A stretch of 64,000 bases of DNA, from assembly GCF_016900775.1 (NCBI RefSeq), contig NZ_JACJKN010000014.1:1-64000 (forward strand), in the 5' to 3' direction. The notes beneath the pieces are model-generated. The model made no database searches. It was not told the DNA's origin and worked only from the letters and a program-made list of their open reading frames with translations. Position 1 is the first letter of the stretch. Each line of letters starts with the position of its first letter. The stretch is from Olsenella uli (GTDB taxonomy: Bacteria > Actinomycetota > Coriobacteriia > Coriobacteriales > Atopobiaceae). Below, one piece after another: positions 1 to 64,000 of the stretch. The position numbers and the translations under genes are program-made.

Positions 1-267
1 TCGCTCGAGAATCGCGGCGCTCTCGGGGATTGACGAGGGGGCGACGGCGGCGTAGGTTCGGCTCATCAGAGATTCCGGGCGGAGGCCCCTACACCACTTT
101 TCGCGACACTACCCAGGTGGAGTGCTACCTTGGGATTATTCGGAGCGGCCGAGATCCCTGGGACCAAGTGGCGCGGAAAACGTTGACCGCGCTCAGGCAC
201 GGAGCGAGCGCTACCGCGCGGCGGCGCGGCCGGGCATGAGCCTCGATGCGCTCCTCCAGACGCCTCT
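1..267. other. Left-edge non-coding stretch; possible IS256-type terminal sequence
   Basis: No gene is supported here. Short open frames exist on both strands, but none has a ribosome site or a recognisable product. Around 90-113 the sequence TACACCACTTTTCGCGACAC resembles the terminal inverted repeats I associate with IS256/Mutator-family elements. A partner repeat is not visible in the window, so if it is an IS end the element would lie to the left. This is a resemblance from memory, not a proven match. Confidence 0.25.
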
Positions 268-1425
268 CTACAGCCCCAGCACCTCACGCTTCTTCACATC
301 AAACTCCTCTTGGGAGAGAATTCCGGCGTCGAGAAGGTCCTTGAGCTTCCTGAGCGTCTCGATCTGCTCGTCGAGCGATCTGCCCGTATCCGCTTCCGGT
401 GCGGGAGCTGCTGCCGCCGCAGCGGAGGCATTCTGCGGGTTGAGCGCGCTCGCGAGGTTCATGCCAAAGAGCATTCCCCCTCCGTCGCCGAGGCCGTTGT
501 CGCGCACGCCCTCGGCGATCATCTGCTGGGCCGCAACATTGGCCGCCTGCTGGGATACGCCCTCATAGGCGCGCACTCCCATCTTCTTCTCAGAGAACTG
601 CCGGACGAGCTCACGAGACTGCTCCGAGAACTCGATGTTCTCAACCGCAACGGCGACAAGTTTGAGGCCGAAGCGCGTCTCCCACGTGCCTGCGTTGTCG
701 TCTTCCGAGATGATTTGTGCGGCGATTGCGCTTGTCCGTGACGGAAGCTGGGAGATTCGGTAGCTCGCGGAGAGCGCGTTCACAGCGGAGATGAACGAGT
801 GGAGGAACTCAGCAAGTAGCTGCGTTCGCGATTTCGGGTCATCCAGCGAGTAGGAGAACACGTTGGCTGGCAGGAAGTTTCTCACTAGAAGCTCGGGATT
901 GCTCACCTGGACCGAGAACGACCCATACGCATAGATCTCAAGGTCGGTTCCATAGAACAGGTCGTTGTAGGCAAGCGGCCCTCGCGTCCCAAACCTGAGG
1001 CCCCGAATCTCATGAAGGTTGACAAAGGCTACGCGCTTCTCATCGGCGGACATGCCCGAGAAGCCGACGCGTTCGGCCGCCTCGTCAAGGAGTATCTTGC
1101 CTATTCCCTTTCCGCGGCGATCTTGCTCATCAAATACGCTGGCCTGCCCGTCTCGATACTCAAAGCCTCCGGGCGCCGTGATGACCTGCTCGATTCCCGC
1201 CTGGCTGAACACAAATGCGGCCGTGCCCTCGGGGACAAAAATGAGCGATCCGTTTGAGAGGATGTCCTCCGCTCCGCGGTTTGCCCCGCGGCCGTTCTGC
1301 GAGTTCTTGCGAGTTCCCGGGGCCACAACGGTGTGCTCGTCAAATGCCGGGGCGGTGACGATGTCTTTCCACTGGTCGGCGAGTACGCCTCCGATGGAGT
1401 CAAACGCTGCGTCGAAGATTCCCAT
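268..1425 (-). CDS. SPFH-domain protein with C-terminal SHOCT segment (YdjI-like)
   Basis: 385 aa. Residues about 30-290 read as an SPFH/band-7 domain of the YdjI or 'virion core' type, with N-terminal FDSIGG, a central VFDEQDRRG and a late GLKLVAVAVENIEF. An Ala/Pro-rich linker follows. The last 35 residues (SLDEQIETLRKLKDLLDAGI...) are a typical SHOCT short helical motif. No signal peptide or membrane segment is seen, so it is probably a cytoplasmic scaffold that oligomerises at the membrane. The start is ATG behind AGGAGG, which overlaps the stop of the upstream PH-like gene, so the two are probably co-translated. A second, damaged SPFH gene lies at 5928. The cellular role is unknown; related B. 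subtilis genes belong to an envelope-stress operon. Confidence 0.8.
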   Translation of the reverse strand: MGIFDAAFDSIGGVLADQWKDIVTAPAFDEHTVVAPGTRKNSQNGRGANRGAEDILSNGSLIFVPEGTAAFVFSQAGIEQVITAPGGFEYRDGQASVFDEQDRRGKGIGKILLDEAAERVGFSGMSADEKRVAFVNLHEIRGLRFGTRGPLAYNDLFYGTDLEIYAYGSFSVQVSNPELLVRNFLPANVFSYSLDDPKSRTQLLAEFLHSFISAVNALSASYRISQLPSRTSAIAAQIISEDDNAGTWETRFGLKLVAVAVENIEFSEQSRELVRQFSEKKMGVRAYEGVSQQAANVAAQQMIAEGVRDNGLGDGGGMLFGMNLASALNPQNASAAAAAAPAPEADTGRSLDEQIETLRKLKDLLDAGILSQEEFDVKKREVLGL

Positions 1426-1434
1426 TGCAGCCTC

Positions 1435-2061
1435 CTAGAGCGTCTGGCGCGTATCGCAGTACGAGCAGGTTACGGTTGAGCCTGCGCGCCCGGTAATCGG
1501 GGCGTGGCATCCAACGCACTTCTTGGTGACGTTGGCGGGTCGCTCCTTCTGAGAGGCGCCTTTGGGTTGCCGTCCGCCTCCAAAGATGGAGCCAACCAAG
1601 TCCCTGGCCCCGTCAACGACGTTGGATATTTCAGGAGGAAGGCTGTCCTCTGCCCCTATGCTGGACAGGTCCCCGTCGGCGGCTTGTGCGATGGCACGTG
1701 CCCACCGCTCGGCCAGGCGTCGCGGGTTGGCCTGGAAGCACAGCGTGACAGTCTCGTCCCTAAAGGCTGCCTGCAGACAGTAGCTGGATCGATACTTGGT
1801 GGCAAAAACCTGAGGAACGTCGTTCTGCCGCTGGATCTTTGCCAGGGGGCATCGTTTGAGCATGCGCGTCTTCTTGAACAGACCCTGAGAGGCGCTTGCG
1901 ACGAGAATGAGGTTCTGGTTGGTGAGCACGAGCTCGTCAAGGTCCTCGCCGTCTGTGTCATTCCCCAGCTTGACCGACTGCTCCTGCATGACAACGAGCT
2001 CGCCCGGAGCGAGATTGTAGTCCTCCACCTGACCCTCCGTTTCTGGATGCCTCCGTTTCAT
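1435..2061 (-). CDS. PH-like domain protein with C-terminal zinc ribbon
   Basis: 208 aa. Residues about 15-130 have the alternating beta pattern of a bacterial PH/GRAM-like domain (GELVVMQEQSVKL, LVLTNQNLILVAS). The C-terminus carries CVGC...CSYC, a four-cysteine zinc ribbon. It is the first gene of a two-gene operon with the SPFH gene; its stop lies in the ribosome site of that gene. The start is uncertain: ATG at 2061 has a weak upstream site, while GTG at 2028 is preceded by GGAGGG. The upstream region carries a TCAGTT-N3-AACTGA palindrome that recurs in front of the divergent gene at 2532. A membrane-surface adaptor for the SPFH protein is my inference. Confidence 0.65.
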   Translation of the reverse strand: MKRRHPETEGQVEDYNLAPGELVVMQEQSVKLGNDTDGEDLDELVLTNQNLILVASASQGLFKKTRMLKRCPLAKIQRQNDVPQVFATKYRSSYCLQAAFRDETVTLCFQANPRRLAERWARAIAQAADGDLSSIGAEDSLPPEISNVVDGARDLVGSIFGGGRQPKGASQKERPANVTKKCVGCHAPITGRAGSTVTCSYCDTRQTL

Positions 2062-2087
2062 GCTAGAAGGGAAGCCCTGGCGTTTCC

Positions 2088-2102
2088 TCAGTTGTTAACT
2101 GA
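2088..2102. promoter_or_regulatory. Operator-like palindrome TCAGTT-N3-AACTGA (site 1)
   Basis: The sequence TCAGTTGTTAACTGA is a perfect 6-bp dyad around three bases, embedded in TTTCC...AAA. It lies about 27 bp upstream of the PH-like gene's ATG at 2061. The reverse complement of the site at 2443-2457 gives nearly the same extended sequence, which suggests one repressor controls both divergent transcripts. The binding protein is unknown. Confidence 0.5.
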
Positions 2103-2147
2103 AATACGGGACATGGCGAGAGGTGAGACGCGGCGACGAGGATGCCG

Positions 2148-2345
2148 TTATACGGCTTGCGCCACATCCGCGAGAGCGATGACGTTGCCCGCTGAGGTGG
2201 CTAATGGCTCGCATCCCGCGTACACCACGGGGTGATGCGCGGCAGACGCTCCCATCAGCTCTCCAAGCTCGCTCAGGCTCTTGAAGAGGCGCGGGATATA
2301 GGTTGCCGACGAGTTGACTTCCATGACTTCAGCGGGGGCGGCGCC
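2148..2345 (-). pseudogene. Remnant of a DUF4143 / AAA_14-type ATPase (C-terminal end)
   Basis: Minus-strand codons from about 2345 to the TAA at 2148-2150 encode ...EVMEVNSSATYIPRLFKSL... followed by VVYAG and an ending of VIALADVAQAV. This matches the C-terminal end of AAA_14/DUF4143 ATPases, which characteristically end in VEIKSSATY, then L.VVYGG, then a short helix. Only about 60 residues remain. There is no Walker A/B part and no start signal; the internal ATG at 2324 has no ribosome site. It lies between the two operator-like palindromes, so the divergent promoter region appears to have absorbed the end of a lost gene. Identification is by motif resemblance. Confidence 0.5.
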
Positions 2346-2442
2346 TCGCTTGCGCCCATCATGAGCTGATCTACCTGCTGATACGGATTATATCGCCGGG
2401 TTTTTATCCCTAGAGAACTGAGCTCAAGCGTATGCGTCTTTC

Positions 2443-2457
2443 TCAGTTGCCAACTGA
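2443..2457. promoter_or_regulatory. Operator-like palindrome TCAGTT-N3-AACTGA (site 2)
   Basis: TCAGTTGCCAACTGA with flanking TTTC and GGAAA; the arms extend to CTCAGTT/AACTGAG. It stands about 75 bp upstream of the lipoprotein gene starting at 2532 and is the near-identical inverse of site 1. Confidence 0.5.
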
Positions 2458-2531
2458 GGAAACCAGCTATCAGGCAAATCACAATGACCTACAGATTGGA
2501 TTTCATTCAGGTTCGTTGGATGGAGGGCTGT

Positions 2532-3611
2532 ATGGACTGGGAGCCTGCGGGCAAGAGCGCCGACAAGCCAAGGGGCAAGAAGCGGCGTGGGTGCCTCGCT
2601 GTAGTCGTCGTGATCGTGCTGATTGCCATCGTGGGGGGCATTATCTCGAGTTGCGGCAGGGGCGACGACAGCCTCGACTGGCCGTCGAGCGGGTTGGCGA
2701 CAATGCTCCCGAAGCCGGACTCGAGCACGGGCAACGTTGTCGTTAACAGCGACGATTCCTTCTCCGCGAGCGTTGATGGCTACACGCAGGAAAAGTACGA
2801 CTCCTATGTGGCCCAGTGCCAGGAGATGGGCTTCTCTGTTGAGGCCGAGAACGGCACGGGGACGTACGCCGCGTATTCGGAAGAGGGATATCACTTGAGC
2901 CTCTCGTTCTTTGGCTCTTCGGACGGAAGCATGAACGTGACGCTGGATGCTCCCGTTGAGATGGGCGCGATCTCCTGGCCCACTGAGGGCGCGGGCTCTC
3001 TGGTTCCCGCTCCGACCTCAACGACAGGCAAAATCGATTCCGACAGCTCGACCTTCTTCTTCGCCTACGTGGGCGAGACAAACGAGGAGGCATTTGCCGC
3101 CTACGTCGACGCGTGCTCGTCTGCGGGCTTCAACGTTGACTATGACCGTGGCGACACGTGGTATGGCGCCGACAACGCGGAGGGTGTCTCGCTGAGGGTT
3201 GAGTATCGCGGCTTCAATACCATGGTGGTTCGGGTCGACGCGCCGGATGACGCGGAGGCGGCTCCCGAGCCGGAGTCGACAGCACCAGATGCCGAGGCCC
3301 CGACAACGCCGGAGGCCGAGGCTCCGGCAACGCCCGAGAGCTCTGCCGGCGGATCGTCCGATTTCCGCGCCACGATGGACGCCTACGAGGCATTCATGAA
3401 CGAGTACTGCGACTTCATGGAGACGTACAGCAGCGACTCGAGCAACGTCGTGAGCATGGCTCTCGACTACGCGGACATGATGAGCCGCTACTCCGACATG
3501 ACGGAGCAGATTGACGCCATCGACGAGAACTCCCTCTCCGCGGATGACCTGGCCTACTACACGGAGGTCATGGGTCGGGTGAACGCTCGTTTGCTGGAGA
3601 TTGGGCAGTAG
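2532..3611 (+). CDS. Membrane-anchored protein with two DUF6591-like repeats
   Basis: About 359 aa from ATG 2532; an alternative ATG lies 12 nt upstream. The chosen start has GGAGGG four bases before it. The N-terminus is basic (GKKRRG), followed by a hydrophobic run (LAVVVVIVLIAIVGG) and ISSCG, so it is either a single membrane anchor or a lipoprotein. Two homologous segments follow at roughly residues 45-140 and 140-235. Each begins WP(S/T)-G with P(K/A)P(D/T)S-TG, contains a YV..C...GF motif and ends in L/V-DAP, which shows an internal duplication. A Pro/Glu/Ala linker of near-repeats (APTTPEAEAP) leads to a C-terminal helical domain rich in Asp, Ser and Tyr. I assign the repeats to DUF6591 from memory. 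It is extracytoplasmic with unknown function. Confidence 0.7.
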   Translation: MDWEPAGKSADKPRGKKRRGCLAVVVVIVLIAIVGGIISSCGRGDDSLDWPSSGLATMLPKPDSSTGNVVVNSDDSFSASVDGYTQEKYDSYVAQCQEMGFSVEAENGTGTYAAYSEEGYHLSLSFFGSSDGSMNVTLDAPVEMGAISWPTEGAGSLVPAPTSTTGKIDSDSSTFFFAYVGETNEEAFAAYVDACSSAGFNVDYDRGDTWYGADNAEGVSLRVEYRGFNTMVVRVDAPDDAEAAPEPESTAPDAEAPTTPEAEAPATPESSAGGSSDFRATMDAYEAFMNEYCDFMETYSSDSSNVVSMALDYADMMSRYSDMTEQIDAIDENSLSADDLAYYTEVMGRVNARLLEIGQ

Positions 3612-3625
3612 CCGAATAGTACGCG

Positions 3626-3841
3626 CTAGAACTCGATCAGGTCCCGTACGCGTACGTCGAGCGCGCGGGCAATGCGGATAAGCACGTCGATGCCAACATC
3701 AGCCGCTCTTGTCTCAATCTTCCAGAGATAGGAGCGGCTCGTGCCCGTCATGAGCGCGAGCTTGCGTTGCGATATGCCACATCGGGTGCGCTCGGCCCGT
3801 ATTCGGGAGCCGATGGCCCGTTTCTCCACCTCATTGTCCAT
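3626..3841 (-). CDS. XRE-family helix-turn-helix regulator
   Basis: 71 aa, almost entirely one HTH_3/Cro-CI domain: IRAERTRCGISQRKLALM, then TGTSRSYLWKIE, then a closing helix (VLIRIARALDVRVRDLI). It is a stand-alone DNA-binding protein with no sensor domain. It lies divergent to the lipoprotein gene starting at 3897; the 55-bp gap is AT-richer and holds two CTATAG hexamers that may be its binding site. No ribosome site is evident at ATG 3841. Target genes are not known. Confidence 0.8.
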   Translation of the reverse strand: MDNEVEKRAIGSRIRAERTRCGISQRKLALMTGTSRSYLWKIETRAADVGIDVLIRIARALDVRVRDLIEF

Positions 3842-3896
3842 GCGGGCAAGAATATGCGCGCTATAGTCGAGATATGCTTTCTATAGAGAGCCATAG

Positions 3897-5186
3897 ATGA
3901 CCAAGAGCTCGGGGGAGGAAATGAGGGTATCGGGGCGGCAGTATGTAAATAGAGCTTTGGCCACGCTTTGTGCACTAGCTCTGACGCTTGGCCTTGGAGG
4001 TTGTGGAGGCGATGGGACGTCGGAGGAGCCGACCCAATCAGGAGGCAGCGCCGTCTCCATCACGATTGAGTGTGAGTCCAATCTCATGCTAAGCAGGTAT
4101 GACTTGGACGTGTACGTTGATGACGCCCAGCAGGGCTCGCTTGACCATGGGACAACCAAGACCTTTGATCTCGTTTTAAATGACGGGACCCATGCGCTGC
4201 GAATTACCGAGAAGGGCGACAGCAGTGTTGACGGCAGCGTTGACTTCTCCGTAAGTGGGGAGACATCTCTGAAATATGTTGCCCACTGTACGAATTCACA
4301 GGTAGAGGTCGAAGCTGTCAACGCACTTAATCCACCCATTTCATCAAGCGAGGCATCGTCCAAGTATCACGATGAGGCGCGCCGGGCGTTCGAGGAAGCT
4401 GGCTTCACAAACATCAGGGAGGAAGAGCTGCGCGATTTGATGCCCGGTCAGCAAAGCAGCAACTGGTACACGGATAACATCACTATTGGGGGAAGGGATG
4501 AGTTCAGCGAGGAAGACTCTTTTCCTGCTGACGATGAGGTGGTCATCACCTATCACGTTCTCGCAGACCTCAATGCCCCCGCATCATCTTCAGAGCTTGA
4601 GGGAAGAAACTACGAGGATGTTGTGAGTATGTTTGAAGATGCCGGCTTCATCAATGTGACGACAAGAACGACGGGTGCGTCAGGAGCGGCGGGCACAGTA
4701 TCTGAAGTCTGCATTGGTGGACTCTTTGGCTCATCAGACTTTGCCGCCGAGGACACGTTTGCCTTCGATTCTGGGGTTGAGATTACGTATTTCGAGGGCA
4801 GCGGGAGTTCGGATGAGAGCTCGGGGCCAGCGCCTGTGCCTGAGGGTGATTTGAACAGGCTTCTTGAGCAAAGCGAAGCGGATGCGAGCTGGTTTAGCTC
4901 TGCGTATAAGGGAAGCACGATTACTTTCGACGGGTGGGTTGCCCATCTCGTGCACCATGACAATTTCGATACAAGATGGGATGTGCTTATTCTTCCAGGT
5001 GACAGCGGGGATTCATCAACTGATTTAAGCCTTCGGCTCACAGATGTCAGCATGTCAGACATGAATGTCGTAAACAGCGACACGCTGCGCATGGGTGACA
5101 ACATAACAATTACTGCGGTTGTGGGCGATTATAACGAGACAGCCGCATGGCTTGAGCTCGATCCCGTGTCTATAACGATTCGATAG
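3897..5186 (+). CDS. Lipoprotein with C-terminal DUF4839-like domain
   Basis: 429 aa from ATG 3897; ATG 3921 directly behind GGGGGAGGAA is an alternative. A signal peptide (ALATLCALALTLGLGG) ends at a lipobox LGGC, so the mature protein should be lipid-anchored. The middle contains two segments resembling PASTA-like 'AFEEAGFTNI' / 'MFEDAGFINV' units at about residues 160-300. The last 110 residues (SSAYKGSTITFDGWV..., LRMGDNITITAVVGDYNETAAW) match what I remember of DUF4839. Codon use is less GC-rich than in the housekeeping genes, consistent with an accessory gene. It is followed after 10 nt by the zinc-ribbon gene. Confidence 0.7.
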   Translation: MTKSSGEEMRVSGRQYVNRALATLCALALTLGLGGCGGDGTSEEPTQSGGSAVSITIECESNLMLSRYDLDVYVDDAQQGSLDHGTTKTFDLVLNDGTHALRITEKGDSSVDGSVDFSVSGETSLKYVAHCTNSQVEVEAVNALNPPISSSEASSKYHDEARRAFEEAGFTNIREEELRDLMPGQQSSNWYTDNITIGGRDEFSEEDSFPADDEVVITYHVLADLNAPASSSELEGRNYEDVVSMFEDAGFINVTTRTTGASGAAGTVSEVCIGGLFGSSDFAAEDTFAFDSGVEITYFEGSGSSDESSGPAPVPEGDLNRLLEQSEADASWFSSAYKGSTITFDGWVAHLVHHDNFDTRWDVLILPGDSGDSSTDLSLRLTDVSMSDMNVVNSDTLRMGDNITITAVVGDYNETAAWLELDPVSITIR

Positions 5187-5196
5187 GTACGCGAGC

Positions 5197-5673
5197 ATGG
5201 CGTATTGCGATAAATGCGGCAAGAAGCTCTCTGAAGGAGCAGCGTTTTGTTCCAAGTGTGGGGCACCAGTTACGCACTTGAAAGACGGCACCAATGACGA
5301 GAGGCGGGCAGAGCGCTATGACGGAGTCGTTCACAAATGCCCGAACTGTGGCGAGCAATTGGCTGCGTTCGTTTCCAAGTGCCCTGCCTGTGGGTTTGAG
5401 CTGCGTAACGTAAGTGCTCCCAGCACGGTAAATGACTTGGCTATGAAGCTCGAGCGGGTGAAGAGCCTCGATCAGAGAAATGAGCTCATTAAGAATTTCT
5501 ATATCCCTAACACAAGCGAGGATATATATAAATTCTTTATTCTTGCAACATCTAATATCGAAGCCGGTGGCGAGAGCGTTGACGCTTGGCACGCGAAACT
5601 CAGTCAAGCATACAAAAAGGCCGAGCCTGTTTTTGGCGAAGGGGGGGCTCGACCGAATAAAGCGAATGTGTGA
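5197..5673 (+). CDS. Zinc-ribbon protein, probably the frameshifted N-terminal part of a longer membrane protein
   Basis: 158 aa in this frame. Residues 3-24 form one zinc ribbon (YCDKCGKK...FCSKCGAP) and residues about 47-68 a second (CPNCGEQ...CPACGFEL). A helical domain follows (NELIKNFYIPNTSEDIYKF, then DAWHAKLSQAYKKAEPVFG) that is known from zinc-ribbon proteins in which it continues into a basic segment and a membrane anchor. Here the reading frame is lost at a run of seven G at 5641-5647. With six G the protein would read through as FGEGGLDRIKRM... into the next open frame and end at 5917. See the finding on G7 tracts. The current C-terminus (ARPNKANV) is therefore likely out-of-frame sequence. 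Confidence 0.65.
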   Translation: MAYCDKCGKKLSEGAAFCSKCGAPVTHLKDGTNDERRAERYDGVVHKCPNCGEQLAAFVSKCPACGFELRNVSAPSTVNDLAMKLERVKSLDQRNELIKNFYIPNTSEDIYKFFILATSNIEAGGESVDAWHAKLSQAYKKAEPVFGEGGARPNKANV

Positions 5674-5917
5674 TAGGTTGAGCAGGAAACGTGTCGTCGG
5701 CATCACTATGTCTGCGGTAAGGACAAGCGGGGGCGTGCGATGCTTCTTGCTGTTTCTTTTTGGTCTCATTCTCACATTTTCCGGATATTATCTGGGATCG
5801 CAGTCTGGTGACCCGGATTCGACGTTTTATATGCTTGGACTGTTGGGCATGTTTCCGCTTATGGGGGCAGCGTTCCTGTTTATAACGATGATAGGACGCG
5901 AGCGCAATGAGAAATAG
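5666..5917 (+). CDS. Two-TM hydrophobic segment, probably the C-terminal part of the zinc-ribbon protein
   Basis: 83 aa if started at ATG 5666, which overlaps the preceding frame by 8 nt. It begins with a basic stretch (RLSRKRV), then two membrane segments (CFLLFLFGLILTFSGYYLG and MLGLLGMFPLMGAAFLFITM) and a short charged tail. It has no ribosome site of its own. Removing one G from the G7 tract at 5641 fuses it in frame to the zinc-ribbon protein, which makes a single two-ribbon membrane protein of about 240 aa. I favour that reading; translational coupling of two separate proteins is the alternative. Confidence 0.5.
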   Translation: MCDRLSRKRVVGITMSAVRTSGGVRCFLLFLFGLILTFSGYYLGSQSGDPDSTFYMLGLLGMFPLMGAAFLFITMIGRERNEK

Positions 5918-5927
5918 CGGCGGATTC

Positions 5928-6970
5928 ATGGACGAGATTCGCTGCGACGAACCAAATTATCTCATCTGGAAATGGCATCCCGCCGGTTCCCAGAAGGGCG
6001 CCAACCGCCGCGGGAATGCCATCCGCTGGGGGGGTTGTCCCTCTGCGTGCGCGATGGCTCCGTCGCCGCGTTCGTATACCATCAGAAGGACGGCACCTAC
6101 GAGGACTTCATCGAGGGCCCCTACGACCAGATTCTCAAGACCGCCAACCTTCCCGTTCTCGCAAGTATCGTTGGGCTCGCCTACGACGGCGGCACGCCCT
6201 TCCAGGCGGAGGTCTATTTCATCAACCTTGCCCAGGTTGTGCAGGTTCGCTTTGGTGTGCCTTTCTTCGACGTCTACGACCCGCGTTTTCTGGACTTCGG
6301 AGTGCGTGTCGCCGTTCGCGGAACCATCACGTTCGCAATCAAGGACTATCACCAGTTCGTGAGGCTGCACCGTCTTGACGAGCTCGATCTGGGCACGATT
6401 CAGAGGCAGGCCAGGGACGCCGTCACCCGCTACGTCAAGGCTGCCGTAGCTAATGCGCCCGCCAACCTCGGAATTCCGGTTGTGCAGATTGAGCGCGGCA
6501 TCGCCAAGATTCGCGACGTCGTTGAGTCCCAGGTCACCGAACGCCTCTCGAGGGATTTCGGCGTCGCCGTCTCCGGGGTGGACATCTCTGTGATCGAGCT
6601 CGACAAGACCAGCGACGGCTACCGCCAGCTCATGTCCGTAACGCGCGATGTGGAGCAGGCTACCGTTCGGGCCCAGACCGAGATCAACATCAAGAACCTC
6701 CATGACCAGCAGCGAATCAACGCCGTGAACCTCGAGGAGACCCTGCGCGTCCAGCGCGAGGAGGCTCAGAGGGCGCAGCGCATGGCAGCGGAGACCGCCA
6801 ACATCGGTGCTTTCCAGCTCGAGAAGCAAGCGGAGGCGGGTGTCGCAGGCGCGAGCGCCCTCGGACAGATGGGTGCGAACGGAGCGACCGAGATGGGCAG
6901 CGGCTTTGGTGGCGGGTTCGACCCAGCTGCGATGATGGCCGGCATGATCGTCGGCGGTGCCGTGGGCTAG
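5928..6970 (+). pseudogene. SPFH-domain protein (YdjI-like), frame broken at a G7 tract
   Basis: The proper start is ATG 5928 (MDEIRCDEPNYLIWKW), typical of this family, but the frame ends soon after the seven-G run at 6028-6034. Adding one G joins it to the downstream frame as RWGGLSLCVRDGSVAAF, and from there the SPFH domain continues to 6970 (FGVPFFDVYDP, VRGTITFAIKDYHQFV, a helical SVTRDVEQATVRAQTEINIK region and a Gly/Ala/Met-rich tail). A TAG at 6968-6970 then ends it, and the codons beyond continue in the same frame into a GYF-like domain. The single-piece ancestral protein would be about 450 aa with SPFH plus GYF. Whether the G-tract change is genuine, phase-variable or a sequencing slip cannot be told from one sequence. 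Confidence 0.75.
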
Positions 6971-6982
6971 AACGTCACAGGC

Positions 6983-7276
6983 ATGATGAACGGCATGATG
7001 GGCGGGCTCGGCGGCCAAGCGGCGCAGTCCGGTGCCCAGACTCCGCCACCGGTCCCGCAGGCTGGGTATCACGTAGCCGTGAACGGAGTTGCGACTGGGC
7101 TCTTCTCGCCGGCTACGCTTTCTCAGATGGAGACGACGAGGTCGTTTACGAGTGAAAGCCTCGTCTGGAAGCATGGCATGGTGGAGCGGCGCCGCGCCGG
7201 AGACGTAGACGAGCCCGTGTCCGTATTCGGTGGCACAGCTCCGTCCAACATACCACCCATCCCGCCGATCGCGTAA
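6983..7276 (+). pseudogene. GYF_2-like domain, cut from the SPFH gene by an in-frame TAG
   Basis: 97 codons beginning MMNGMMGGLGG, in the same frame as the SPFH gene and only 12 nt beyond its TAG. Residues about 28-75 (GYHVAVNGVATGLFSPATL... SLVWKHGM) match the GYF_2 domain pattern Y.V..nG...GPf....L...LVW..GM. The conserved tryptophan after GM is replaced (VERRRAG), a further sign of decay. Changing the stop TAG to CAG would restore GQNVTGMMNGM, the usual continuation in this family. No good ribosome site precedes ATG 6983. Confidence 0.6.
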
Positions 7277-7287
7277 GGAGGGGAATT

Positions 7288-7557
7288 GTGAACGAGAGCG
7301 GCTTCTACTCGGTAGACCGTCTTGTTGAGTTTGGCCTCACGCTCGGGGTTGCCACGCAGATGGCCAATTCCATGAACGCGATCCTTCAGAACATGCAGAT
7401 TCCCGGGGTGGGAAATCCCATGATGCCCAACGCGCTCGCGGAGGACCAGTCGCTATTCTACGTGGTTCTCGATGGCACGTCCGTGGGTCCGCTCGCCACC
7501 TCCGAGCTCTCCCGCCTCATCGCTGAGGGGCGTGTGACCAAGGAGACCTACGATTGA
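7288..7557 (+). pseudogene. Truncated GYF-like protein
   Basis: 89 aa from ATG 7288, behind GGAGGGG. It opens MNESGFYSVDRLVEFGLTLG and has a GYF-type segment from about residue 66 (LFYVVLDGTSVGPLATSELSRLIAEGRVTKETY) that stops abruptly where VW.PGM is expected. In the shifted frame the sequence continues as GGSLSTAAENV, a plausible end of the domain, to a TGA at 7653-7655. One lost base near 7552 would explain this. It probably formed an operon and a complex with the SPFH-GYF protein before it. Confidence 0.55.
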
Positions 7558-7685
7558 CGGGCGGAGGCTCCCTGAGTACCGCTGCCGAGAACGTTCAACC
7601 TGTCCACTTGCTTTTCGTCACGCCCTGTTCGCACGTGATGCCCGCGATGCCTTGAGAGCGCTTACCGCCGATTCTATCAAGCTTG

Positions 7686-7720
7686 TCAACGACTATAAAA
7701 GCTATCAACGGGTATAAAAG
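7686..7720. promoter_or_regulatory. Direct repeats TCAACG-N3-TATAAAAG upstream of the ATPase
   Basis: TCAACGACTATAAAAG (7686-7701) and TCAACGGGTATAAAAG (7705-7720) are 16-bp direct repeats with start-to-start spacing of 19 bp, inside an unusually AT-rich stretch. They lie about 30-60 bp before the ATPase start at 7749. They could be tandem activator or repressor sites overlapping the promoter. The rest of 7656-7748 shows no gene. Confidence 0.4.
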
Positions 7721-7748
7721 AAATCAAGCGGCTGTCTGGAGGTGTAGC

Positions 7749-8874
7749 ATGGTCTATGCAAACGTTGAAGACAGCCGTTTACCCCGAGCTTTGGCGAGGT
7801 CCCTCTCGTAATGGCGGGGCGTGGGCAGCTCCTTTCAGAGTTTGACCGGGCATTTACCTCTCAGGCACGCCGGCCCAGTCTTACGTCGCTCATCTCAGGG
7901 GCCCGCGGCACGGGAAAAACTGCACTTCTCACGCTTGTTGAGGAGCGCGCGCAGCAGCGGGGCTGGATTGCCGTCGACCTCGTCTCGCTTCCCGGAATGT
8001 TAGAAGACGCGCTCGAGCAGACTTGCTCGCGCGCCGCCCATCTTCTAAAGGGTGCAGATGACGTGCGGCTCACCAGTCTCGGTGTTGGGCCACTGAGTGT
8101 TGGCGTGAGCCACTCCAACCAGGGCCGGGGGAATTGGCGCACACAACTGACGAGCCTGCTCGATGAGCTCGAAAAGCATGACGTGGGCCTTCTGATTACC
8201 GTTGATGAGATAATCCCCGGGCTTGACGAACTCATCCAGCTGGTCTCCACCTATCAGCTCTTAGTGCGAGAGGGGAGGAAGGTTGCTCTGCTGATGGCGG
8301 GCCTTCCCCACAGCACCTCGATGCTCTTGCGGGACCAGTCCGTGTCGTTTCTTCGCCGCGCCCAGCAGGTCCGTTTGGGGAGAATTCCCGACTTTGAGAT
8401 TGAGAAGGCACTGAGGGACACCTTTGCCCACTCCTGCAAGTCCGTGAGCGAGGAGATTCTTGCGGAGGCGGTGCAGGTCATAGAGGGCCTTCCCTTTATG
8501 ATGCAGCTCGTTGGTTTCCGGATGTGGGAGGAGGGCACGGGAGGGGCTTGATTGACGACGATACGGCGAGGGAGGGCATCCGCTTGGCCAAGGAGGAGAT
8601 GAAGTTCCGCGTTCTTCTCGCCAGCTATCAGGACCTGTCGCCCATGGACCGTCGGTTTCTGTACGCAATGACGGAAGACCCCGTAGACAGCTCGGTGCCT
8701 GATGTGGCGCGGCGTATGGGCAAGTCAAACTCCTACGCCACGCAATACAAGAATCGGCTCCTTGAACAGGGAGTTATCGGTCTCTGCGGCAATGGTCGAG
8801 TGCGCTTTGAGCTTCCGGTCATGCGAGAGTTTCTTGCCGAGACGGACGAGGGCCAGGGTTGGAGCCAATCATGA
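7749..8874 (+). pseudogene. AAA+ ATPase with C-terminal winged helix, two frameshifts
   Basis: The start is ATG 7749 behind CTGGAGG (MVYANVEDSR). The frame is lost in the T run near 7779. The next open frame, 7811-8551, carries the ATPase core: GEVPLVMAGRGQLLSEF at the junction, Walker A SGARGTGKTALL, a GLLITVDEI Walker B and the GRKVALLMAGLP segment. The frame is lost again in the G-rich run near 8530-8550. The last frame, ending at 8874, gives the DDDTAREGIRLA linker and a winged-helix end (DVARRMGKSNSYATQYKNRLLEQGVIG). Each break is repaired by adding one base, giving about 375 aa. The family is multi-copy in Coriobacteriia and of unknown role, possibly chromosome or defence related. As written it would not be functional. 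Confidence 0.8.
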
Positions 8875-9041
8875 AAATGAGCCACCCCGGGGTACTTTGA
8901 GAAGAACGAGCTGGGCGGGTGCAGCGGTGCTATAGCCCGCCCCGCGCAGCCCGCCTTGCCCTCGCCACCCGCCGAAAAGACGCCCGCCATCCCGTGCGCC
9001 TGCCGCACGCTTGCCTCACCCAACCCGACCAAGGAGGCTCC
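8875..9041. other. Intergenic region before the AIM24-like gene
   Basis: 167 bp without a supported gene. It contains GAGAAGAACGAG, a partial copy of the window-wide 12-mer, and ends in the AAGGAGG ribosome site of the next gene. No clear promoter hexamers were found. Confidence 0.4.
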
Positions 9042-9842
9042 ATGCACATCTACAACTTCCTCGACAACGACGACGCCAAGACCATCGCCGAGAAGGGCCC
9101 CTTCAAGGTGATTGAGTGGCAGCGCGACCTCTCGGTGCCGTATCTCGGCGCGCAGGCCGCTTATTTTGCCGCCAAGATGGACGTGCGCCGTCGGCAGCTT
9201 GTCTGCCAGATTGATGGTCGTACGGGCGTGACGCTGCAGGCGGGTGCCATGCAGTGGACGGCCGGCAGCATCCAGGCAACCACCGGCGTCAAGGGCGTGG
9301 GCGACTTCTTTGGCAAGGCGCTGCGCGGCTCCGTCACCGGCGAGTCCGCCATCAAGCCGGAGTACGTGGGTACGGGAACCATCGTGTGCGAGCCCACGTA
9401 TCGCCACATCCTGCTCATGAGCCCGCAGGCCGAGATGGGCGGCACCATGGTGGTCAACGACGGCCTTTTCATGGCCTGCACCTCGGACATCAAGCACCGC
9501 GCCATCATGGTCAAGCGCCCAAGCGCCATGGTTGCGGGCAACGAGGGCCTGTTCAACCTCGGCCTTGAGGGCGCGGGCGTGGTGGCGCTGGAGTCTCCGG
9601 TCCCCGCGAGCGAGCTCGTGGTGGTGGACCTGGACGGCGACGAGCTCAAGGTTGACGGCGACTTCGCCATTGCCTGGTCAGAGGCCCTGAGCTTTACGGT
9701 GGAGCGCAGCGGCAAGTCCCTCGTTGGCTCGGCTGTCTCCGGGGAGGGCCTGGTCAACGTCTATCGTGGTCATGGGCGCGTGCTCCTTTCGCCCGTGGCG
9801 TCGCTCACGCCCAATCCCAACGCTGGCACCGGCGAGGTGTAG
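9042..9842 (+). CDS. AIM24 family protein
   Basis: 266 aa from ATG 9042, with AAGGAGG seven bases upstream. The sequence is beta-rich with the AIM24 features: VIEWQRDLSVPYLGAQAAYFAAK, LQAGAMQWTAGSIQ, EPTYRHILL, then a GNEGLFNLGLEGAGVVALESP core and a VVVDLDGDELKVDGDFAIAW end. The family forms a double beta-sandwich also found in mitochondrial AIM24; its bacterial role is unknown. There is no signal peptide or membrane helix. It appears to be a single-gene unit, with a copy of GGCGAGAAGAAC just after the stop. Confidence 0.8.
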   Translation: MHIYNFLDNDDAKTIAEKGPFKVIEWQRDLSVPYLGAQAAYFAAKMDVRRRQLVCQIDGRTGVTLQAGAMQWTAGSIQATTGVKGVGDFFGKALRGSVTGESAIKPEYVGTGTIVCEPTYRHILLMSPQAEMGGTMVVNDGLFMACTSDIKHRAIMVKRPSAMVAGNEGLFNLGLEGAGVVALESPVPASELVVVDLDGDELKVDGDFAIAWSEALSFTVERSGKSLVGSAVSGEGLVNVYRGHGRVLLSPVASLTPNPNAGTGEV

Positions 9843-9935
9843 GCCCGCGCAAAAGACCGGCGAGAAGAACGGGCGGGCCCGGACACTCACGTCCGAGTCC
9901 GCCCGATGTGCAAAAGTGCCCGTTCCCTTTGCGCG

Positions 9936-12515
9936 CTAGCAGGTCGCCCCGCCCACGACGGTCTTGCCCAGGATGGCGTCCTTGTCGATGGGCGCGGTCA
10001 GCAGCTTCTCCTGCACGTAGTCAAAGCCGAGGCGCGCCACGGTGTCGGCGAAGCGCTCGCCGCTCTCGCCTTCGTCGCGGAAGAAGAGGATCGCGCGCTC
10101 CACGAGGTCCATGACCTCGTCCTCGCTGGTGAAGATCTTGTCCAGCGCCTGGCCGTGCGCGGTCTTCTTGCCCCAGCGCCCGCCGATGTAGACCTTGTAG
10201 CCGGCGAGCCCCTCGGTCACGGCGCCAAACGGGCATGCGCCCACGCAGCGGCCGCAGTGGTTGCACGCGGCCTCGTTGATCGTGATCTTGCCGTCCGGCC
10301 CGATCTGCGCGTCGCCCATGGGGCACGCCTTCACGACCTGGCAGACCTTGCACGCGCGGCACTTCTCAAGGTCGATCTGCGGTACGCGCTGGCCAACGAT
10401 GCCCAGGTCGTTGAGGTCGGGTTTGACGCACATGTTGGGGCAGCCGCCCACGGCGATCTTGAACTTGTGCGGCAGCTCCACGCCGTGGTAGCCCACGTAG
10501 AAGCGCTCGTGCAGCTTCTCGGAGAGGTCGAAGGTGTCGATGAGGCCGTACTGGCAGGTGGTGCCCTTGCAGCTCACCACCGGGCGCACCTTGGAGCCGG
10601 TGCCGCCGGCGTCCAGGCCGTGGTCCTGCAGAAACGCGATGCACGCGTCGATGTTCTCGTACCTCACGCCCTGGATCTCCAGCGTGAGGCGCGTGGTCAT
10701 GGTGACCTCGCCGGAGCCAAAGCGCTCGGCGGCCTCGGCCACGGCGCGCTGCTCGTCAACCGTGATCTTGCCGTTGCGCGTGATCACGCGGATGTTGAAG
10801 ACGTCATCGAAGCGCTTGTCCTGGAGGCACCCCAGGCCCTTGAGGCGCTTGATCTCCGCCGCGGGGAGCTTGGCGCCGGCCGGGCGCGGCACGTGCACCT
10901 CGTTGAACGTGATGCCGCCCTCGAGCACGCGCGTCTGCGTGTAGCCGGCGGCCTTGAGGCGGTTCTGCGTGAAGTAGCCGCGCTTGCCCTTGGCGCACAC
11001 GAGCAGGAGCTTCTCGTCCTTCTTGTGCCCGGGCAGGCCCTCGGGGCCAATCTTGGTGAGGTCCACCCACTCCGCGCCGGGGATCGTGGGCGCGGGCAGC
11101 ACATCGATGACGTGGTAGTCCACGGCGGCGCCGGCGGCGTACTCGGCCGGCGTGAAGCTCTCCAGCGCCCCCGCGAGCTTGTTCTCCAGGATGTAGGCCG
11201 TCGTGACCAGCGGGTGAATGGCGGTCGAGAAGGGCGGCGCGTAGGAGAGGTCCATGAGGTCGAGGTCCTCCACGGCAAGCCCGCGCGAGAGCGCAGCCAC
11301 CATCACGTCCGTAACCTTGTCCACGGCGCCGGCGCCGAGCACCTGCACGCCGAGCAGCCGGTGCGAGCCGCGGTCTGCGATAAGCTTCACGAAGAAGCTC
11401 GAGGAACCGGGGTAGTAGTGCGCCTTGTCGTCCACCACGGAGACCACGCTCACCGGGTCAAAGCCCGCCTCGCGCGCCGCGGCCTCGGTGAGGCCGGTGC
11501 GCCCGCCGTTGAGGGTGGGCAGCAGGCGCACCACGCCGGTGCCGAGCGCGCCGGGGTAGGGGGTGGGCGTGCCCGTGAGCGTGCGGGCGATCGCGCGGCC
11601 GCAGATGTTGGCCGTCGAGCCCATGGCGCTCCAGAACGGCTCGCCGGTGATGAGGTTCGTCACCTCGGCGCAGTCGCCTGCGGCGTAGACGTCCGGCAGG
11701 TTGGTGGCGCCGAACTCGTCCACGAGGATGCAGCCCTTGAGCGTCTCCACGCCGGAGCCCTCGAGCCACGCGGTGTTGGGACGGATGCCAATGGAGAGGA
11801 TCACGAGGTCCGCCGGCAGGGTCCCGGACGCGGTCTCCACGGCCTCGACCTTGCCCTCGCCCGCGATGCCCTTGAGCGCGCACGACGTCATCACGCGCAC
11901 GCCGGCCGCCTTGAGCTGGCGCTGAGCGAAGCCGGCCATCTCGGGGTCAAAGACGTTGGGCAGGATTTGCGGCATCGCGTCGATCACGGTGACGGAGAGG
12001 CCGCGCGCGAGCAGGTTCTCGGCGACCTCCAGGCCGATGAAGCCGGCGCCCACCACCACGGCGCGGCGCGCCCCGGCGTCCGCGTAGGCGCGGATGGCCT
12101 CGGCGTCGTCCGGCGTGCGCACGGTAAAGACGCCGGGCAGCTCGGCGCCGGGAAGGCCGGCGGGCACAAACGGCGAGGCGCCGGTGGCAATGACCAGCTT
12201 GTCGTACTTCTCGGCGTGGCTCGTTCCGTCCTTCTCGCGCACCGTGACCTCGTGGGCGGTCGCGTCAAGCGCCACGGCCTCCACGCCCGTGCGCACCTCC
12301 ACGCCGGTGAGCCCCGCGTAGGCGGCCGGCGTGCTGACGATGAGGTCGGCGCGGCTCTGGATGCTCCCGCCGATGTAGTACGGCAGGCCGCAGCCGGCGT
12401 AGCTGATGTCCTCGCTCTTGGTCACAACGACGACCTCGGCCGAGCGGTCGCAGCGCTTGAGCTTGGCCGCGACCTTGGTTCCGGCGGCCACGCCGCCGAC
12501 GATCAGGTACCTCAT
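9936..12515 (-). CDS. Fused FAD/NAD oxidoreductase - rhodanese - sirohaem sulfite/nitrite reductase - ferredoxin
   Basis: 859 aa from ATG 12515, behind GGAGAGG. Residues 1-450 are a CoA-disulfide-reductase-like flavoprotein: FAD motif VGGVAAGTKVAAKL, active-site region SYAGCGLPYY, NAD motif VVVGAGFIGLEVAENL and VYAAGDCAEV. Residues about 470-540 are a rhodanese-like domain with a cysteine in LLLVCAKGK. From about 555 on is a sirohaem reductase half: CKGTTC and GGCPNMC supply the C-x5-C and C-x3-C ligands of the coupled 4Fe-4S/sirohaem centre. Then come two ferredoxin clusters (CRACKVCQVVKACP and CNHCGRCVGACP). One cytoplasmic polypeptide could therefore carry electrons from NAD(P)H to sulfite or a persulfide-derived substrate. 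A CbiK-like chelatase that could make sirohaem lies 1.4 kb away. The exact substrate is inferred, not shown. Confidence 0.85.
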   Translation of the reverse strand: MRYLIVGGVAAGTKVAAKLKRCDRSAEVVVVTKSEDISYAGCGLPYYIGGSIQSRADLIVSTPAAYAGLTGVEVRTGVEAVALDATAHEVTVREKDGTSHAEKYDKLVIATGASPFVPAGLPGAELPGVFTVRTPDDAEAIRAYADAGARRAVVVGAGFIGLEVAENLLARGLSVTVIDAMPQILPNVFDPEMAGFAQRQLKAAGVRVMTSCALKGIAGEGKVEAVETASGTLPADLVILSIGIRPNTAWLEGSGVETLKGCILVDEFGATNLPDVYAAGDCAEVTNLITGEPFWSAMGSTANICGRAIARTLTGTPTPYPGALGTGVVRLLPTLNGGRTGLTEAAAREAGFDPVSVVSVVDDKAHYYPGSSSFFVKLIADRGSHRLLGVQVLGAGAVDKVTDVMVAALSRGLAVEDLDLMDLSYAPPFSTAIHPLVTTAYILENKLAGALESFTPAEYAAGAAVDYHVIDVLPAPTIPGAEWVDLTKIGPEGLPGHKKDEKLLLVCAKGKRGYFTQNRLKAAGYTQTRVLEGGITFNEVHVPRPAGAKLPAAEIKRLKGLGCLQDKRFDDVFNIRVITRNGKITVDEQRAVAEAAERFGSGEVTMTTRLTLEIQGVRYENIDACIAFLQDHGLDAGGTGSKVRPVVSCKGTTCQYGLIDTFDLSEKLHERFYVGYHGVELPHKFKIAVGGCPNMCVKPDLNDLGIVGQRVPQIDLEKCRACKVCQVVKACPMGDAQIGPDGKITINEAACNHCGRCVGACPFGAVTEGLAGYKVYIGGRWGKKTAHGQALDKIFTSEDEVMDLVERAILFFRDEGESGERFADTVARLGFDYVQEKLLTAPIDKDAILGKTVVGGATC

Positions 12516-12659
12516 GGCATTCCTCTCCGTCTTGCCGCGTCCCCTCGCGGCGCGTAGCTCCATGGTAGGCTCGCGTATCGAGGTTTTTATCGGCAATCGG
12601 CAAGAAGCGCGCCCTTCTCGGCCTATCATGCTGCTCAGGCGAGAAGAACGGGAGGCCCC

Positions 12660-13457
12660 ATGCCCCGCACGGCAATCTTTAGCGACATCGACGGAACGCT
12701 GCTCGACTCCGCCCACCAGGTGTCGCCGCGCACGCGCGCCGCGATCCGCGCGGTCCAGGCGGCTGGCATGCCGTTTGCCATCGTGACGGCGCGCGGCGTC
12801 TCGGGCACCTACCCGCTGCTGGACCAGCAGGGCATCTCCTGCACCGTGGTCACCTACAGCGGCGGCGTCATCCTGGACGAGGGGCGCAACGTCATCCACC
12901 ACCACGGCCTCACGCGCGCCCAGGCGCAGGAGGTCGTCGACTTTGCCGAGGCCGAGGGCCTGGACATGACCTGGAGCGCCTACTCCTTCGAGGACTGGGT
13001 GGCGCCGGACCGCACCGACGAGCGCCTGCTCCAGGAGGAGCGCATCGTCATGGCCGAGGCGCGCGAGGGCACCATCGCCTCGATCGAGCGCGACGAGGTG
13101 CAGAAGATTCTCTGCCTCTGCACGCCCGGCAGCACCAAGGAGGTGGAGCGTCGCCTCAAGGAGCGCTTCCCCGGGCTTGCCATTGCCGTGTCCTCGGAGA
13201 CGCTCATCGAGGTGATGCCCGCCGGCACGAGCAAAGCTGGCGCGGTGCGTACCCTCTGCGACCTCTGGGGGATCGATCCGGCCGACGCCTTCGCCTTTGG
13301 CGACAACTACAACGACCTCCCCATGCTCGAGGCCGTGGGGCACGGCTACCTCATGGGCAACGCGCCGGCGGAGCTCCTGGCCCGCGCGTCGCTCGTCGCG
13401 CCCACGAACGACGAGGACGGCGTGGCGCGCGTCCTCGAGCACCTTGGCCTCACATGA
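12660..13457 (+). CDS. HAD-superfamily phosphatase, Cof type
   Basis: 265 aa from ATG 12660, behind GGGAGG. HAD motif I is FSDIDGTLLDS with the nucleophile Asp at residue 9. Motif III lysine is near GTSKAGAVRTL, and motif IV is FGDNYNDLPML. A C2B cap lies between, as in Cof/YbiV-type sugar or nucleotide phosphatases. It is divergent from the reductase fusion across 144 bp, which hold one 12-mer copy. Its TGA stop is the first three bases of a short REP-like hairpin (13455-13481). The substrate cannot be deduced. Confidence 0.88.
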   Translation: MPRTAIFSDIDGTLLDSAHQVSPRTRAAIRAVQAAGMPFAIVTARGVSGTYPLLDQQGISCTVVTYSGGVILDEGRNVIHHHGLTRAQAQEVVDFAEAEGLDMTWSAYSFEDWVAPDRTDERLLQEERIVMAEAREGTIASIERDEVQKILCLCTPGSTKEVERRLKERFPGLAIAVSSETLIEVMPAGTSKAGAVRTLCDLWGIDPADAFAFGDNYNDLPMLEAVGHGYLMGNAPAELLARASLVAPTNDEDGVARVLEHLGLT

Positions 13458-13481
13458 CAAAGGTGACAGGGCATTTTGTCA
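13455..13481. repeat. REP-like single hairpin (TGACAAAGGTGACAGGG type)
   Basis: TGACAAAGGTGACAGG...TTTTGTCA forms a 7-8 bp stem. It equals one half of the long palindromes at 23445, 25344, 46961 and 51975 and contains the GTGACAGG core. It supplies the TGA stop of the HAD gene. Confidence 0.6.
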
Positions 13482-13517
13482 GGTTTTGCGAATCACTCCG
13501 TCCGAAAGGAGAATCCC

Positions 13518-13880
13518 ATGAAGGTTGCCATCCCCACCCTGGGCAAGGGCGGTCTGGACTGCGAGCGCTCCGGCCACTTTGGCCACTGCGACTGCTTCAC
13601 TGTGGTTGACGTCGAGGACGGCAAGGTCGGCGACGTGAGCGTCATTGACAACCCGCCCCACGAGGAGGGCGGCTGCATGCGTCCCGTGGCGCTGCTCGCC
13701 CAGAACGGCATTGACGCGATCGTGGCCGCGGGCATGGGCATGCGTCCCATGATGGGCTTCGCGCAGGCCGGCATCACCGTCTACTTTGAGAACCAGACCC
13801 CCGGCGTGGGCGACGTCGCGCAGATGGCCGCCGCGGGCACCCTTCCCGTCATGGGCGCCGAGCACGCCTGCCACCACTGA
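13518..13880 (+). CDS. NifX/NifB-type iron-molybdenum cofactor-binding family protein
   Basis: 120 aa from ATG 13518, behind AAAGGAG. It is a full-length Nitro_FeMo-Co domain: N-terminal MKVAIPTLGKGGLD, the SGHFGHCDCFTVVDV motif, IDAIVAAGMGMRPMMGF, and a C-terminal HACHH. Stand-alone members without nitrogenase are common in anaerobes and are thought to bind or carry Fe-S or Mo cofactors; no nif gene is seen here. It is followed after 21 nt by the CbiK-like chelatase, so the two may be co-transcribed in a metal-cofactor context. Confidence 0.88.
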   Translation: MKVAIPTLGKGGLDCERSGHFGHCDCFTVVDVEDGKVGDVSVIDNPPHEEGGCMRPVALLAQNGIDAIVAAGMGMRPMMGFAQAGITVYFENQTPGVGDVAQMAAAGTLPVMGAEHACHH

Positions 13881-13901
13881 CGCGGCAGGGGGGCAGTCCC
13901 T

Positions 13902-14615
13902 TTGTCACGCTTTGACGCCCTGGTCATAGCCGGCTGCCTCTCTGGCGAGAAGAACGACGCGGGTGTGGCCATGCTCGTGGATGAGCTTACGGCGGCCGTG
14001 CGCGCCGACGCGGTGCTGCGCGCCCGCACGGGCGGCCGGCCCGTTGGGCCAACGCTGCCCGAGGCGCTCTCCGAGCTGCGGTCCGCGGGCGTGCGGCGCG
14101 CCCTCGTGGTCACGACGCACGTGGCGGACGGTCGCCTGCAGCGCGCGGCCGCGTCGGCGGTGCGTGGCGCCGCGCTCGGCTTTGAGCGGCTTCGCCTCGC
14201 GCCGCCCCTGCTTGCGGGCGAGAGGGACCGCGCGGCCGTGGCCGCTGCGCTCGACGAGGCCCTGCCCGCGCGCCCCGGTCGCGTCGTGGCCCTTGCCGGG
14301 CATCGGGGGCCGGAGTGCGAGGCCGCGTTCGCCGGCCTGGAGCGCGCCCTTCGGGCTCGCGGGCGCAGCGACGTGCTCGTGGACGCGCCGGAGCGTCTGG
14401 CGGCCCGCCTGGCGAAGGGTGCGGGCGACAAGGTCCTGCTTGGCCCGTTCTTGATGGCGCTCGGCCATCACGCGCGCCACGACGTGCTGGGCGAGCTTGC
14501 GCAGAGCCTCTTCGCGGACGTCTGGCCTCGCGCCCTTGCCGAGCTGCCCGCCATCCGCCGCCTCGTGGTCACCCACGCCCTGGCCTCCTGTCAATTGGGG
14601 ACAGTCCCCAATTGA
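13902..14615 (+). CDS. CbiK-like sirohydrochlorin chelatase
   Basis: 237 aa from TTG 13902 (MSRFDALVIAGCLSGEKND). The start is weakly supported, with G-rich sequence upstream. The C-terminal half has the CbiK pattern LLGPFLMALGHHARHDVLGEL, corresponding to PLMLVAGDHARND in known cobaltochelatases, followed by LAELPAIRRLVVTHA, the usual end of the fold. A first-half VVTTHVADG corresponds to the other metal-site region. Predicted role: insertion of Co or Fe into sirohydrochlorin. Beside a sirohaem reductase, iron insertion is attractive but inferred. The last eight residues (CQLGTVPN) and the stop are encoded by a REP-like palindrome, so the natural C-terminus has been overwritten by the repeat. 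Confidence 0.65.
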   Translation: MSRFDALVIAGCLSGEKNDAGVAMLVDELTAAVRADAVLRARTGGRPVGPTLPEALSELRSAGVRRALVVTTHVADGRLQRAAASAVRGAALGFERLRLAPPLLAGERDRAAVAAALDEALPARPGRVVALAGHRGPECEAAFAGLERALRARGRSDVLVDAPERLAARLAKGAGDKVLLGPFLMALGHHARHDVLGELAQSLFADVWPRALAELPAIRRLVVTHALASCQLGTVPN

Positions 14616-14657
14616 CATAAATTATTTATGCAAATTGGGGACTGTCCCCAATTGACA
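14589..14657. repeat. REPIN-like double palindrome (GGGGACAGTCCCC type)
   Basis: Two inverted palindromes separated by a short AT-rich spacer. The first is TGTCAATTGGGGACAG...CCCCAATTGACA at 14589-14617; the second, GGGGACTGTCCCC with AATTGACA, covers about 14630-14657. The second is the reverse complement of the first apart from one arm end. It overlaps the 3' end of the CbiK-like gene and ends 13 bp before the next start. Confidence 0.75.
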
Positions 14658-14670
14658 GAAAGGACCGCCC

Positions 14671-15219
14671 ATGAAGCTCGTCATTGCCTCTGACATCCAC
14701 GGCGCCGCTGACGCCTGCGCGCGACTCATGTCCGCCATCGAGGCGGAGTCCCCGGACCGCGTGGTCCTGCTCGGCGACCTGCTCTACCACGGCCCGCGCA
14801 ACGATCTGCCCGCGGACTACGCGCCCAAGCGCGTCATCGAGATGCTCAACTCCATGGCCGACCGCGTGATTGCCGTGCGCGGCAACTGCGAGGCCGAGGT
14901 CGACCAGATGGTCCTCAAGTTCCCCTGCATGGCGGACCACAACGTGATGCTCGACCCCACGGCCGACGGCGGCCCCTACACGCTCTTCCTCACGCACGGT
15001 CACGTCTGGGGCCCCGGCTATCACAACAGTGTGGACGCCTGGCCCGCGCTGCCGGCGCGCTCCACCCTCGTCTACGGTCACACGCACATCAAGGTGAGCG
15101 AGAAGAACGCGCAGCACGACGCGTGGGTCTTCAACCCCGGCTCGGCGGGCATCCCCAAGGACGGCTCTGCCAGCTATGGCATCTATGAGAACGGGCGCTT
15201 TGAGCATCGGCTGCTATAG
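14671..15219 (+). CDS. YfcE-type metallophosphodiesterase
   Basis: 182 aa from ATG 14671, behind AGAAAGG. Calcineurin-like motifs in order: ASDIHGA (D-x-H), LLGDLLYHGP (GD-x2-Y-HG), RGNCEAEVD (GNC/GNH), FLTHGHVWG and VYGHTHI (GH-x-H), then FNPGSAG. This is the exact layout of YfcE/YsnB, a manganese-dependent phosphodiesterase whose natural substrate is unsettled. It is cytoplasmic and full length. A REPIN stands in its leader. Confidence 0.9.
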   Translation: MKLVIASDIHGAADACARLMSAIEAESPDRVVLLGDLLYHGPRNDLPADYAPKRVIEMLNSMADRVIAVRGNCEAEVDQMVLKFPCMADHNVMLDPTADGGPYTLFLTHGHVWGPGYHNSVDAWPALPARSTLVYGHTHIKVSEKNAQHDAWVFNPGSAGIPKDGSASYGIYENGRFEHRLL

Positions 15220-15497
15220 CCTTGTTGTCCGCCAAACAGGACTGGCGCCAGTGGCACGGCTCTCTGGTTTGGCGGCCCTATGCCATTTTTACGGGTAAGT
15301 GCACCCCTTTTTTGCCGAAAGACGCCGTGAGGGGATTTGGCGCCCCCGGCTCATCTGCTCTTTTGTGAGGGCGATGGGGCGGCGGACGCCAAGCAGGGCC
15401 TCCCGGCGGTGCACTTAGTGCGTTTTTTGGCACCTGACGTCTGAGAATCGCGTCGCGGAGCGTTCGGGGCCGAGCCCTCAATTCTGCGCGTCAAAAA
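15220..15497. other. Intergenic region upstream of the dnaK operon
   Basis: About 280 bp with no supported gene. It contains inverted arms CCGCCAAAC / GTTTGGCGG (near 15230-15275), which may form the yfcE terminator, and widely spaced arms AAGTGCACC / GGTGCACTT. Two T6 runs suggest terminators. The operator and promoter for dnaK follow. Confidence 0.4.
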
Positions 15498-15520
15498 ATC
15501 TCATGTGTAGAGACTTAGAT
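15498..15520 (+). promoter_or_regulatory. Putative HspR operator upstream of dnaK
   Basis: ATCTCAT-N9-CTTAGAT, followed four bases later by TATAGA, a likely -10 element. The same arrangement occurs before clpB (20702) and hsp20 (25963). The repressor is probably HspR, the last gene of this operon. It differs from the classical HAIR motif CTTGAGT-N7-ACTCAAG in sequence and arm order, so assignment rests on its shared position before three heat-shock genes. Confidence 0.6.
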
Positions 15521-15625
15521 TATGTATAGAATCAGGGCGCAGAGGGGATAAACTCAACCGTACAGACAGGGAACAAGCGAGCGGGCCGGCGCACAGCGGG
15601 CCCCACGCAGGAAAAGGAGAGCATC

Positions 15626-17533
<1,908 letters not shown>

Positions 17534-17608
17534 TCCACGGGCCGTACGTAACAGATTGGGAACGGGGGCGGCCACGGCTACGCGGTCGCCCCTCGTGCAA
17601 AGAGGACC

Positions 17609-17635
17609 GTGCAAAAGGGACAGGCACTTTTGCAC
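17609..17635. repeat. REP-like hairpin between dnaK and grpE
   Basis: GTGCAAAAGGGACAGG...CTTTTGCAC: outer stem GTGCAAAAG with the GGGACAG core. It provides a GTG that could be mistaken for the grpE start. The rest of 17534-17659 shows no gene. Confidence 0.65.
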
Positions 17636-17659
17636 GCCGAACAGTTCGAGGAGGGTGAC

Positions 17660-18391
17660 GTGAAGGTGCCCATCGAGGTAGAGGACGAGAAGAACGAGGC
17701 CATGGAGCCGGAGGTCGTGGAGCCGGAGCCGGAGGACGTCGAGCCGGAGGCCTCCGAGGCGGACATGGATTCGGACGAGGAGCGCGCTCGCGTGGAGGCC
17801 GCCATCCGCGCCGGCGAGGAGGCTGCCGAGCGCGAGCTTGCCGCCGACGCGAGCAAGATCCGCGAGGAGCGCGACGAGCTGCAGAAGAAGCTCGCCGACG
17901 TTGAGGACCAGATCGAGGCCGCCAAGAAGGAGGCCTCCGAGGCCACGGAGCGCATGCTGCGCCTCCAGGCCGACTGGGACAACTATCGCCGTCGCACCGC
18001 CGCCGAGCGGCTTGCCGAGAAGGAGCGTGCGGCGGAGAAGCTGGTCACCGACCTGCTGCCGGTGATCGACGACATCGAGCGCGCCATCGAGCACGCCGGC
18101 GTCACCGAGGGCGACACGCAGTTCCAGCAGTTCGTTGACGGCGTCTCCGCGGTTCACGCCAAGATGCTCGGCGTGCTCGAGAAGGAGGGCGTCGAGCCCA
18201 TCGACCCGGCGGGCGAGCCGTTCGAGCCGCTCGCGCACCAGGCCGTCGGCCGCGTCGAGGACAAGGACGCCTATGACGAGACCGTGGCCCAGGTCTATCA
18301 GAAGGGCTACAGGATGGGCGACAAGGTCATCCGCACCGCCATGGTGACGGTGACCTACGGCGGCCCTAAGCGCCCCGCCGAGGAGGAGTAA
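17660..18391 (+). CDS. grpE: Nucleotide exchange factor GrpE
   Basis: 243 aa from GTG 17660, chosen because GAGGAGGG lies directly upstream. An in-frame GTG at 17609 is inside a repeat and is rejected. The N-terminus is a long acidic disordered stretch, then a coiled coil (about residues 60-110) and the GrpE head: LRLQADWDNYRRRTAAE, LLPVIDDIERAIEHA, VEPIDPAGEPFEPLAHQAV, and KGYRMGDKVIRTAMVTV. It releases ADP from DnaK. It is second in the dnaK operon. The acidic extension is longer than in E. coli GrpE but usual for Actinomycetota. Confidence 0.95.
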   Translation: MKVPIEVEDEKNEAMEPEVVEPEPEDVEPEASEADMDSDEERARVEAAIRAGEEAAERELAADASKIREERDELQKKLADVEDQIEAAKKEASEATERMLRLQADWDNYRRRTAAERLAEKERAAEKLVTDLLPVIDDIERAIEHAGVTEGDTQFQQFVDGVSAVHAKMLGVLEKEGVEPIDPAGEPFEPLAHQAVGRVEDKDAYDETVAQVYQKGYRMGDKVIRTAMVTVTYGGPKRPAEEE

Positions 18392-18401
18392 CGTCGCCAG
18401 C

Positions 18402-18478
18402 GTGCAAAGGGGGCAGTCACTTTTGCACGCGCGCGGATTGGTTGGACGGCGTGCAAAGGTGACTGTCCCCTTTGCACG
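18402..18478. repeat. REPIN-like pair of hairpins between grpE and dnaJ
   Basis: The unit GTGCAAAGGGGGCAGTCACT...TTGCAC (18402-18428) and its inverted copy GTGCAAAGGTGACTGTCCCC...TTGCAC (18451-18478) are separated by about 22 bp. Each is a hairpin and together they form a larger one. It lies inside the operon, so strong termination here would uncouple dnaJ-hspR from dnaK-grpE. Confidence 0.75.
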
Positions 18479-18505
18479 CCCTATCAGGAGGGAGGCTCGT
18501 GCAGG

Positions 18506-19471
18506 ATGACAACTAAGCGAAGCTACTATGACGTTCTGGGCGTGAAGCGCGACGCCTCTGATGACGAGATCAAGAAGGCGTTCCGCAAGCTGGCGGCCAA
18601 GTACCACCCGGACGCCGGCGGCGACGAGCAGAAGTTCAAGGAGGTCAGCGAGGCCTACACCACGCTCTCTGACCCCAAGAAGCGCCGCGAGTACGATCAG
18701 ATGCTCATGTTCGGCGGCATCCCGGGGGCCGACTTTGGCGGCTCGGGCGGCCGTGGGCGCTACACCTACACCACCAACGTTGGCGGCGACTGGTCCGACA
18801 TCTTTGACAACATGCGCGGTGGCGACGGCGGCTTTGGCGGCTTCGACTTCTCGTCGATCTTCGGCGGGGCCGCGGGCCGCGCCGCCAATCGCCCCGTCAA
18901 GGGCAGCGACCTCACCATGTCCGTGGACGTCACCGCCGAGGAGGCCTTCCGCGGCGCCACGCGCAAGGCCACCTACCGCGTGCCCTCCACGGGCGAGGAG
19001 CAGACGCTCACCATCAAGATCCCGGCCGGCGCCGTGGACGGCGGCAAGCTCCGCTACCGCGGGCGCGGCGAGTACGGCGCCAACGGCGGCGACCGCGGCG
19101 ACCTCGTGATCACCACGCACGTGGCCGAGCACCCGATCTTCAAGCGCGACGGCGCGGACGTGCGGATGGACCTTCCCATCAGCATGTACGAGGCCACGCT
19201 CGGAGCCACCGTGGAGGTCCCCACGCCCGACGGCACCGAGGTGCGCCTCAAGGTCCCGGCCGGTACGCAGGACGGCAAGACCTTCCGTTTCCGCGACCTG
19301 GGCGCCCCCAACGTCAAGCGCAAGGGGACGCGCGGCGCGCTCTACGTGACGGTGCGCGTGAAGGTCCCGACGCTCGTCACCAAGAAGGAGCGCGACGCGC
19401 TCGAGGCGCTGCGCGACGCCGATACGCGCGACTATCGCGAGGAGGTCAAGCGCTATGGCACGCAGCACTAG
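18506..19471 (+). CDS. dnaJ: Zinc-finger-less DnaJ (type II, CbpA-like)
   Basis: 321 aa from ATG 18506 (GGAGGGAGG about 15 bases upstream). The J domain at residues 5-70 has [20 protein letters not shown], the HPD triad (YHPDAGG) and [15 protein letters not shown] Gly/Phe-rich region follows ([17 protein letters not shown]), then two beta C-terminal domains ([59 protein letters not shown]). The CxxCxGxG zinc repeats are absent, so it is a CbpA-like co-chaperone even though it occupies the dnaJ slot. It overlaps hspR by 17 nt, indicating translational coupling. Confidence 0.92.
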
Positions 19472-19943
19472 CGAGGAGCGCGGCCGGGGGGTCGGTCCGG
19501 AGCGCGGTCGGGAGGGCCGCGACCGCGACAAGCCCCTCTACATGATTAGCGTTGCCGCCGAGCTCACGGGCATGCACCCGCAGACCCTGCGCGTCTACGA
19601 GCAGAAGGGCCTCGTCACGCCCGGGCGCTCGCGCGGCAACACGCGTCTCTACTCGCAGTCCGACATCGACCGGCTGAACCTCATCTCCAAGCTCACCGAT
19701 GAGGGCATCAACCTCGCTGGCGTCGTGCGCATCCTCGACATGCGCGAACGCATGCTCGCGCGCGAGGACGAGCTTGAGGAGCTGCGCCGGCGTGTTCGCG
19801 AGCTCGAGGACGAGGTCCACGAGTTTCGCATGCAGGAGAAGATCACGGCGCTCGCCCGCTACGACAGCGCGGGCAGCCCCGAGCAGGTCATGCGTCGCCT
19901 GCTCCTGGGCGGCGCGCCCGATTCTGGCGAGAAGGATGCCTAA
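19455..19943 (+). CDS. hspR: MerR-family heat-shock repressor HspR
   Basis: 162 aa from ATG 19455, overlapping the end of dnaJ. A basic N-terminal extension precedes the MerR winged helix: [21 protein letters not shown], then [20 protein letters not shown], then [16 protein letters not shown] coiled coil rich in Arg and Glu follows (residues about 95-135). This matches actinobacterial HspR, which represses dnaK and clpB and uses DnaK as co-repressor. Candidate sites lie at 15498, 20702 and 25963. Its TAA stop falls within a REP-like hairpin (19935-19969), which encodes the last residues (KDA). Confidence 0.93.
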
Positions 19944-19969
19944 AAGGGGACAGGCCCCTTTTAGGCATC
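19935..19969. repeat. REP-like hairpin overlapping the hspR stop
   Basis: GATGCCTAAAAGGGGACAGG...CCCTTTTAGGCATC is a near-perfect stem with the GGGGACAGG core. A sister copy lies at 20632-20668. It could serve as the operon terminator; the TAA in CCTAAAAGG is the hspR stop. Confidence 0.7.
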
Positions 19970-19997
19970 AACCGTTCTTCTCGTCCGGCCCCCTGTC

Positions 19998-20618
19998 CTA
20001 CGCTCCCTCGGCTGCCAGGGCCTCGGCCGGCAGCGACGCTGCCGCCTCCTCGGTGTAGGCGGAGACCGCGTACGTCGTGTAGCCGAAGCCCTTGTCGATG
20101 TTTATCCAGAGCGTCCAGTACGCCGCCGGCCCCTCGCCCTCGATGCGCCCCATGCGGTGGAGCTGCACGCGGTTGGAGCCCTCGTCCTCGGCGCGGTCCG
20201 TGTAGAACGGGTCGCCGAGCCCGGCGTGGTCGAGCATGTCGTCGCCAATCGCGTTTGCCTCGTCCTCGCTCGCGATTGGCGCGTACTGGAAGCTGAACGA
20301 GGCCCTTGACGGCGCGTTGCCGCCGCTCAGGAGATCTGGCGTCGTGCCGCCGAGCATCAGGCTGTTGAAGCGGCACTCGGGCTGCCCCTCCACGGGCTCG
20401 TCCGTCTGCCACGAGCCATATGGCACGCCCTCCGAATACGTGAACCCCAGCTGGCTGAGGGACCCGGGCAGGTCCTTGGGGTCGCACGCCAGCATGCCCG
20501 CCACGTCGTACGCGGAGGAGACAGCGCCGTGTGTCCCCGTCCGACACGCCCCCAGCGCCATCAAAATGGCGACGGCTGTGGCGAGAAGAACGACAAGCCG
20601 ATGTGCGGTCCGTGCCAT
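19998..20618 (-). CDS. Putative lipoprotein of unknown function
   Basis: 206 aa from ATG 20618, behind CAAGGAGG. The signal peptide (HRLVVLLATAVAILMA) ends in a lipobox LGAC. The mature part has two cysteines (LACDPKDLP and QPECRFNSL), a Gly-rich middle and an alpha/beta C-terminus ending in EEAAASLPAEALAAEGA. I do not recognise the domain; a solute-binding or sensor role would be a guess. It is convergent with hspR and divergent from clpB. An upstream in-frame extension is encoded by a REP-like repeat and is rejected as part of the gene. Confidence 0.7.
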   Translation of the reverse strand: MARTAHRLVVLLATAVAILMALGACRTGTHGAVSSAYDVAGMLACDPKDLPGSLSQLGFTYSEGVPYGSWQTDEPVEGQPECRFNSLMLGGTTPDLLSGGNAPSRASFSFQYAPIASEDEANAIGDDMLDHAGLGDPFYTDRAEDEGSNRVQLHRMGRIEGEGPAAYWTLWINIDKGFGYTTYAVSAYTEEAAASLPAEALAAEGA

Positions 20619-20631
20619 GACGACCTCCTTG

Positions 20632-20668
20632 AAATGCCTAAAAGGGGCTTGTCCCCTTTTAGGCATTT
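20632..20668. repeat. REP-like hairpin between the lipoprotein gene and clpB
   Basis: AAATGCCTAAAAGGGG...CCCCTTTTAGGCATTT, the same family as 19935-19969 with the loop sequence changed to CTTGT. The two copies bracket the lipoprotein gene. Confidence 0.7.
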
Positions 20669-20701
20669 TACGGCACGGTTGTTCTCGCCGGCACGCAGAA
20701 A

Positions 20702-20724
20702 ATCTATCATGTAGACACTTAGAT
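20702..20724 (+). promoter_or_regulatory. Putative HspR operator upstream of clpB
   Basis: ATCTATC-N9-CTTAGAT followed five bases later by TATAAG. Same layout as the sites before dnaK and hsp20, about 70 bp upstream of the clpB ATG. Confidence 0.6.
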
Positions 20725-20794
20725 ATGCGTATAAGCCCCTGCTCAGCGGGAACAATATCCCTTGATGAACAGCGAACCCAAGAAGGGGGCAACC

Positions 20795-23431
<2,637 letters not shown>

Positions 23432-23444
23432 CGTCCGGCGGAAC

Positions 23445-23537
23445 AGGCGAAGGCGACCTGACAAAGGTGACAGGGTCAACTGTCATGAACCATTCATGAC
23501 AGTTGACCCTGTCACCTTTGTCAGGTCGCCTTCGCCT
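23445..23537. repeat. 93-bp perfect palindrome (REPIN-like)
   Basis: Two perfect 45-bp arms around the centre CCA (23490-23492). The left arm runs outward-in as AGGCGAAGGCGACCTGACAA, then the GGTGACAGGG core, then TCAACTGTCATGAA. It is composed of two inverted copies of the short hairpin seen at 13455. It lies between clpB and the PASTA gene, and as RNA would be a very strong hairpin. Confidence 0.85.
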
Positions 23538-23601
23538 TTGTCAGGACCCGCCCCCTTTGCTTTACGATAGAGGCATCATTCAACGACCGGTTGGGGGCGA
23601 C

Positions 23602-25200
23602 ATGGCAGAGGACGAGAAGAGCAGGGCGGACGAGACCGTCGCGGCGCCGCCGGACTCTGACGCCACGAGGATCGCGACCAGCCTGCCGACCATCGTGATT
23701 CCCGCCGAGAAGGAGGACCCCGAGGCCCCTGCCGCCGCAGGCGACGGCATCGACGCCCTGGGCGACCCGTACTTCTCGCCCGTCGTGCCCGACAACCTCA
23801 CCGAGGCGCGCGTCCCCGTGTCCATCCCGTCGCCGGTCCAGAGCCTGCCCGAGCGCAAGCGGCGCCTGCCGCGCTGGGCGGTGGCCCTCATCATCGTGGT
23901 CCTTCTCGCCTGCGCGGGCGGCGTGGCGTACTACACCTACGATCAGGAAATCTGGGGCGGCAAGACCATCCCGCGCGTGGTGGGGCTCACGCAGGAGGAC
24001 GCCACGCGCGCCCTCGAGGACCTCGGCTTTGCCGTGTCCGTGGAGCCCGTCGCGGCCGACTCCGGGTTTGGCGTCGTGCTCGCGTGCAGCCCGTCCGAGG
24101 GCCAGCGCGTCGACCCGTCGGCCGGCGCCACCATCTCCGTGGCGAGCCAGCGCACCATTCCTCAGGTCGTGGGCATGGATGTGGACTCCGCGCGCCAGGC
24201 GCTCCTCGACGCGGGCGCGGAGAACGTCACGCTGGCCTATCAGAACTCCGATCAGCCCGCCGGCACGGTCCTCGCGGTGAGTCCCGAGCAGGGGAGCGCG
24301 TTCGTCTCGACCGACCCCGTCACCGTGACCGTGGCGCGCGCGTTCACCGTTCCCGCGCTCGAGGGGATGCCCCTCGCAGACGCCCAGGCCGAGCTCGAGG
24401 CGGGCGGCCTGACCTCGAGCGTCGTCTACGTTGAGTCCGATGCCGAGAAGAACACCGTCGTGAGCCTCGACCCGCCCGCCGGGACCGAGGTCGCCGCGGG
24501 CGCGAGCGTCACGCTGGCCGTGGCCACCCCCATGCCCGGCGAGCCCTACGACCTGATGGCGTACTTCGACGCGGCTCCCCAGGCGCTCTCCACCTACCTT
24601 GCGGACGCCGGCTTTACGCTCGACTACGGGGAGATCTACGCCTCGGGCGGCAACGCGCACGTGGCCTACACGGGCGCCTCCGGCGATCTTCTCCAGATAA
24701 CCAACGACCCTGAGACCGCCCACTATGCGGGCGGCTCCCAGGCGGACGTGCTGGCGCGCGGCGCGGGCGTGGGCGGCGTGCGCTACGCGTTCTCCGCCGA
24801 GACCCTGCCCTCCGGCGGCGCCGCCGAGAACGAGTCAGGTATCCGTGCGGTCATGGAGGCGTGCGGCCTCGAGGGCCTGCTGGACACCTGCACCGAGGGC
24901 GACATCGTGGGCCCGATACCGGAGCCTGATCCCGTGGAGCCAGAAGAGCCGGAGGACCCGGCGGACAAGGAGGGCGCGGACGCCGCCGCGGAGGAGCCCG
25001 CCGAGCCCGCGCACCACTTCATCTGCGGCTATGGCCGCCAGGGGGACTACACGTGGGCGGTCATCATCGGCGGCTACGAGGGGTCCACGCGCGTGGTGGC
25101 GCTGGCGGCGCCGACGGCGCACTTCTCATCCGTCAACCTCTCGGACTTTGGCGGGAGCGTCTGCGACTACATTGCCTACATCGACCAGTACACGGGGTGA
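23602..25200 (+). CDS. Membrane-anchored PASTA-domain protein
   Basis: 532 aa from ATG 23602 behind GGGGGCGAC. A cytoplasmic Pro/Asp/Ala-rich region (1-93) is followed by one membrane helix (WAVALIIVVLLACAGGVAYY, about 94-113). Three PASTA domains follow outside the cell: IPRVVGLTQEDATRAL, IPQVVGMDVDSARQAL and VPALEGMPLADAQAEL, each with the late P..G..V....V pattern. A non-PASTA domain with two late cysteines and an acidic Pro/Glu linker closes it. No kinase domain is present, so it is a kinase-less peptidoglycan-binding partner rather than PknB. The small acidic gene follows after 4 nt. Confidence 0.85.
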   Translation: MAEDEKSRADETVAAPPDSDATRIATSLPTIVIPAEKEDPEAPAAAGDGIDALGDPYFSPVVPDNLTEARVPVSIPSPVQSLPERKRRLPRWAVALIIVVLLACAGGVAYYTYDQEIWGGKTIPRVVGLTQEDATRALEDLGFAVSVEPVAADSGFGVVLACSPSEGQRVDPSAGATISVASQRTIPQVVGMDVDSARQALLDAGAENVTLAYQNSDQPAGTVLAVSPEQGSAFVSTDPVTVTVARAFTVPALEGMPLADAQAELEAGGLTSSVVYVESDAEKNTVVSLDPPAGTEVAAGASVTLAVATPMPGEPYDLMAYFDAAPQALSTYLADAGFTLDYGEIYASGGNAHVAYTGASGDLLQITNDPETAHYAGGSQADVLARGAGVGGVRYAFSAETLPSGGAAENESGIRAVMEACGLEGLLDTCTEGDIVGPIPEPDPVEPEEPEDPADKEGADAAAEEPAEPAHHFICGYGRQGDYTWAVIIGGYEGSTRVVALAAPTAHFSSVNLSDFGGSVCDYIAYIDQYTG

Positions 25201-25204
25201 TCGC

Positions 25205-25345
25205 GTGATTGACGACAAGGACCAGAAGGACGCCGAGAAGAACGAGTTCGTGCGTGCGGAGAACGAGGACGACGACGGGTACGACCCCTATTCCGACCGG
25301 CTCCCGGACCCCGAGCCCCTCTTCGAGCGCGACCCCTGGTCGTGA
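25205..25345 (+). CDS. Small acidic protein downstream of the PASTA gene
   Basis: 46 aa from GTG 25205, with GGGGTGA just upstream, overlapping the end region of the PASTA gene. The sequence is highly acidic (NEDDDGYDPYSD, EPLFERDPWS) with no helix or motif that I recognise. The position, ribosome site and regular codon use support a real small gene in the same operon. Its TGA borders the palindrome at 25344. An unstructured regulator is a guess only. Confidence 0.5.
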   Translation: MIDDKDQKDAEKNEFVRAENEDDDGYDPYSDRLPDPEPLFERDPWS

Positions 25346-25416
25346 CGTGACAAAGGTGTCAGGGCAAACTGTCATGAAAGGTTCATGACAGTTTGCCCTG
25401 ACACCTTTGTCACGTC
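25344..25416. repeat. 73-bp perfect palindrome filling a convergent gap
   Basis: Two perfect 35-bp arms around AGG (25379-25381): GACGTGACAAAGGTGTCAGG, then GCAAACTGTCATGAA, and its complement. It exactly spans the gap between the plus-strand small gene (stop 25343-25345) and the minus-strand membrane gene (stop 25416-25418), so it is likely a bidirectional terminator in effect. Confidence 0.85.
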
Positions 25417-25841
25417 TAGCTCGTGGCACCCCAGTTGGTCTGCATGTAGCCCCACAGGAAGTAGACGACGACCGCGAGAACCGCGAGGACCGCGATGAGC
25501 GCGAGGGCGGTCTTGATGCGCGTCTTGCGCTCGCGTGAGACGAAGATATCGCGGCGCCCCTTGGGAATCTCGAGGTACTGGCCGTAGTGAAGGTCGCGCC
25601 TGAGCTGCTGGCTGTCGGCGCGCGAGCGGCGGTACCCTCGCCCGGAGAACGCCCCTCCGCCGATCGTGTACCCGGAGTCGTGGGCAATCTGGGCGGGCTC
25701 GTCCTCCTCGTTGGCAAAGTCGTCGATGGGCTCGACGCTGCGATGCGCCGGTCGCTGGCGGACGTAGGGGGTCCGCGCCTCCTGCTCGGACGGCTGCTGC
25801 GGCGCGTCGGACAGCTCGTCGAGCTCGTTATCGTTGGTCAT
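25416..25841 (-). CDS. Single-pass membrane protein of unknown function
   Basis: 141 aa from ATG 25841, with GGGAGC upstream. Residues 1-105 are hydrophilic (acidic N-terminus, then a Gly/Arg-rich GGGAFSGRGYRRSR and an IPKGRRDIFVSRERKTR basic stretch). One membrane helix near the C-terminus (ALALIAVLAVLAVVVYFLWGY) and a short outside tail follow, consistent with a tail-anchored, N-in topology. The family is not recognised. It is convergent with the PASTA operon; the stop abuts the palindrome. Confidence 0.7.
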   Translation of the reverse strand: MTNDNELDELSDAPQQPSEQEARTPYVRQRPAHRSVEPIDDFANEEDEPAQIAHDSGYTIGGGAFSGRGYRRSRADSQQLRRDLHYGQYLEIPKGRRDIFVSRERKTRIKTALALIAVLAVLAVVVYFLWGYMQTNWGATS

Positions 25842-25962
25842 ATGCGCTCCCGTTAGCAGTCATGAACAGCAATGCACCCATCATACGGCAGCGCGCTCGC
25901 ACGACGCGTGCGGTCAAGAAGACTTCTAAAACTGTAAGAAATCCCAAGGGCGCCGTGCATAT

Positions 25963-25985
25963 ATCTAAGTCATACGCGCTTAGAT
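25963..25985 (+). promoter_or_regulatory. Putative HspR operator upstream of hsp20
   Basis: ATCTAAG-N9-CTTAGAT: here the two 7-bp arms are a perfect inverted repeat, and one more A/T pair extends them. TATATG follows eight bases later. This is the best-conserved of the three sites. A plus-strand open frame across the site (25862-26104) is rejected as a gene. Confidence 0.65.
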
Positions 25986-26109
25986 ATGGTGAGTATATGA
26001 CGCTCAGAAAAGTTTCCGGCAAGCGTATAGAAACCGGGGCGTGGGGAACAACTACCTATGTACAGCAAGGGCGCCGGGGCGGCGCCCACATCACAAGGGA
26101 GTGATCATC

Positions 26110-26538
26110 ATGGCACTGGTTCCTTACGATCGTTATTCTCGCGCTCTTCGCAACTGGCCGTTTGACGCGCTGGACAACTTCTTCGACGCGCCCTTCGCGC
26201 CGCTCTCCTCGACGGCCTCGAACTTCAAGATGAACGTCGAGGACGCGGGCGACAAGTACGTCGTCACCGCGGAGCTCCCGGGCGTCAAGCGCGAGGAGAT
26301 CGACGTCGAGCTCAACGAGGGTCGTCTCTCCATCTCCGTCGAGCGCAAGGAGTCCGATGAGGAGAAGGGCAAGAACTACCTCTACAAGGAGACCGGCGAG
26401 TGGAGCGCCACGCGTGGCGTCTACCTCAAGGACGCGGCCGTTGCCGGCCTGACCGCCAAGCTCGAGGGCGGCGTCCTCACCGTGAACGTCCCCAAGCAGC
26501 AGGAGAAGGCCAACGTCACCAAGGTCTCCATCGACTAG
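26110..26538 (+). CDS. Small heat-shock protein Hsp20
   Basis: 142 aa from ATG 26110, behind AAGGGAG; a GTG nine bases upstream is an alternative. The alpha-crystallin domain is at residues 40-135: FKMNVEDAGDKYVVTAELPGV, EIDVELNEGRLSISVERK, then GEWSATRGVYL and a LEGGVLTVNVPK beta strand. The N-terminal arm is short (WPFDALDNFFD). It is an ATP-independent holdase in the cytoplasm. The single gene is controlled by an HspR-like site and closed by a strong terminator. Confidence 0.95.
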   Translation: MALVPYDRYSRALRNWPFDALDNFFDAPFAPLSSTASNFKMNVEDAGDKYVVTAELPGVKREEIDVELNEGRLSISVERKESDEEKGKNYLYKETGEWSATRGVYLKDAAVAGLTAKLEGGVLTVNVPKQQEKANVTKVSID

Positions 26539-26562
26539 CTTCCGCGGACGAGGTGACGCACC

Positions 26563-26593
26563 GGGCCGGAGCCTTTGGGCTCCGGCCCTTTTT
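26563..26593 (+). terminator. Rho-independent terminator of hsp20
   Basis: GGGCCGGAGCC-TTT-GGGCTCCGGCCC followed by TTTTT. Confidence 0.9.
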
Positions 26594-26690
26594 GCTGGCG
26601 GGGGCGACCTGACAAAGGTGCCGGGGTCGTTTGTCAGGTTTTTTCATGACAAACGACCCGGTCACCTTCGTCAGGTCGCCCCCGCCAGCA
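26593..26690. repeat. Long imperfect palindrome (REPIN-like) between hsp20 and the M24 peptidase gene
   Basis: Arms of about 43 bp, TGCTGGCGGGGGCGACCTGA and its complement outside, TCGTTTGTCA/TGACAAACGA inside, with a few mismatches in the GGTGCCGGGG core and a T-rich centre. Same family as 23445 and 51975. It fills a convergent gap. Confidence 0.8.
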
Positions 26691-26697
26691 TCCATCC

Positions 26698-27771
26698 CTA
26701 GAGGACGGTGATGCCCTTGGGGTAGCTGTTGAGGACCTCGCATCCGACCTCGGTCACGATGACGAGGTCCTCGATGCGCACACCCATGTCACCGGGCAGG
26801 TAGATGCCCGGCTCGATGGAGAAGCACTGGCCGGGGCGCACCGGCTCGTCGTGCGTGGCGGAGACGTCGCCCGGCTCGTGGTCCACGAGCCCGATCTGGT
26901 GCCCAAGCCGGTGCGTGAACGCCGGGCCCCAGCCCGCGTCCTCGATGACGCGGCGCGCCGTGAGGTCGATCTCGGCAAAGGTGACCCCGGGCCGTACGAC
27001 CTTCTCGGCCTCCTCGTTTGCGCGCCGCACGGCGTCGTAGACCGCGCGCTGGTGCTCGGTGGGCTTGGCGGTGAAGAAGGTGCGCGTCATGTCCGAGCAG
27101 TACCAGTCGCGCCGGCAGCCCACGTCAAAGAGGACCATGTCGCCCGTCGCGAACGGCGTGTCGTCGGGTTCGTGGTGCGGGTCGGCGGCGTGGTCGCCAA
27201 AGCTCACGATGGGGGAGAAGGAGTGTCCCTGCGCCCCGAGGCGGCGATACTCCCCGAGCAGCCCGTCGGCGATCTGGCGCTCGGTCACGCCGGGGCGCAC
27301 CTGCTCCGCGAGCCAGGCCATGGCCTCGTCGTTCATGCGGGAGGCGGCACGCATGAGCTCCCGCTCGCGGGCGTCCTTGATCGAGCGCGCGTCGTCCACG
27401 GCATCAGAGGCGAGGACGAAGCGCGCGGCGGCCCCGACCTCCATGAGGGGCACGAGCCAGCGGGCGGCGAGCTCCTTGTCCACGCCGAGCGGCCGGTCGT
27501 GCGCCGTGACGTCGGCCACCAGGGGGATGGGGTCGTCGGTGTCAGAGAACGGCACGACGCGCGTCCCACAGGCGGAGGCGTCGGGGAAGAGGCGGTTCAC
27601 AAAGAGGGTCGGCGTGCCCTCCGCGGGCACGTAGAGCGCGAGGAAGCGCTCAAAGGGCTCGGTGTAGTAGCCGCAGAGCCACCAGATGGAGAGCGGGTCC
27701 ACCACGAGCATCTGGTCGACGCCCCTTCTCGCCAGGTTCTTCCGTACGCGCGCGAGGCGGCTCTCGTCCAT
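26698..27771 (-). CDS. M24-family Xaa-Pro peptidase
   Basis: 357 aa from ATG 27771, behind AAGGAGC. The N-terminal creatinase-like domain (1-120) precedes the pita-bread domain. Metal ligands in order: the Asp of LFDVGCRRDWYCSDMTRTFF (two Asp), His in FTHRLGHQIG, Glu in FSIEPGIYLP, and Glu in RIEDLVIV. It removes or hydrolyses N-terminal residues before proline, as PepQ/PepP do, in the cytoplasm. Length is typical. It is monocistronic and convergent with hsp20. Confidence 0.92.
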   Translation of the reverse strand: MDESRLARVRKNLARRGVDQMLVVDPLSIWWLCGYYTEPFERFLALYVPAEGTPTLFVNRLFPDASACGTRVVPFSDTDDPIPLVADVTAHDRPLGVDKELAARWLVPLMEVGAAARFVLASDAVDDARSIKDARERELMRAASRMNDEAMAWLAEQVRPGVTERQIADGLLGEYRRLGAQGHSFSPIVSFGDHAADPHHEPDDTPFATGDMVLFDVGCRRDWYCSDMTRTFFTAKPTEHQRAVYDAVRRANEEAEKVVRPGVTFAEIDLTARRVIEDAGWGPAFTHRLGHQIGLVDHEPGDVSATHDEPVRPGQCFSIEPGIYLPGDMGVRIEDLVIVTEVGCEVLNSYPKGITVL

Positions 27772-27929
27772 TGCTCCTCCTTCGACAAAGATGGTCCCTG
27801 CTATGGTACGCCGTGCTATGTGGCGGCATCGTGGCGGCCGTCCGGCAGTTTGTTGCTTGCGTGGAGTCAGAGTAAGATAGACGTTCGCTCATTCTGGGCT
27901 TTTTGCCCATGAGACGAATGGAGGCATCC

Positions 27930-28226
27930 ATGGAGAACGACATCCCTCCCGTGAACCGGGTTGACGAGATTCGTGAGGAGCTGGGCAGGCTCGAGGGCAA
28001 GCGCCTCAAGGTGAAGGCCAACATGGGCCGCTCCCGCATCGTGGAGCGCGCCGGCACGCTCGTGCACGCGCACCCCTCGCTCTTTGTCGTCGAGGTGGAG
28101 GAGCGGCGCGGCCGCACCTCTCGCCAGTCCTACCAGTACGTTGACGTGCTCACCGGCACCGTGGAGCTCTATGACATGGAGTCCGGCGAGCGCCTCTTTG
28201 ACTTCGTCGAGTCCTTCGCGGAGTAG
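27930..28226 (+). CDS. veg: Veg-family protein
   Basis: 98 aa from ATG 27930, with GGAGG five bases upstream; two earlier in-frame ATGs are less likely. The sequence has the Veg core: IREELGRLEGKRLKVKANMGRSRIVERAGTL is the characteristic beginning, then a VEVEERRGRTSRQSYQYVDVLTGTVEL SH3-like strand set. Veg in B. subtilis affects biofilm formation and is usually next to ispE, as here. It is probably co-transcribed with ispE, which begins 12 nt later. Confidence 0.9.
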   Translation: MENDIPPVNRVDEIREELGRLEGKRLKVKANMGRSRIVERAGTLVHAHPSLFVVEVEERRGRTSRQSYQYVDVLTGTVELYDMESGERLFDFVESFAE

Positions 28227-28238
28227 GCGCGGCGCACG

Positions 28239-29210
<972 letters not shown>

Positions 29211-29220
29211 CGTAGATGCG

Positions 29221-29250
29221 GGGCCGTCGGCAATGCGCCGGCGGCCCTTT
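29221..29250 (+). terminator. Terminator after tRNA-Pro
   Basis: GGGCCGTCGGC / GCCGGCGGCCC stem ending in TTT. Confidence 0.65.
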
Positions 29251-29330
29251 CTCGTGCGCCGAGGTGGTGCCCCAGGTGAGAAGAACGTGCAGCGCGCGGC
29301 CGGCGCACTCCTGGGTATGGGACACAAAGA

Positions 29331-29453
29331 GAGTGACAGGTTTCGAACGGATGGGGCCGTTATTTCGGCCTCGTTTGTTCAAAACCTGTCACTCAGGTAG
29401 GGCGGCACTCGGGAAGGGTGACGCTCGGGTAGGGCGGCACTCAGGCAGGGCGG
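29331..29453. repeat. Inverted repeat followed by four 16-bp tandem units
   Basis: GAGTGACAGGTTT (29331-29343) and AAACCTGTCACTC (29382-29394) form a 13-bp stem. From 29390 follow four 16-bp units starting CACTCAGGTAGGGCGG, with 0-5 differences between units, to 29453. The stretch between the tRNA terminator and the surface-protein gene holds no supported gene. Confidence 0.75.
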
Positions 29454-29477
29454 ACCGGGACCCGCGCTGCGGGCGAG

Positions 29478-29729
29478 CTAGGAGCGCCGCGTGCGGAAAA
29501 TCAGAGCAGCTCCCACGGCCACGAGGGGGAGTGCCGCGCCAAGGAGGAAGAGGGGCGCGTTGGTGGTGGCGTCCCCGGTGTCGGGAATGCTGGCCCTCCG
29601 CCGGGAGGCGGGCTTCTTCTTGGCGTGCCCGCTGTCCCGCCCGACGTTCTTCTCGCCCTGCTGCGGGGTGCCCGAGCCGTCCGTTCCACCCTGCTGACCA
29701 CCGGTGCTCGAGTCCTTCTCGACGGGCTT
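29478..29729 (-). pseudogene. Detached cell-wall sorting region of the surface protein
   Basis: In the same frame as the upstream gene (stop TGA at 29730-29732), 83 further codons run to TAG 29478-29480. They encode a hydrophilic spacer (KPVEKDSSTGGQQGG, then HAKKKPASRRRAS), a sortase motif IPDTGD, a hydrophobic segment (APLFLLGAALPLVAVGAALI) and a positive tail FRTRRS. That is a complete LPXTG-type signal. The TGA stands where the invariant tryptophan of the repeat end LYAQW is expected, so a single TGG to TGA change separated the anchor from the protein. Confidence 0.8.
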
Positions 29730-31478
29730 TCACTGGGCGTAGAGCGTGAGGTCGTGGCTGGCGTAGGGGAGCGAGAGGGGCGCGCCGGCGGCATACGGGG
29801 TCCCCGAGCCGTCGGCCTTGGTGTTCCAGCCGGCGAACGCGAACCCCTCGCGGGCGGGCTCCTGCGAGGACACCGCGGTCTCGAGGGTCGCGGATGCCGC
29901 GCGGGTCTCCTCGGCGGCCGGCGCGCCCGTGCCGCCGTTGGCGTCGTACGCCACGCGATAGGTTCCCGTCACCGTGACGGTGGCCGCGCGGGAGGTCTCG
30001 TAGTTTCCGCCGGTCGCGGCGTTGCCGGCGTAGTGATGATAGAACCGGACCGCGTAGACCCCGGGCAGAGACGTGTCCACGTTGTGCTCGACGCGCGCGT
30101 GCGCGGCGTCATCAAGGCTCACCGCGGCGCCCGCGTGGTCGACGATGCCCACGAGGCTGTCCGCGGGCTGCCATGCGTCGCCCACGGCAAGTTCCAGGTC
30201 GCGCGTCTGGATGGTGGGGCGCAGGCGCACGTGGGCGGTGCCGATCCTGATACCGTCCGCGTTGGGGCCGCCCAGGACGGCATCGCTCCCGTCACGGTTG
30301 AGGATGATGGCCTCCTTGCCCGACCTCCGATAGCGGTACTCCTGCATCAGGTCGTCGTCATGGTCTTCGTCCACGTTGAGGACCCAGTCGGGGAGGCCCG
30401 GGTACACAGTGTTGGAGTCGCCCGTGCCGACGGACCAGCCGAGGTCGCGCACCGCATCGCGAATCCCGCGCAGGTCAATGCTGTAGACGCTGCCCGTGTA
30501 GATGGTGGGGTCGTCAAGCGCGCTGTGGCGGTCCAGATAGGCGAGGTTGTCTATGTGGAAGTCCGCGAGGCTGACCTCGGGCATGGCCTCCTGGACCTCG
30601 CGGGGGACGGGCGTGAACTCGCCCTCGAGGACGTCTCCCTTGGGGGCCACGGTCACGCCGAGGTACTTGCCGCCGCCCGCGAAGCGGCCCACGGTGGCGC
30701 CGTTGGCGTCCTTCTCGGTCTCCTGGCGGGCAAAGCGCAGGTACGTGTTGGCGTTGTTGCTGGCACCCTCGAACTTGGAGGCGCTCCTGAGGCCCAGCCG
30801 GGCGTAGCTGAGGCCGTGGAGCACCTCGCTGCTGTACCCGCCGGCCACCTCGAGCGGCAGCGTGACGGCTACGGTCTCGCCGGGCTGAAGGGTGCCGCCC
30901 AGCCCGACCTTCTTGAGGTCGCCCCAGGCGTTTGCGGCCGCGTAGGCGCCCGGCGCCTCGGCGAGCGCCGCGCGTCCCGTGGTGCCGGAGTCTGCCGTCA
31001 GCTCAACGGTGACCTGGGACGCGTCTTCCGTGGAGACGATGGCGGCGGCCCCGGAGAGGCGCACCACCGGGCGGTCGGCCTTGCCGCCTCCCGTGTAGTC
31101 TCCGTAGGGGGTCGTGAGGGTGGCGTCCAGGGGAACGGCGGAGTCCGAGGCGTTGGTGACGGTCAGCACGCCGCGCAGGTTGCGCATGAGGTCGACGTCC
31201 GCGAGCGACTTGTCCATGCGGTGGACGTCGGTGTCCTTCACGTACGCGTAGTTGGACGTCTGGCCGGAGTCGTCCGTGTAGTAGAGCGCAAAGCTGACGC
31301 CGCTTTCCGCGGTGACGGGCGCGCTGTTGACGCGGACGCCGCCTCCGGGCTGGGTGCCCGTGTAGAAGCTGTTGGTGCTGAGGGCCTGCGCCGGCAGCGG
31401 CGGGGCCGCCAGCGCCAGGGCGACGCCGAGCGCTCCGGCAACTGCCGCGAGCAGCCCGCGCCCGGGGGTGCGTTGCAT
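29730..31478 (-). CDS. Secreted surface-type protein with InlB/Flg_new repeat, anchor lost
   Basis: 582 aa from ATG 31478 behind AGGAGG. The signal peptide (GLLAAVAGALGVALALAAP...AQA) leads a large beta-rich ectodomain. Three segments are visible: a region with adhesin-like beta strands (VLTVTNASDSAVPLDATL), a calcium-type acidic stretch (LNVDEDHDDDL), and a C-terminal InlB B-repeat (YRVAYDANGGTGAP... GFAFAGWNTKADGSGTPY... LTLYAQ). The protein ends at a TGA just before the expected W. Without read-through it would be released rather than wall-anchored. It is not part of a clear operon. Function is probably adhesion or surface structure, inferred from architecture. Confidence 0.8.
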   Translation of the reverse strand: MQRTPGRGLLAAVAGALGVALALAAPPLPAQALSTNSFYTGTQPGGGVRVNSAPVTAESGVSFALYYTDDSGQTSNYAYVKDTDVHRMDKSLADVDLMRNLRGVLTVTNASDSAVPLDATLTTPYGDYTGGGKADRPVVRLSGAAAIVSTEDASQVTVELTADSGTTGRAALAEAPGAYAAANAWGDLKKVGLGGTLQPGETVAVTLPLEVAGGYSSEVLHGLSYARLGLRSASKFEGASNNANTYLRFARQETEKDANGATVGRFAGGGKYLGVTVAPKGDVLEGEFTPVPREVQEAMPEVSLADFHIDNLAYLDRHSALDDPTIYTGSVYSIDLRGIRDAVRDLGWSVGTGDSNTVYPGLPDWVLNVDEDHDDDLMQEYRYRRSGKEAIILNRDGSDAVLGGPNADGIRIGTAHVRLRPTIQTRDLELAVGDAWQPADSLVGIVDHAGAAVSLDDAAHARVEHNVDTSLPGVYAVRFYHHYAGNAATGGNYETSRAATVTVTGTYRVAYDANGGTGAPAAEETRAASATLETAVSSQEPAREGFAFAGWNTKADGSGTPYAAGAPLSLPYASHDLTLYAQ

Positions 31479-31804
31479 GTTTCCTCCTATGGTCGTGTCC
31501 TGCGGGGACGTTCCGACACACCATCGCAGCATGACGCTGCGTCTCGTCAACCCCGCCCTCGCCCCTCCCTGCGGGGTTTTCGGCGGCGCGCGCCCATCAT
31601 GCGAGAAGTGCATGACGCCTTGTCGCGCGTTCGATGTATCAGGCGGCTAACAAAGCATCCCGGCGTGCCCGGACCGACCGTTCGCCGTTCTTCTCGCCCC
31701 GTCGTGCGGCCGCGACGCGGGGCTGTCTCCCTAGGCTCTCGGGTATCGGAAAGCGCGGGCGCCCCGGGGCCAACCCCCGGGCGCCCCGAGGGACGGGAGG
31801 CATC

Positions 31805-33274
31805 ATGGCGGACGGCTCGGCGGCCGGCGGCATGAAGAAGGAGCTCACGCTCTTCAACTTCTTCACCATCGGCTTTGGGGCGATCATCGGCACCGGGTGG
31901 GTGCTTCTGGTGGGCGACTGGATGGTGCTGGGCGGCGGCCCCATACCGGCGATGGTGGCGTTTGCCCTGGGGGCGCTCTTCCTGGTGCCCATCGGCATGT
32001 GCTTTGGCGAGCTCACGGCGGCCATTCCCATCTCGGGCGGCATCATCGAGTACGTGGAGCGGACCTTTGGACGGAAGATGGGCTTCTTTACGGGGTGGAT
32101 GCTGCTGCTGGGCAACGCGCCGCTGTGCCCGTGGGAGGCCATCGCCATCTCAACGCTGCTCACGGACCGCTTTGCCGAGTTCCCGGCGCTCGCGTGGCTG
32201 AGGTCGGTCAAGCTCTACACCATCATGGGCGCGGACGTCTACCTCTGGCCCACGCTCATCGCGCTGGGGTTTGCCGTGCTCGTCATCTTTCTCAACTTCC
32301 GCGGCGCCGGCGCGGCGGCCAAGCTCTCGAGCTTTCTCACCAAGGCGCTGCTCGCCGGAATGGTTCTTGCCATGGGCATAAGCCTCATGACGGGCTCGCC
32401 GGAAAACGCCCTGCCCGTGTTCTCCCAGGCGGAAAACGCCGCCGGCGGAAGCTCCACCGAGGCGACGAGCCTCATGGGCGGCATCATGGCCGTCTTGGTG
32501 ATGACGCCCTTCTTCTATGCGGGCTTCGACACCATCCCCCAGCAGGCCGAGGAGGCCTCCGAGGGGATTGACTGGAAGCGCTTTGGCCTCATCCCCGCCA
32601 TCGCCCTTCTCGCCTCGGGCGCGTTCTACCTTGTGTGCATCTACTCGTTTGGCACCATCATCGACTGGCACGAGTTCGTGGGGAGCTCCGTGCCGGCGCT
32701 CGCGGTGCTCGAGCGCATCAACGTGTTCTTCTACCTGGCGATGCTCGTCATTGCCACGCTCGGGCCGCTGGGGCCGATGAACTCGTTCTTCGGCGCGTCG
32801 AGCCGCCTCATGCTCGCCATGGGCCGCAAGGAGATGCTCCCCGCCTCCTTTGGGAAGATCGACCCGGCAACGGGCACGCCGAAAAAGGCGCTCGTGGCCA
32901 TGGGCGCGCTCACCCTCGTGGGCCCGTTCCTCGGCCGCAACATGCTCGTGCCGCTCACCAACGTGGCCTCGCTCGGCTTCATCTTTGCGTGCACGATGGC
33001 GGCCGTGGCCTGCCTCAGGCTGCGCCGCACCGAGCCCGACCTCCCGCGCCCGTACCGGGTCAACGGGGGACGCGCGGGCATCGCGGCGGCCATCGCCGCG
33101 GGACTCGTGATCATCGGCCTCATGGTGGTCCCGGCGAGCCCGGCCGCGCTCTCGCCTGTCGAGTGGGCCATCACCGCCGGGTGGATCGTCATTGGGTTTG
33201 TCATTCTCGCCGCGTTTGGGCGCGGGGGCGCGCGGCGCTGCGCTCCCCCTGACGCGCAGGGAACGCGCGGCTAG
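31805..33274 (+). CDS. APC-superfamily amino-acid permease
   Basis: 489 aa from ATG 31805, behind GGGAGG. About 12 membrane helices are seen. The first has the APC signature FNFFTIGFGAIIGTGWV, and ISGGIIEYVERTFG and GFDTIPQQAEEASEG follow in the usual places. The loop MNSFFGASSRLMLAMGRKEMLP is also typical. The C-terminal tail is hydrophilic. It probably imports an amino acid or amine by symport or exchange; the substrate is not deducible. The amidohydrolase gene follows after 63 nt and a LysR gene after that, which suggests uptake and breakdown of one compound. Confidence 0.88.
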   Translation: MADGSAAGGMKKELTLFNFFTIGFGAIIGTGWVLLVGDWMVLGGGPIPAMVAFALGALFLVPIGMCFGELTAAIPISGGIIEYVERTFGRKMGFFTGWMLLLGNAPLCPWEAIAISTLLTDRFAEFPALAWLRSVKLYTIMGADVYLWPTLIALGFAVLVIFLNFRGAGAAAKLSSFLTKALLAGMVLAMGISLMTGSPENALPVFSQAENAAGGSSTEATSLMGGIMAVLVMTPFFYAGFDTIPQQAEEASEGIDWKRFGLIPAIALLASGAFYLVCIYSFGTIIDWHEFVGSSVPALAVLERINVFFYLAMLVIATLGPLGPMNSFFGASSRLMLAMGRKEMLPASFGKIDPATGTPKKALVAMGALTLVGPFLGRNMLVPLTNVASLGFIFACTMAAVACLRLRRTEPDLPRPYRVNGGRAGIAAAIAAGLVIIGLMVVPASPAALSPVEWAITAGWIVIGFVILAAFGRGGARRCAPPDAQGTRG

Positions 33275-33337
33275 CGGGAATGTGCCGGAAAGCTACGGCA
33301 GGAACGCAGGCATTTGGACAGGGAATTGGAGGATCGC

Positions 33338-34585
33338 ATGGGAAACTACGCAATCAGGGGCGGCAGGCTCGTGGACGGCACCGGGGCGGCCCCGGTCGAT
33401 GACAGCCTCGTCCTCGTGGACGAGAAGCGCATCGTCTACGCCGGACCCGCCGCGGAGATTCCGGAGGGCTATGAGGTCGTGGACGCCACGGGCAAGACCG
33501 TGATGCCGGGCATCATTGACACCCACCTGCACTTCTCGGGCAACCTGACCGATGACGACAACGACTGGGTCATCGAGTCGGTCCCGCAGAAGCAGGTCGT
33601 CGCCGTCAAGCAGGCCTATGACGCGCTCACGCACGGTCTCACCACGGTCTGCGAGATCGGCCGCAACGGCATCGCCATCCGCGACGTGGTCAACATGGGC
33701 GTCATGAAGGGGCCGCGCATCTTTGCCACCGGCCTCGGCTTCTGCCGGACCGCCGGGCACGGCGACTCCCACCGCCTGCCGCAGGACTACAACAAGGCGT
33801 CGCACCCCTGGGGCGACCAGGTGGACGGCCCGTGGGACCTGCGCAAGGCCGTGCGCCGGCGCCTGCGCGAGAATCCGGACGCCATCAAGATCTGGGCCAC
33901 CGGCGGAGGCATCTGGCACTGGGACTCCGGCCGCGACCAGCACTACTGCTACGAGGAGATCAAGGCCGTCTGCGACGAGGCCGCCATGGTGGGGATCCCC
34001 GTGTGGTCGCACAGCTACAACTCGGTGAGCGCGGCGTACGACTCCGTGCGCGCCGGCGCCGAGCAGCTCATCCACGGCTTTGAGCTTGACGAGAAGACCA
34101 TGGACCTCATGGCGGAGCGGGGCACCTTCTTCACGCCCACCATCGGCTTCTTGCCCACGTGGTACGCGACGTACCCGCCGGCCTACACCCCCGAGCTCGA
34201 CCGCTTCCCCGGCGAGACCGTGGTGGAGAAGGAGCTCCAGCGCACCTACGCCAACCTGCGCGCGGCAAACGAGCGCGGCGTCACGCTCACCATCGGCTCC
34301 GACTCGTTCTCGTTTGTGACGCCCTACGGCTGGGTCACGATCGACGAGATGTACGACTTCGTGGACAAGGCGGGCATCTCCGTGCTCGACACCATCAAGG
34401 CCGCCACGCTCAACGGCGCCAAGATGGTCCACAGGGAGGACGAGTTTGGCTCGCTCGAGGCGGGCAAGCTCGCCGATCTGCTCGTGGTTCGCGGCGACGT
34501 GGCGTCCAACATCCACGACCTCACGCCGGACAACATGGACCTCATCATGAAGGAGGGCGACGTCGTCGTGCGCGACGCCCTGTAG
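33338..34585 (+). CDS. Metal-dependent amidohydrolase (imidazolonepropionase/prolidase-like)
   Basis: 415 aa from ATG 33338, behind GGAGG. Amidohydrolase landmarks: VMPGIIDTHLHFSG (HxH), a lysine in IKIWATGGGIWHWD that may be carboxylated, His in VWSHSYN and LIHGFELDEK, and Asp in LTIGSDSFSF. The C-terminal beta sandwich is in place (LEAGKLADLLVV). Relatives hydrolyse Xaa-Pro dipeptides or cyclic amides. It lies between a permease and a LysR regulator, so the three probably form a catabolic unit. Cytoplasmic; no signal peptide. Confidence 0.88.
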   Translation: MGNYAIRGGRLVDGTGAAPVDDSLVLVDEKRIVYAGPAAEIPEGYEVVDATGKTVMPGIIDTHLHFSGNLTDDDNDWVIESVPQKQVVAVKQAYDALTHGLTTVCEIGRNGIAIRDVVNMGVMKGPRIFATGLGFCRTAGHGDSHRLPQDYNKASHPWGDQVDGPWDLRKAVRRRLRENPDAIKIWATGGGIWHWDSGRDQHYCYEEIKAVCDEAAMVGIPVWSHSYNSVSAAYDSVRAGAEQLIHGFELDEKTMDLMAERGTFFTPTIGFLPTWYATYPPAYTPELDRFPGETVVEKELQRTYANLRAANERGVTLTIGSDSFSFVTPYGWVTIDEMYDFVDKAGISVLDTIKAATLNGAKMVHREDEFGSLEAGKLADLLVVRGDVASNIHDLTPDNMDLIMKEGDVVVRDAL

Positions 34586-34699
34586 CGCGCCCGCGCCGTC
34601 CCCGCGGCCGACGTCTTTCCGGCGCCCCGTCGCCTCGCGCGGCGGGGCGCTATGCTGTGGGGAGGCGATGCGGGAAGCCGGCTGTCTGGAGGCCTGGCG

Positions 34700-35605
34700 A
34701 TGGAGGCGAACATCCACAAGATCGGCGCGTTCGTTGCGACGGCGCGCCTGGGAAGCATCACGCGCGCCGCGCGGGAGCTCGGGTGCACGCAGTCGACGGC
34801 GAGCCGCATGGTCTCGAGCCTGGAGGAGGAGTGGGGCGTGCGGCTCTTCGAGCGCCGCGGGCCCCAGCTCTCCCTCACGGGGGAGGGCGAGCGGCTCCTG
34901 CGCGCGGCGCGCGAGGTCATTGCCGCGTGCGACGGGCTCGATCGCTGCGTCCGCGGCATCGCCGAGCTCGAGGTGGGCTCCGTGGACGTTGCCGCGCCGT
35001 CAAGCGTAGTGTCCCAGAGACTCGCCGGGCCGCTCGGCCGGTTTGTGGCGGACCACCCTCGCGTGGAGGTCAACCTCTACGAGACCACCTACGACGAGGC
35101 GGAGCGCATGCTGCGCGCCGGCCGCGCCGACCTCTCCTTTGTGTCGACGCGGCTCGAGGGGGACGGGATCGTCTCCACGCCGTTTGTGCGCGACGAGATC
35201 GTCGTGGTGACGCCGCGCGGCCACTTTGCCGACGCCGCGCGCCCGATTCCCATCCGCCAGCTGCTCGACGAGCGCTTCATCGCCGACACCGAGACGGCGC
35301 CGCTCCTCCAGCGCGAGCTCACGAGCCCCTGCATCCGCTGCCAGACCTCGGACATCACCGCGATTCTCGCGCTCGTCGAGGCGGGGCTGGGCATCTCGCT
35401 CCTGCCGAGCCTCGCGCTCGAGCGGGCCGAGCGCCGGGTTGACGTCTGCCACCTGGAGGTGCCCGCGTACCGGACCATCTACCTCGCCCACCGCGCGCAC
35501 GAGGGGCTTGCCCCCGCGCCCGCGGCGTTTCTCGGCTACCTCGAGGGGCGCGCGGAGCCGCCGGAGGCCGGCCGTCCTTCTCGCCGGCAGGTCGCCAGCA
35601 TGTGA
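34700..35605 (+). CDS. LysR-family transcriptional regulator
   Basis: 301 aa from ATG 34700, behind CTGGAGG. The N-terminal HTH reads FVATARLGSITRAARELGCTQSTASRMVSSLEEEWGVRLFER. The effector domain covers residues about 90-290 (GSVDVAAPSSVVSQRL, LVEAGLGISLLPSLAL). It is in the same direction as the permease and amidohydrolase, so probably their regulator, perhaps answering to the hydrolase substrate. Its last 70 bp overlap the convergent HAD gene, an unusual arrangement. Confidence 0.9.
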   Translation: MEANIHKIGAFVATARLGSITRAARELGCTQSTASRMVSSLEEEWGVRLFERRGPQLSLTGEGERLLRAAREVIAACDGLDRCVRGIAELEVGSVDVAAPSSVVSQRLAGPLGRFVADHPRVEVNLYETTYDEAERMLRAGRADLSFVSTRLEGDGIVSTPFVRDEIVVVTPRGHFADAARPIPIRQLLDERFIADTETAPLLQRELTSPCIRCQTSDITAILALVEAGLGISLLPSLALERAERRVDVCHLEVPAYRTIYLAHRAHEGLAPAPAAFLGYLEGRAEPPEAGRPSRRQVASM

Positions 35606-36420
35606 CGGGAGACGGCGTGAAGCGCGCAGCTGCCAATCACGTGGCCCGCCGCGCGCTTGGCGTCCTCGCTTGCGCCCCGCGGCGCATAGGCGTGCGAAAA
35701 GCGCTCGAGCATGGCGAGGTCGTTGCCGCCGTCGCCGTAGACCGCGACCTCCTCCTCGCCTATCCCCAAGTGCCCCGCAAGCCAGGCCACGGCCTCGCCC
35801 TTGTTGACGCGGGCGTCGGTGAGCTCGAAGAGGTCGCCGTCAAAGGACGCGTTCACGACCCGGGAGGCGTGGTCGCCCACAAAGCCGAGGAGCTCGCGGC
35901 GCAGCCCGTCGTCCGCCACGCGGAAGTTGACCTTGCAGATCGGCCGCGCGAGCACGTCGGCGTCCGTCTGGTCGAAGTGGGTGTCCGGGGCGGGCGGCTG
36001 CCGGCGGAGCCTTCGCGCCACGAGGCGGCCGAGCGGGCCCGGGGACGGCCGGAAGCCCGCGAGGTGGCTCTCGCGCGTGCCGCGCACGTAGGTCCCGTCC
36101 TGCGCGATGCAGTTGAAGCACACCGCGGGAAACGCGGCGAGCAGCTCCTCGAGTGTTGCCGGGTCAAAGCGTGAGAACCGCAGCGTCGCGCCCCGCGCGT
36201 CGCAGATGAGCGCGCCGTTGGCGGAGACGGTCTCGAGCGGGAGGTCGCGGAAGCCAAGCGTGGAGGCGTGGCGCACGGCCCGCCCGGTTGCCAGGGCCAC
36301 GTGGCGCCCCGCGCCGAGCACGCGGCGGAGCTGCAAGATGATGGCGCGGTCCGTCTGGTGGAGCGCGTTGAAGAGCGTCCCGTCAAGGTCGCTGGCAAAG
36401 AGTCTGATCAGGGGTCCCAC
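35536..36420 (-). CDS. HAD-superfamily phosphatase, Cof type
   Basis: About 294 aa if started at GTG 36420. A CTG at 36411 lies nine bases inside, eight bases after GGAGG, so the true start is uncertain. Motif I is FASDLDGTLFNA, motif II the ALATGRAVRHAS region, motif III a lysine in VNKGEAVAWLAGHLG and motif IV VYGDGGNDLAMLERF. The cap resembles Cof/YbiV enzymes that dephosphorylate sugars or cofactors. The 3' end overlaps the convergent LysR gene by 70 bp, where its tail (ATCRREGRPASGG) is probably non-essential. It shares direction with the spermidine-synthase-like gene upstream. Confidence 0.82.
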   Translation of the reverse strand: MGPLIRLFASDLDGTLFNALHQTDRAIILQLRRVLGAGRHVALATGRAVRHASTLGFRDLPLETVSANGALICDARGATLRFSRFDPATLEELLAAFPAVCFNCIAQDGTYVRGTRESHLAGFRPSPGPLGRLVARRLRRQPPAPDTHFDQTDADVLARPICKVNFRVADDGLRRELLGFVGDHASRVVNASFDGDLFELTDARVNKGEAVAWLAGHLGIGEEEVAVYGDGGNDLAMLERFSHAYAPRGASEDAKRAAGHVIGSCALHAVSRHMLATCRREGRPASGGSARPSR

Positions 36421-36485
36421 CTCCCGCGGGTCATAGGGGCAGTATAGCGCCGCGGCGGGGAGGGGCGAGAAGGGCCGCGGCGCCC

Positions 36486-37334
36486 CTAGCGTACCGTCAC
36501 GGCGCCCTCGGGCAGCGCCACCGCGGCGTCGCTCGCCACCACCACGTTGTTGCCGGGCTTCCCCGGCTCGCCGGGCCACTCCGGCACGTAGCTCACGCGC
36601 GCGAGGACGCGCCCGAAGGCCGCCTCGACCTCGCGCAGCGTGCGCGCGCCGCGCCCCTCGCAGGCGCAGCGGACGTTTGCGAGGTAGACGCCGCCCTCGG
36701 CGAGGTGCTCGCGCACCACGCGTGCGCCCTCGTCGGTGGCGAGCGGGCCGAGTGGCCGCTTGCCGGAGAACGCGTCGTTGACGATCACGTCGTAGGGCTC
36801 GGCGGCGGCGCGAAGGAACCCCCAGGCGTCGTCGTTCACCAGGCGAAGCCGCCCGTCCTTCTCGGCGCCCGTCTCCTGGAGGCACTCGTCCAGGAAGAAC
36901 CGCTCGCGCGCCAGCGCCGTGATGGCGGGGTCCACCTCGACCACGTCCACGCTCGCGGCCGGCACGTGCGTGGCCAGGTACTTGGGCAGCGAGTAGCCGC
37001 CCCCGCCCATGACCATCACGCGCAGGGGCCGCGCCGCCGAGCGCCCGCGCGCGCGGACCAGCCCCTCTATGACGGCGGCCATGGCGCGGTGGTACTCGCA
37101 CGCGAGCTCAAAGCGCAGCTCGCGCGGGACGTAGCTCACGGACTGGAACGTCCCGTTGACGTTGAGCAGGCGCACCGGCGTCTTGTCCTCGGTCAGGGAG
37201 TCAAAGACGAGCGTGAGGCCAAACTTGGTGCGCAGCACGCTGACACCGCGCCGGCGCAGCCCCCAGAGCAGGGCGAGCAGCACGGCGGTGCAGACGACGG
37301 TCAGGACGAGAAGGGCGCAGACGAGCTCTCTCAC
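36486..37334 (-). CDS. Spermidine-synthase-like protein with N-terminal membrane helix
   Basis: 282 aa from GTG 37334, behind AAGGAGC. One N-terminal membrane helix (ALLVLTVVCTAVLLALLWGL) is followed by a class I methyltransferase-like/spermidine-synthase fold: LRVMVMGGGGYSLPKYL (SAM-type Gly loop), VDVVEVDPAITALA, and YDVIVNDAFSG. Such membrane-tethered members are frequent in Actinomycetota, but the polyamine reaction is unproven for them. It lies divergent to tatA. A stand-alone role in polyamine or small-molecule transfer is only a family-based suggestion. Confidence 0.75.
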   Translation of the reverse strand: MRELVCALLVLTVVCTAVLLALLWGLRRRGVSVLRTKFGLTLVFDSLTEDKTPVRLLNVNGTFQSVSYVPRELRFELACEYHRAMAAVIEGLVRARGRSAARPLRVMVMGGGGYSLPKYLATHVPAASVDVVEVDPAITALARERFFLDECLQETGAEKDGRLRLVNDDAWGFLRAAAEPYDVIVNDAFSGKRPLGPLATDEGARVVREHLAEGGVYLANVRCACEGRGARTLREVEAAFGRVLARVSYVPEWPGEPGKPGNNVVVASDAAVALPEGAVTVR

Positions 37335-37451
37335 AGGGGCTCCTTTTCGCGTTTTAGAGATTGTGAGTAGCGTGCAACGTCGGCTATACTAGCTGATGCT
37401 GTATTGGGCCTGTGGCCCGTCTGAGACAACGCACCGGAAGGACACTTCATC

Positions 37452-37775
37452 ATGATTCTTGGCATGGGGCCGCTTGAGATCGTCATCATCCTCGTCATCG
37501 TGCTCGTCATCTTTGGGCCGAAGAACCTCCCCAAGATCGGCAGCGCCCTGGGCAAGACCGTCAAGAACGTGCGCGAGGGCATGGAAGAGGGCAAGGACGA
37601 GAAGGACGAGAGCCCGATCGAGTCCCACGATGACTCCGTCGAGGTCATCGAGGACGAGGACGACGCCGATGCCCCCGAGGCCGCTGCCTCCGACGCGGTG
37701 TTCTGCTCCAAGTGCGGCGCCAAGAACGCGGCCGACGCCGAGTTCTGCTCCAAGTGCGGCAGCAAGCTCAACTAG
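37452..37775 (+). CDS. tatA: Twin-arginine translocase TatA with C-terminal zinc ribbon
   Basis: 107 aa from ATG 37452. The N-terminal membrane helix and hinge are TatA-like (GPLEIVIILVIVLVIFGPKNLP), then the amphipathic helix KIGSALGKTVKNVREGMEEG. An acidic stretch (DEDDADAPEAAASD) leads to a zinc ribbon with two CxxC pairs (FCSKCGAK and FCSKCGSKLN). TatA forms the pore of the Tat exporter for folded proteins. The zinc ribbon is not part of classical TatA. No tatC is visible in this window. greA begins 27 nt later, so they may be co-transcribed. Confidence 0.85.
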   Translation: MILGMGPLEIVIILVIVLVIFGPKNLPKIGSALGKTVKNVREGMEEGKDEKDESPIESHDDSVEVIEDEDDADAPEAAASDAVFCSKCGAKNAADAEFCSKCGSKLN

Positions 37776-37802
37776 TGGCACGCGGCAGATAGGGAGCAGC
37801 AC

Positions 37803-38282
37803 ATGGATAGCACCAAGAAGATCGAGCTCACCCCCGAGGGCCGTCAGCGCCTCGTCGACGAGCTGGAGTACCGCGAGGGCGAGAAGCACGACGAGATCGT
37901 CGAGCGCATCAAGGAGGCCCGCGGCTTTGGCGACCTCTCGGAGAACTCCGAGTATGACGCGGCCAAGGAGGAGGAGGCGCGCAACGCCGCGCGCATCAAC
38001 GAGATCCGCCAGATCCTCTCCGTGGCGACCGTCGTGGAGGCCGGCCCCGCGCGCGACCTCACGGTCTCTATTGGCACCACTGTCGAGCTGAAGGACGAGA
38101 AGGGCAAGACGTCCACCTTCACCATCGTGGGCACCACCGAGACCAACTCCCTCGAGCACAAGATTTCCAACGAGTCCCCCGTGGGCAGCGCCCTGGTGGG
38201 CCACCGCAAGGGCGACGAGGTCGAGGTCGTCGCGCCGTCCGGCAAGACGAGGAAGTACGTCATCACGGGGATTTCCCGCTAG
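37803..38282 (+). CDS. greA: Transcription elongation factor GreA
   Basis: 159 aa from ATG 37803. The N-terminal coiled coil (LTPEGRQRLVDELEYRE through EARNAARINEIRQIL) carries the acidic tip GDLSENSEYDAAKEEE that reaches the RNA polymerase active site. The C-terminal FKBP-like domain has VELKDEKGKTSTFTIVG and SPVGSALVGHRKGDEVEV. It rescues backtracked RNA polymerase by stimulating transcript cleavage. It lies between tatA and lysS in the same direction. Confidence 0.96.
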   Translation: MDSTKKIELTPEGRQRLVDELEYREGEKHDEIVERIKEARGFGDLSENSEYDAAKEEEARNAARINEIRQILSVATVVEAGPARDLTVSIGTTVELKDEKGKTSTFTIVGTTETNSLEHKISNESPVGSALVGHRKGDEVEVVAPSGKTRKYVITGISR

Positions 38283-38371
38283 GCTAGGCTTCCTCTTCCG
38301 ACAAGCAGCAAGCGTGGGGCCCCGTGTCTGCGTATCGCAGGTGCGGGGCGCTTCTATCCGAAAGGGACAAC

Positions 38372-40591
38372 ATGGCAGAGAACACCGCCGCGACCAGCGC
38401 CGCCACTGACGAGCGCGCGATGCGCCGCGCCCGCCGCCAGGCGCTCATTGACGCGGGCGTGAACCCGTACCCCATCTCCTCCGAGGTCACGGCGCACGCC
38501 GCCGAGCTCGAGGCCACCTACGCCGAGCTCGAGGACGGCACGGACACCGAGGACGTGGTGAGCGTCGCCGGCCGCATCCGCGCCTTCCGCAAGCAGGGCA
38601 AGGCCGCCTTCATCGTGCTCGAGGACGTGACGGGCTCCATCCAGCTCTTCTGCCGCCGCGACGTGCTCGGCGACGAGGGCTGGGACCTGCTCGGCAAGCT
38701 CGACCTCGGCGACATCCTGGGCGCCACGGGCGCCGTCATGCGCACGCGCCGCGGCCAGCTTTCCGTCTCGCCCACGAGCCTCACCGTGCTCTCCAAGGCG
38801 CTCCGCCCGCTGCCGGAGAAGTTCCACGGCCTCACCGACCGCGAGGTCCGCTACCGCCAGCGCTACGTGGACCTCATCATGAACCCCGAGGTCCGCGACG
38901 TCTTCCGCAAGCGCAGCCAGATCGTCTCCCTCATCCGCCGCTACATGGAGGCGGACGGCTACATGGAGGTTGAGACGCCGATGATGCACGCCATCCTCGG
39001 CGGCGCCAACGCGCGTCCGTTTGTGACGCACTTCAACGCGCTCGATCGTGACTTCTACCTGCGCATCGCCACCGAGCTGCCGCTCAAGCGCCTCATCGTG
39101 GGCGGCCTCGAGCGCGTCTTTGAGATCGGCCGCAACTTCCGCAACGAGGGCATGGACCTCACGCACAACCCCGAGTTCACCTCGATGGAGGCCTACTGCG
39201 CCTACGCCGACCTCGAGGGGATGAAGCGCCTCTCCGAGGGCCTCTTCAAGATGATCGCGCGCGAGGTCTGCGGCTGCGCGGAGGGCCACGAGGTCATCAC
39301 CTTCCAGGGCCAGGAGATCGACATGTCCGGGGAGTGGGCCAGCCGCCCGCTGTCCGAGATCGCCTCCGAGTGCGTGGGCGAGCATGTGGACATGGACACC
39401 CCGGTCGAGCACCTGCGCGAGCTCTGCGAGAAGCACGGCATCGAGGTCCAGCCCAACTGGGGCGCCGGCAAGCTCCTCTTTGAGCTCTACGACGAGCTGG
39501 GCGAGAAGACCATCGTGAACCCCACCTTCGTGTGCGACTATCCCGAGGAGGTCTCCCCGCTCTCCAAGCGCAAGCCCGAGGACCCGCGCCTCACCGACCG
39601 CTTTGAGCTGGTCATCGCCGGCCACGAGTACGCCAACGCCTTCTCCGAGCTCAACGACCCCGTGGACCAGGCGGGCCGCTTCGCCGAGCAGGTGGCCGCC
39701 AAGGGCATGGGCGACGACGAGGCCATGGGCTACGACTACGACTACGTGCGCGCCCTCGAGTACGGCATGCCCCCGGCGGGCGGCATCGGCTACGGCATCG
39801 ATCGCATGGTCATGCTCTTCTGCGACCAGCCGGCCATCCGTGACGTGCTCCTCTTCCCGGCCATGAAGCCGGAGACCATCACCAAGGCGGACATCGAGGC
39901 GCAGGTTGCGGGTGCCGTGACGGACAACGCCGCGGCCTCCGTGGACGCCATCGCCGAGGACGCCGAGAAGGTCACGGCCACGCCTGCGGCGGCGCCGGCG
40001 GCGCTTGTCGCCGGGCTCTCCCGCGACGAGGCGCTCGCCCTTCTCGCCGAGCACAACAAGGAGGAGTTCCACCTCGAGCACGGTACGACCGTGGGCGGCG
40101 TGATGCGCGTCTTTGCCGGTGAGATGGACCCCGACAACGCCGACTTCTGGGAGGTCGTGGGCATCCTGCACGACCTCGACTGGGAGGAGCACGGCGACGA
40201 CCCGGTGGGCCACACCACCTACGCGGCCGAGCTCATTCGCGCGGCGGGCGGCTCCGAGGCGCTGGTGCGTGCCGTTCAGTCCCACAACTCCGACAACAAC
40301 CCCGAGCTGCCCGCGCCGGAGCTGCCCATGGAGAAGGTCCTCTTTGCCGTGGACGAGCTCACCGGCCTCATCGGCGCGGCCGTGATCATGCGCCCGAGCA
40401 AGTCCGTCATGGACTTCGAGGTGAAGTCGCTCAAGAAGAAGTTCAAGGACAAGCGCTTTGCCGCGGGCTGCGACCGCAACGTCATCCGCAAGGGCGCCGA
40501 GCTCTGCGGATGGGAGCTCGACGAGCTCTTCGCGCGCACCATCGACGCGATGAAGGCCATCGCGCCCGATCGCGACACGTTTGGCAAGTAG
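38372..40591 (+). CDS. lysS: Lysyl-tRNA synthetase (class II) fused to an HD-domain hydrolase
   Basis: 739 aa from ATG 38372, behind AAAGGG. Residues 1-500 are class II LysRS: an OB-fold anticodon domain (SVAGRIRAFRKQGKAAFIVLE), motif 1 around RRYMEADGYMEVETP, motif 2 (FEIGRNFRNEGMDLTHNPEF) and motif 3 (GGIGYGIDRMVML). A flexible Ala-rich linker (about 505-548) leads to a C-terminal HD domain: HLEHGTTVGGVMRV, VVGILHDLDWEEHGDD with the HD pair near residue 598, GHTTYAAELI, AVQSHNSDN, and AVDELTGLI. Usual LysRS is about 500 aa, so some 200 residues are extra. The HD part keeps its metal ligands and looks active; its substrate is unknown. Confidence 0.93.
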   Translation: MAENTAATSAATDERAMRRARRQALIDAGVNPYPISSEVTAHAAELEATYAELEDGTDTEDVVSVAGRIRAFRKQGKAAFIVLEDVTGSIQLFCRRDVLGDEGWDLLGKLDLGDILGATGAVMRTRRGQLSVSPTSLTVLSKALRPLPEKFHGLTDREVRYRQRYVDLIMNPEVRDVFRKRSQIVSLIRRYMEADGYMEVETPMMHAILGGANARPFVTHFNALDRDFYLRIATELPLKRLIVGGLERVFEIGRNFRNEGMDLTHNPEFTSMEAYCAYADLEGMKRLSEGLFKMIAREVCGCAEGHEVITFQGQEIDMSGEWASRPLSEIASECVGEHVDMDTPVEHLRELCEKHGIEVQPNWGAGKLLFELYDELGEKTIVNPTFVCDYPEEVSPLSKRKPEDPRLTDRFELVIAGHEYANAFSELNDPVDQAGRFAEQVAAKGMGDDEAMGYDYDYVRALEYGMPPAGGIGYGIDRMVMLFCDQPAIRDVLLFPAMKPETITKADIEAQVAGAVTDNAAASVDAIAEDAEKVTATPAAAPAALVAGLSRDEALALLAEHNKEEFHLEHGTTVGGVMRVFAGEMDPDNADFWEVVGILHDLDWEEHGDDPVGHTTYAAELIRAAGGSEALVRAVQSHNSDNNPELPAPELPMEKVLFAVDELTGLIGAAVIMRPSKSVMDFEVKSLKKKFKDKRFAAGCDRNVIRKGAELCGWELDELFARTIDAMKAIAPDRDTFGK

Positions 40592-40623
40592 CAGCGGGGC
40601 GCCCCGAGGTTCTTCTCGCCGCG

Positions 40624-40783
40624 CGCCCCGTGGCCGCACTCGCGGAGGGCACTCGCGAGTGCGGCCACGGGGCGGGTTGCGTGAGGGCACTCCCTCAATA
40701 CCCTCGGAAATCTGGCCGCATTCGCGTTCTTATCGCCGCGAGTGCGGCCGCACTTTTGGAGGGCACTTGCGAGTGCGCCCGCC
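40624..40783. repeat. GC-rich palindrome cluster left of the nuclease-like gene
   Basis: A perfect 21-bp stem CGCCCCGTGGCCGCACTCGC(G) at 40624-40644 with its complement at 40654-40674, then variants of GAGTGCGGCCGCACT and GAGGGCACTTGCGAGTGC to 40783. The tokens AGTGCGGCCGCACT and CACTCGCGAGTG recur on the other side of the gene (42137-42292). No coding frame is supported in 40592-40801. Confidence 0.75.
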
Positions 40784-40801
40784 CACCGTCCCGCGCCGGG
40801 C

Positions 40802-41908
40802 TTACCACGCGGGCTTCTCGCTTGGGGCGGCGGGCAGCATCTGGCTCAGAAGGACGATGCGCGCCTGCCGGGCGTCTGGGTCGCCGAGCGTCTTCCGAAC
40901 CCTGCACTCAAACGCGGGCCCCTCCGTGCGAGCAAGGGAGTGGGCAATGAGGGCAAGGTAGGCGTCGAGGGCATGGATGGTCCTCACGTTCTTGTAGCTG
41001 GCGGGAAACACGGAGATCCCGCAGGCCTGGTAGTCGCGGATACGCCGCTGGTCCTCCTCAAAGCCCTTCTCGCTCACGTGGTCCTTGCCGTTGTACTCCG
41101 AGGCCGTGCGCTGTCCGTTCCAGTGAAAGTCGGGGCGCATCTGCCTGTGCTCGATGAGACCGCGCGCCTCTGCGGGCCACTCGATGGGGGCGTTCTCCAG
41201 AAACGGCGGAAACTCGACGCCGCCCATCCGCGCGGGCAGTTTGTAGACAAACGAGAGCAGCGTCTCCTCGGGCGATCCCGCACCGGACTGCACGAGCGCC
41301 GCCGCTCTTCTGGCGCGCTTGATGCCCCTGATGCCGCGCGCCTCCTCAAGAAACGCGACGATGTCCTCGGGCGTTGCGATGGGCGGGAGCTCGAAGGCGC
41401 AGGGGCCGTGCGCGGGGTCTGCGGGGTCGCGGGCGTATGAGCCGCAGGCCTCCATGGGAAACGTCGGCAGGCGGTAGAACGCTGCCGTGCTGGTGAGCGC
41501 CCCAAGCTCCACCTGTCGGCCGAGCTGCTGCTCAACCCGTATGAGGCTGAGGCCGGCGGACTCGACAAAGAGGCGCAGCGGCTCATCCCCCGCACACGGC
41601 CATGCCTCGCCCGACGTCCGAAGCACCTCGAGAAACGCGTTCTCGGGAAGGTCGGCGAGCAGTGCGCGCGGCCGGACACCATGCGCCCCGCTGCGATTTG
41701 CCCGCGAGAAAAACGTGAGGTTGAGGGGCGTGCCCGGCTGCGCCGGGACCACCTCCTCCGGAAGGGCGAGCCACAGCGCGGGAACGTCAAGGATGCCCGT
41801 GGCAAGCTCGCGGTGCGCGTTTCCCGCGGGCTCGAGGGCTAGGTCGGGGCTGGCGCGGGCGAGGCGGGTGAGCTTGAGCGAGTCGGTTCCGGCAAGAAAT
41901 ACGTTCAT
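40802..41908 (-). CDS. Hypothetical protein with predicted PD-(D/E)XK-like (DUF559/Vsr-like) domain
   Basis: 368 aa from ATG 41908, behind GGAGG. The N-terminal 180 residues resemble the AbiEi-like proteins common in Coriobacteriia (LWLALPEEVVPAQPGTPLNLTFFSR, LPTFPMEACGSYA). A central helical part holds SFVYKLPARMGGVEFPPFL. The C-terminal 110 residues read RQMRPDFHWNGQRTASEYNG, then HVSEKGFEEDQRRIRDYQACGISVFPASY, the layout of Vsr/DUF559 endonuclease domains (PDF.W....EY.G..H......D..R). The middle of the active site has N-G-K rather than the usual D-G, so activity is uncertain. It is flanked by palindrome clusters and not in an operon. Possible roles are defence or regulation, by inference only. 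Confidence 0.6.
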   Translation of the reverse strand: MNVFLAGTDSLKLTRLARASPDLALEPAGNAHRELATGILDVPALWLALPEEVVPAQPGTPLNLTFFSRANRSGAHGVRPRALLADLPENAFLEVLRTSGEAWPCAGDEPLRLFVESAGLSLIRVEQQLGRQVELGALTSTAAFYRLPTFPMEACGSYARDPADPAHGPCAFELPPIATPEDIVAFLEEARGIRGIKRARRAAALVQSGAGSPEETLLSFVYKLPARMGGVEFPPFLENAPIEWPAEARGLIEHRQMRPDFHWNGQRTASEYNGKDHVSEKGFEEDQRRIRDYQACGISVFPASYKNVRTIHALDAYLALIAHSLARTEGPAFECRVRKTLGDPDARQARIVLLSQMLPAAPSEKPAW

Positions 41909-42136
41909 GGGCACACCTCCGAGTGCGAGGATGGCCCAGCATAGAGAGCATGGGGTTCCGGGATGCCTGCATGCTCCTCTCCGCCTTCGGACGCCTTTCT
42001 GACGAGGCGGCCGGGGCACGCGGCAGAGGGGCAGGCAGCGGCCCCGGGAGAAACGATGCGTTGCGGACGCCCGTTTTGGGCGGGACGTCGGCGTGTCGCA
42101 AAATCTATAGATGGGCGCGGGGCGGGTGCGGGCGGC

Positions 42137-42292
42137 TCCCGTGAGTGCCCTCCGCAAGTGCCCTCCGCAGGTGCGGCCGCACTCGCGACATATTTCACGT
42201 GGGTGCGGGCATCCTGCGGGGCAATCCCCGCGAGTACCCGCTTAGACACCGCCGTGTGACCGCACTCGCGAGTGCCCTGCGAGAGTGCCCCC
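42137..42292. repeat. GC-rich palindrome cluster right of the nuclease-like gene
   Basis: GAGTGCCCTCCGCAAGTGCC units, GTGCGGCCGCACTCGCGA near 42173-42188, and CCGCACTCGCGAGTGCCC near 42262-42279. Same vocabulary as 40624-40783. The stretch 41909-42402 has no supported gene otherwise; a GCGAGAAGAACG copy lies at 42309. Confidence 0.7.
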
Positions 42293-42402
42293 ATACGCCG
42301 GCCAACATCGCGAGAAGAACGCTGCGTCGCTTATGGTGTTTGCGCTGGGCGCGCCATGGGTACAAACTATAACCGTGAAACGACCATGGGAGGGAATCCC
42401 CT

Positions 42403-44982
42403 ATGTTTGAGAAGTTTACCGACAAGGCGCGCAAGGTGATGAGCCTCGCGCAGGAGGAGGCGCGCGGCCTCGGGCAGATGTACGTGGGCACCGAGCACCT
42501 GCTCCTGGCGCTCATCAAGGAGGGCGACGGCGTGGCGGCCCAGGCGCTCGCCAAGCTCGACGTCACCTATGACGAGACGCTCTCCACCGTGCGCGACCTC
42601 ACGCCGAGCGAGACCGAGCCCGTCCCCGGCGGGCACATCCCCTTCACGCCGCGCGCCAAGCGCGTGCTCGAGGGGGCGTATCGCGAGACGATGACCCACG
42701 GCCAGACGTACATCTCGACCGAGCACCTGCTGCTGGGGATCGTCTCCGAGGGCAACGGCCGCGCGATGGACGCCCTGCGCCAGATGGGCGTCTCGGCCGA
42801 CGCCGTGCGCAACGCCGTGAACGAGCTCGCCTCGAAGTCCTCCGAGAGCGCGCAGCCCGCCACGGCCGACGTGCGGATGGCCGGCTTTGGCGGCCCCGGC
42901 CCGCAGCAGTCCGGCGACGAGGGCTCCGTGCTGGAGCAGTACGGCCGCAACCTCACCAAGCTCGCCGCCGACGACCGGCTTGACCCGGTGATCGGCCGTG
43001 ACCGCGAGATAGAGCGCGTCATGCAGGTCCTCGCGCGCCGGCAGAAGAACAACCCGCTCATCCTGGGCGACCCGGGCGTGGGCAAGACGGCCATCGTCGA
43101 GGGGCTCGCGCAGCTCATCGCCGGGGGCAACGTGCCGGACATCCTGCGCGGCAAGCAGATCTGGACGCTCGACCTCGCGAGCCTCGTCGCCGGCTCCAAG
43201 TACCGCGGCGAGTTCGAGGAGCGCATGAAGAAGGTCGTCAAGGAGCTCCAGGACTCCAAGGAGGACATCCTCTTCATCGACGAGATCCACACCGTGATCG
43301 GCGCGGGCTCGGCCGAGGGCTCCATCGACGCGGCCTCCATCCTGAAGCCGCCCCTCTCGCGCGGCGAGATCCAGGTCATCGGCGCCACCACCGCCGAGGA
43401 GTACCGCAAGCACGTGGAGAAGGACTCCGCCTTCGAGCGGCGCTTCCAGCCGGTGAACATCGGCGAGCCCTCCCCCGAGGACACGATCAAGATCATCGAG
43501 GGCCTGAAGGAGCGCTACGAGAAGCACCACCACGTCCGCTACACGGACGCCGCCGTGGAGGCGGCCGTGACGCTCTCGAGCCGCTACGTGCAGGACCGGT
43601 TCCTGCCGGACAAGGCCATCGACGTGCTCGACGAGGCGGGCGCCCGCACGCGCGTGCACAAGATGGCGCTGCCGCCCGAGATCGCCCAGACCGACGCTGA
43701 CCTCGCCCGCGTGCGCGAGGAGAAGTCGGCCGCCGCGGCCGCCCAGGAGTTCGAGGAGGCGGCGCGCCTGCGCGACGAGGAGAAGGCGCTCGTGGCCCGC
43801 CGCGACGAGCTCGAGGCCAAGTGGCGCGAGGAGCTGGCCGCCAACGTGGTGACCGTGGACGAGAACGATATCGCGGACGTGGTCTCCACGATGACGGGCG
43901 TGCCCGTCTCGAGCCTCACCGAGGCCGAGGCCTCCAAGCTCCTGCGCTGCGAGGACGTGCTCCACGAGCGCGTCGTGGGCCAGGACGAGGCCGTGACCAA
44001 GGTCGCCAAGGCCATCCGCCGCAGCCGCAGCCCCCTCAAGGACCCGCGCCGCCCCGGCGGCTCGTTCATCTTCCTCGGCCCCTCGGGCGTGGGCAAGACC
44101 GAGCTCGCCAAGGCGCTCGCCGAATTCCTCTTCGGCTCCGAGGAGGCGCTCATCAGCTTTGACATGTCCGAGTTCATGGAGAAGCACACCGTCTCCAAGC
44201 TCGTGGGCGCGCCTCCCGGATACGTGGGCTACGACGAGGGCGGCGAGCTCACCAAGGCCGTGCGCCGCCGGCCCTACTCCGTCGTGCTCTTCGACGAGGT
44301 GGAGAAGGCGCACCCCGACGTCTTCAACGTCCTTCTCCAGATCCTGGAGGAGGGTCGCCTCACGGACGGCCAGGGCCGCCACGTGGACTTCTCCAACACC
44401 GTCATCATCATGACGTCCAACATCGGCGCGCGCGACATCGCGCAGACCACCACGATGGGCTTCTCCGCCCAGGGGGCGGGCGGCCTCTCCGACAAGGAGA
44501 TCACGAGCCGCGTGATGTCCGAGCTCAAGAAGCACTTCCGCCCGGAGTTCTTGAACCGCGTGGACGAGGTCGTGGTCTTCAAGTCCCTCACGTCCGAGCA
44601 GCTGCGCGGGATCGTGGAGCTCATGGTGGCCGACCTGCGCGACCGCCTCATCGCGCAGGGGATGTCCATCGAGCTCACGGACGCCGCGCGCGATCTTGTG
44701 GCCAAGGAGGGGGCCGACCCGGTCTACGGCGCGCGGCCGCTGCGCCGCGCCATCCAGACGCTCATCGAGGACCCGCTCTCCGAGGAGCTGCTGCAGAACC
44801 TCTGGCACCGCGGGGAGATCATCCGCGTGGACGAGAAGGACGGGCGGCTCGTCTTTGAGCACGCGACCGGCGAGATTCCCGCGCCGCGCCGCCGCGAGCA
44901 CATGGCCTCGCCCGACCTGGCGTCGCTTCCGGAGCCGTCCGCCCCGCGCGCGAGCGGCGGAAGCCTCCTCGCATCCGACTAG
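42403..44982 (+). CDS. clpC: Clp protease ATPase subunit ClpC
   Basis: 859 aa from ATG 42403, behind GGGAGGG. Clp N-repeats ([32 protein letters not shown]) cover residues 1-150. AAA1 has [14 protein letters not shown] and [15 protein letters not shown]. The short UVR-type middle domain ([20 protein letters not shown]) marks ClpC rather than ClpB. AAA2 has [14 protein letters not shown] and [17 protein letters not shown]. It unfolds substrates for ClpP; no clpP is in the window. CtsR, often its repressor in Firmicutes, is absent nearby. disA follows after 119 bp, as in many Gram-positives, though radA is missing from the set. Confidence 0.96.
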
Positions 44983-45101
44983 CGTACGTGACGGGGGGGC
45001 GGAGCGGTGACAACCCCTCCGTCCCCCTTGTCACGCCGTATACTGAGAGGCGAGAAGTCAGGCCGGCCCGGCGGGGCCGGCGCGCACACGAAGGGGCCGC
45101 C

Positions 45102-46181
45102 ATGGACGCATCCCAGCTGAGCACGGGCGTTGCGGAGCGCGAGCAGCGCCTCCAGGACGCCATCAGGAACACAGCCCCCGGCACGCCCCTCAGGGTGGCG
45201 CTCGACATGATCCTCGCCGGGCACCTCGGCGCGCTCATCTGCGTGGGCGACACGGAAAACGTGCTCGCGGCCGGTGACGACGGCTTCAAGCTCGACGTCT
45301 CGTTCACGGCCAACCGCCTCTTCGAGCTCTGCAAGATGGACGGTGCCGTGGTGATCGACCGCGACATCACCAAGATTCTGCGCGCCAACTACCACTTGAA
45401 CCCCGACCCGTCCCTGCCCACCTCCGAGACGGGCACGCGCCACCGCACCGCCGCGCGCATGAGCCTGCTCACCAAGGCGACGGTCATCTCGGTGTCCTCG
45501 CGCCGATCCGTCGTGAACGTCTACGTGGACGGCAAGGGCTTCCAGATCAAAAGCGTGCGCGACCTCTTTGTGCTCGGCAACCAGCTCACCGTGGCCATGC
45601 AGAACACGCGCTCGCAGCTCGACCGGAGCCTTCTGCGCCTCACGAGCCTCGAGCTCGACGACTGCGTCACGCTCGGCGACCTCACGGACATCTTCTACCT
45701 CTTCGAGGTGCTCATGTCCGCGGGCTCCGAGCTCGACGCCTGCATCGTCCAGCTCGGCAGCGAGGGCAAGATCGCCCAGATGCAGCGCGAGGAGTACCTC
45801 TCGGGCGTGGACGAGGCCTACACCCTCATGATCCGCGACTACGCGGCGGACTCCTCCGAGGAGGCGGCGCGCACCATCCGCAAGCGCCTCCACGACACCG
45901 TCAACACCCAGCTGCGCTCCGCCAAGCTCGTGGCCAAGATCCTCGGCTTCAGCGACGACCGCGGCGAGGACTCCATCATGACGCCGCTCGGCCTGCGCAC
46001 GCTCTCGCGCGTGCCCGTGGTGCGCGAGGGCATGGCCGACAAGATCGTTGACGAGTACGGCTCGCTCCAGGAGATCCTGGAGGCCGTGGACGACGACCCG
46101 CAGCGCCTCGGCGAGATCGGCGTGAAGAACCCCGACGTCCTCGCCAACAGCCTGCACCGCATGTGGGGAAAGGGCGAGTGA
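45102..46181 (+). CDS. disA: Diadenylate cyclase DisA
   Basis: 359 aa from ATG 45102, with GAAGGGG upstream. The DAC domain is at residues 1-145: GALICVGD, then the catalytic DGAVVID and the GTRHRTAARMSLLTKATVI loop. A helical linker follows, with a C-terminal RuvA-like helix-hairpin-helix (LRTLSRVPVVREGMADKIVDEYGSLQEIL and EIGVKNPDVLANSLHRMWG). It converts two ATP into c-di-AMP and scans DNA for branched lesions. It is coupled to ispD: the TGA stop and the ATG share one base. Confidence 0.96.
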   Translation: MDASQLSTGVAEREQRLQDAIRNTAPGTPLRVALDMILAGHLGALICVGDTENVLAAGDDGFKLDVSFTANRLFELCKMDGAVVIDRDITKILRANYHLNPDPSLPTSETGTRHRTAARMSLLTKATVISVSSRRSVVNVYVDGKGFQIKSVRDLFVLGNQLTVAMQNTRSQLDRSLLRLTSLELDDCVTLGDLTDIFYLFEVLMSAGSELDACIVQLGSEGKIAQMQREEYLSGVDEAYTLMIRDYAADSSEEAARTIRKRLHDTVNTQLRSAKLVAKILGFSDDRGEDSIMTPLGLRTLSRVPVVREGMADKIVDEYGSLQEILEAVDDDPQRLGEIGVKNPDVLANSLHRMWGKGE

Positions 46182-46966
46182 TGGAGGTCGGCGCCCCGAT
46201 GCGCGACGCGCCCGCGCCCTGCGCGTGCGCGCAGCCGCTTCCCGCGGGCGCGCCCGAGGTCGGACCGGACACCTGCGCCGTTATCGTGGCGGGCGGCACC
46301 GGGGAGCGCTTTGGCGACCCGCGCGGCAAGCAGTTCGTGGAGCTCTGCGGGCTGCCGCTCATGTGCTGGTCCATCGCCGCCTTCGACCAGGCGCCCTCCG
46401 TCGCGCGCATCGTGATCGTGTGCGCCCCGGAGCGCGGGGCGGAGGTCGAGAAGGACGTGCTCTCGCGGCTCTCCCTGACCAAGCCCGTGTCCCTTGCCCC
46501 CTCTGGCGCGACGCGGCAGGCCTCTGTGCTCTCGGGCCTGGGGTCGGTGCCCCGCGAGCTGGAGTTCGTTGCCGTGCATGACGCGGCGCGCCCGCTCATC
46601 GAGGTCGAGATGATCGAGCGGGCCGTTGCCGCCGTGCGCGGGGACGCCACGCTCGCCGGCGCCATCCTGGCGTCGCGCTCCGTTGACACGCTCAAGCTCG
46701 TTGAGGGGGACACCATCGTCGCCACGCCGGATCGCTCGTTCTACTGGGCGGCGCAGACCCCGCAGGTCTTCCGGCGGCGCGTCCTGCTCGCGGCGCACCG
46801 GGCGGCTGCCCGCGACGAGTACCAGGGGACCGACGACTCCTCCCTCGTGGAGCGCCACGGCGGGCGCGTGCGCGTGGTCGAGTGCTCGCGCGACAACATA
46901 AAGGTGACCGTCCCCGAGGATCTGGCCCTCGCCGAGGCGGCCCTCGGCCAGCGCCTCCTGACCTGA
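46181..46966 (+). CDS. ispD: 2-C-methyl-D-erythritol 4-phosphate cytidylyltransferase
   Basis: 261 aa from ATG 46181, overlapping the disA stop by one base. ATG 46199 behind GGAGG with 10-nt spacing is an alternative and would remove six residues. IspD motifs: VIVAGGTGERFGDPRGKQFVEL, AVHDAARPLI, and the late SFYWAAQTPQVFR and DNIKVTVPEDLALAEAAL. It makes CDP-ME from MEP and CTP. The extra N-terminal Ala/Pro/Cys-rich stretch (residues 1-30) is unusual. The TGA stop lies within a palindrome. Confidence 0.94.
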   Translation: MEVGAPMRDAPAPCACAQPLPAGAPEVGPDTCAVIVAGGTGERFGDPRGKQFVELCGLPLMCWSIAAFDQAPSVARIVIVCAPERGAEVEKDVLSRLSLTKPVSLAPSGATRQASVLSGLGSVPRELEFVAVHDAARPLIEVEMIERAVAAVRGDATLAGAILASRSVDTLKLVEGDTIVATPDRSFYWAAQTPQVFRRRVLLAAHRAAARDEYQGTDDSSLVERHGGRVRVVECSRDNIKVTVPEDLALAEAALGQRLLT

Positions 46967-47031
46967 CAAGGGTGCCGGGGCAAACTGTCATGAGCCCTTC
47001 ATGACAGTTTGCCCCGGCACCCTTGTCAGGT
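46961..47031. repeat. 71-bp perfect palindrome between ispD and ispF
   Basis: Two 33-bp perfect arms around GCCCT (46994-46998): ACCTGACAAGGGTGCCGGGG, then CAAACTGTCATGA. It includes the ispD stop codon. The core change AAGGGTGCCGGGG is matched by a compensating change in the other arm. Confidence 0.85.
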
Positions 47032-47065
47032 CACCTTTGTCGGGTCGCGCGAGAGAGGACTGCGC

Positions 47066-47548
47066 ATGCTACGCATAGGACATGGCTTTGACGTGCACGC
47101 CTTCGCGGAAGGGCGCCGGCTCGTGCTGGGCGGCGTCGACGTGCCCGCGGAGCGCGGCCTCGCGGGCCACTCGGACGCGGATGTGGTGGCGCACGCGCTC
47201 ATGGACGCCGTGCTCGGCGCCCTGCGCGAGGGGGACATCGGCAAGCTCTTCCCGGACACCGACCCTGCCTACGAGGGCGCCGACTCGCTCGCGCTGATGC
47301 GCCGCGTGGCCGAGCTCGCTCGCGCGCGCGGCTGGCGCGTGGCGGACGCGGACTGCACGATCGCCGCGCAGGCGCCCAAGCTCGCCCCCTATCGCGAGCA
47401 GATGCGCGCCAACATGGCCGCCGCGCTCGGGGTGCCCACCGAGGCGGTGGGCGTCAAGGCCACCACGACGGAGCGGCTCGGCTTCGTGGGCCGCGAGGAG
47501 GGCATCGCGGCCTGGGCCGTGGTCCTGCTGGAGCGCGCGGGCGCGTAG
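47066..47548 (+). CDS. ispF: 2-C-methyl-D-erythritol 2,4-cyclodiphosphate synthase
   Basis: 160 aa from ATG 47066 (GAGAGGA upstream). IspF landmarks: MLRIGHGFDVHAF, GGVDVPAERGLAGHSDADVVAHALMDAVLGA, DIGKLFPDTDPAYEGADS, DCTIAAQAPKLAPY and KATTTERLGFVGREEGIAAWA. It is a zinc-dependent homotrimer that closes CDP-ME-2P to the cyclodiphosphate. It lies next to ispD but is separated by a palindrome and probably has reduced expression relative to it. Confidence 0.96.
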   Translation: MLRIGHGFDVHAFAEGRRLVLGGVDVPAERGLAGHSDADVVAHALMDAVLGALREGDIGKLFPDTDPAYEGADSLALMRRVAELARARGWRVADADCTIAAQAPKLAPYREQMRANMAAALGVPTEAVGVKATTTERLGFVGREEGIAAWAVVLLERAGA

Positions 47549-47611
47549 TTCTTGTCGCCTGCCGGCGCTATACTGGTCCAACGCAAGAGAGCCAACCGCC
47601 AAGGAGCAACC

Positions 47612-49090
<1,479 letters not shown>

Positions 49091-49130
49091 GGCGCAAACG
49101 CACGAGCAAATGCGGCTTTCTCGTAGTTTT

Positions 49131-49174
49131 ACGCAAAAAAGTGCGCGCAAAATTTTGCGCGCACTTTTTTGCGT
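49131..49174. terminator. 44-bp perfect palindrome after cysS, bidirectional terminator or operator
   Basis: ACGCAAAAAAGTGCGCGCAA(AA) is exactly mirrored with no unpaired centre, giving 22-bp arms with A and T runs on both sides of a GC core. It could terminate both strands. It lies about 36 bp before the next gene's ATG, so an operator role is also possible. Confidence 0.75.
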
Positions 49175-49210
49175 ACACTCTGTGAGCAAAACGAGAGAAG
49201 GGGGGATGAA

Positions 49211-50467
49211 ATGCGAGAGTCAAAAACCGTTGAGTTCAAGGCGTCCGTGAGCAACTCGTTCCTCAAAACCGTTTCTGCGTTTGCGAACTACGGTGGCGGG
49301 ACGGTCTACTTTGGCATCGCTGATGATGGGAAGCCGGTTGGTCTTCAAGACCCCGCGCGGGCGTGCCTCGACATAGAGAACCGCATCAACGACTCCATCA
49401 CGCCCATTCCGGAGTTTGAGCTCACGATACGCGCGCTCACCTCGACGGTCGAGCTCAAGGTCATGCCAGGCGCCGCAACGCCCTATCTCTATCGTGCGAA
49501 GGCGTACAAGCGTGCAGATGGCGCGACGGTCGAGGTCGATCGCACGGAGCTGACGCGCCTCACCCTTGACGGCAGCAATCTGAGCTTCGAGCAGCTCCCA
49601 TCAGAGGACCAGGACCTTGTGTTCGCTCGGCTTGGGGCGGCGATGCAAGAGAGGCTAGGTCTTGCGAGTTTTAACTCCGATACGCTCAAGACGCTCAGCC
49701 TTCTCTCCCCGTCAGGAACCTACAACAACGCCGCAGCGATCCTCGCCGATCGAAGCGCGTTCCCCGGAATCGACGTCGCACGTTTTGGCGAGGACATCAG
49801 CGTGATACTCAAGCACGCGACCTACGAAGGCGCGTCTCTCCTGACGGAGTTCGATGACGTGGCAGGGCTCTTCAGGGACGCATATTGCTACGAACGGGTT
49901 GAGGGGGTCCATCGCAGGCTGGTCGAAACGGTGCCCGTCCGGGCGTTCCGTGAGGCGCTCGCAAATGCGGTCGTTCACAGGACGTGGGACGTTGCGGCGC
50001 GGGTTCGCGTCTCGATGCACCCCGACCGCGTGGAGGTCTCATCTCCGGGCGGACTTCCAGCGGGCATATCCGAGGAGGAGTACCTCTTCGGCAGGGTCTC
50101 CATCATGCGCAACCCCATCCTTGCCAACGTGTTCTACCGGCTGGGCATCATCGAGGCCTTTGGTACGGGGATTATCAGAATCAAGGAGGCATATGAGGGC
50201 AGCGTTGCCAAGCCGACGTTTGCTGTCACGGAGAACTCGATAACGGTGACCCTGCCCCTCGTCAAGGAGGATAACGGGCTGGTTGGCGATCAGAGGCTCG
50301 TATACGATCTGCTCAGTCCCGTGCGGGCCATGGCGACCGGAGAGCTGGAGAAGAGCGTGAGCTTTAGTCGCTCAAAGCTCAGGGGAATTCTCAAGCGTCT
50401 GATTGCTCTTGGGCTCGTGGAGACGATTGGCGCGGGCAGAGGACTGAAGTATCGTCGTGTTAGGTGA
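49211..50467 (+). CDS. AlbA_2-domain protein with GHKL-type C-terminal half
   Basis: 418 aa from ATG 49211, behind AGAAGGGGGG. The N-terminal Schlafen AlbA_2 domain reads SKTVEFKASVSNSFLKTVSAFANYGGGTVYFGIADDGKPVG. The second half has the HATPase_c_4 pattern: VRAFREALANAVVHRTWD, then VEVSSPGGLPAGI and RNPILANVFYRLGIIEAFGTG. The C-terminus is a winged helix (ATGELEKSVSFSRSKLRGILKRLIALGLV). Its codon use is less biased than that of its neighbours, suggesting an acquired gene. These proteins are often called transcriptional regulators or helicase-related, but the activity is unproven. Confidence 0.85.
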   Translation: MRESKTVEFKASVSNSFLKTVSAFANYGGGTVYFGIADDGKPVGLQDPARACLDIENRINDSITPIPEFELTIRALTSTVELKVMPGAATPYLYRAKAYKRADGATVEVDRTELTRLTLDGSNLSFEQLPSEDQDLVFARLGAAMQERLGLASFNSDTLKTLSLLSPSGTYNNAAAILADRSAFPGIDVARFGEDISVILKHATYEGASLLTEFDDVAGLFRDAYCYERVEGVHRRLVETVPVRAFREALANAVVHRTWDVAARVRVSMHPDRVEVSSPGGLPAGISEEEYLFGRVSIMRNPILANVFYRLGIIEAFGTGIIRIKEAYEGSVAKPTFAVTENSITVTLPLVKEDNGLVGDQRLVYDLLSPVRAMATGELEKSVSFSRSKLRGILKRLIALGLVETIGAGRGLKYRRVR

Positions 50468-50511
50468 CGTGGGCCCGGTATACTGGCCGAGCAAAGCAAG
50501 GGGAGAGTCGT

Positions 50512-51441
50512 ATGGCAAAGAACCAGTCACGTACGCCCGGGCGCGACGTCCGCGGCGGCAAGGGCAAGGGGCGCGGCCCGCAGCAGGGTCGCCCTTCTCG
50601 CCCTGTTGGCGGCAGGGGCAGGGCCCCGCAGCGCGGCCCGCGGGGCGAGAAGGGCGCGGGGCCGCGCGCTTTGCGCCGTGAGGCGCGCGACCGGGGCGAC
50701 CTCATCGAGGGGCGTCGTGCCGTCGAGGAGGCGCTCTCCTGCGGGATGCCGCTGAGAAGTGCCCTCGTGCAGGAGCGCTCCGGCGAGCGTGACCTCGCCC
50801 TTGAGAAGATCGCGGCATGCCTGGAGGACGCCGGCGTGCCCGTGGAGCGGGTGCCGCGCGGCCGGCTCGACGCGCTTTCGAGTCACGGCGCGCACCAGGG
50901 CGTCGTGGTGCGGGCGCGCCCCTTTGAGTACGCCGAGCTCTCCGACGTGATTGCCTCGGCGGGGGAGGGGCCCGCGCTCGTGGTGGTGCTCGACCACGTG
51001 ACCGACCAGGGCAACTTTGGCGCCATCGTGCGCACGGCCGAGGTCGTGGGCGCGGCGGGCGTCGTGGTTGCCAAGGCGCGCGCCGCCTCCGTGGGCGTGG
51101 GCGCGTACAAGACCTCCGCCGGCGCCGTCATGCACCTGCCCATCGCGCAGGTGCCCAACCTCGCGCGCGCCATCGAGGAGCTCCAGGCGGCGGGCTTTTG
51201 GGCCTGCGCCGCGACCGAGCACGCCGAGCAGGACGTCTGGAATGCGCCCATGGGCGGCCGCCTCGCGCTCGTGATGGGCTCCGAGGGCGAGGGGATCTCC
51301 CGCCTGGTAGCCGAGAAGTGCGACTTTGCGTGCCGTCTGCCGCAGCGCGGGCACGTGGAGTCGCTGAACGTCGCCCAGGCCACGACCGTGCTCTGCTACG
51401 AGTGGCTGCGGCGGCAGGAGACGGGCGGGACGGATGCCTAG
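50512..51441 (+). CDS. rlmB: SpoU-family 23S rRNA 2'-O-methyltransferase (RlmB type)
   Basis: 309 aa from ATG 50512, behind GGGGAGAG. A basic Arg/Gly-rich tail of about 60 residues (GGKGKGRGPQQGRPSR and similar) leads a substrate-binding domain (DLIEGRRAVEEALSCGMPL) and the SpoU trefoil knot: DQGNFGAIVRTAEVVGA, LALVMGSEGEGISRLV, and LPQRGHVESLNVAQATTV. It methylates a 23S rRNA ribose; the modified site is assumed from RlmB. The tail resembles RNA-binding RG-rich regions and is longer than in E. coli RlmB. It overlaps the next gene by 8 nt. Confidence 0.93.
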   Translation: MAKNQSRTPGRDVRGGKGKGRGPQQGRPSRPVGGRGRAPQRGPRGEKGAGPRALRREARDRGDLIEGRRAVEEALSCGMPLRSALVQERSGERDLALEKIAACLEDAGVPVERVPRGRLDALSSHGAHQGVVVRARPFEYAELSDVIASAGEGPALVVVLDHVTDQGNFGAIVRTAEVVGAAGVVVAKARAASVGVGAYKTSAGAVMHLPIAQVPNLARAIEELQAAGFWACAATEHAEQDVWNAPMGGRLALVMGSEGEGISRLVAEKCDFACRLPQRGHVESLNVAQATTVLCYEWLRRQETGGTDA

Positions 51442-51973
51442 CCCGGGCGCGGACCGCGAGCTTCTGGTGGTCGACGGCTACAACGTGATCTTCAAGTCCC
51501 CGCGCTACCTCGCCCGCATGGACGAGACCGTGGAAGGTGACCCCTTCGAGCAGGCGCGCGACCTGCTCGTGGCCGATGTGGCGGCCTATGCCAAGGGCCG
51601 CTACGAGCCGGTGATCGTATTCGACGCGGCGGGCAACGTCTCCCCGGATCGGCCCGACCTCTCCAGGGCGGGCGTGCGCATGGTCTTCTCGCGCACCGGG
51701 GAGTCCGCGGACGCCGTCATTGAGCGGCTGGTCACCGAGCAGCGCCTGCTGCCGCGGGCGGTAACCGTGGTGACCTCGGACCGCACGATCCGCGCGACGG
51801 TGGGCGGCGTGCCCGTGACGCGCATCTCGAGCGATGTGCTCGTGGCCGACGTGAACCAGCTCGCCGTAGAGTACGAGCGCGCCAACGCCGAGCGACAGAC
51901 GCAGCACATGCGCCTGGAGGACCGCATCGACCCGGCCGCGCGCGAGAAGCTCTGGCGCCTCCTGCGGGGGTAA
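51434..51973 (+). CDS. NYN-domain RNase-like protein (YacP family)
   Basis: 179 aa from ATG 51434, overlapping rlmB. The NYN/PIN-like core begins ELLVVDGYNVIFKSPRYL and continues with EPVIVFDAAGNVS, FSRTGESADAVIERLV and VVTSDRTIRATVGGVPVTRISSD. Conserved Asp residues (DGYN, ESADAVI, TSDR) are in place for metal-dependent RNA cleavage. YacP is usually beside rlmB and cysS, as here, and in B. subtilis it is Rae1, which cleaves mRNA in the ribosomal A site. The same role here is likely but inferred. Confidence 0.9.
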   Translation: MPSPGADRELLVVDGYNVIFKSPRYLARMDETVEGDPFEQARDLLVADVAAYAKGRYEPVIVFDAAGNVSPDRPDLSRAGVRMVFSRTGESADAVIERLVTEQRLLPRAVTVVTSDRTIRATVGGVPVTRISSDVLVADVNQLAVEYERANAERQTQHMRLEDRIDPAAREKLWRLLRG

Positions 51974-51974
51974 C

Positions 51975-52053
51975 GGGCTGCTGACAAAGGTGTCGGGGTC
52001 GTTTGTCATGAACCTTTCATGACAAACGACCCCGACACCTTTGTCAGCAGCCC
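51975..52053. repeat. 79-bp perfect palindrome before the tRNA cluster
   Basis: Two perfect 38-bp arms around CCT (52013-52015): GGGCTGCTGACAAAGGTGTC, then GGGGTCGTTTGTCATGAA. Same family as 23445, 25344 and 46961. Confidence 0.85.
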
Positions 52054-52083
52054 CGTACCGGTTCCGCTATCATGTACTGACAC

Positions 52084-52158
52084 GCCGGCATGGCTCAATG
52101 GCAGAGCAACGGTTTTGTAAACCGTGGGTTGGGGGTTCGACTCCCTCTGCCGGCTCCA
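52084..52158 (+). tRNA. tRNA-Thr (TGT)
   Basis: 75 nt with encoded TCCA end. Acceptor GCCGGCA/TGCCGGC, anticodon stem ACGGT/ACCGT with loop TTTGTAA (anticodon TGT), and T-arm GGGTTCGACTCCC. First of four clustered tRNAs upstream of tuf. Confidence 0.95.
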
Positions 52159-52285
52159 GGAACGATTCGAGGCCGTTGCGTCATGCGCTGCGGCCTCGTT
52201 GCGTTTATCGCCCTTCAAGAAGATGCTCTGACCTGCGGATGTGTACGCCTCGTGAGGATGGATACGCCCGGAAGCGGGGTATACG

Positions 52286-52314
52286 TTGACAAGTTTTTCT
52301 CCGCGTCGTAATCT
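52286..52314 (+). promoter_or_regulatory. Promoter for tRNA-Tyr-Thr-Met-tuf
   Basis: TTGACA, 17-bp spacer, TAATCT: close to the sigma-70 consensus and about 50 bp before tRNA-Tyr. The upstream stretch 52159-52285 contains no supported gene. Confidence 0.8.
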
Positions 52315-52365
52315 ATCTTCCGCTCGCAGGGGAGAAGGCGCCTTGCGGGTGGCTGAAAACGGAAT

Positions 52366-52449
52366 GGGGATGTGGCACAGCGGCAACTGCGGCGGACTGT
52401 AAATCCGCTCCCTCTGGGTTCCTTGGTTCGAGTCCAAGCATCCCCACCA
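52366..52449 (+). tRNA. tRNA-Tyr (GTA)
   Basis: 84 nt with CCA. Acceptor GGGGATG/CATCCCC, anticodon stem GCGGA/TCCGC with loop CTGTAAA, and a long variable arm (TCCCTCTGGGTTC), as expected for class II tRNA-Tyr. Confidence 0.95.
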
Positions 52450-52452
52450 TTC

Positions 52453-52528
52453 GCCCGTGTAGCTCAGTCGGTAGAGCACTTCGTTGGTAACGAAGAGGTC
52501 ACCGGTTCAAATCCGGTCGCGGGCTCCA
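52453..52528 (+). tRNA. tRNA-Thr (GGT)
   Basis: 76 nt with CCA. Acceptor GCCCGTG/CGCGGGC with one G-G-type mismatch near its end, anticodon stem CTTCG/CGAAG with loop TTGGTAA (GGT). It begins four bases after tRNA-Tyr, so the two are co-transcribed. Confidence 0.93.
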
Positions 52529-52556
52529 TTCCCTCTTTTCGGTCGCACGGCACCAC

Positions 52557-52633
52557 GCCGGTGTAGCTCAGTTGGTTAGAGCACGCGGCTCATACCCGCG
52601 ATGTCACTGGTTCGAGTCCAGTCACCGGTACCA
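52557..52633 (+). tRNA. tRNA-Met (CAT), elongator type
   Basis: 77 nt with CCA. Anticodon stem CGCGG/CCGCG with loop CTCATAC (CAT). The acceptor GCCGGTG pairs with CACCGGT, leaving a terminal G-U pair. It lacks the C1-A72 mismatch of initiator tRNA. A lysidine-modified tRNA-Ile2 cannot be excluded. Confidence 0.88.
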
Positions 52634-52725
52634 GAGTTCTTGGCGGCGCTTCGGCGCCGCTTAGCATAAGAACGCGTTAGCACTACGGGATGGCCGAACA
52701 GGTTTGTTCCAAAAGGAGGATGGCA

Positions 52726-53931
52726 ATGGCCAAGGAGAAGTTCGATCGTTCTAAGCCCCACGTAAACATCGGTACCATCGGTCACGTCGACCACGGCAAG
52801 ACCACCACGACCGCGGCCATCACCAAGGTCCTCTCTGAGACCGAGGGCTGCAAGGCTGACTACACCGCCTTCGAGAACATCGACAAGGCTCCCGAGGAGC
52901 GTCAGCGCGGCATTACCATTAACGTTGCCCACATCGAGTACGAGACCTGGGAGCGCCACTACGCTCACGTCGACTGCCCGGGCCACGCGGACTACATCAA
53001 GAACATGATTTCCGGTGCGGCTCAGATGGACGGTGCCATCCTGGTCATCGCCGCCACCGACGGCCCCATGGCCCAGACCCGCGAGCACATCCTGCTCGCC
53101 CGTCAGGTCGGCGTCCCCTACATCATCGTCTTCCTGAACAAGTGCGACATGGTTGACGACGAGGAGCTCATCGACCTCGTTGAGATGGAGACCCGTGACC
53201 TCCTCTCCGAGTACGGCTTCCCCGGAGACGACCTGCCCATCATCCGTGGCTCCGGCCTCGGCGCCCTCAACGGCGAGCAGAAGTGGGTCGACTCCATCAT
53301 CGAGCTCATGCACGCCGTCGACGAGTACATCCCCACGCCGCCGCGTGACAACGACAAGCCGTTCCTGATGGCCATCGAGGACGTCATGACGATCTCCGGC
53401 CGCGGCACCGTCGCCACCGGCCGTGTCGAGCGCGGCCAGCTCAAGCTCAACGACCCCGTTGAGATCGTGGGCATCCGTGAGAAGCAGACCTCCGTTGCCA
53501 CCGGCATCGAGATGTTCCGCAAGACCATGGACTTCTGCGAGGCTGGCGACAACGTCGGCATCCTTCTCCGCGGCATCAAGCGCGAGGACATCGAGCGTGG
53601 CCAGGTCATCTGCAAGCCGGGCTCCGTCCAGCCGCACAAGAAGTTCACCGGTGAGATTTACGTCCTGACCAAGGAGGAGGGCGGCCGTCACACCCCGTTC
53701 TTCGCCGGTTATCGTCCGCAGTTCTACTTCCGCACCACGGACATCACGGGCGACATCCAGGAGCTCACCGACTCCAACGGCACCAAGGTCGAGATGGCCA
53801 TGCCGGGCGACCACGTGACCATCACCGCTGAGCTCATCCACGCCATCGCCATGGAGCAGGGCGACAAGTTCGCCATCCGTGAGGGCGGCCACACCGTCGG
53901 CGACGGCCGTATCTCCACCATCATCGAGTAA
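52726..53931 (+). CDS. tuf: Elongation factor Tu
   Basis: 401 aa from ATG 52726, chosen for AAAAGGAGG upstream; an ATG six bases earlier is possible. The G domain has [14 protein letters not shown], the [14 protein letters not shown] effector loop, [19 protein letters not shown] and SGLGAL. Domains 2 and 3 are complete ([57 protein letters not shown]). It delivers aminoacyl-tRNA to the ribosome. The gene lies downstream of tRNA-Met, probably transcribed with the tRNAs, and ends at a strong terminator. Confidence 0.98.
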
Positions 53932-53951
53932 CTTCTTCGTAAGTGACTCTT

Positions 53952-53985
53952 GGACCCGGCACCGCAGGGTGTCGGGTCCTTTTTT
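53952..53985 (+). terminator. Terminator after tuf
   Basis: GGACCCGGCACC-GCAG-GGTGTCGGGTCC followed by a T run. Confidence 0.92.
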
Positions 53986-54037
53986 CAGCCAAGCAATTTG
54001 ATGATTTTGTGATTCAGTATGTGAGAATCGCTTTTAG

Positions 54038-54067
54038 TTGACAGAATGGCTGCGGGACTGGTAACGT
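54038..54067 (+). promoter_or_regulatory. Promoter for rpmG-tRNA-Trp-secE-nusG
   Basis: TTGACA, 18-bp spacer, TAACGT, followed by the rpmG leader. The -35 is perfect. Confidence 0.75.
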
Positions 54068-54127
54068 ACACCACCGCACCGCGTTCGAGGGAAACTCCCT
54101 CCAACGAGAAGCTCTTCAGGAGGATTG

Positions 54128-54277
54128 ATGCGTACTCTAGTTACCCTCGCGTGCACTGAGTGCAAGCGCCGCAACTACACCACGGACAAGAACAAGTCCA
54201 ACAACCCGGACCGTATGCAGCTCAAGAAGTACTGCCCGTGGTGCAAGAAGCACACGCTTCATCGGGAGACCCGCTAA
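54128..54277 (+). CDS. rpmG: Ribosomal protein L33
   Basis: 49 aa from ATG 54128, behind AGGAGG. It reads [19 protein letters not shown], a zinc-binding form with CTEC and a second pair CPWC near the end ([17 protein letters not shown]). It is a 50S ribosomal subunit protein. The gene immediately precedes tRNA-Trp and secE, a standard bacterial order. Confidence 0.95.
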
Positions 54278-54297
54278 CCAAGGTGGGTTTTCATCAC

Positions 54298-54373
54298 AGG
54301 CCAGTAGCTCCAATGGTAGAGCGGCGGTCTCCAAAACCGTTTGTTGAGGGTTCGAGTCCTTCCTGGCCTGCCA
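54298..54373 (+). tRNA. tRNA-Trp (CCA)
   Basis: 76 nt with encoded GCCA end. Acceptor AGGCCAG/CTGGCCT, anticodon stem GCGGT/ACCGT (one G-T pair) with loop CTCCAAA (CCA), and T-arm GGGTTCGAGTCC. It lies between rpmG and secE. Confidence 0.95.
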
Positions 54374-54444
54374 GATTTCACCACCGGCTTTCCCTTCGGG
54401 GATAGCCGGTTTCCATGTAAGGCCCGTTTTCTAGGAGTCGACGG

Positions 54445-54834
54445 ATGGCGAACAAGGACCGTAACAAGAGGAGCGTCCGCAAGGCCCGTGCCGAGGAGCG
54501 TGCCCGCGTCGAGGCCGCCCAGGCCGCCTCTGCGCAGGGTTCCGCCGGCTCTGAGGGCAAGAAGGCCTCCAAGGAGGTCGTCAAGGCCGAGAAGAATCCC
54601 GCCAAGAAGGACGAGAAGAAGTCGGACAAGAAGCCCGGCCTCTTCCGCCGCCTGAGGAACTACCTCGGTGACGTCCGCTCCGAGATGCGTCGCGTCGTGT
54701 GGCCCTCTCGCGACGAGCTCATGAGCTACTCGGTGGCGATCATCGCCATGCTCATCGTCTTTGGCATCGTCATCTGGCTCGTGGACTCCGGCATCGTCGC
54801 CGCTCTTATCGGCTTCACTGGTCTCAGGGGGTAG
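54445..54834 (+). CDS. secE: Preprotein translocase subunit SecE
   Basis: 129 aa from ATG 54445. A long Lys/Ala-rich hydrophilic N-terminus (1-70) precedes the SecE core: FRRLRNYLGDVRSEMRRVVWPSRDELMSYS, then one membrane helix (VAIIAMLIVFGIVIWLVD). It stabilises SecY in the Sec translocon. The N-terminal extension is typical for Actinomycetota. A small hairpin at about 54380-54411 precedes it. nusG begins two bases after the stop. Confidence 0.95.
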   Translation: MANKDRNKRSVRKARAEERARVEAAQAASAQGSAGSEGKKASKEVVKAEKNPAKKDEKKSDKKPGLFRRLRNYLGDVRSEMRRVVWPSRDELMSYSVAIIAMLIVFGIVIWLVDSGIVAALIGFTGLRG

Positions 54835-54836
54835 GC

Positions 54837-55385
54837 ATGGCTAAGCGCTGGTACGTGATTCACACCTACTCTGGGTACGAGAACAAGGTCAAGGCTGACC
54901 TTGAGCACCGCATCGAGACCTACGGTCTCGAGGACAAGGTCGTCGACATCCAGATCCCGACCGAGGAGGTCACGGAGATCAAGGACGGCGGCAAGCGCGA
55001 GACCAAGGAGTCCAAGGTCTTCCCGAGCTACGTCCTCGTGCGCATGGAGGTCGACGACAACACCTGGGCCGTCGTCCGCAACACGCCGGGCGTGACGGGC
55101 TTCGTGGGGCTCGACGGCAAGCCGACGCCGCTTCGTCGCGACGAGTTCGACAAGATCATGCGCCGCGGCGGCGGGCGTGGCACCACGACGTCCGTTCCCA
55201 AGCGCGTTGCCACCAACCTCGAGGTTGGCCAGGCGGTCCACGTGCTCTCCGGCCCGCTCGCGGACTTCGACGGCCAGATTTCCGAGGTCATGCCCGAGTC
55301 CGGCAAGGTCAAGGTCATGCTCACCATCTTTGGCCGCGAGACTCCCGTCGAGCTCACGCTCGACCAGATCTCCGTCATCGCCTAG
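54837..55385 (+). CDS. nusG: Transcription termination/antitermination protein NusG
   Basis: 182 aa from ATG 54837. The NGN domain has RWYVIHTYSGYENKVKADLEHR and FPSYVLVRMEVDDNTWAVVRNTPGVTGFVG. The KOW domain reads LEVGQAVHVLSGPLADFDGQISEV and ends VELTLDQISVIA. The linker holds a Gly/Arg run (MRRGGGRGTTTS). It binds RNA polymerase to modulate pausing and Rho termination and links it to the ribosome. It is coupled to secE and followed by rplK. Confidence 0.97.
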   Translation: MAKRWYVIHTYSGYENKVKADLEHRIETYGLEDKVVDIQIPTEEVTEIKDGGKRETKESKVFPSYVLVRMEVDDNTWAVVRNTPGVTGFVGLDGKPTPLRRDEFDKIMRRGGGRGTTTSVPKRVATNLEVGQAVHVLSGPLADFDGQISEVMPESGKVKVMLTIFGRETPVELTLDQISVIA

Positions 55386-55477
55386 CGGAGTTCCCGCCCG
55401 TCCGGTATCGGTGAGGATAGCTTCTCGGACGCGGCGCACACATAGTACGACTCGACACGTCTTCAAGGAGAAGAACC

Positions 55478-55906
55478 ATGGCAAAGAAGAAGGTCACTGC
55501 CTTCATCAAGCTCCAGATCCCGGCCGGTGCGGCCAACCCCGCGCCTCCCGTCGGCCCCGCCCTCGGTGCCGCCCAGGTCAACATCATGCAGTTCTGCCAG
55601 GCCTTCAACGCCGCCACGCAGGACAAGCAGGGCGACATCATCCCCGTTGAGATCACCGTCTACGAGGATCGCTCCTTCGACTTCGTCTGCAAGACCCCGC
55701 CCGCGGCCCAGCTCATCAAGAAGGAGCTCGGCCTCAAGAGCGGCTCCGGCGTGCCCCAGCGCGACAAGGTCGGCCAGCTCACCCAGGAGCAGCTCACCAA
55801 GATCGCCGAGATCAAGATGCCGGACCTCAACGCCAACGACATCGAGGCCGCCAAGAAGATCGTCGCCGGCACCGCCCGCTCCATGGGCGTCACCATCGCC
55901 GAGTAG
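55478..55906 (+). CDS. rplK: Ribosomal protein L11
   Basis: 142 aa from ATG 55478, behind AAGGAG. It starts [29 protein letters not shown], the conserved flexible N-domain loop, then the RNA-binding C-domain ([40 protein letters not shown]). It is part of the GTPase-associated centre with L10-L12. A REPIN separates it from rplA, an unusual interruption of the rplK-rplA pair. Confidence 0.97.
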
Positions 55907-55916
55907 CGTTTCGTGC

Positions 55917-55979
55917 GTGCAAAGGGGGCCGTCCCCTTTGCACGCTTTCACCGTACAAAGGGGACGGCCCCCTTTGTAC
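55917..55979. repeat. REPIN-like double hairpin between rplK and rplA
   Basis: GTGCAAAGGGGGCCGTCCCC...TTTGCAC (55917-55943) and the inverted variant GTACAAAGGGGACGGCCCCC...TTTGTAC (55953-55979). The outer stem changed from GTGC to GTAC with both arms altered together. Confidence 0.8.
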
Positions 55980-56028
55980 GCACGATGTGGGAGGGCGGAA
56001 GGCCCGATGACCACAGGAGGTAAGCAAC

Positions 56029-56736
56029 ATGCCTAAGCACGGAAAGAACTACAAGGCCGCCGCGGAGAAGGTGGACGGCTCCAAGCTCTACTCCCCGAAG
56101 GAGGCCATGGAGCTCGCCAAGGAGCTCGCTCCCGCCAAGTTTGACGAGACCGTCGAGGTCGCCGTCCGCCTGGGCGTCGATACCCGCAAGGCCGACCAGA
56201 ACGTCCGCGGCTCCATCGCGCTGCCCCACGGCACCGGTAAGTCCGTGCGCGTCGCCGTCTTCGCCGAGGGCGAGAAGGCCCGCGAGGCCGAGGCCGCCGG
56301 CGCCGACATCGTGGGCTCCGATGACCTCGTCGCCCAGGTCCAGGCCGGCGAGCTGAACTTCGACGCCGCCATCGCCACGCCCAACATGATGGGCAAGGTC
56401 GGCCGCCTCGGCAAGATCCTCGGCCCCCGCGGCCTCATGCCCAACCCCAAGCTTGGCACCGTCACCATGGACGTCGCCAAGATGGTCGGCGAGCTCAAGG
56501 CCGGCCGCGTCGAGTACCGCGCCGACCGCTACGGCATCTGCCACGTCCCGATGGGCAAGGTGTCCTTCGACACCCAGAAGCTCGTCGAGAACTACGGCGC
56601 GCTCATCAACGAGCTGCTCCGCGTGAAGCCGTCCAGCGCCAAGGGCAAGTACGTCAAGTCCGTCGTCGTCTCCACCACGATGGGCCCGGGCATCAAGGTC
56701 GACTCCACCAAGACCCGTAACCTCATGGAGGAGTAG
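56029..56736 (+). CDS. rplA: Ribosomal protein L1
   Basis: 235 aa from ATG 56029, with AGGAGG upstream. Domain 1: [33 protein letters not shown]; domain 2: [29 protein letters not shown], the L1 signature [31 protein letters not shown], then the return through [25 protein letters not shown]. It is a 50S stalk protein and usually represses its own operon. No mRNA mimic of its rRNA site was identified in the leader here. Confidence 0.97.
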
Positions 56737-56765
56737 TTCTTCTCGTTTGAAGTTCCTGTGTCTGC

Positions 56766-56794
56766 TTGACGGGCGTCCGACGTCGTGACAGAAT
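56766..56794 (+). promoter_or_regulatory. Promoter for rplJ-rplL
   Basis: TTGACG, 17-bp spacer, CAGAAT, just after rplA. Confidence 0.65.
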
Positions 56795-56825
56795 GTCACG
56801 CGCAGGACGCCCGTCCTGTGTGAAA

Positions 56826-57000
56826 ACATCGCATGTCCGCTGCCAAAGACAGCCGGTGCCGCAAGGCTCAAAGGGGTAACCCGCCTGCCGAGGTGGTCTC
56901 AGAGATAGCATCTTCGAGGACCCCGCTTTGGCTGTGCCGAACGGGGTCTTCTCATGCGGAAGGCCCGCCCGCGTCGGCGGCATGCCTGACCGCAGAGAGA
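56826..57000 (+). ncRNA. L10 leader (autoregulatory)
   Basis: The leader carries the typical features before rplJ: AGACAGCCGGTGCCGCAAGG, then AAAGGGGTAACCCGCCTGCCGAG, then a G/C-rich stem ACCCCGC...CGGGGTC with TTCTCATGCGGAAGGC beyond. These are the L10(L12)4-binding and attenuator parts of the Rfam L10_leader family, recognised by pattern. Excess L10-L12 complex would bind here and lower rplJ-rplL expression. Confidence 0.75.
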
Positions 57001-57014
57001 AGGAGGTGTACTAC

Positions 57015-57536
57015 ATGCCGTCCAAGTCCAATGTCGAGATGCTCGAGAAGGTCTCCCAGTCGCTGGAGTCCTCCCAGGGCGTGTTCGTCGTCGACTACTG
57101 TGGCCTCTCCGTCAAGGAGACCCAGGAGGTTCGTCGCGCGCTGCGCGAGGCGGGCGCCGAGATGAAGGTGTACAAGAACAACATCGTCAAGCTCGCGCTC
57201 GAGAACGCCGGGCTGCCCAACATCGACGACGCGCTCGCCGGCACCTGCGCCTACGTCTTCTATGAGAAGGACCCCGTCGATGCCGCCAAGGTCATCAAGG
57301 AGCAGTCCGAGAAGCTCAAGAAGATGGCGTTCGTCGGCGCCATCGCCGATGGCAAGGCCCTTTCTGCCGACGAGGCCAAGGCCTACGCCGACCTGCCCAA
57401 CCGCGAGCAGCTCATGGCTCAGATCGCTGGTCTCATCAGCGGCTTCGCCCGCGACATCGCCGTGTGCGTCAAGGAGGTCCCCGCTGGCCTCGCGCGCTCC
57501 ATCAACGCTGTCTCCGAGCAGAAGCAGGCCGCCTAG
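57015..57536 (+). CDS. rplJ: Ribosomal protein L10
   Basis: 173 aa from ATG 57015, behind AGAAGGAGG. The N-terminal domain reads SNVEMLEKVSQSLESSQGVFVVDYCGLSVKETQEVRRAL and AEMKVYKNNIVKLAL; the C-terminal helix that binds L12 dimers ends IAVCVKEVPAGLARSINAVSEQKQ. It anchors the L7/L12 stalk. Expression is likely feedback-controlled through the leader upstream. Confidence 0.96.
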   Translation: MPSKSNVEMLEKVSQSLESSQGVFVVDYCGLSVKETQEVRRALREAGAEMKVYKNNIVKLALENAGLPNIDDALAGTCAYVFYEKDPVDAAKVIKEQSEKLKKMAFVGAIADGKALSADEAKAYADLPNREQLMAQIAGLISGFARDIAVCVKEVPAGLARSINAVSEQKQAA

Positions 57537-57632
57537 CGGCCACCTGCGGCATTTCGCCGCGCACCCGGGGCATCCGCCCCGCACACGCAAAAGCAATCCG
57601 TGCCAGCCGCACGGGACCGAAAGGAAACAGAA

Positions 57633-58013
57633 ATGGCTAAGCTTACCACCGAGGAGATCATTGACGCCCTCAAGGAGATGACCCTGCTCGAGGCCTCCGA
57701 GCTCGTGAAGGCCATCGAGGACACCTTCGGCGTCTCCGCCGCCGCCCCCGTCGCCGCCGTGGCCGCCGCTCCGGCCGCCGCTGCCGCCGAGGAGGAGGAG
57801 AAGACCAACTTCGACGTCGTGCTCGAGGGCTTCGGCGACAACAAGATCGCCGTCATCAAGGTCGTCCGTGCCCTGACCAGCCTCGGCCTCAAGGAGGCCA
57901 AGGAGGTCGTCGAGAGCGCCCCGAAGGCCGTTCTCGAGGGCGCCAAGAAGGAGGACGCCGAGGCCGCCAAGAAGCAGCTCGAGGAGGCCGGCGCCACCGT
58001 CACCCTCAAGTAA
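57633..58013 (+). CDS. rplL: Ribosomal protein L7/L12
   Basis: 126 aa from ATG 57633, with AAAGGAAAC upstream. The N-terminal dimerisation part is [31 protein letters not shown], the hinge is Ala-rich ([17 protein letters not shown]) and the C-domain has [39 protein letters not shown]. It recruits translation factors to the ribosome. A terminator lies right after the stop. Confidence 0.97.
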
Positions 58014-58047
58014 GTTCGCTTGCTTGGGTAACGCGCTCAGCGCAGAC

Positions 58048-58082
58048 AAGGGGTCGGACCCGCAGGTCCGGCCCCTTTTTGC
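58048..58082 (+). terminator. Terminator after rplL
   Basis: GGGGTCGGACC-CGCA-GGTCCGGCCCC followed by T6. Confidence 0.92.
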
Positions 58083-58083
58083 G

Positions 58084-58542
58084 TAGGGGATGGCATGCGT
58101 TGCGGGGTTGGGGGCCGTGGCAATTCCCGGGACGGCCGCGTTGTTGTTTTGGGGCATATGGCAGCCAGGGCGGAACGCCAACAGGGCGTTCTTCTCGGCA
58201 TGTTGCGGAATCCGCGGCTGTGGCAGGCCAATCGCTGCCACAGCCCCAGAATGGACAACGCCAAAAATGCCAACAGCGCCGTAACCCCCGATTTGATAAC
58301 GGGAGGCGGGAAGCAGGGCCGCTGACGGCGAGAAGAACGTCGAGCGGCGGGCAACCACCGAACCTACACATAGAGGTTCTTCTCGCCACAGCGTTTATGC
58401 AGCTCAAGGGGGTATCCGCGAAAAGCTACTCGAAAACGGTAGGCAAGTCAAGACTTTTCATTGACCGAACCAGGTGGTTTCGGTACCTTATTACATTGCG
58501 ACAATTGCCGCCTTCCACCCTTTTTGAAGGAGGAAAAGCCTG
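58084..58542. other. rplL-rpoB intergenic region with hairpin and 12-mer pair
   Basis: No gene is supported in these 459 bp. A stem GGCTGTGGCAG/CTGCCACAGCC lies at 58216-58245. An imperfect 12-mer (GTTCTTCTCGGC) lies near 58190, and an inverted pair of perfect copies at 58327 and 58376. Just before rpoB, ACCGAACC...GGTTTCGGT forms a short dyad, and TTGACC near 58462 is a candidate -35 with a weak -10. The AAGGAGGAAAAGCC ribosome site of rpoB closes the stretch. Confidence 0.5.
58327..58387. repeat. Inverted pair of the 12-mer GGCGAGAAGAAC
   Basis: GGCGAGAAGAAC (58327-58338) and GTTCTTCTCGCC (58376-58387), 12-bp perfect arms with a 37-bp loop. It is the only place in the window where two copies face each other. 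Confidence 0.8.
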
Positions 58543-61500
58543 GTGTCTACCGCAAAGACTGCTCTTACCAAACCACAAGGCACGACCGGACGCAAGACCT
58601 TCAGCAAGATCGCCCCGGCGATGGAGCTGCCGAACCTCATCTCCGTTCAGAAGGAGTCCTTCGAGCGGTTCATGGGGGAAGGGCTTGCCGAGTCCTTTGC
58701 CGAGTTCTCCCCGATCGAGAACTCCGCCCACACCCTGCAGGTCACCTTTGGCGACCACCAGTTTGGCGACCCGGCGCACACCATCGCCGAGTGCCGCGCG
58801 AAGGACATCTCCTACCAGGCCCCCCTCTTCGTTGACGTGCGCTTTGTCAACAAGGAGACCGGCGAGATGAAGGAGCAGCTCGTCTTCATGGGCGACTTCC
58901 CGCTCATGACCGAGCGCGGCACCTTCGTGATCAACGGCACCGAGCGCGTCGTGGTCTCCCAGCTCGTCCGCTCCCCGGGCGTGTACTTTGCCTCCGAGAT
59001 GGACAACGGCGTGCGCGTCCACAAGGCGCAGTTCATCCCCGCCCGCGGCGCATGGCTCGAGTTCGAGGTCGACAAGCGCGGCCACCTCGTGGTCTCCATC
59101 GACCGCAAGCGTCGCCAGTCCGCCACGATGTTCCTGCGCGCCCTCGGCATCGCCGAGACGGACGACGAGATTCTCTCGCTCCTTGGCGACTCCGACGTCG
59201 TGCGCAACACCCTCGAGCGCGACACCGCCACCACCCGCGAGGACGCCCTGCTCGAGATCTACCGTCGCCAGCGCCCCGGCGAGCCGCCCACCGTGGACTC
59301 CGCCCGCTCGCTCATCGACGGCCTCTACTTCAACGAGCAGCGCTACGACCTCGCCCGCGTGGGCCGCTACAAGGTCAACAAGAAGCTCGGGCTCGACCTG
59401 GAGTCCTCCGCCCGCGCGCTCACGCAGGAGGACATCATCGAGTCCCTGCGCTACCTGCTGGCCCTCCACGCCGGCGACACCACCAAGCGCCTCGATGACA
59501 TCGACCACTTTGGCAACCGCCGCGTGCGCACCGTGGGCGAGCTCGTCCAGAACCAGTTCCGCATCGGCATGAGCCGCATGGAGCGCGTGGTGCGCGAACG
59601 CATGGCGTCCCAGGACGTGGACGACATCACGCCGCAGAGCCTGATCAACATCCGCCCGATCGTGGCGGCCATCAAGGAGTTCTTCGGCTCCTCGCAGCTC
59701 TCGCAGTTCATGGACCAGGCCAACCCGCTGGCCGGCCTCACCCACAAGCGCCGTCTCTCCGCGCTCGGCCCGGGCGGCCTCGCCGGCCACAAGTCCGGCT
59801 CCAGCCGCCGCACCAACGTGCCGACGGCGGTCCGCGACGTTCACAACTCGCACTACTCCCGCATGTGCCCGATCGAGACCCCCGAGGGCCCCAACATCGG
59901 CCTCATCGGCTCGCTCGCGCTCTACGCGCACGTCAACGAGTACGGCTTCATCGAGGCACCGTACCGTCGCGTGGAGGATGGCAAGGTCACCGACAAGATT
60001 GACTGGATGACGGCCGACGAGGAGGAGGTGCACAACATCGCCCCCGCCAACACGCCGTTCGACCCCAAGACCGGCAAGTTCATCGAGGTTGACTCCAAGG
60101 GCAACGTGACGCACCCCGAGCGCGTCATCGCCCGCACCCGCGACTTCGACGGCTCCTTCGGCGCGCCCGCGCAGGTGGCCGTCGAGGACGTCGACTACAT
60201 GGACGTCTCCCCGCGCCAGCTGCTCTCCGTGGCCGCCAACCTCATCCCGTTCCTCGAGCACGACGACGCCAAGCGTACCCTCATGGGCGCCAACATGCAG
60301 CGCCAGGCCGTGCCCCTGATCAAGGCCCACGCGCCGTTCGTCGGCACCGGCATGGAGGAGCGCGCCGCGCTCGACTCCGGCGAGCTCATCCGCGCCGCCC
60401 ACGCCGGCACCGTCACCGAGGTGGACGCCGCCCACGTGGTCGTCTACTCCGACGAGTACGGCTCCGAGCGCTACGACCTGCCCAAGTACGAGCGCTCCAA
60501 CCAGTCGACCTGCATCAACCACCGCCCGATCGTCCGCGCGGGCGAGAAGGTCGAGGCGGGCCAGCCGCTCGCCGACGGCACCTCGATCGACCACTCCGAG
60601 CTCGCCCTCGGCGCCAACCTCACCGTGGCCTACATGCCGTGGGAGGGCTTCAACTACGAGGACGGCATCATCGTCTCCGAGCGCGTCGTGCAGGAGGACC
60701 TGCTCACGTCGGTGAGCATCTCCCGCCACGAGATCGACGCCCGCGACACCAAGCTCGGCCCCGAGGAGATCACCCGCGAGATCCCCAACCTCTCCGAGGA
60801 CATGCTCGCCAACCTCGACGATGACGGCATCATCCGCATCGGCGCCGAGGTCGGCCCCGGCGACATCCTCGTGGGCAAGGTCACGCCCAAGGGCGAGACG
60901 GCCCTCACGGCCGAGGAGCGCCTGCTCCGCGCCATCTTCGGCGCCAAGGCCCACGACGTGCGCGACACCTCCCTCAAGATGCCGCACGGCGCCTACGGCC
61001 GCGTCGTGGACGTGGTGCGCTTCAGCCGCGAGGCCGGCGACGACCTCCCGCCGGGCGTCAACGAGCTCGTCCGCGTCTTCGTCGCGCAGCGCCGCAAGAT
61101 CCAGCAGGGCGACAAGATCGCCGGCCGCCACGGCAACAAGGGCGTCGTCTGCAACGTCCTGCCCGTGGAGGACATGCCCTACATGGCCGACGGCACGCCC
61201 GTCGACGTCCTGCTCGACCCGCTGGGCGTCCCCTCGCGTATGAACGTCGGCCAGCTTCTCGAGTGCCACCTCGGCTGGGGCGCCGCCCACGGCTGGGACG
61301 ACGAGTCGGAGAACTCCGAGCGCTACGTGCCGGGCCCCATCAACGTGGCCACGCCTGTCTTTGACGGCGCCACCGACGAGGAGGTCGCGGAGCTTCTGCG
61401 CCGCACGAACATCAACCTCATGAACAAGGCCCGCATGGACTACGGCGAGCACATGCGCGAGGAGTTCGTCCCGCAGCTCAACGACCTCGGCAAGACGACC

Positions 61501-62061
61501 CTCTACGACGGCCGCACCGGCGAGCCCTTCGCGAGCCCGATCACCGTGGGCACGAGCTACATCCTGAAGCTCGGCCACATGGTCGACGACAAGATCCACG
61601 CGCGCTCGACCGGCCCCTACAGTCTCGTCACCCAGCAGCCGCTCGGCGGCAAGGCCCAGTTCGGCGGTCAGCGCTTCGGCGAGATGGAGGTGTGGGCCCT
61701 CTACGCCTACGGCGCGGCCAACGTCCTCCAGGAGATCCTCACCGTCAAGTCCGACGACACCAACGGCCGCGTCAAGACCTACGAGTCCATCGTCAAGGGC
61801 GAGAACGTGCCGTCCGCCGGCATCCCGGAGTCCTTCAAGGTCCTCGTCAAGGAGATTCGCTCCCTGGCCCTGGACATCGAGCCGATCTCCTACAAGAAGC
61901 GCGCCGATCGCGCCGCCCAGGAGCAGGAGGAGGCCGCTGCCGAGAGCGCCGTGGACGTCTTCGCTGACATGGCCCCCGCCGATGACCTCATCGGCTCGGA
62001 CGATGACCTCGACAACGCCGACGCCGTCCTCGCTGGCGACGTGAAGAGCGATAAGGAGTAG
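58543..62061 (+). CDS. rpoB: RNA polymerase beta subunit
   Basis: 1172 aa from GTG 58543, behind AAGGAGG. All main regions are present: [26 protein letters not shown], the rifampicin region ([32 protein letters not shown]), [46 protein letters not shown], and [25 protein letters not shown]. After GPGGL, residues about 413-428 are [16 protein letters not shown] instead of the usual short TRERAGFE, so fork loop 2 is longer and changed. N518 (E. coli numbering) is Ala. The acidic C-terminal tail is ordinary. rpoC follows after five bases. Confidence 0.97.
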
Positions 62062-62066
62062 CGACA

Positions 62067-64000
<1,934 letters not shown>

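Follow-up and report, generated by a model that had tools for sequence, protein, structure and literature searches.

The 64-kb stretch of DNA analyzed here, from a gut-type bacterium (the window; its genome is designated G000, the genomes compared with it G plus a number, and loci or genes L plus a number) contains a nuclease-like gene that is bracketed by two composite palindromic elements of ~165 nt each. The gene lies between a lysyl-tRNA synthetase gene and a Clp ATPase gene, which we take to be lysS and clpC. The features of the locus are as follows.

38324..40591, plus strand: left neighbor, lysyl-tRNA synthetase (lysS) with a C-terminal HD-like extension (Pfam class II synthetase and HD)
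40624..40787, plus strand: left palindromic element, with perfect 21-nt arms (40624-40644 and 40654-40674), a spacer and a GAGTGCGGCCGCACT unit at ~40737-40787
40802..41908, minus strand: nuclease-like gene, 368 amino acids, ATG start at 41908
40922..41278, minus strand: Vsr/EDxHD-like nuclease domain, residues 211-329, from structure match and conservation
41288..41908, minus strand: AbiEi-like N-terminal part, residues 1-207, from a weak fold match
41909..42125, minus strand: leader of ~220 nt between the right element and the start codon, a spacing as in other matched loci of the gene family (median 243 nt)
42126..42292, minus strand: right palindromic element, an inverted copy of the left element
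42403..44982, plus strand: right neighbor, Clp ATPase (clpC; Pfam Clp_N and AAA_2)

Alignments of orthologues with the window protein begin at residue 1 or 2. At each of the 16 syntenic loci the nuclease-like gene has lysS and clpC as its direct neighbors; no AbiEii toxin gene adjoins it, and neither of these two neighbors is a DNA cytosine methyltransferase. The LysS frame codes for 755 amino acids, and its residues 585–679 match Pfam HD just under the cut-off (E 2.6e-4, 21.7 bits, cut-off 22), which suggests that in the product of 38324-40591 an HD-type domain is fused to the lysyl-tRNA synthetase.

The initial annotation of this sequence had pointed to matching palindrome clusters on both sides of the gene, and these were confirmed. 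As a score we used the best local match, in either orientation, between the 400 bp upstream and the 400 bp downstream of a gene. The flanks of the window gene score 34.5, compared with 11.2 ± 1.3 (maximum 15.5) for 30 dinucleotide shuffles and a maximum of 13.0 over 40 cross-locus comparisons. The left and right clusters pair as inverted repeats over 35 nt at 91%, 31 nt at 84% and 62 nt at 76% identity. Within the window, CACTCGCGAGTG occurs exactly at 40650 and 42263, that is on both sides of the gene, and with one mismatch at 40764, and AGTGCGGCCGCACT occurs exactly at 40741 only, with a one-mismatch form, GGTGCGGCCGCACT, at 42170. All four window copies of GAGTGCGGCC lie within the two clusters. 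Two mismatches add one further window match for AGTGCGGCCGCACT and three for CACTCGCGAGTG; the six CACTCGCGAGTG matches found at up to two mismatches are neither rarer nor commoner than in shuffled sequence (mean 7.59). The striking feature of the window palindromes is their clustering and not the motif count.

When treated as single-stranded DNA, the left element (40620-40795) folds with a z of −7.5, which none of 200 shuffles equaled. REP palindromes have a GT(A/G)G head beside them; both window elements are devoid of GTAG and CTAC, and each contains GTGG once, on the left inside a palindrome arm (40630) and on the right at 42199. Outside the elements, GTTCTTCTCGCC and its complement are situated at 40610 and 42311. 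By eye this motif brackets many of the elements, and it is commoner between genes than expected from their share of bases (24 seen, 7.4 expected, in 464 kb).

The window protein matches no family in Pfam (searched up to E 10), NCBIfam or PADLOC. An AlphaFold2 model was compared by structure; it was made from an alignment of 29 family members and has a pLDDT of 90.7 and a pTM of 0.88. Foldseek with this model returned nothing at E ≤0.001, and its best relevant match was I-Bth0305I (E 0.38, probability 0.87). In VIA-align, residues 212–327 of the model superimpose on I-Bth0305I (3r3p) with Z 10.0 and an rmsd of 2.5 over 95 residues. Vsr follows with Z 8.7 (1cw0) and 8.0 (1vsr), values that two mitoribosome chains also reach on the same C-terminal stretch (Z 8.9 and 8.7), and TnsA has Z 5.9. 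Residues 1–207 match AbiEi (6y8q) weakly, with Z 6.4 and an rmsd of 4.3 over 123 residues. Among 116 family proteins, Ser-212, Glu-215, Asn-239 and Asp-260 are invariant, His-277 is found in 115, Glu-271 in 112 and Asp-286 in 109, and position 289 is Arg in 107 and Lys in nine. We take the conserved Glu, Asp, His and Asp to be equivalent to the EDxHD catalytic residues. One of the 29 aligned members matches MTES_1575 (2.4e-4), and one matches DUF559 (6.1e-3). The AbiEi-like and Vsr-like parts that had been assigned from the sequence are supported by structure prediction, the AbiEi-like part by a weak match, but not by the family databases. The natural reading of these results is a predicted active nuclease with an AbiEi-like part.

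Of 140 genomes in the taxonomic family, at least 125 contain a match to the window protein at E ≤1e-5. Paralogues are numerous within a genome and diverse in sequence; 12 matches are found in this one (weakest E 6e-5). In a sample of the phylum, 56 of 296 genomes match, including 21 of the 23 in the same order, with E values down to 1e-160. For the 35 matching genomes outside the order in this sample, the best E is 1.5e-16 and the matches are mostly C-terminal. Among named relatives, Thermophilibacter provencensis (Atopobiaceae) is the nearest, with a protein that is 91% identical. Searches of plasmid and phage collections gave no match for the window protein.

To determine how general the matched flanks are, the best matches to the window protein were scored in the same way, with start codons chosen by a simple rule. 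Of 117 loci that were parsed, two were skipped for short flanks and 115 were scored; 80 further stretches were included, of which 79 have family genes (three of them repeat earlier loci with wider margins) and one, chosen arbitrarily, was left unscored. The background consisted of another 336 genes, all taken from 464 kb of this genome and called as longest open reading frames, a procedure by which the family gene L054 was overlooked in the sample and the window gene came out too long. The score exceeds all of 30 dinucleotide shuffles at 64 of the 115 loci and all of 40 cross-locus comparisons at 59. A score of at least 20 is reached by 54 of the 115 family loci, drawn from many genomes, versus four of the 336 background genes, which are all from this genome (Fisher p 1.6e-32, which is optimistic, as are all p values here, because the loci are related and non-independent). 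Within this genome alone, the proportion is 5 of 12 family genes versus 4 of 336 others (p 2e-6). One of these four background genes is of the RAYT type, and another is a PASTA gene with RAYT-type repeats on each side. When the cut is lowered to 16, 62 of 115 family loci and 12 of 336 other genes (15 less three family genes) pass. Chance or base composition as the source of the matched flanks was ruled out by the shuffles, the cross-locus pairs and the 336 other genes.

The pairing covers part of the gene family. The remaining 61 of the 115 loci score below 20, and one subfamily has no matched flanks (L109, L116-118, L122-124, L128, L133 and L136, all ≤11). Seven loci came from outside the genus; one belongs to the same family and six to other families of the order. 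All seven stay below 20, and two of the six score 16.5–17. Where flanks match, the spacing is regular: at the 54 matched loci the element lies a median of 243 nt from the start codon (interquartile range 206–293), and on the other side a median of 40 nt past the stop codon (29–58). The possibility that the leader (~240 nt) holds a guide RNA or other structured RNA was considered and set aside: the leaders align poorly, and the Rfam matches are below the gathering score and mostly on the palindrome. Among the 62 loci scoring at least 16, the matches are direct in 34, inverted in 26 and tied in two, which differs from the RAYT rule.

The flank sequence is specific to each gene. The 54 loci were compared with one another in 1,298 non-syntenic pairs, of which only seven reach a score of 20; the medians are 11.5–14. 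The identity of the proteins and the similarity of their flanks are weakly correlated over such pairs (rho 0.178, permutation p 0.0025); for the 27 loci of the genus, rho is 0.263 and p 0.052. In a comparison for homogenization of left and right flanks, the left-right match of a locus is higher than both same-side orthologue comparisons in 7 of 16 loci; this is confounded by neighboring coding and promoter sequence and was left out of the evidence.

The site of the window gene was compared across the genus, where clpC was located in 29 of 31 genomes. A family gene lies between lysS and clpC in 16 loci, running against lysS in nine and along it in seven; both orientations of the cassette thus occur at this one site. 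All of these loci score at least 20 except L033. The 13 other slots were inspected by eye; in several there is no nuclease but a palindromic array of another kind, the slot of G088 is short and clean, and that of G100 is unreadable. By eye, the arrays are alike within a locus and different between species. In G112, G096 and G111 (L148, L149 and L152) a membrane acyltransferase-like gene, named from its translation, takes the place of the nuclease, and in G111 a palindromic element precedes it.

Two of the genomes are close to this one at the neighboring genes. The N terminus of ClpC is 99% identical in G098 and 98% in G091, and the C terminus of LysS is 92% identical in both. In G091 the nuclease is 91% identical and the palindrome is the same, with nine copies of AGTGCGGCC in the locus. 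In G098 the nuclease (L030) is only 62% identical to the window protein. The 4.1-kb locus contains AGTGCGGCC, AGTGCCGGC and GTGTCGGC five, zero and zero times in G000 and zero, seven and seven times in G098. A solo element of G098 next to secG keeps four copies of AGTGCGGCC and has none of AGTGCCGGC. Gene and flanks of G098 thus differ as a unit, in this one case.

Solo copies of the element are also found in other intergenic regions. The left element as a query gives 23 matches in this genome at E ≤1, several of which are the two flanks themselves. Three solo copies are clear (C9:36056-36210, C11:39547-39613 and C66:35877-36023, E ≤1e-7), and weaker ones (E 0.002–0.02) are situated at C35 (two, best E 0.002), C6:66756 and C1:156031. 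The copies at C9, C66, C11 and C35 align to both flanks over most of the composite, and a second exact AGTGCGGCCGCACT lies at G000:C66:35984. Such copies are few, three clear and several weak, a low copy number unlike that of typical REPs. For other family genes, further sites in the 464 kb number eight for the element of L058, two for L055 and three for L059 (two of them weak). Within the window, 58112-58262 is a solo copy of the element flanking the family nuclease gene L058 (G000:C1, ~113 kb).

One site of solo elements, between tRNA-Leu and secG, was readable on both sides in 15 of 27 loci. It contains a window-type element in this genome, G098 and G091, another type in G101, G105 and G100, and others in G109 and G089; in G095 the matched parts are separated by 113 nt without an element. 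A solo element in the lysS-clpC slot of G107 and G111 gave six and five matches, respectively, the query sites included. One G111 match (85% over 38 nt, E 1e-4) is directly downstream of the family gene L232, which is 41% identical to L055; the whole element is readable there, and no copy was seen on the upstream side of L232. This finding of a family gene beside an element of the G107/G111 type is encouraging but is not proof. The six G107 matches have no family gene within 1.5 kb. The same holds for a many-copy element of G087 and G099 (L168, L170, L238-L267) with CCCGGAATCGCCG-type palindromes, unlike the RAYT flanks tested, for which 30 loci were fetched and no partner gene was seen at them.

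The initial annotation had found the palindromes nowhere else in the window. For exact and one-mismatch copies this stands, but the genome holds the solo copies at C9, C11 and C66 and the weaker ones at C35. The picture of a lone cassette with its own repeats was likewise modified: the link between gene and palindromes proved general, yet the solo copies are dispersed, more like a REP/RAYT pair. A wide spread of the palindromes with no tie to the gene family had been named as evidence against the idea, and of this one half was seen, as they are spread in low copy and yet linked to the family.

RAYT systems do occur in the same genome. There are five Y1_Tnp (RAYT-type) genes, all away from the window gene; four have matched flanks (19.5–26.5), and the fifth scores 10.5. 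The matched flanks of the four are by eye of the GGGGACAG or TGACAAAGG type. A REPIN-like family of ~40 copies (81 matches on both strands) matches one RAYT flank with 22.5. Members of this family, of the GTGACAAAGGTGTCAGGG type and 65–74 nt long, are present in the window at 23455-23527, 25335-25416, 46956-47034 and 51982-52046; they match the flank of the RAYT-type gene at G000:C2:101701, and two of them flank a PASTA-domain gene. In 108 flank comparisons of the 12 nuclease genes with nine RAYT loci (nine of the 12 RAYT stretches fetched), the maximum is 18.0 and the rest are ≤16. The maximum belongs to L052, which has an element downstream only and was left out as a pair because of this and its weak RAYT similarity. 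RAYT repeats as the source of the window element were ruled out by this comparison with nine RAYT flanks, and the nuclease/palindrome and RAYT/repeat systems appear as two separate systems that coexist in the genome.

At the matched loci, the genes of this family are paired with gene-specific palindromes at a regular spacing, with solo copies, one joint difference and conserved nuclease residues. On these observations we lean towards a REPtron-like unit, in which a Vsr-type nuclease would take the place of the HuH transposase and act on its own palindromes; the binding, the cleavage and a spread driven by cleavage are what we infer. We consider it unlikely that the protein is instead a defense or regulatory nuclease whose flanks are operators or self-markers, by which the gene is repressed or the locus spared, with the solo copies as regulatory sites. 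AbiEi represses its own expression by binding to inverted repeats in the promoter (PMC3985639), and many sequence-diverse paralogues per genome would suit such a role. A scan of the last 200 nt for a promoter consensus found best sites that are weak and scattered (−16 to −178), so that operators in the flank are possible. Against this, the elements are found not only upstream, at a median of 243 nt from the start codon, but likewise 40 nt past the stop, the solo elements resemble whole ~165-nt composite units, PADLOC finds no family, and the direct neighbors are lysS and clpC in all 16 syntenic loci.

We give equally little weight to ordinary REPIN- or MITE-like repeats, moved by a RAYT or other transposase, beside which the nuclease genes are passengers or are preferentially inserted. 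The five Y1_Tnp genes and the ~40-copy REPIN-like family show that such repeats are at hand, and for some element families no nuclease gene was found nearby. The nuclease flanks, however, are unlike the nine RAYT flanks tested, paired flanks are rare at other genes (4 of 336, one a RAYT), and in G098 flanks and nuclease differ together. It is highly improbable that terminator-like palindromes, through repeated local duplication and through gene conversion, produced the arrangement with no role for the protein; the elements are intergenic and the left one folds strongly, but this would leave the enrichment at one gene family, the regular spacing and the solo copies unexplained.

For the REPtron-like unit, the following course can be proposed. 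The AbiEi-like N-terminal part of the proteins with matched flanks would bind DNA, and the Vsr/EDxHD-like C-terminal domain would nick or cut it. The targets would be the palindromes flanking the protein's own gene and their intergenic solo copies, probably attacked while extruded or as single-stranded hairpins. The two flanks would stay alike through repair from another copy, and cutting with repair would also allow inversion of the cassette or its exchange as a whole and now and then give rise to new solo elements. More tentatively, such units may constitute a class of systems that mobilize or maintain palindromes and are common in this bacterial family; an AbiEi-Vsr nuclease would replace the HuH transposase of REPtrons in them, and each paralogue would evolve its own palindromic target and spread it by cut-and-repair.

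Several known systems share parts of this arrangement. DUF559 and MTES_1575 restriction-like nucleases each match a single aligned family member, but the window protein itself has no Pfam match. I-Bth0305I/EDxHD homing endonucleases and Vsr are the best structural matches of the catalytic domain, and the Glu, Asp, His and Asp that we take as equivalent are kept; unlike them, the window gene lies between two genes, without an adjoining methyltransferase, and we know of neither a homing site for its product nor an intron location. AbiEi, the antitoxin of a type IV toxin-antitoxin system, provides a precedent through its binding of inverted repeats (PMC3985639) and the weak N-terminal fold match. 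In contrast to AbiEi, the family proteins have a joined nuclease domain and no adjoining AbiEii toxin, and the palindromes lie on both sides of the gene and elsewhere.

The literature searched, mostly without subscription papers and preprints, contains no description of this pairing of gene and palindromes. By word search, the REP survey PMC12306157 contains no Coriobacteri-, Olsenella, Collinsella or nuclease, and the REP survey PMC3733652 no Olsenella, Atopobium, Collinsella, Slackia or Actinobact-, with nuclease in a reference title only. The pairing could explain the number and diversity of such nucleases in these bacteria. Dozens of nucleases, moreover, come naturally paired with a likely DNA target, making sequence recognition by AbiEi-like and Vsr-like proteins directly testable.

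To our knowledge, REPtrons are the case in which the gene of a bacterial enzyme goes together with dispersed palindromes of its own. Their layout is described for RAYTs in PMC2817692 and PMC8266576, and the spread of REPs is, in the latter, unsettled; a second, unrelated enzyme class with this layout would be an independent test case. The resemblance lies in a single gene between matched palindromes, a sequence of its own for each gene, dispersed intergenic solo copies, signs of joint divergence of gene and repeat, and no plasmid or phage match for the window protein. REPtrons differ in having a HuH Y1 transposase, where a Vsr/EDxHD-like nuclease with an AbiEi-like part is found here; the window elements are longer composites (~165 nt) without GTAG, their solo copies are far fewer, and RAYT-type genes with their own repeats coexist with them. 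Because the enzyme is unrelated and GTAG is absent, we do not assign the nuclease/palindrome unit to the REPtron class, but it plausibly works like one. This family of predicted nucleases, many of whose genes have matching palindromes on both sides, has the appearance of a class of selfish or domesticated genetic elements that has drawn little notice.
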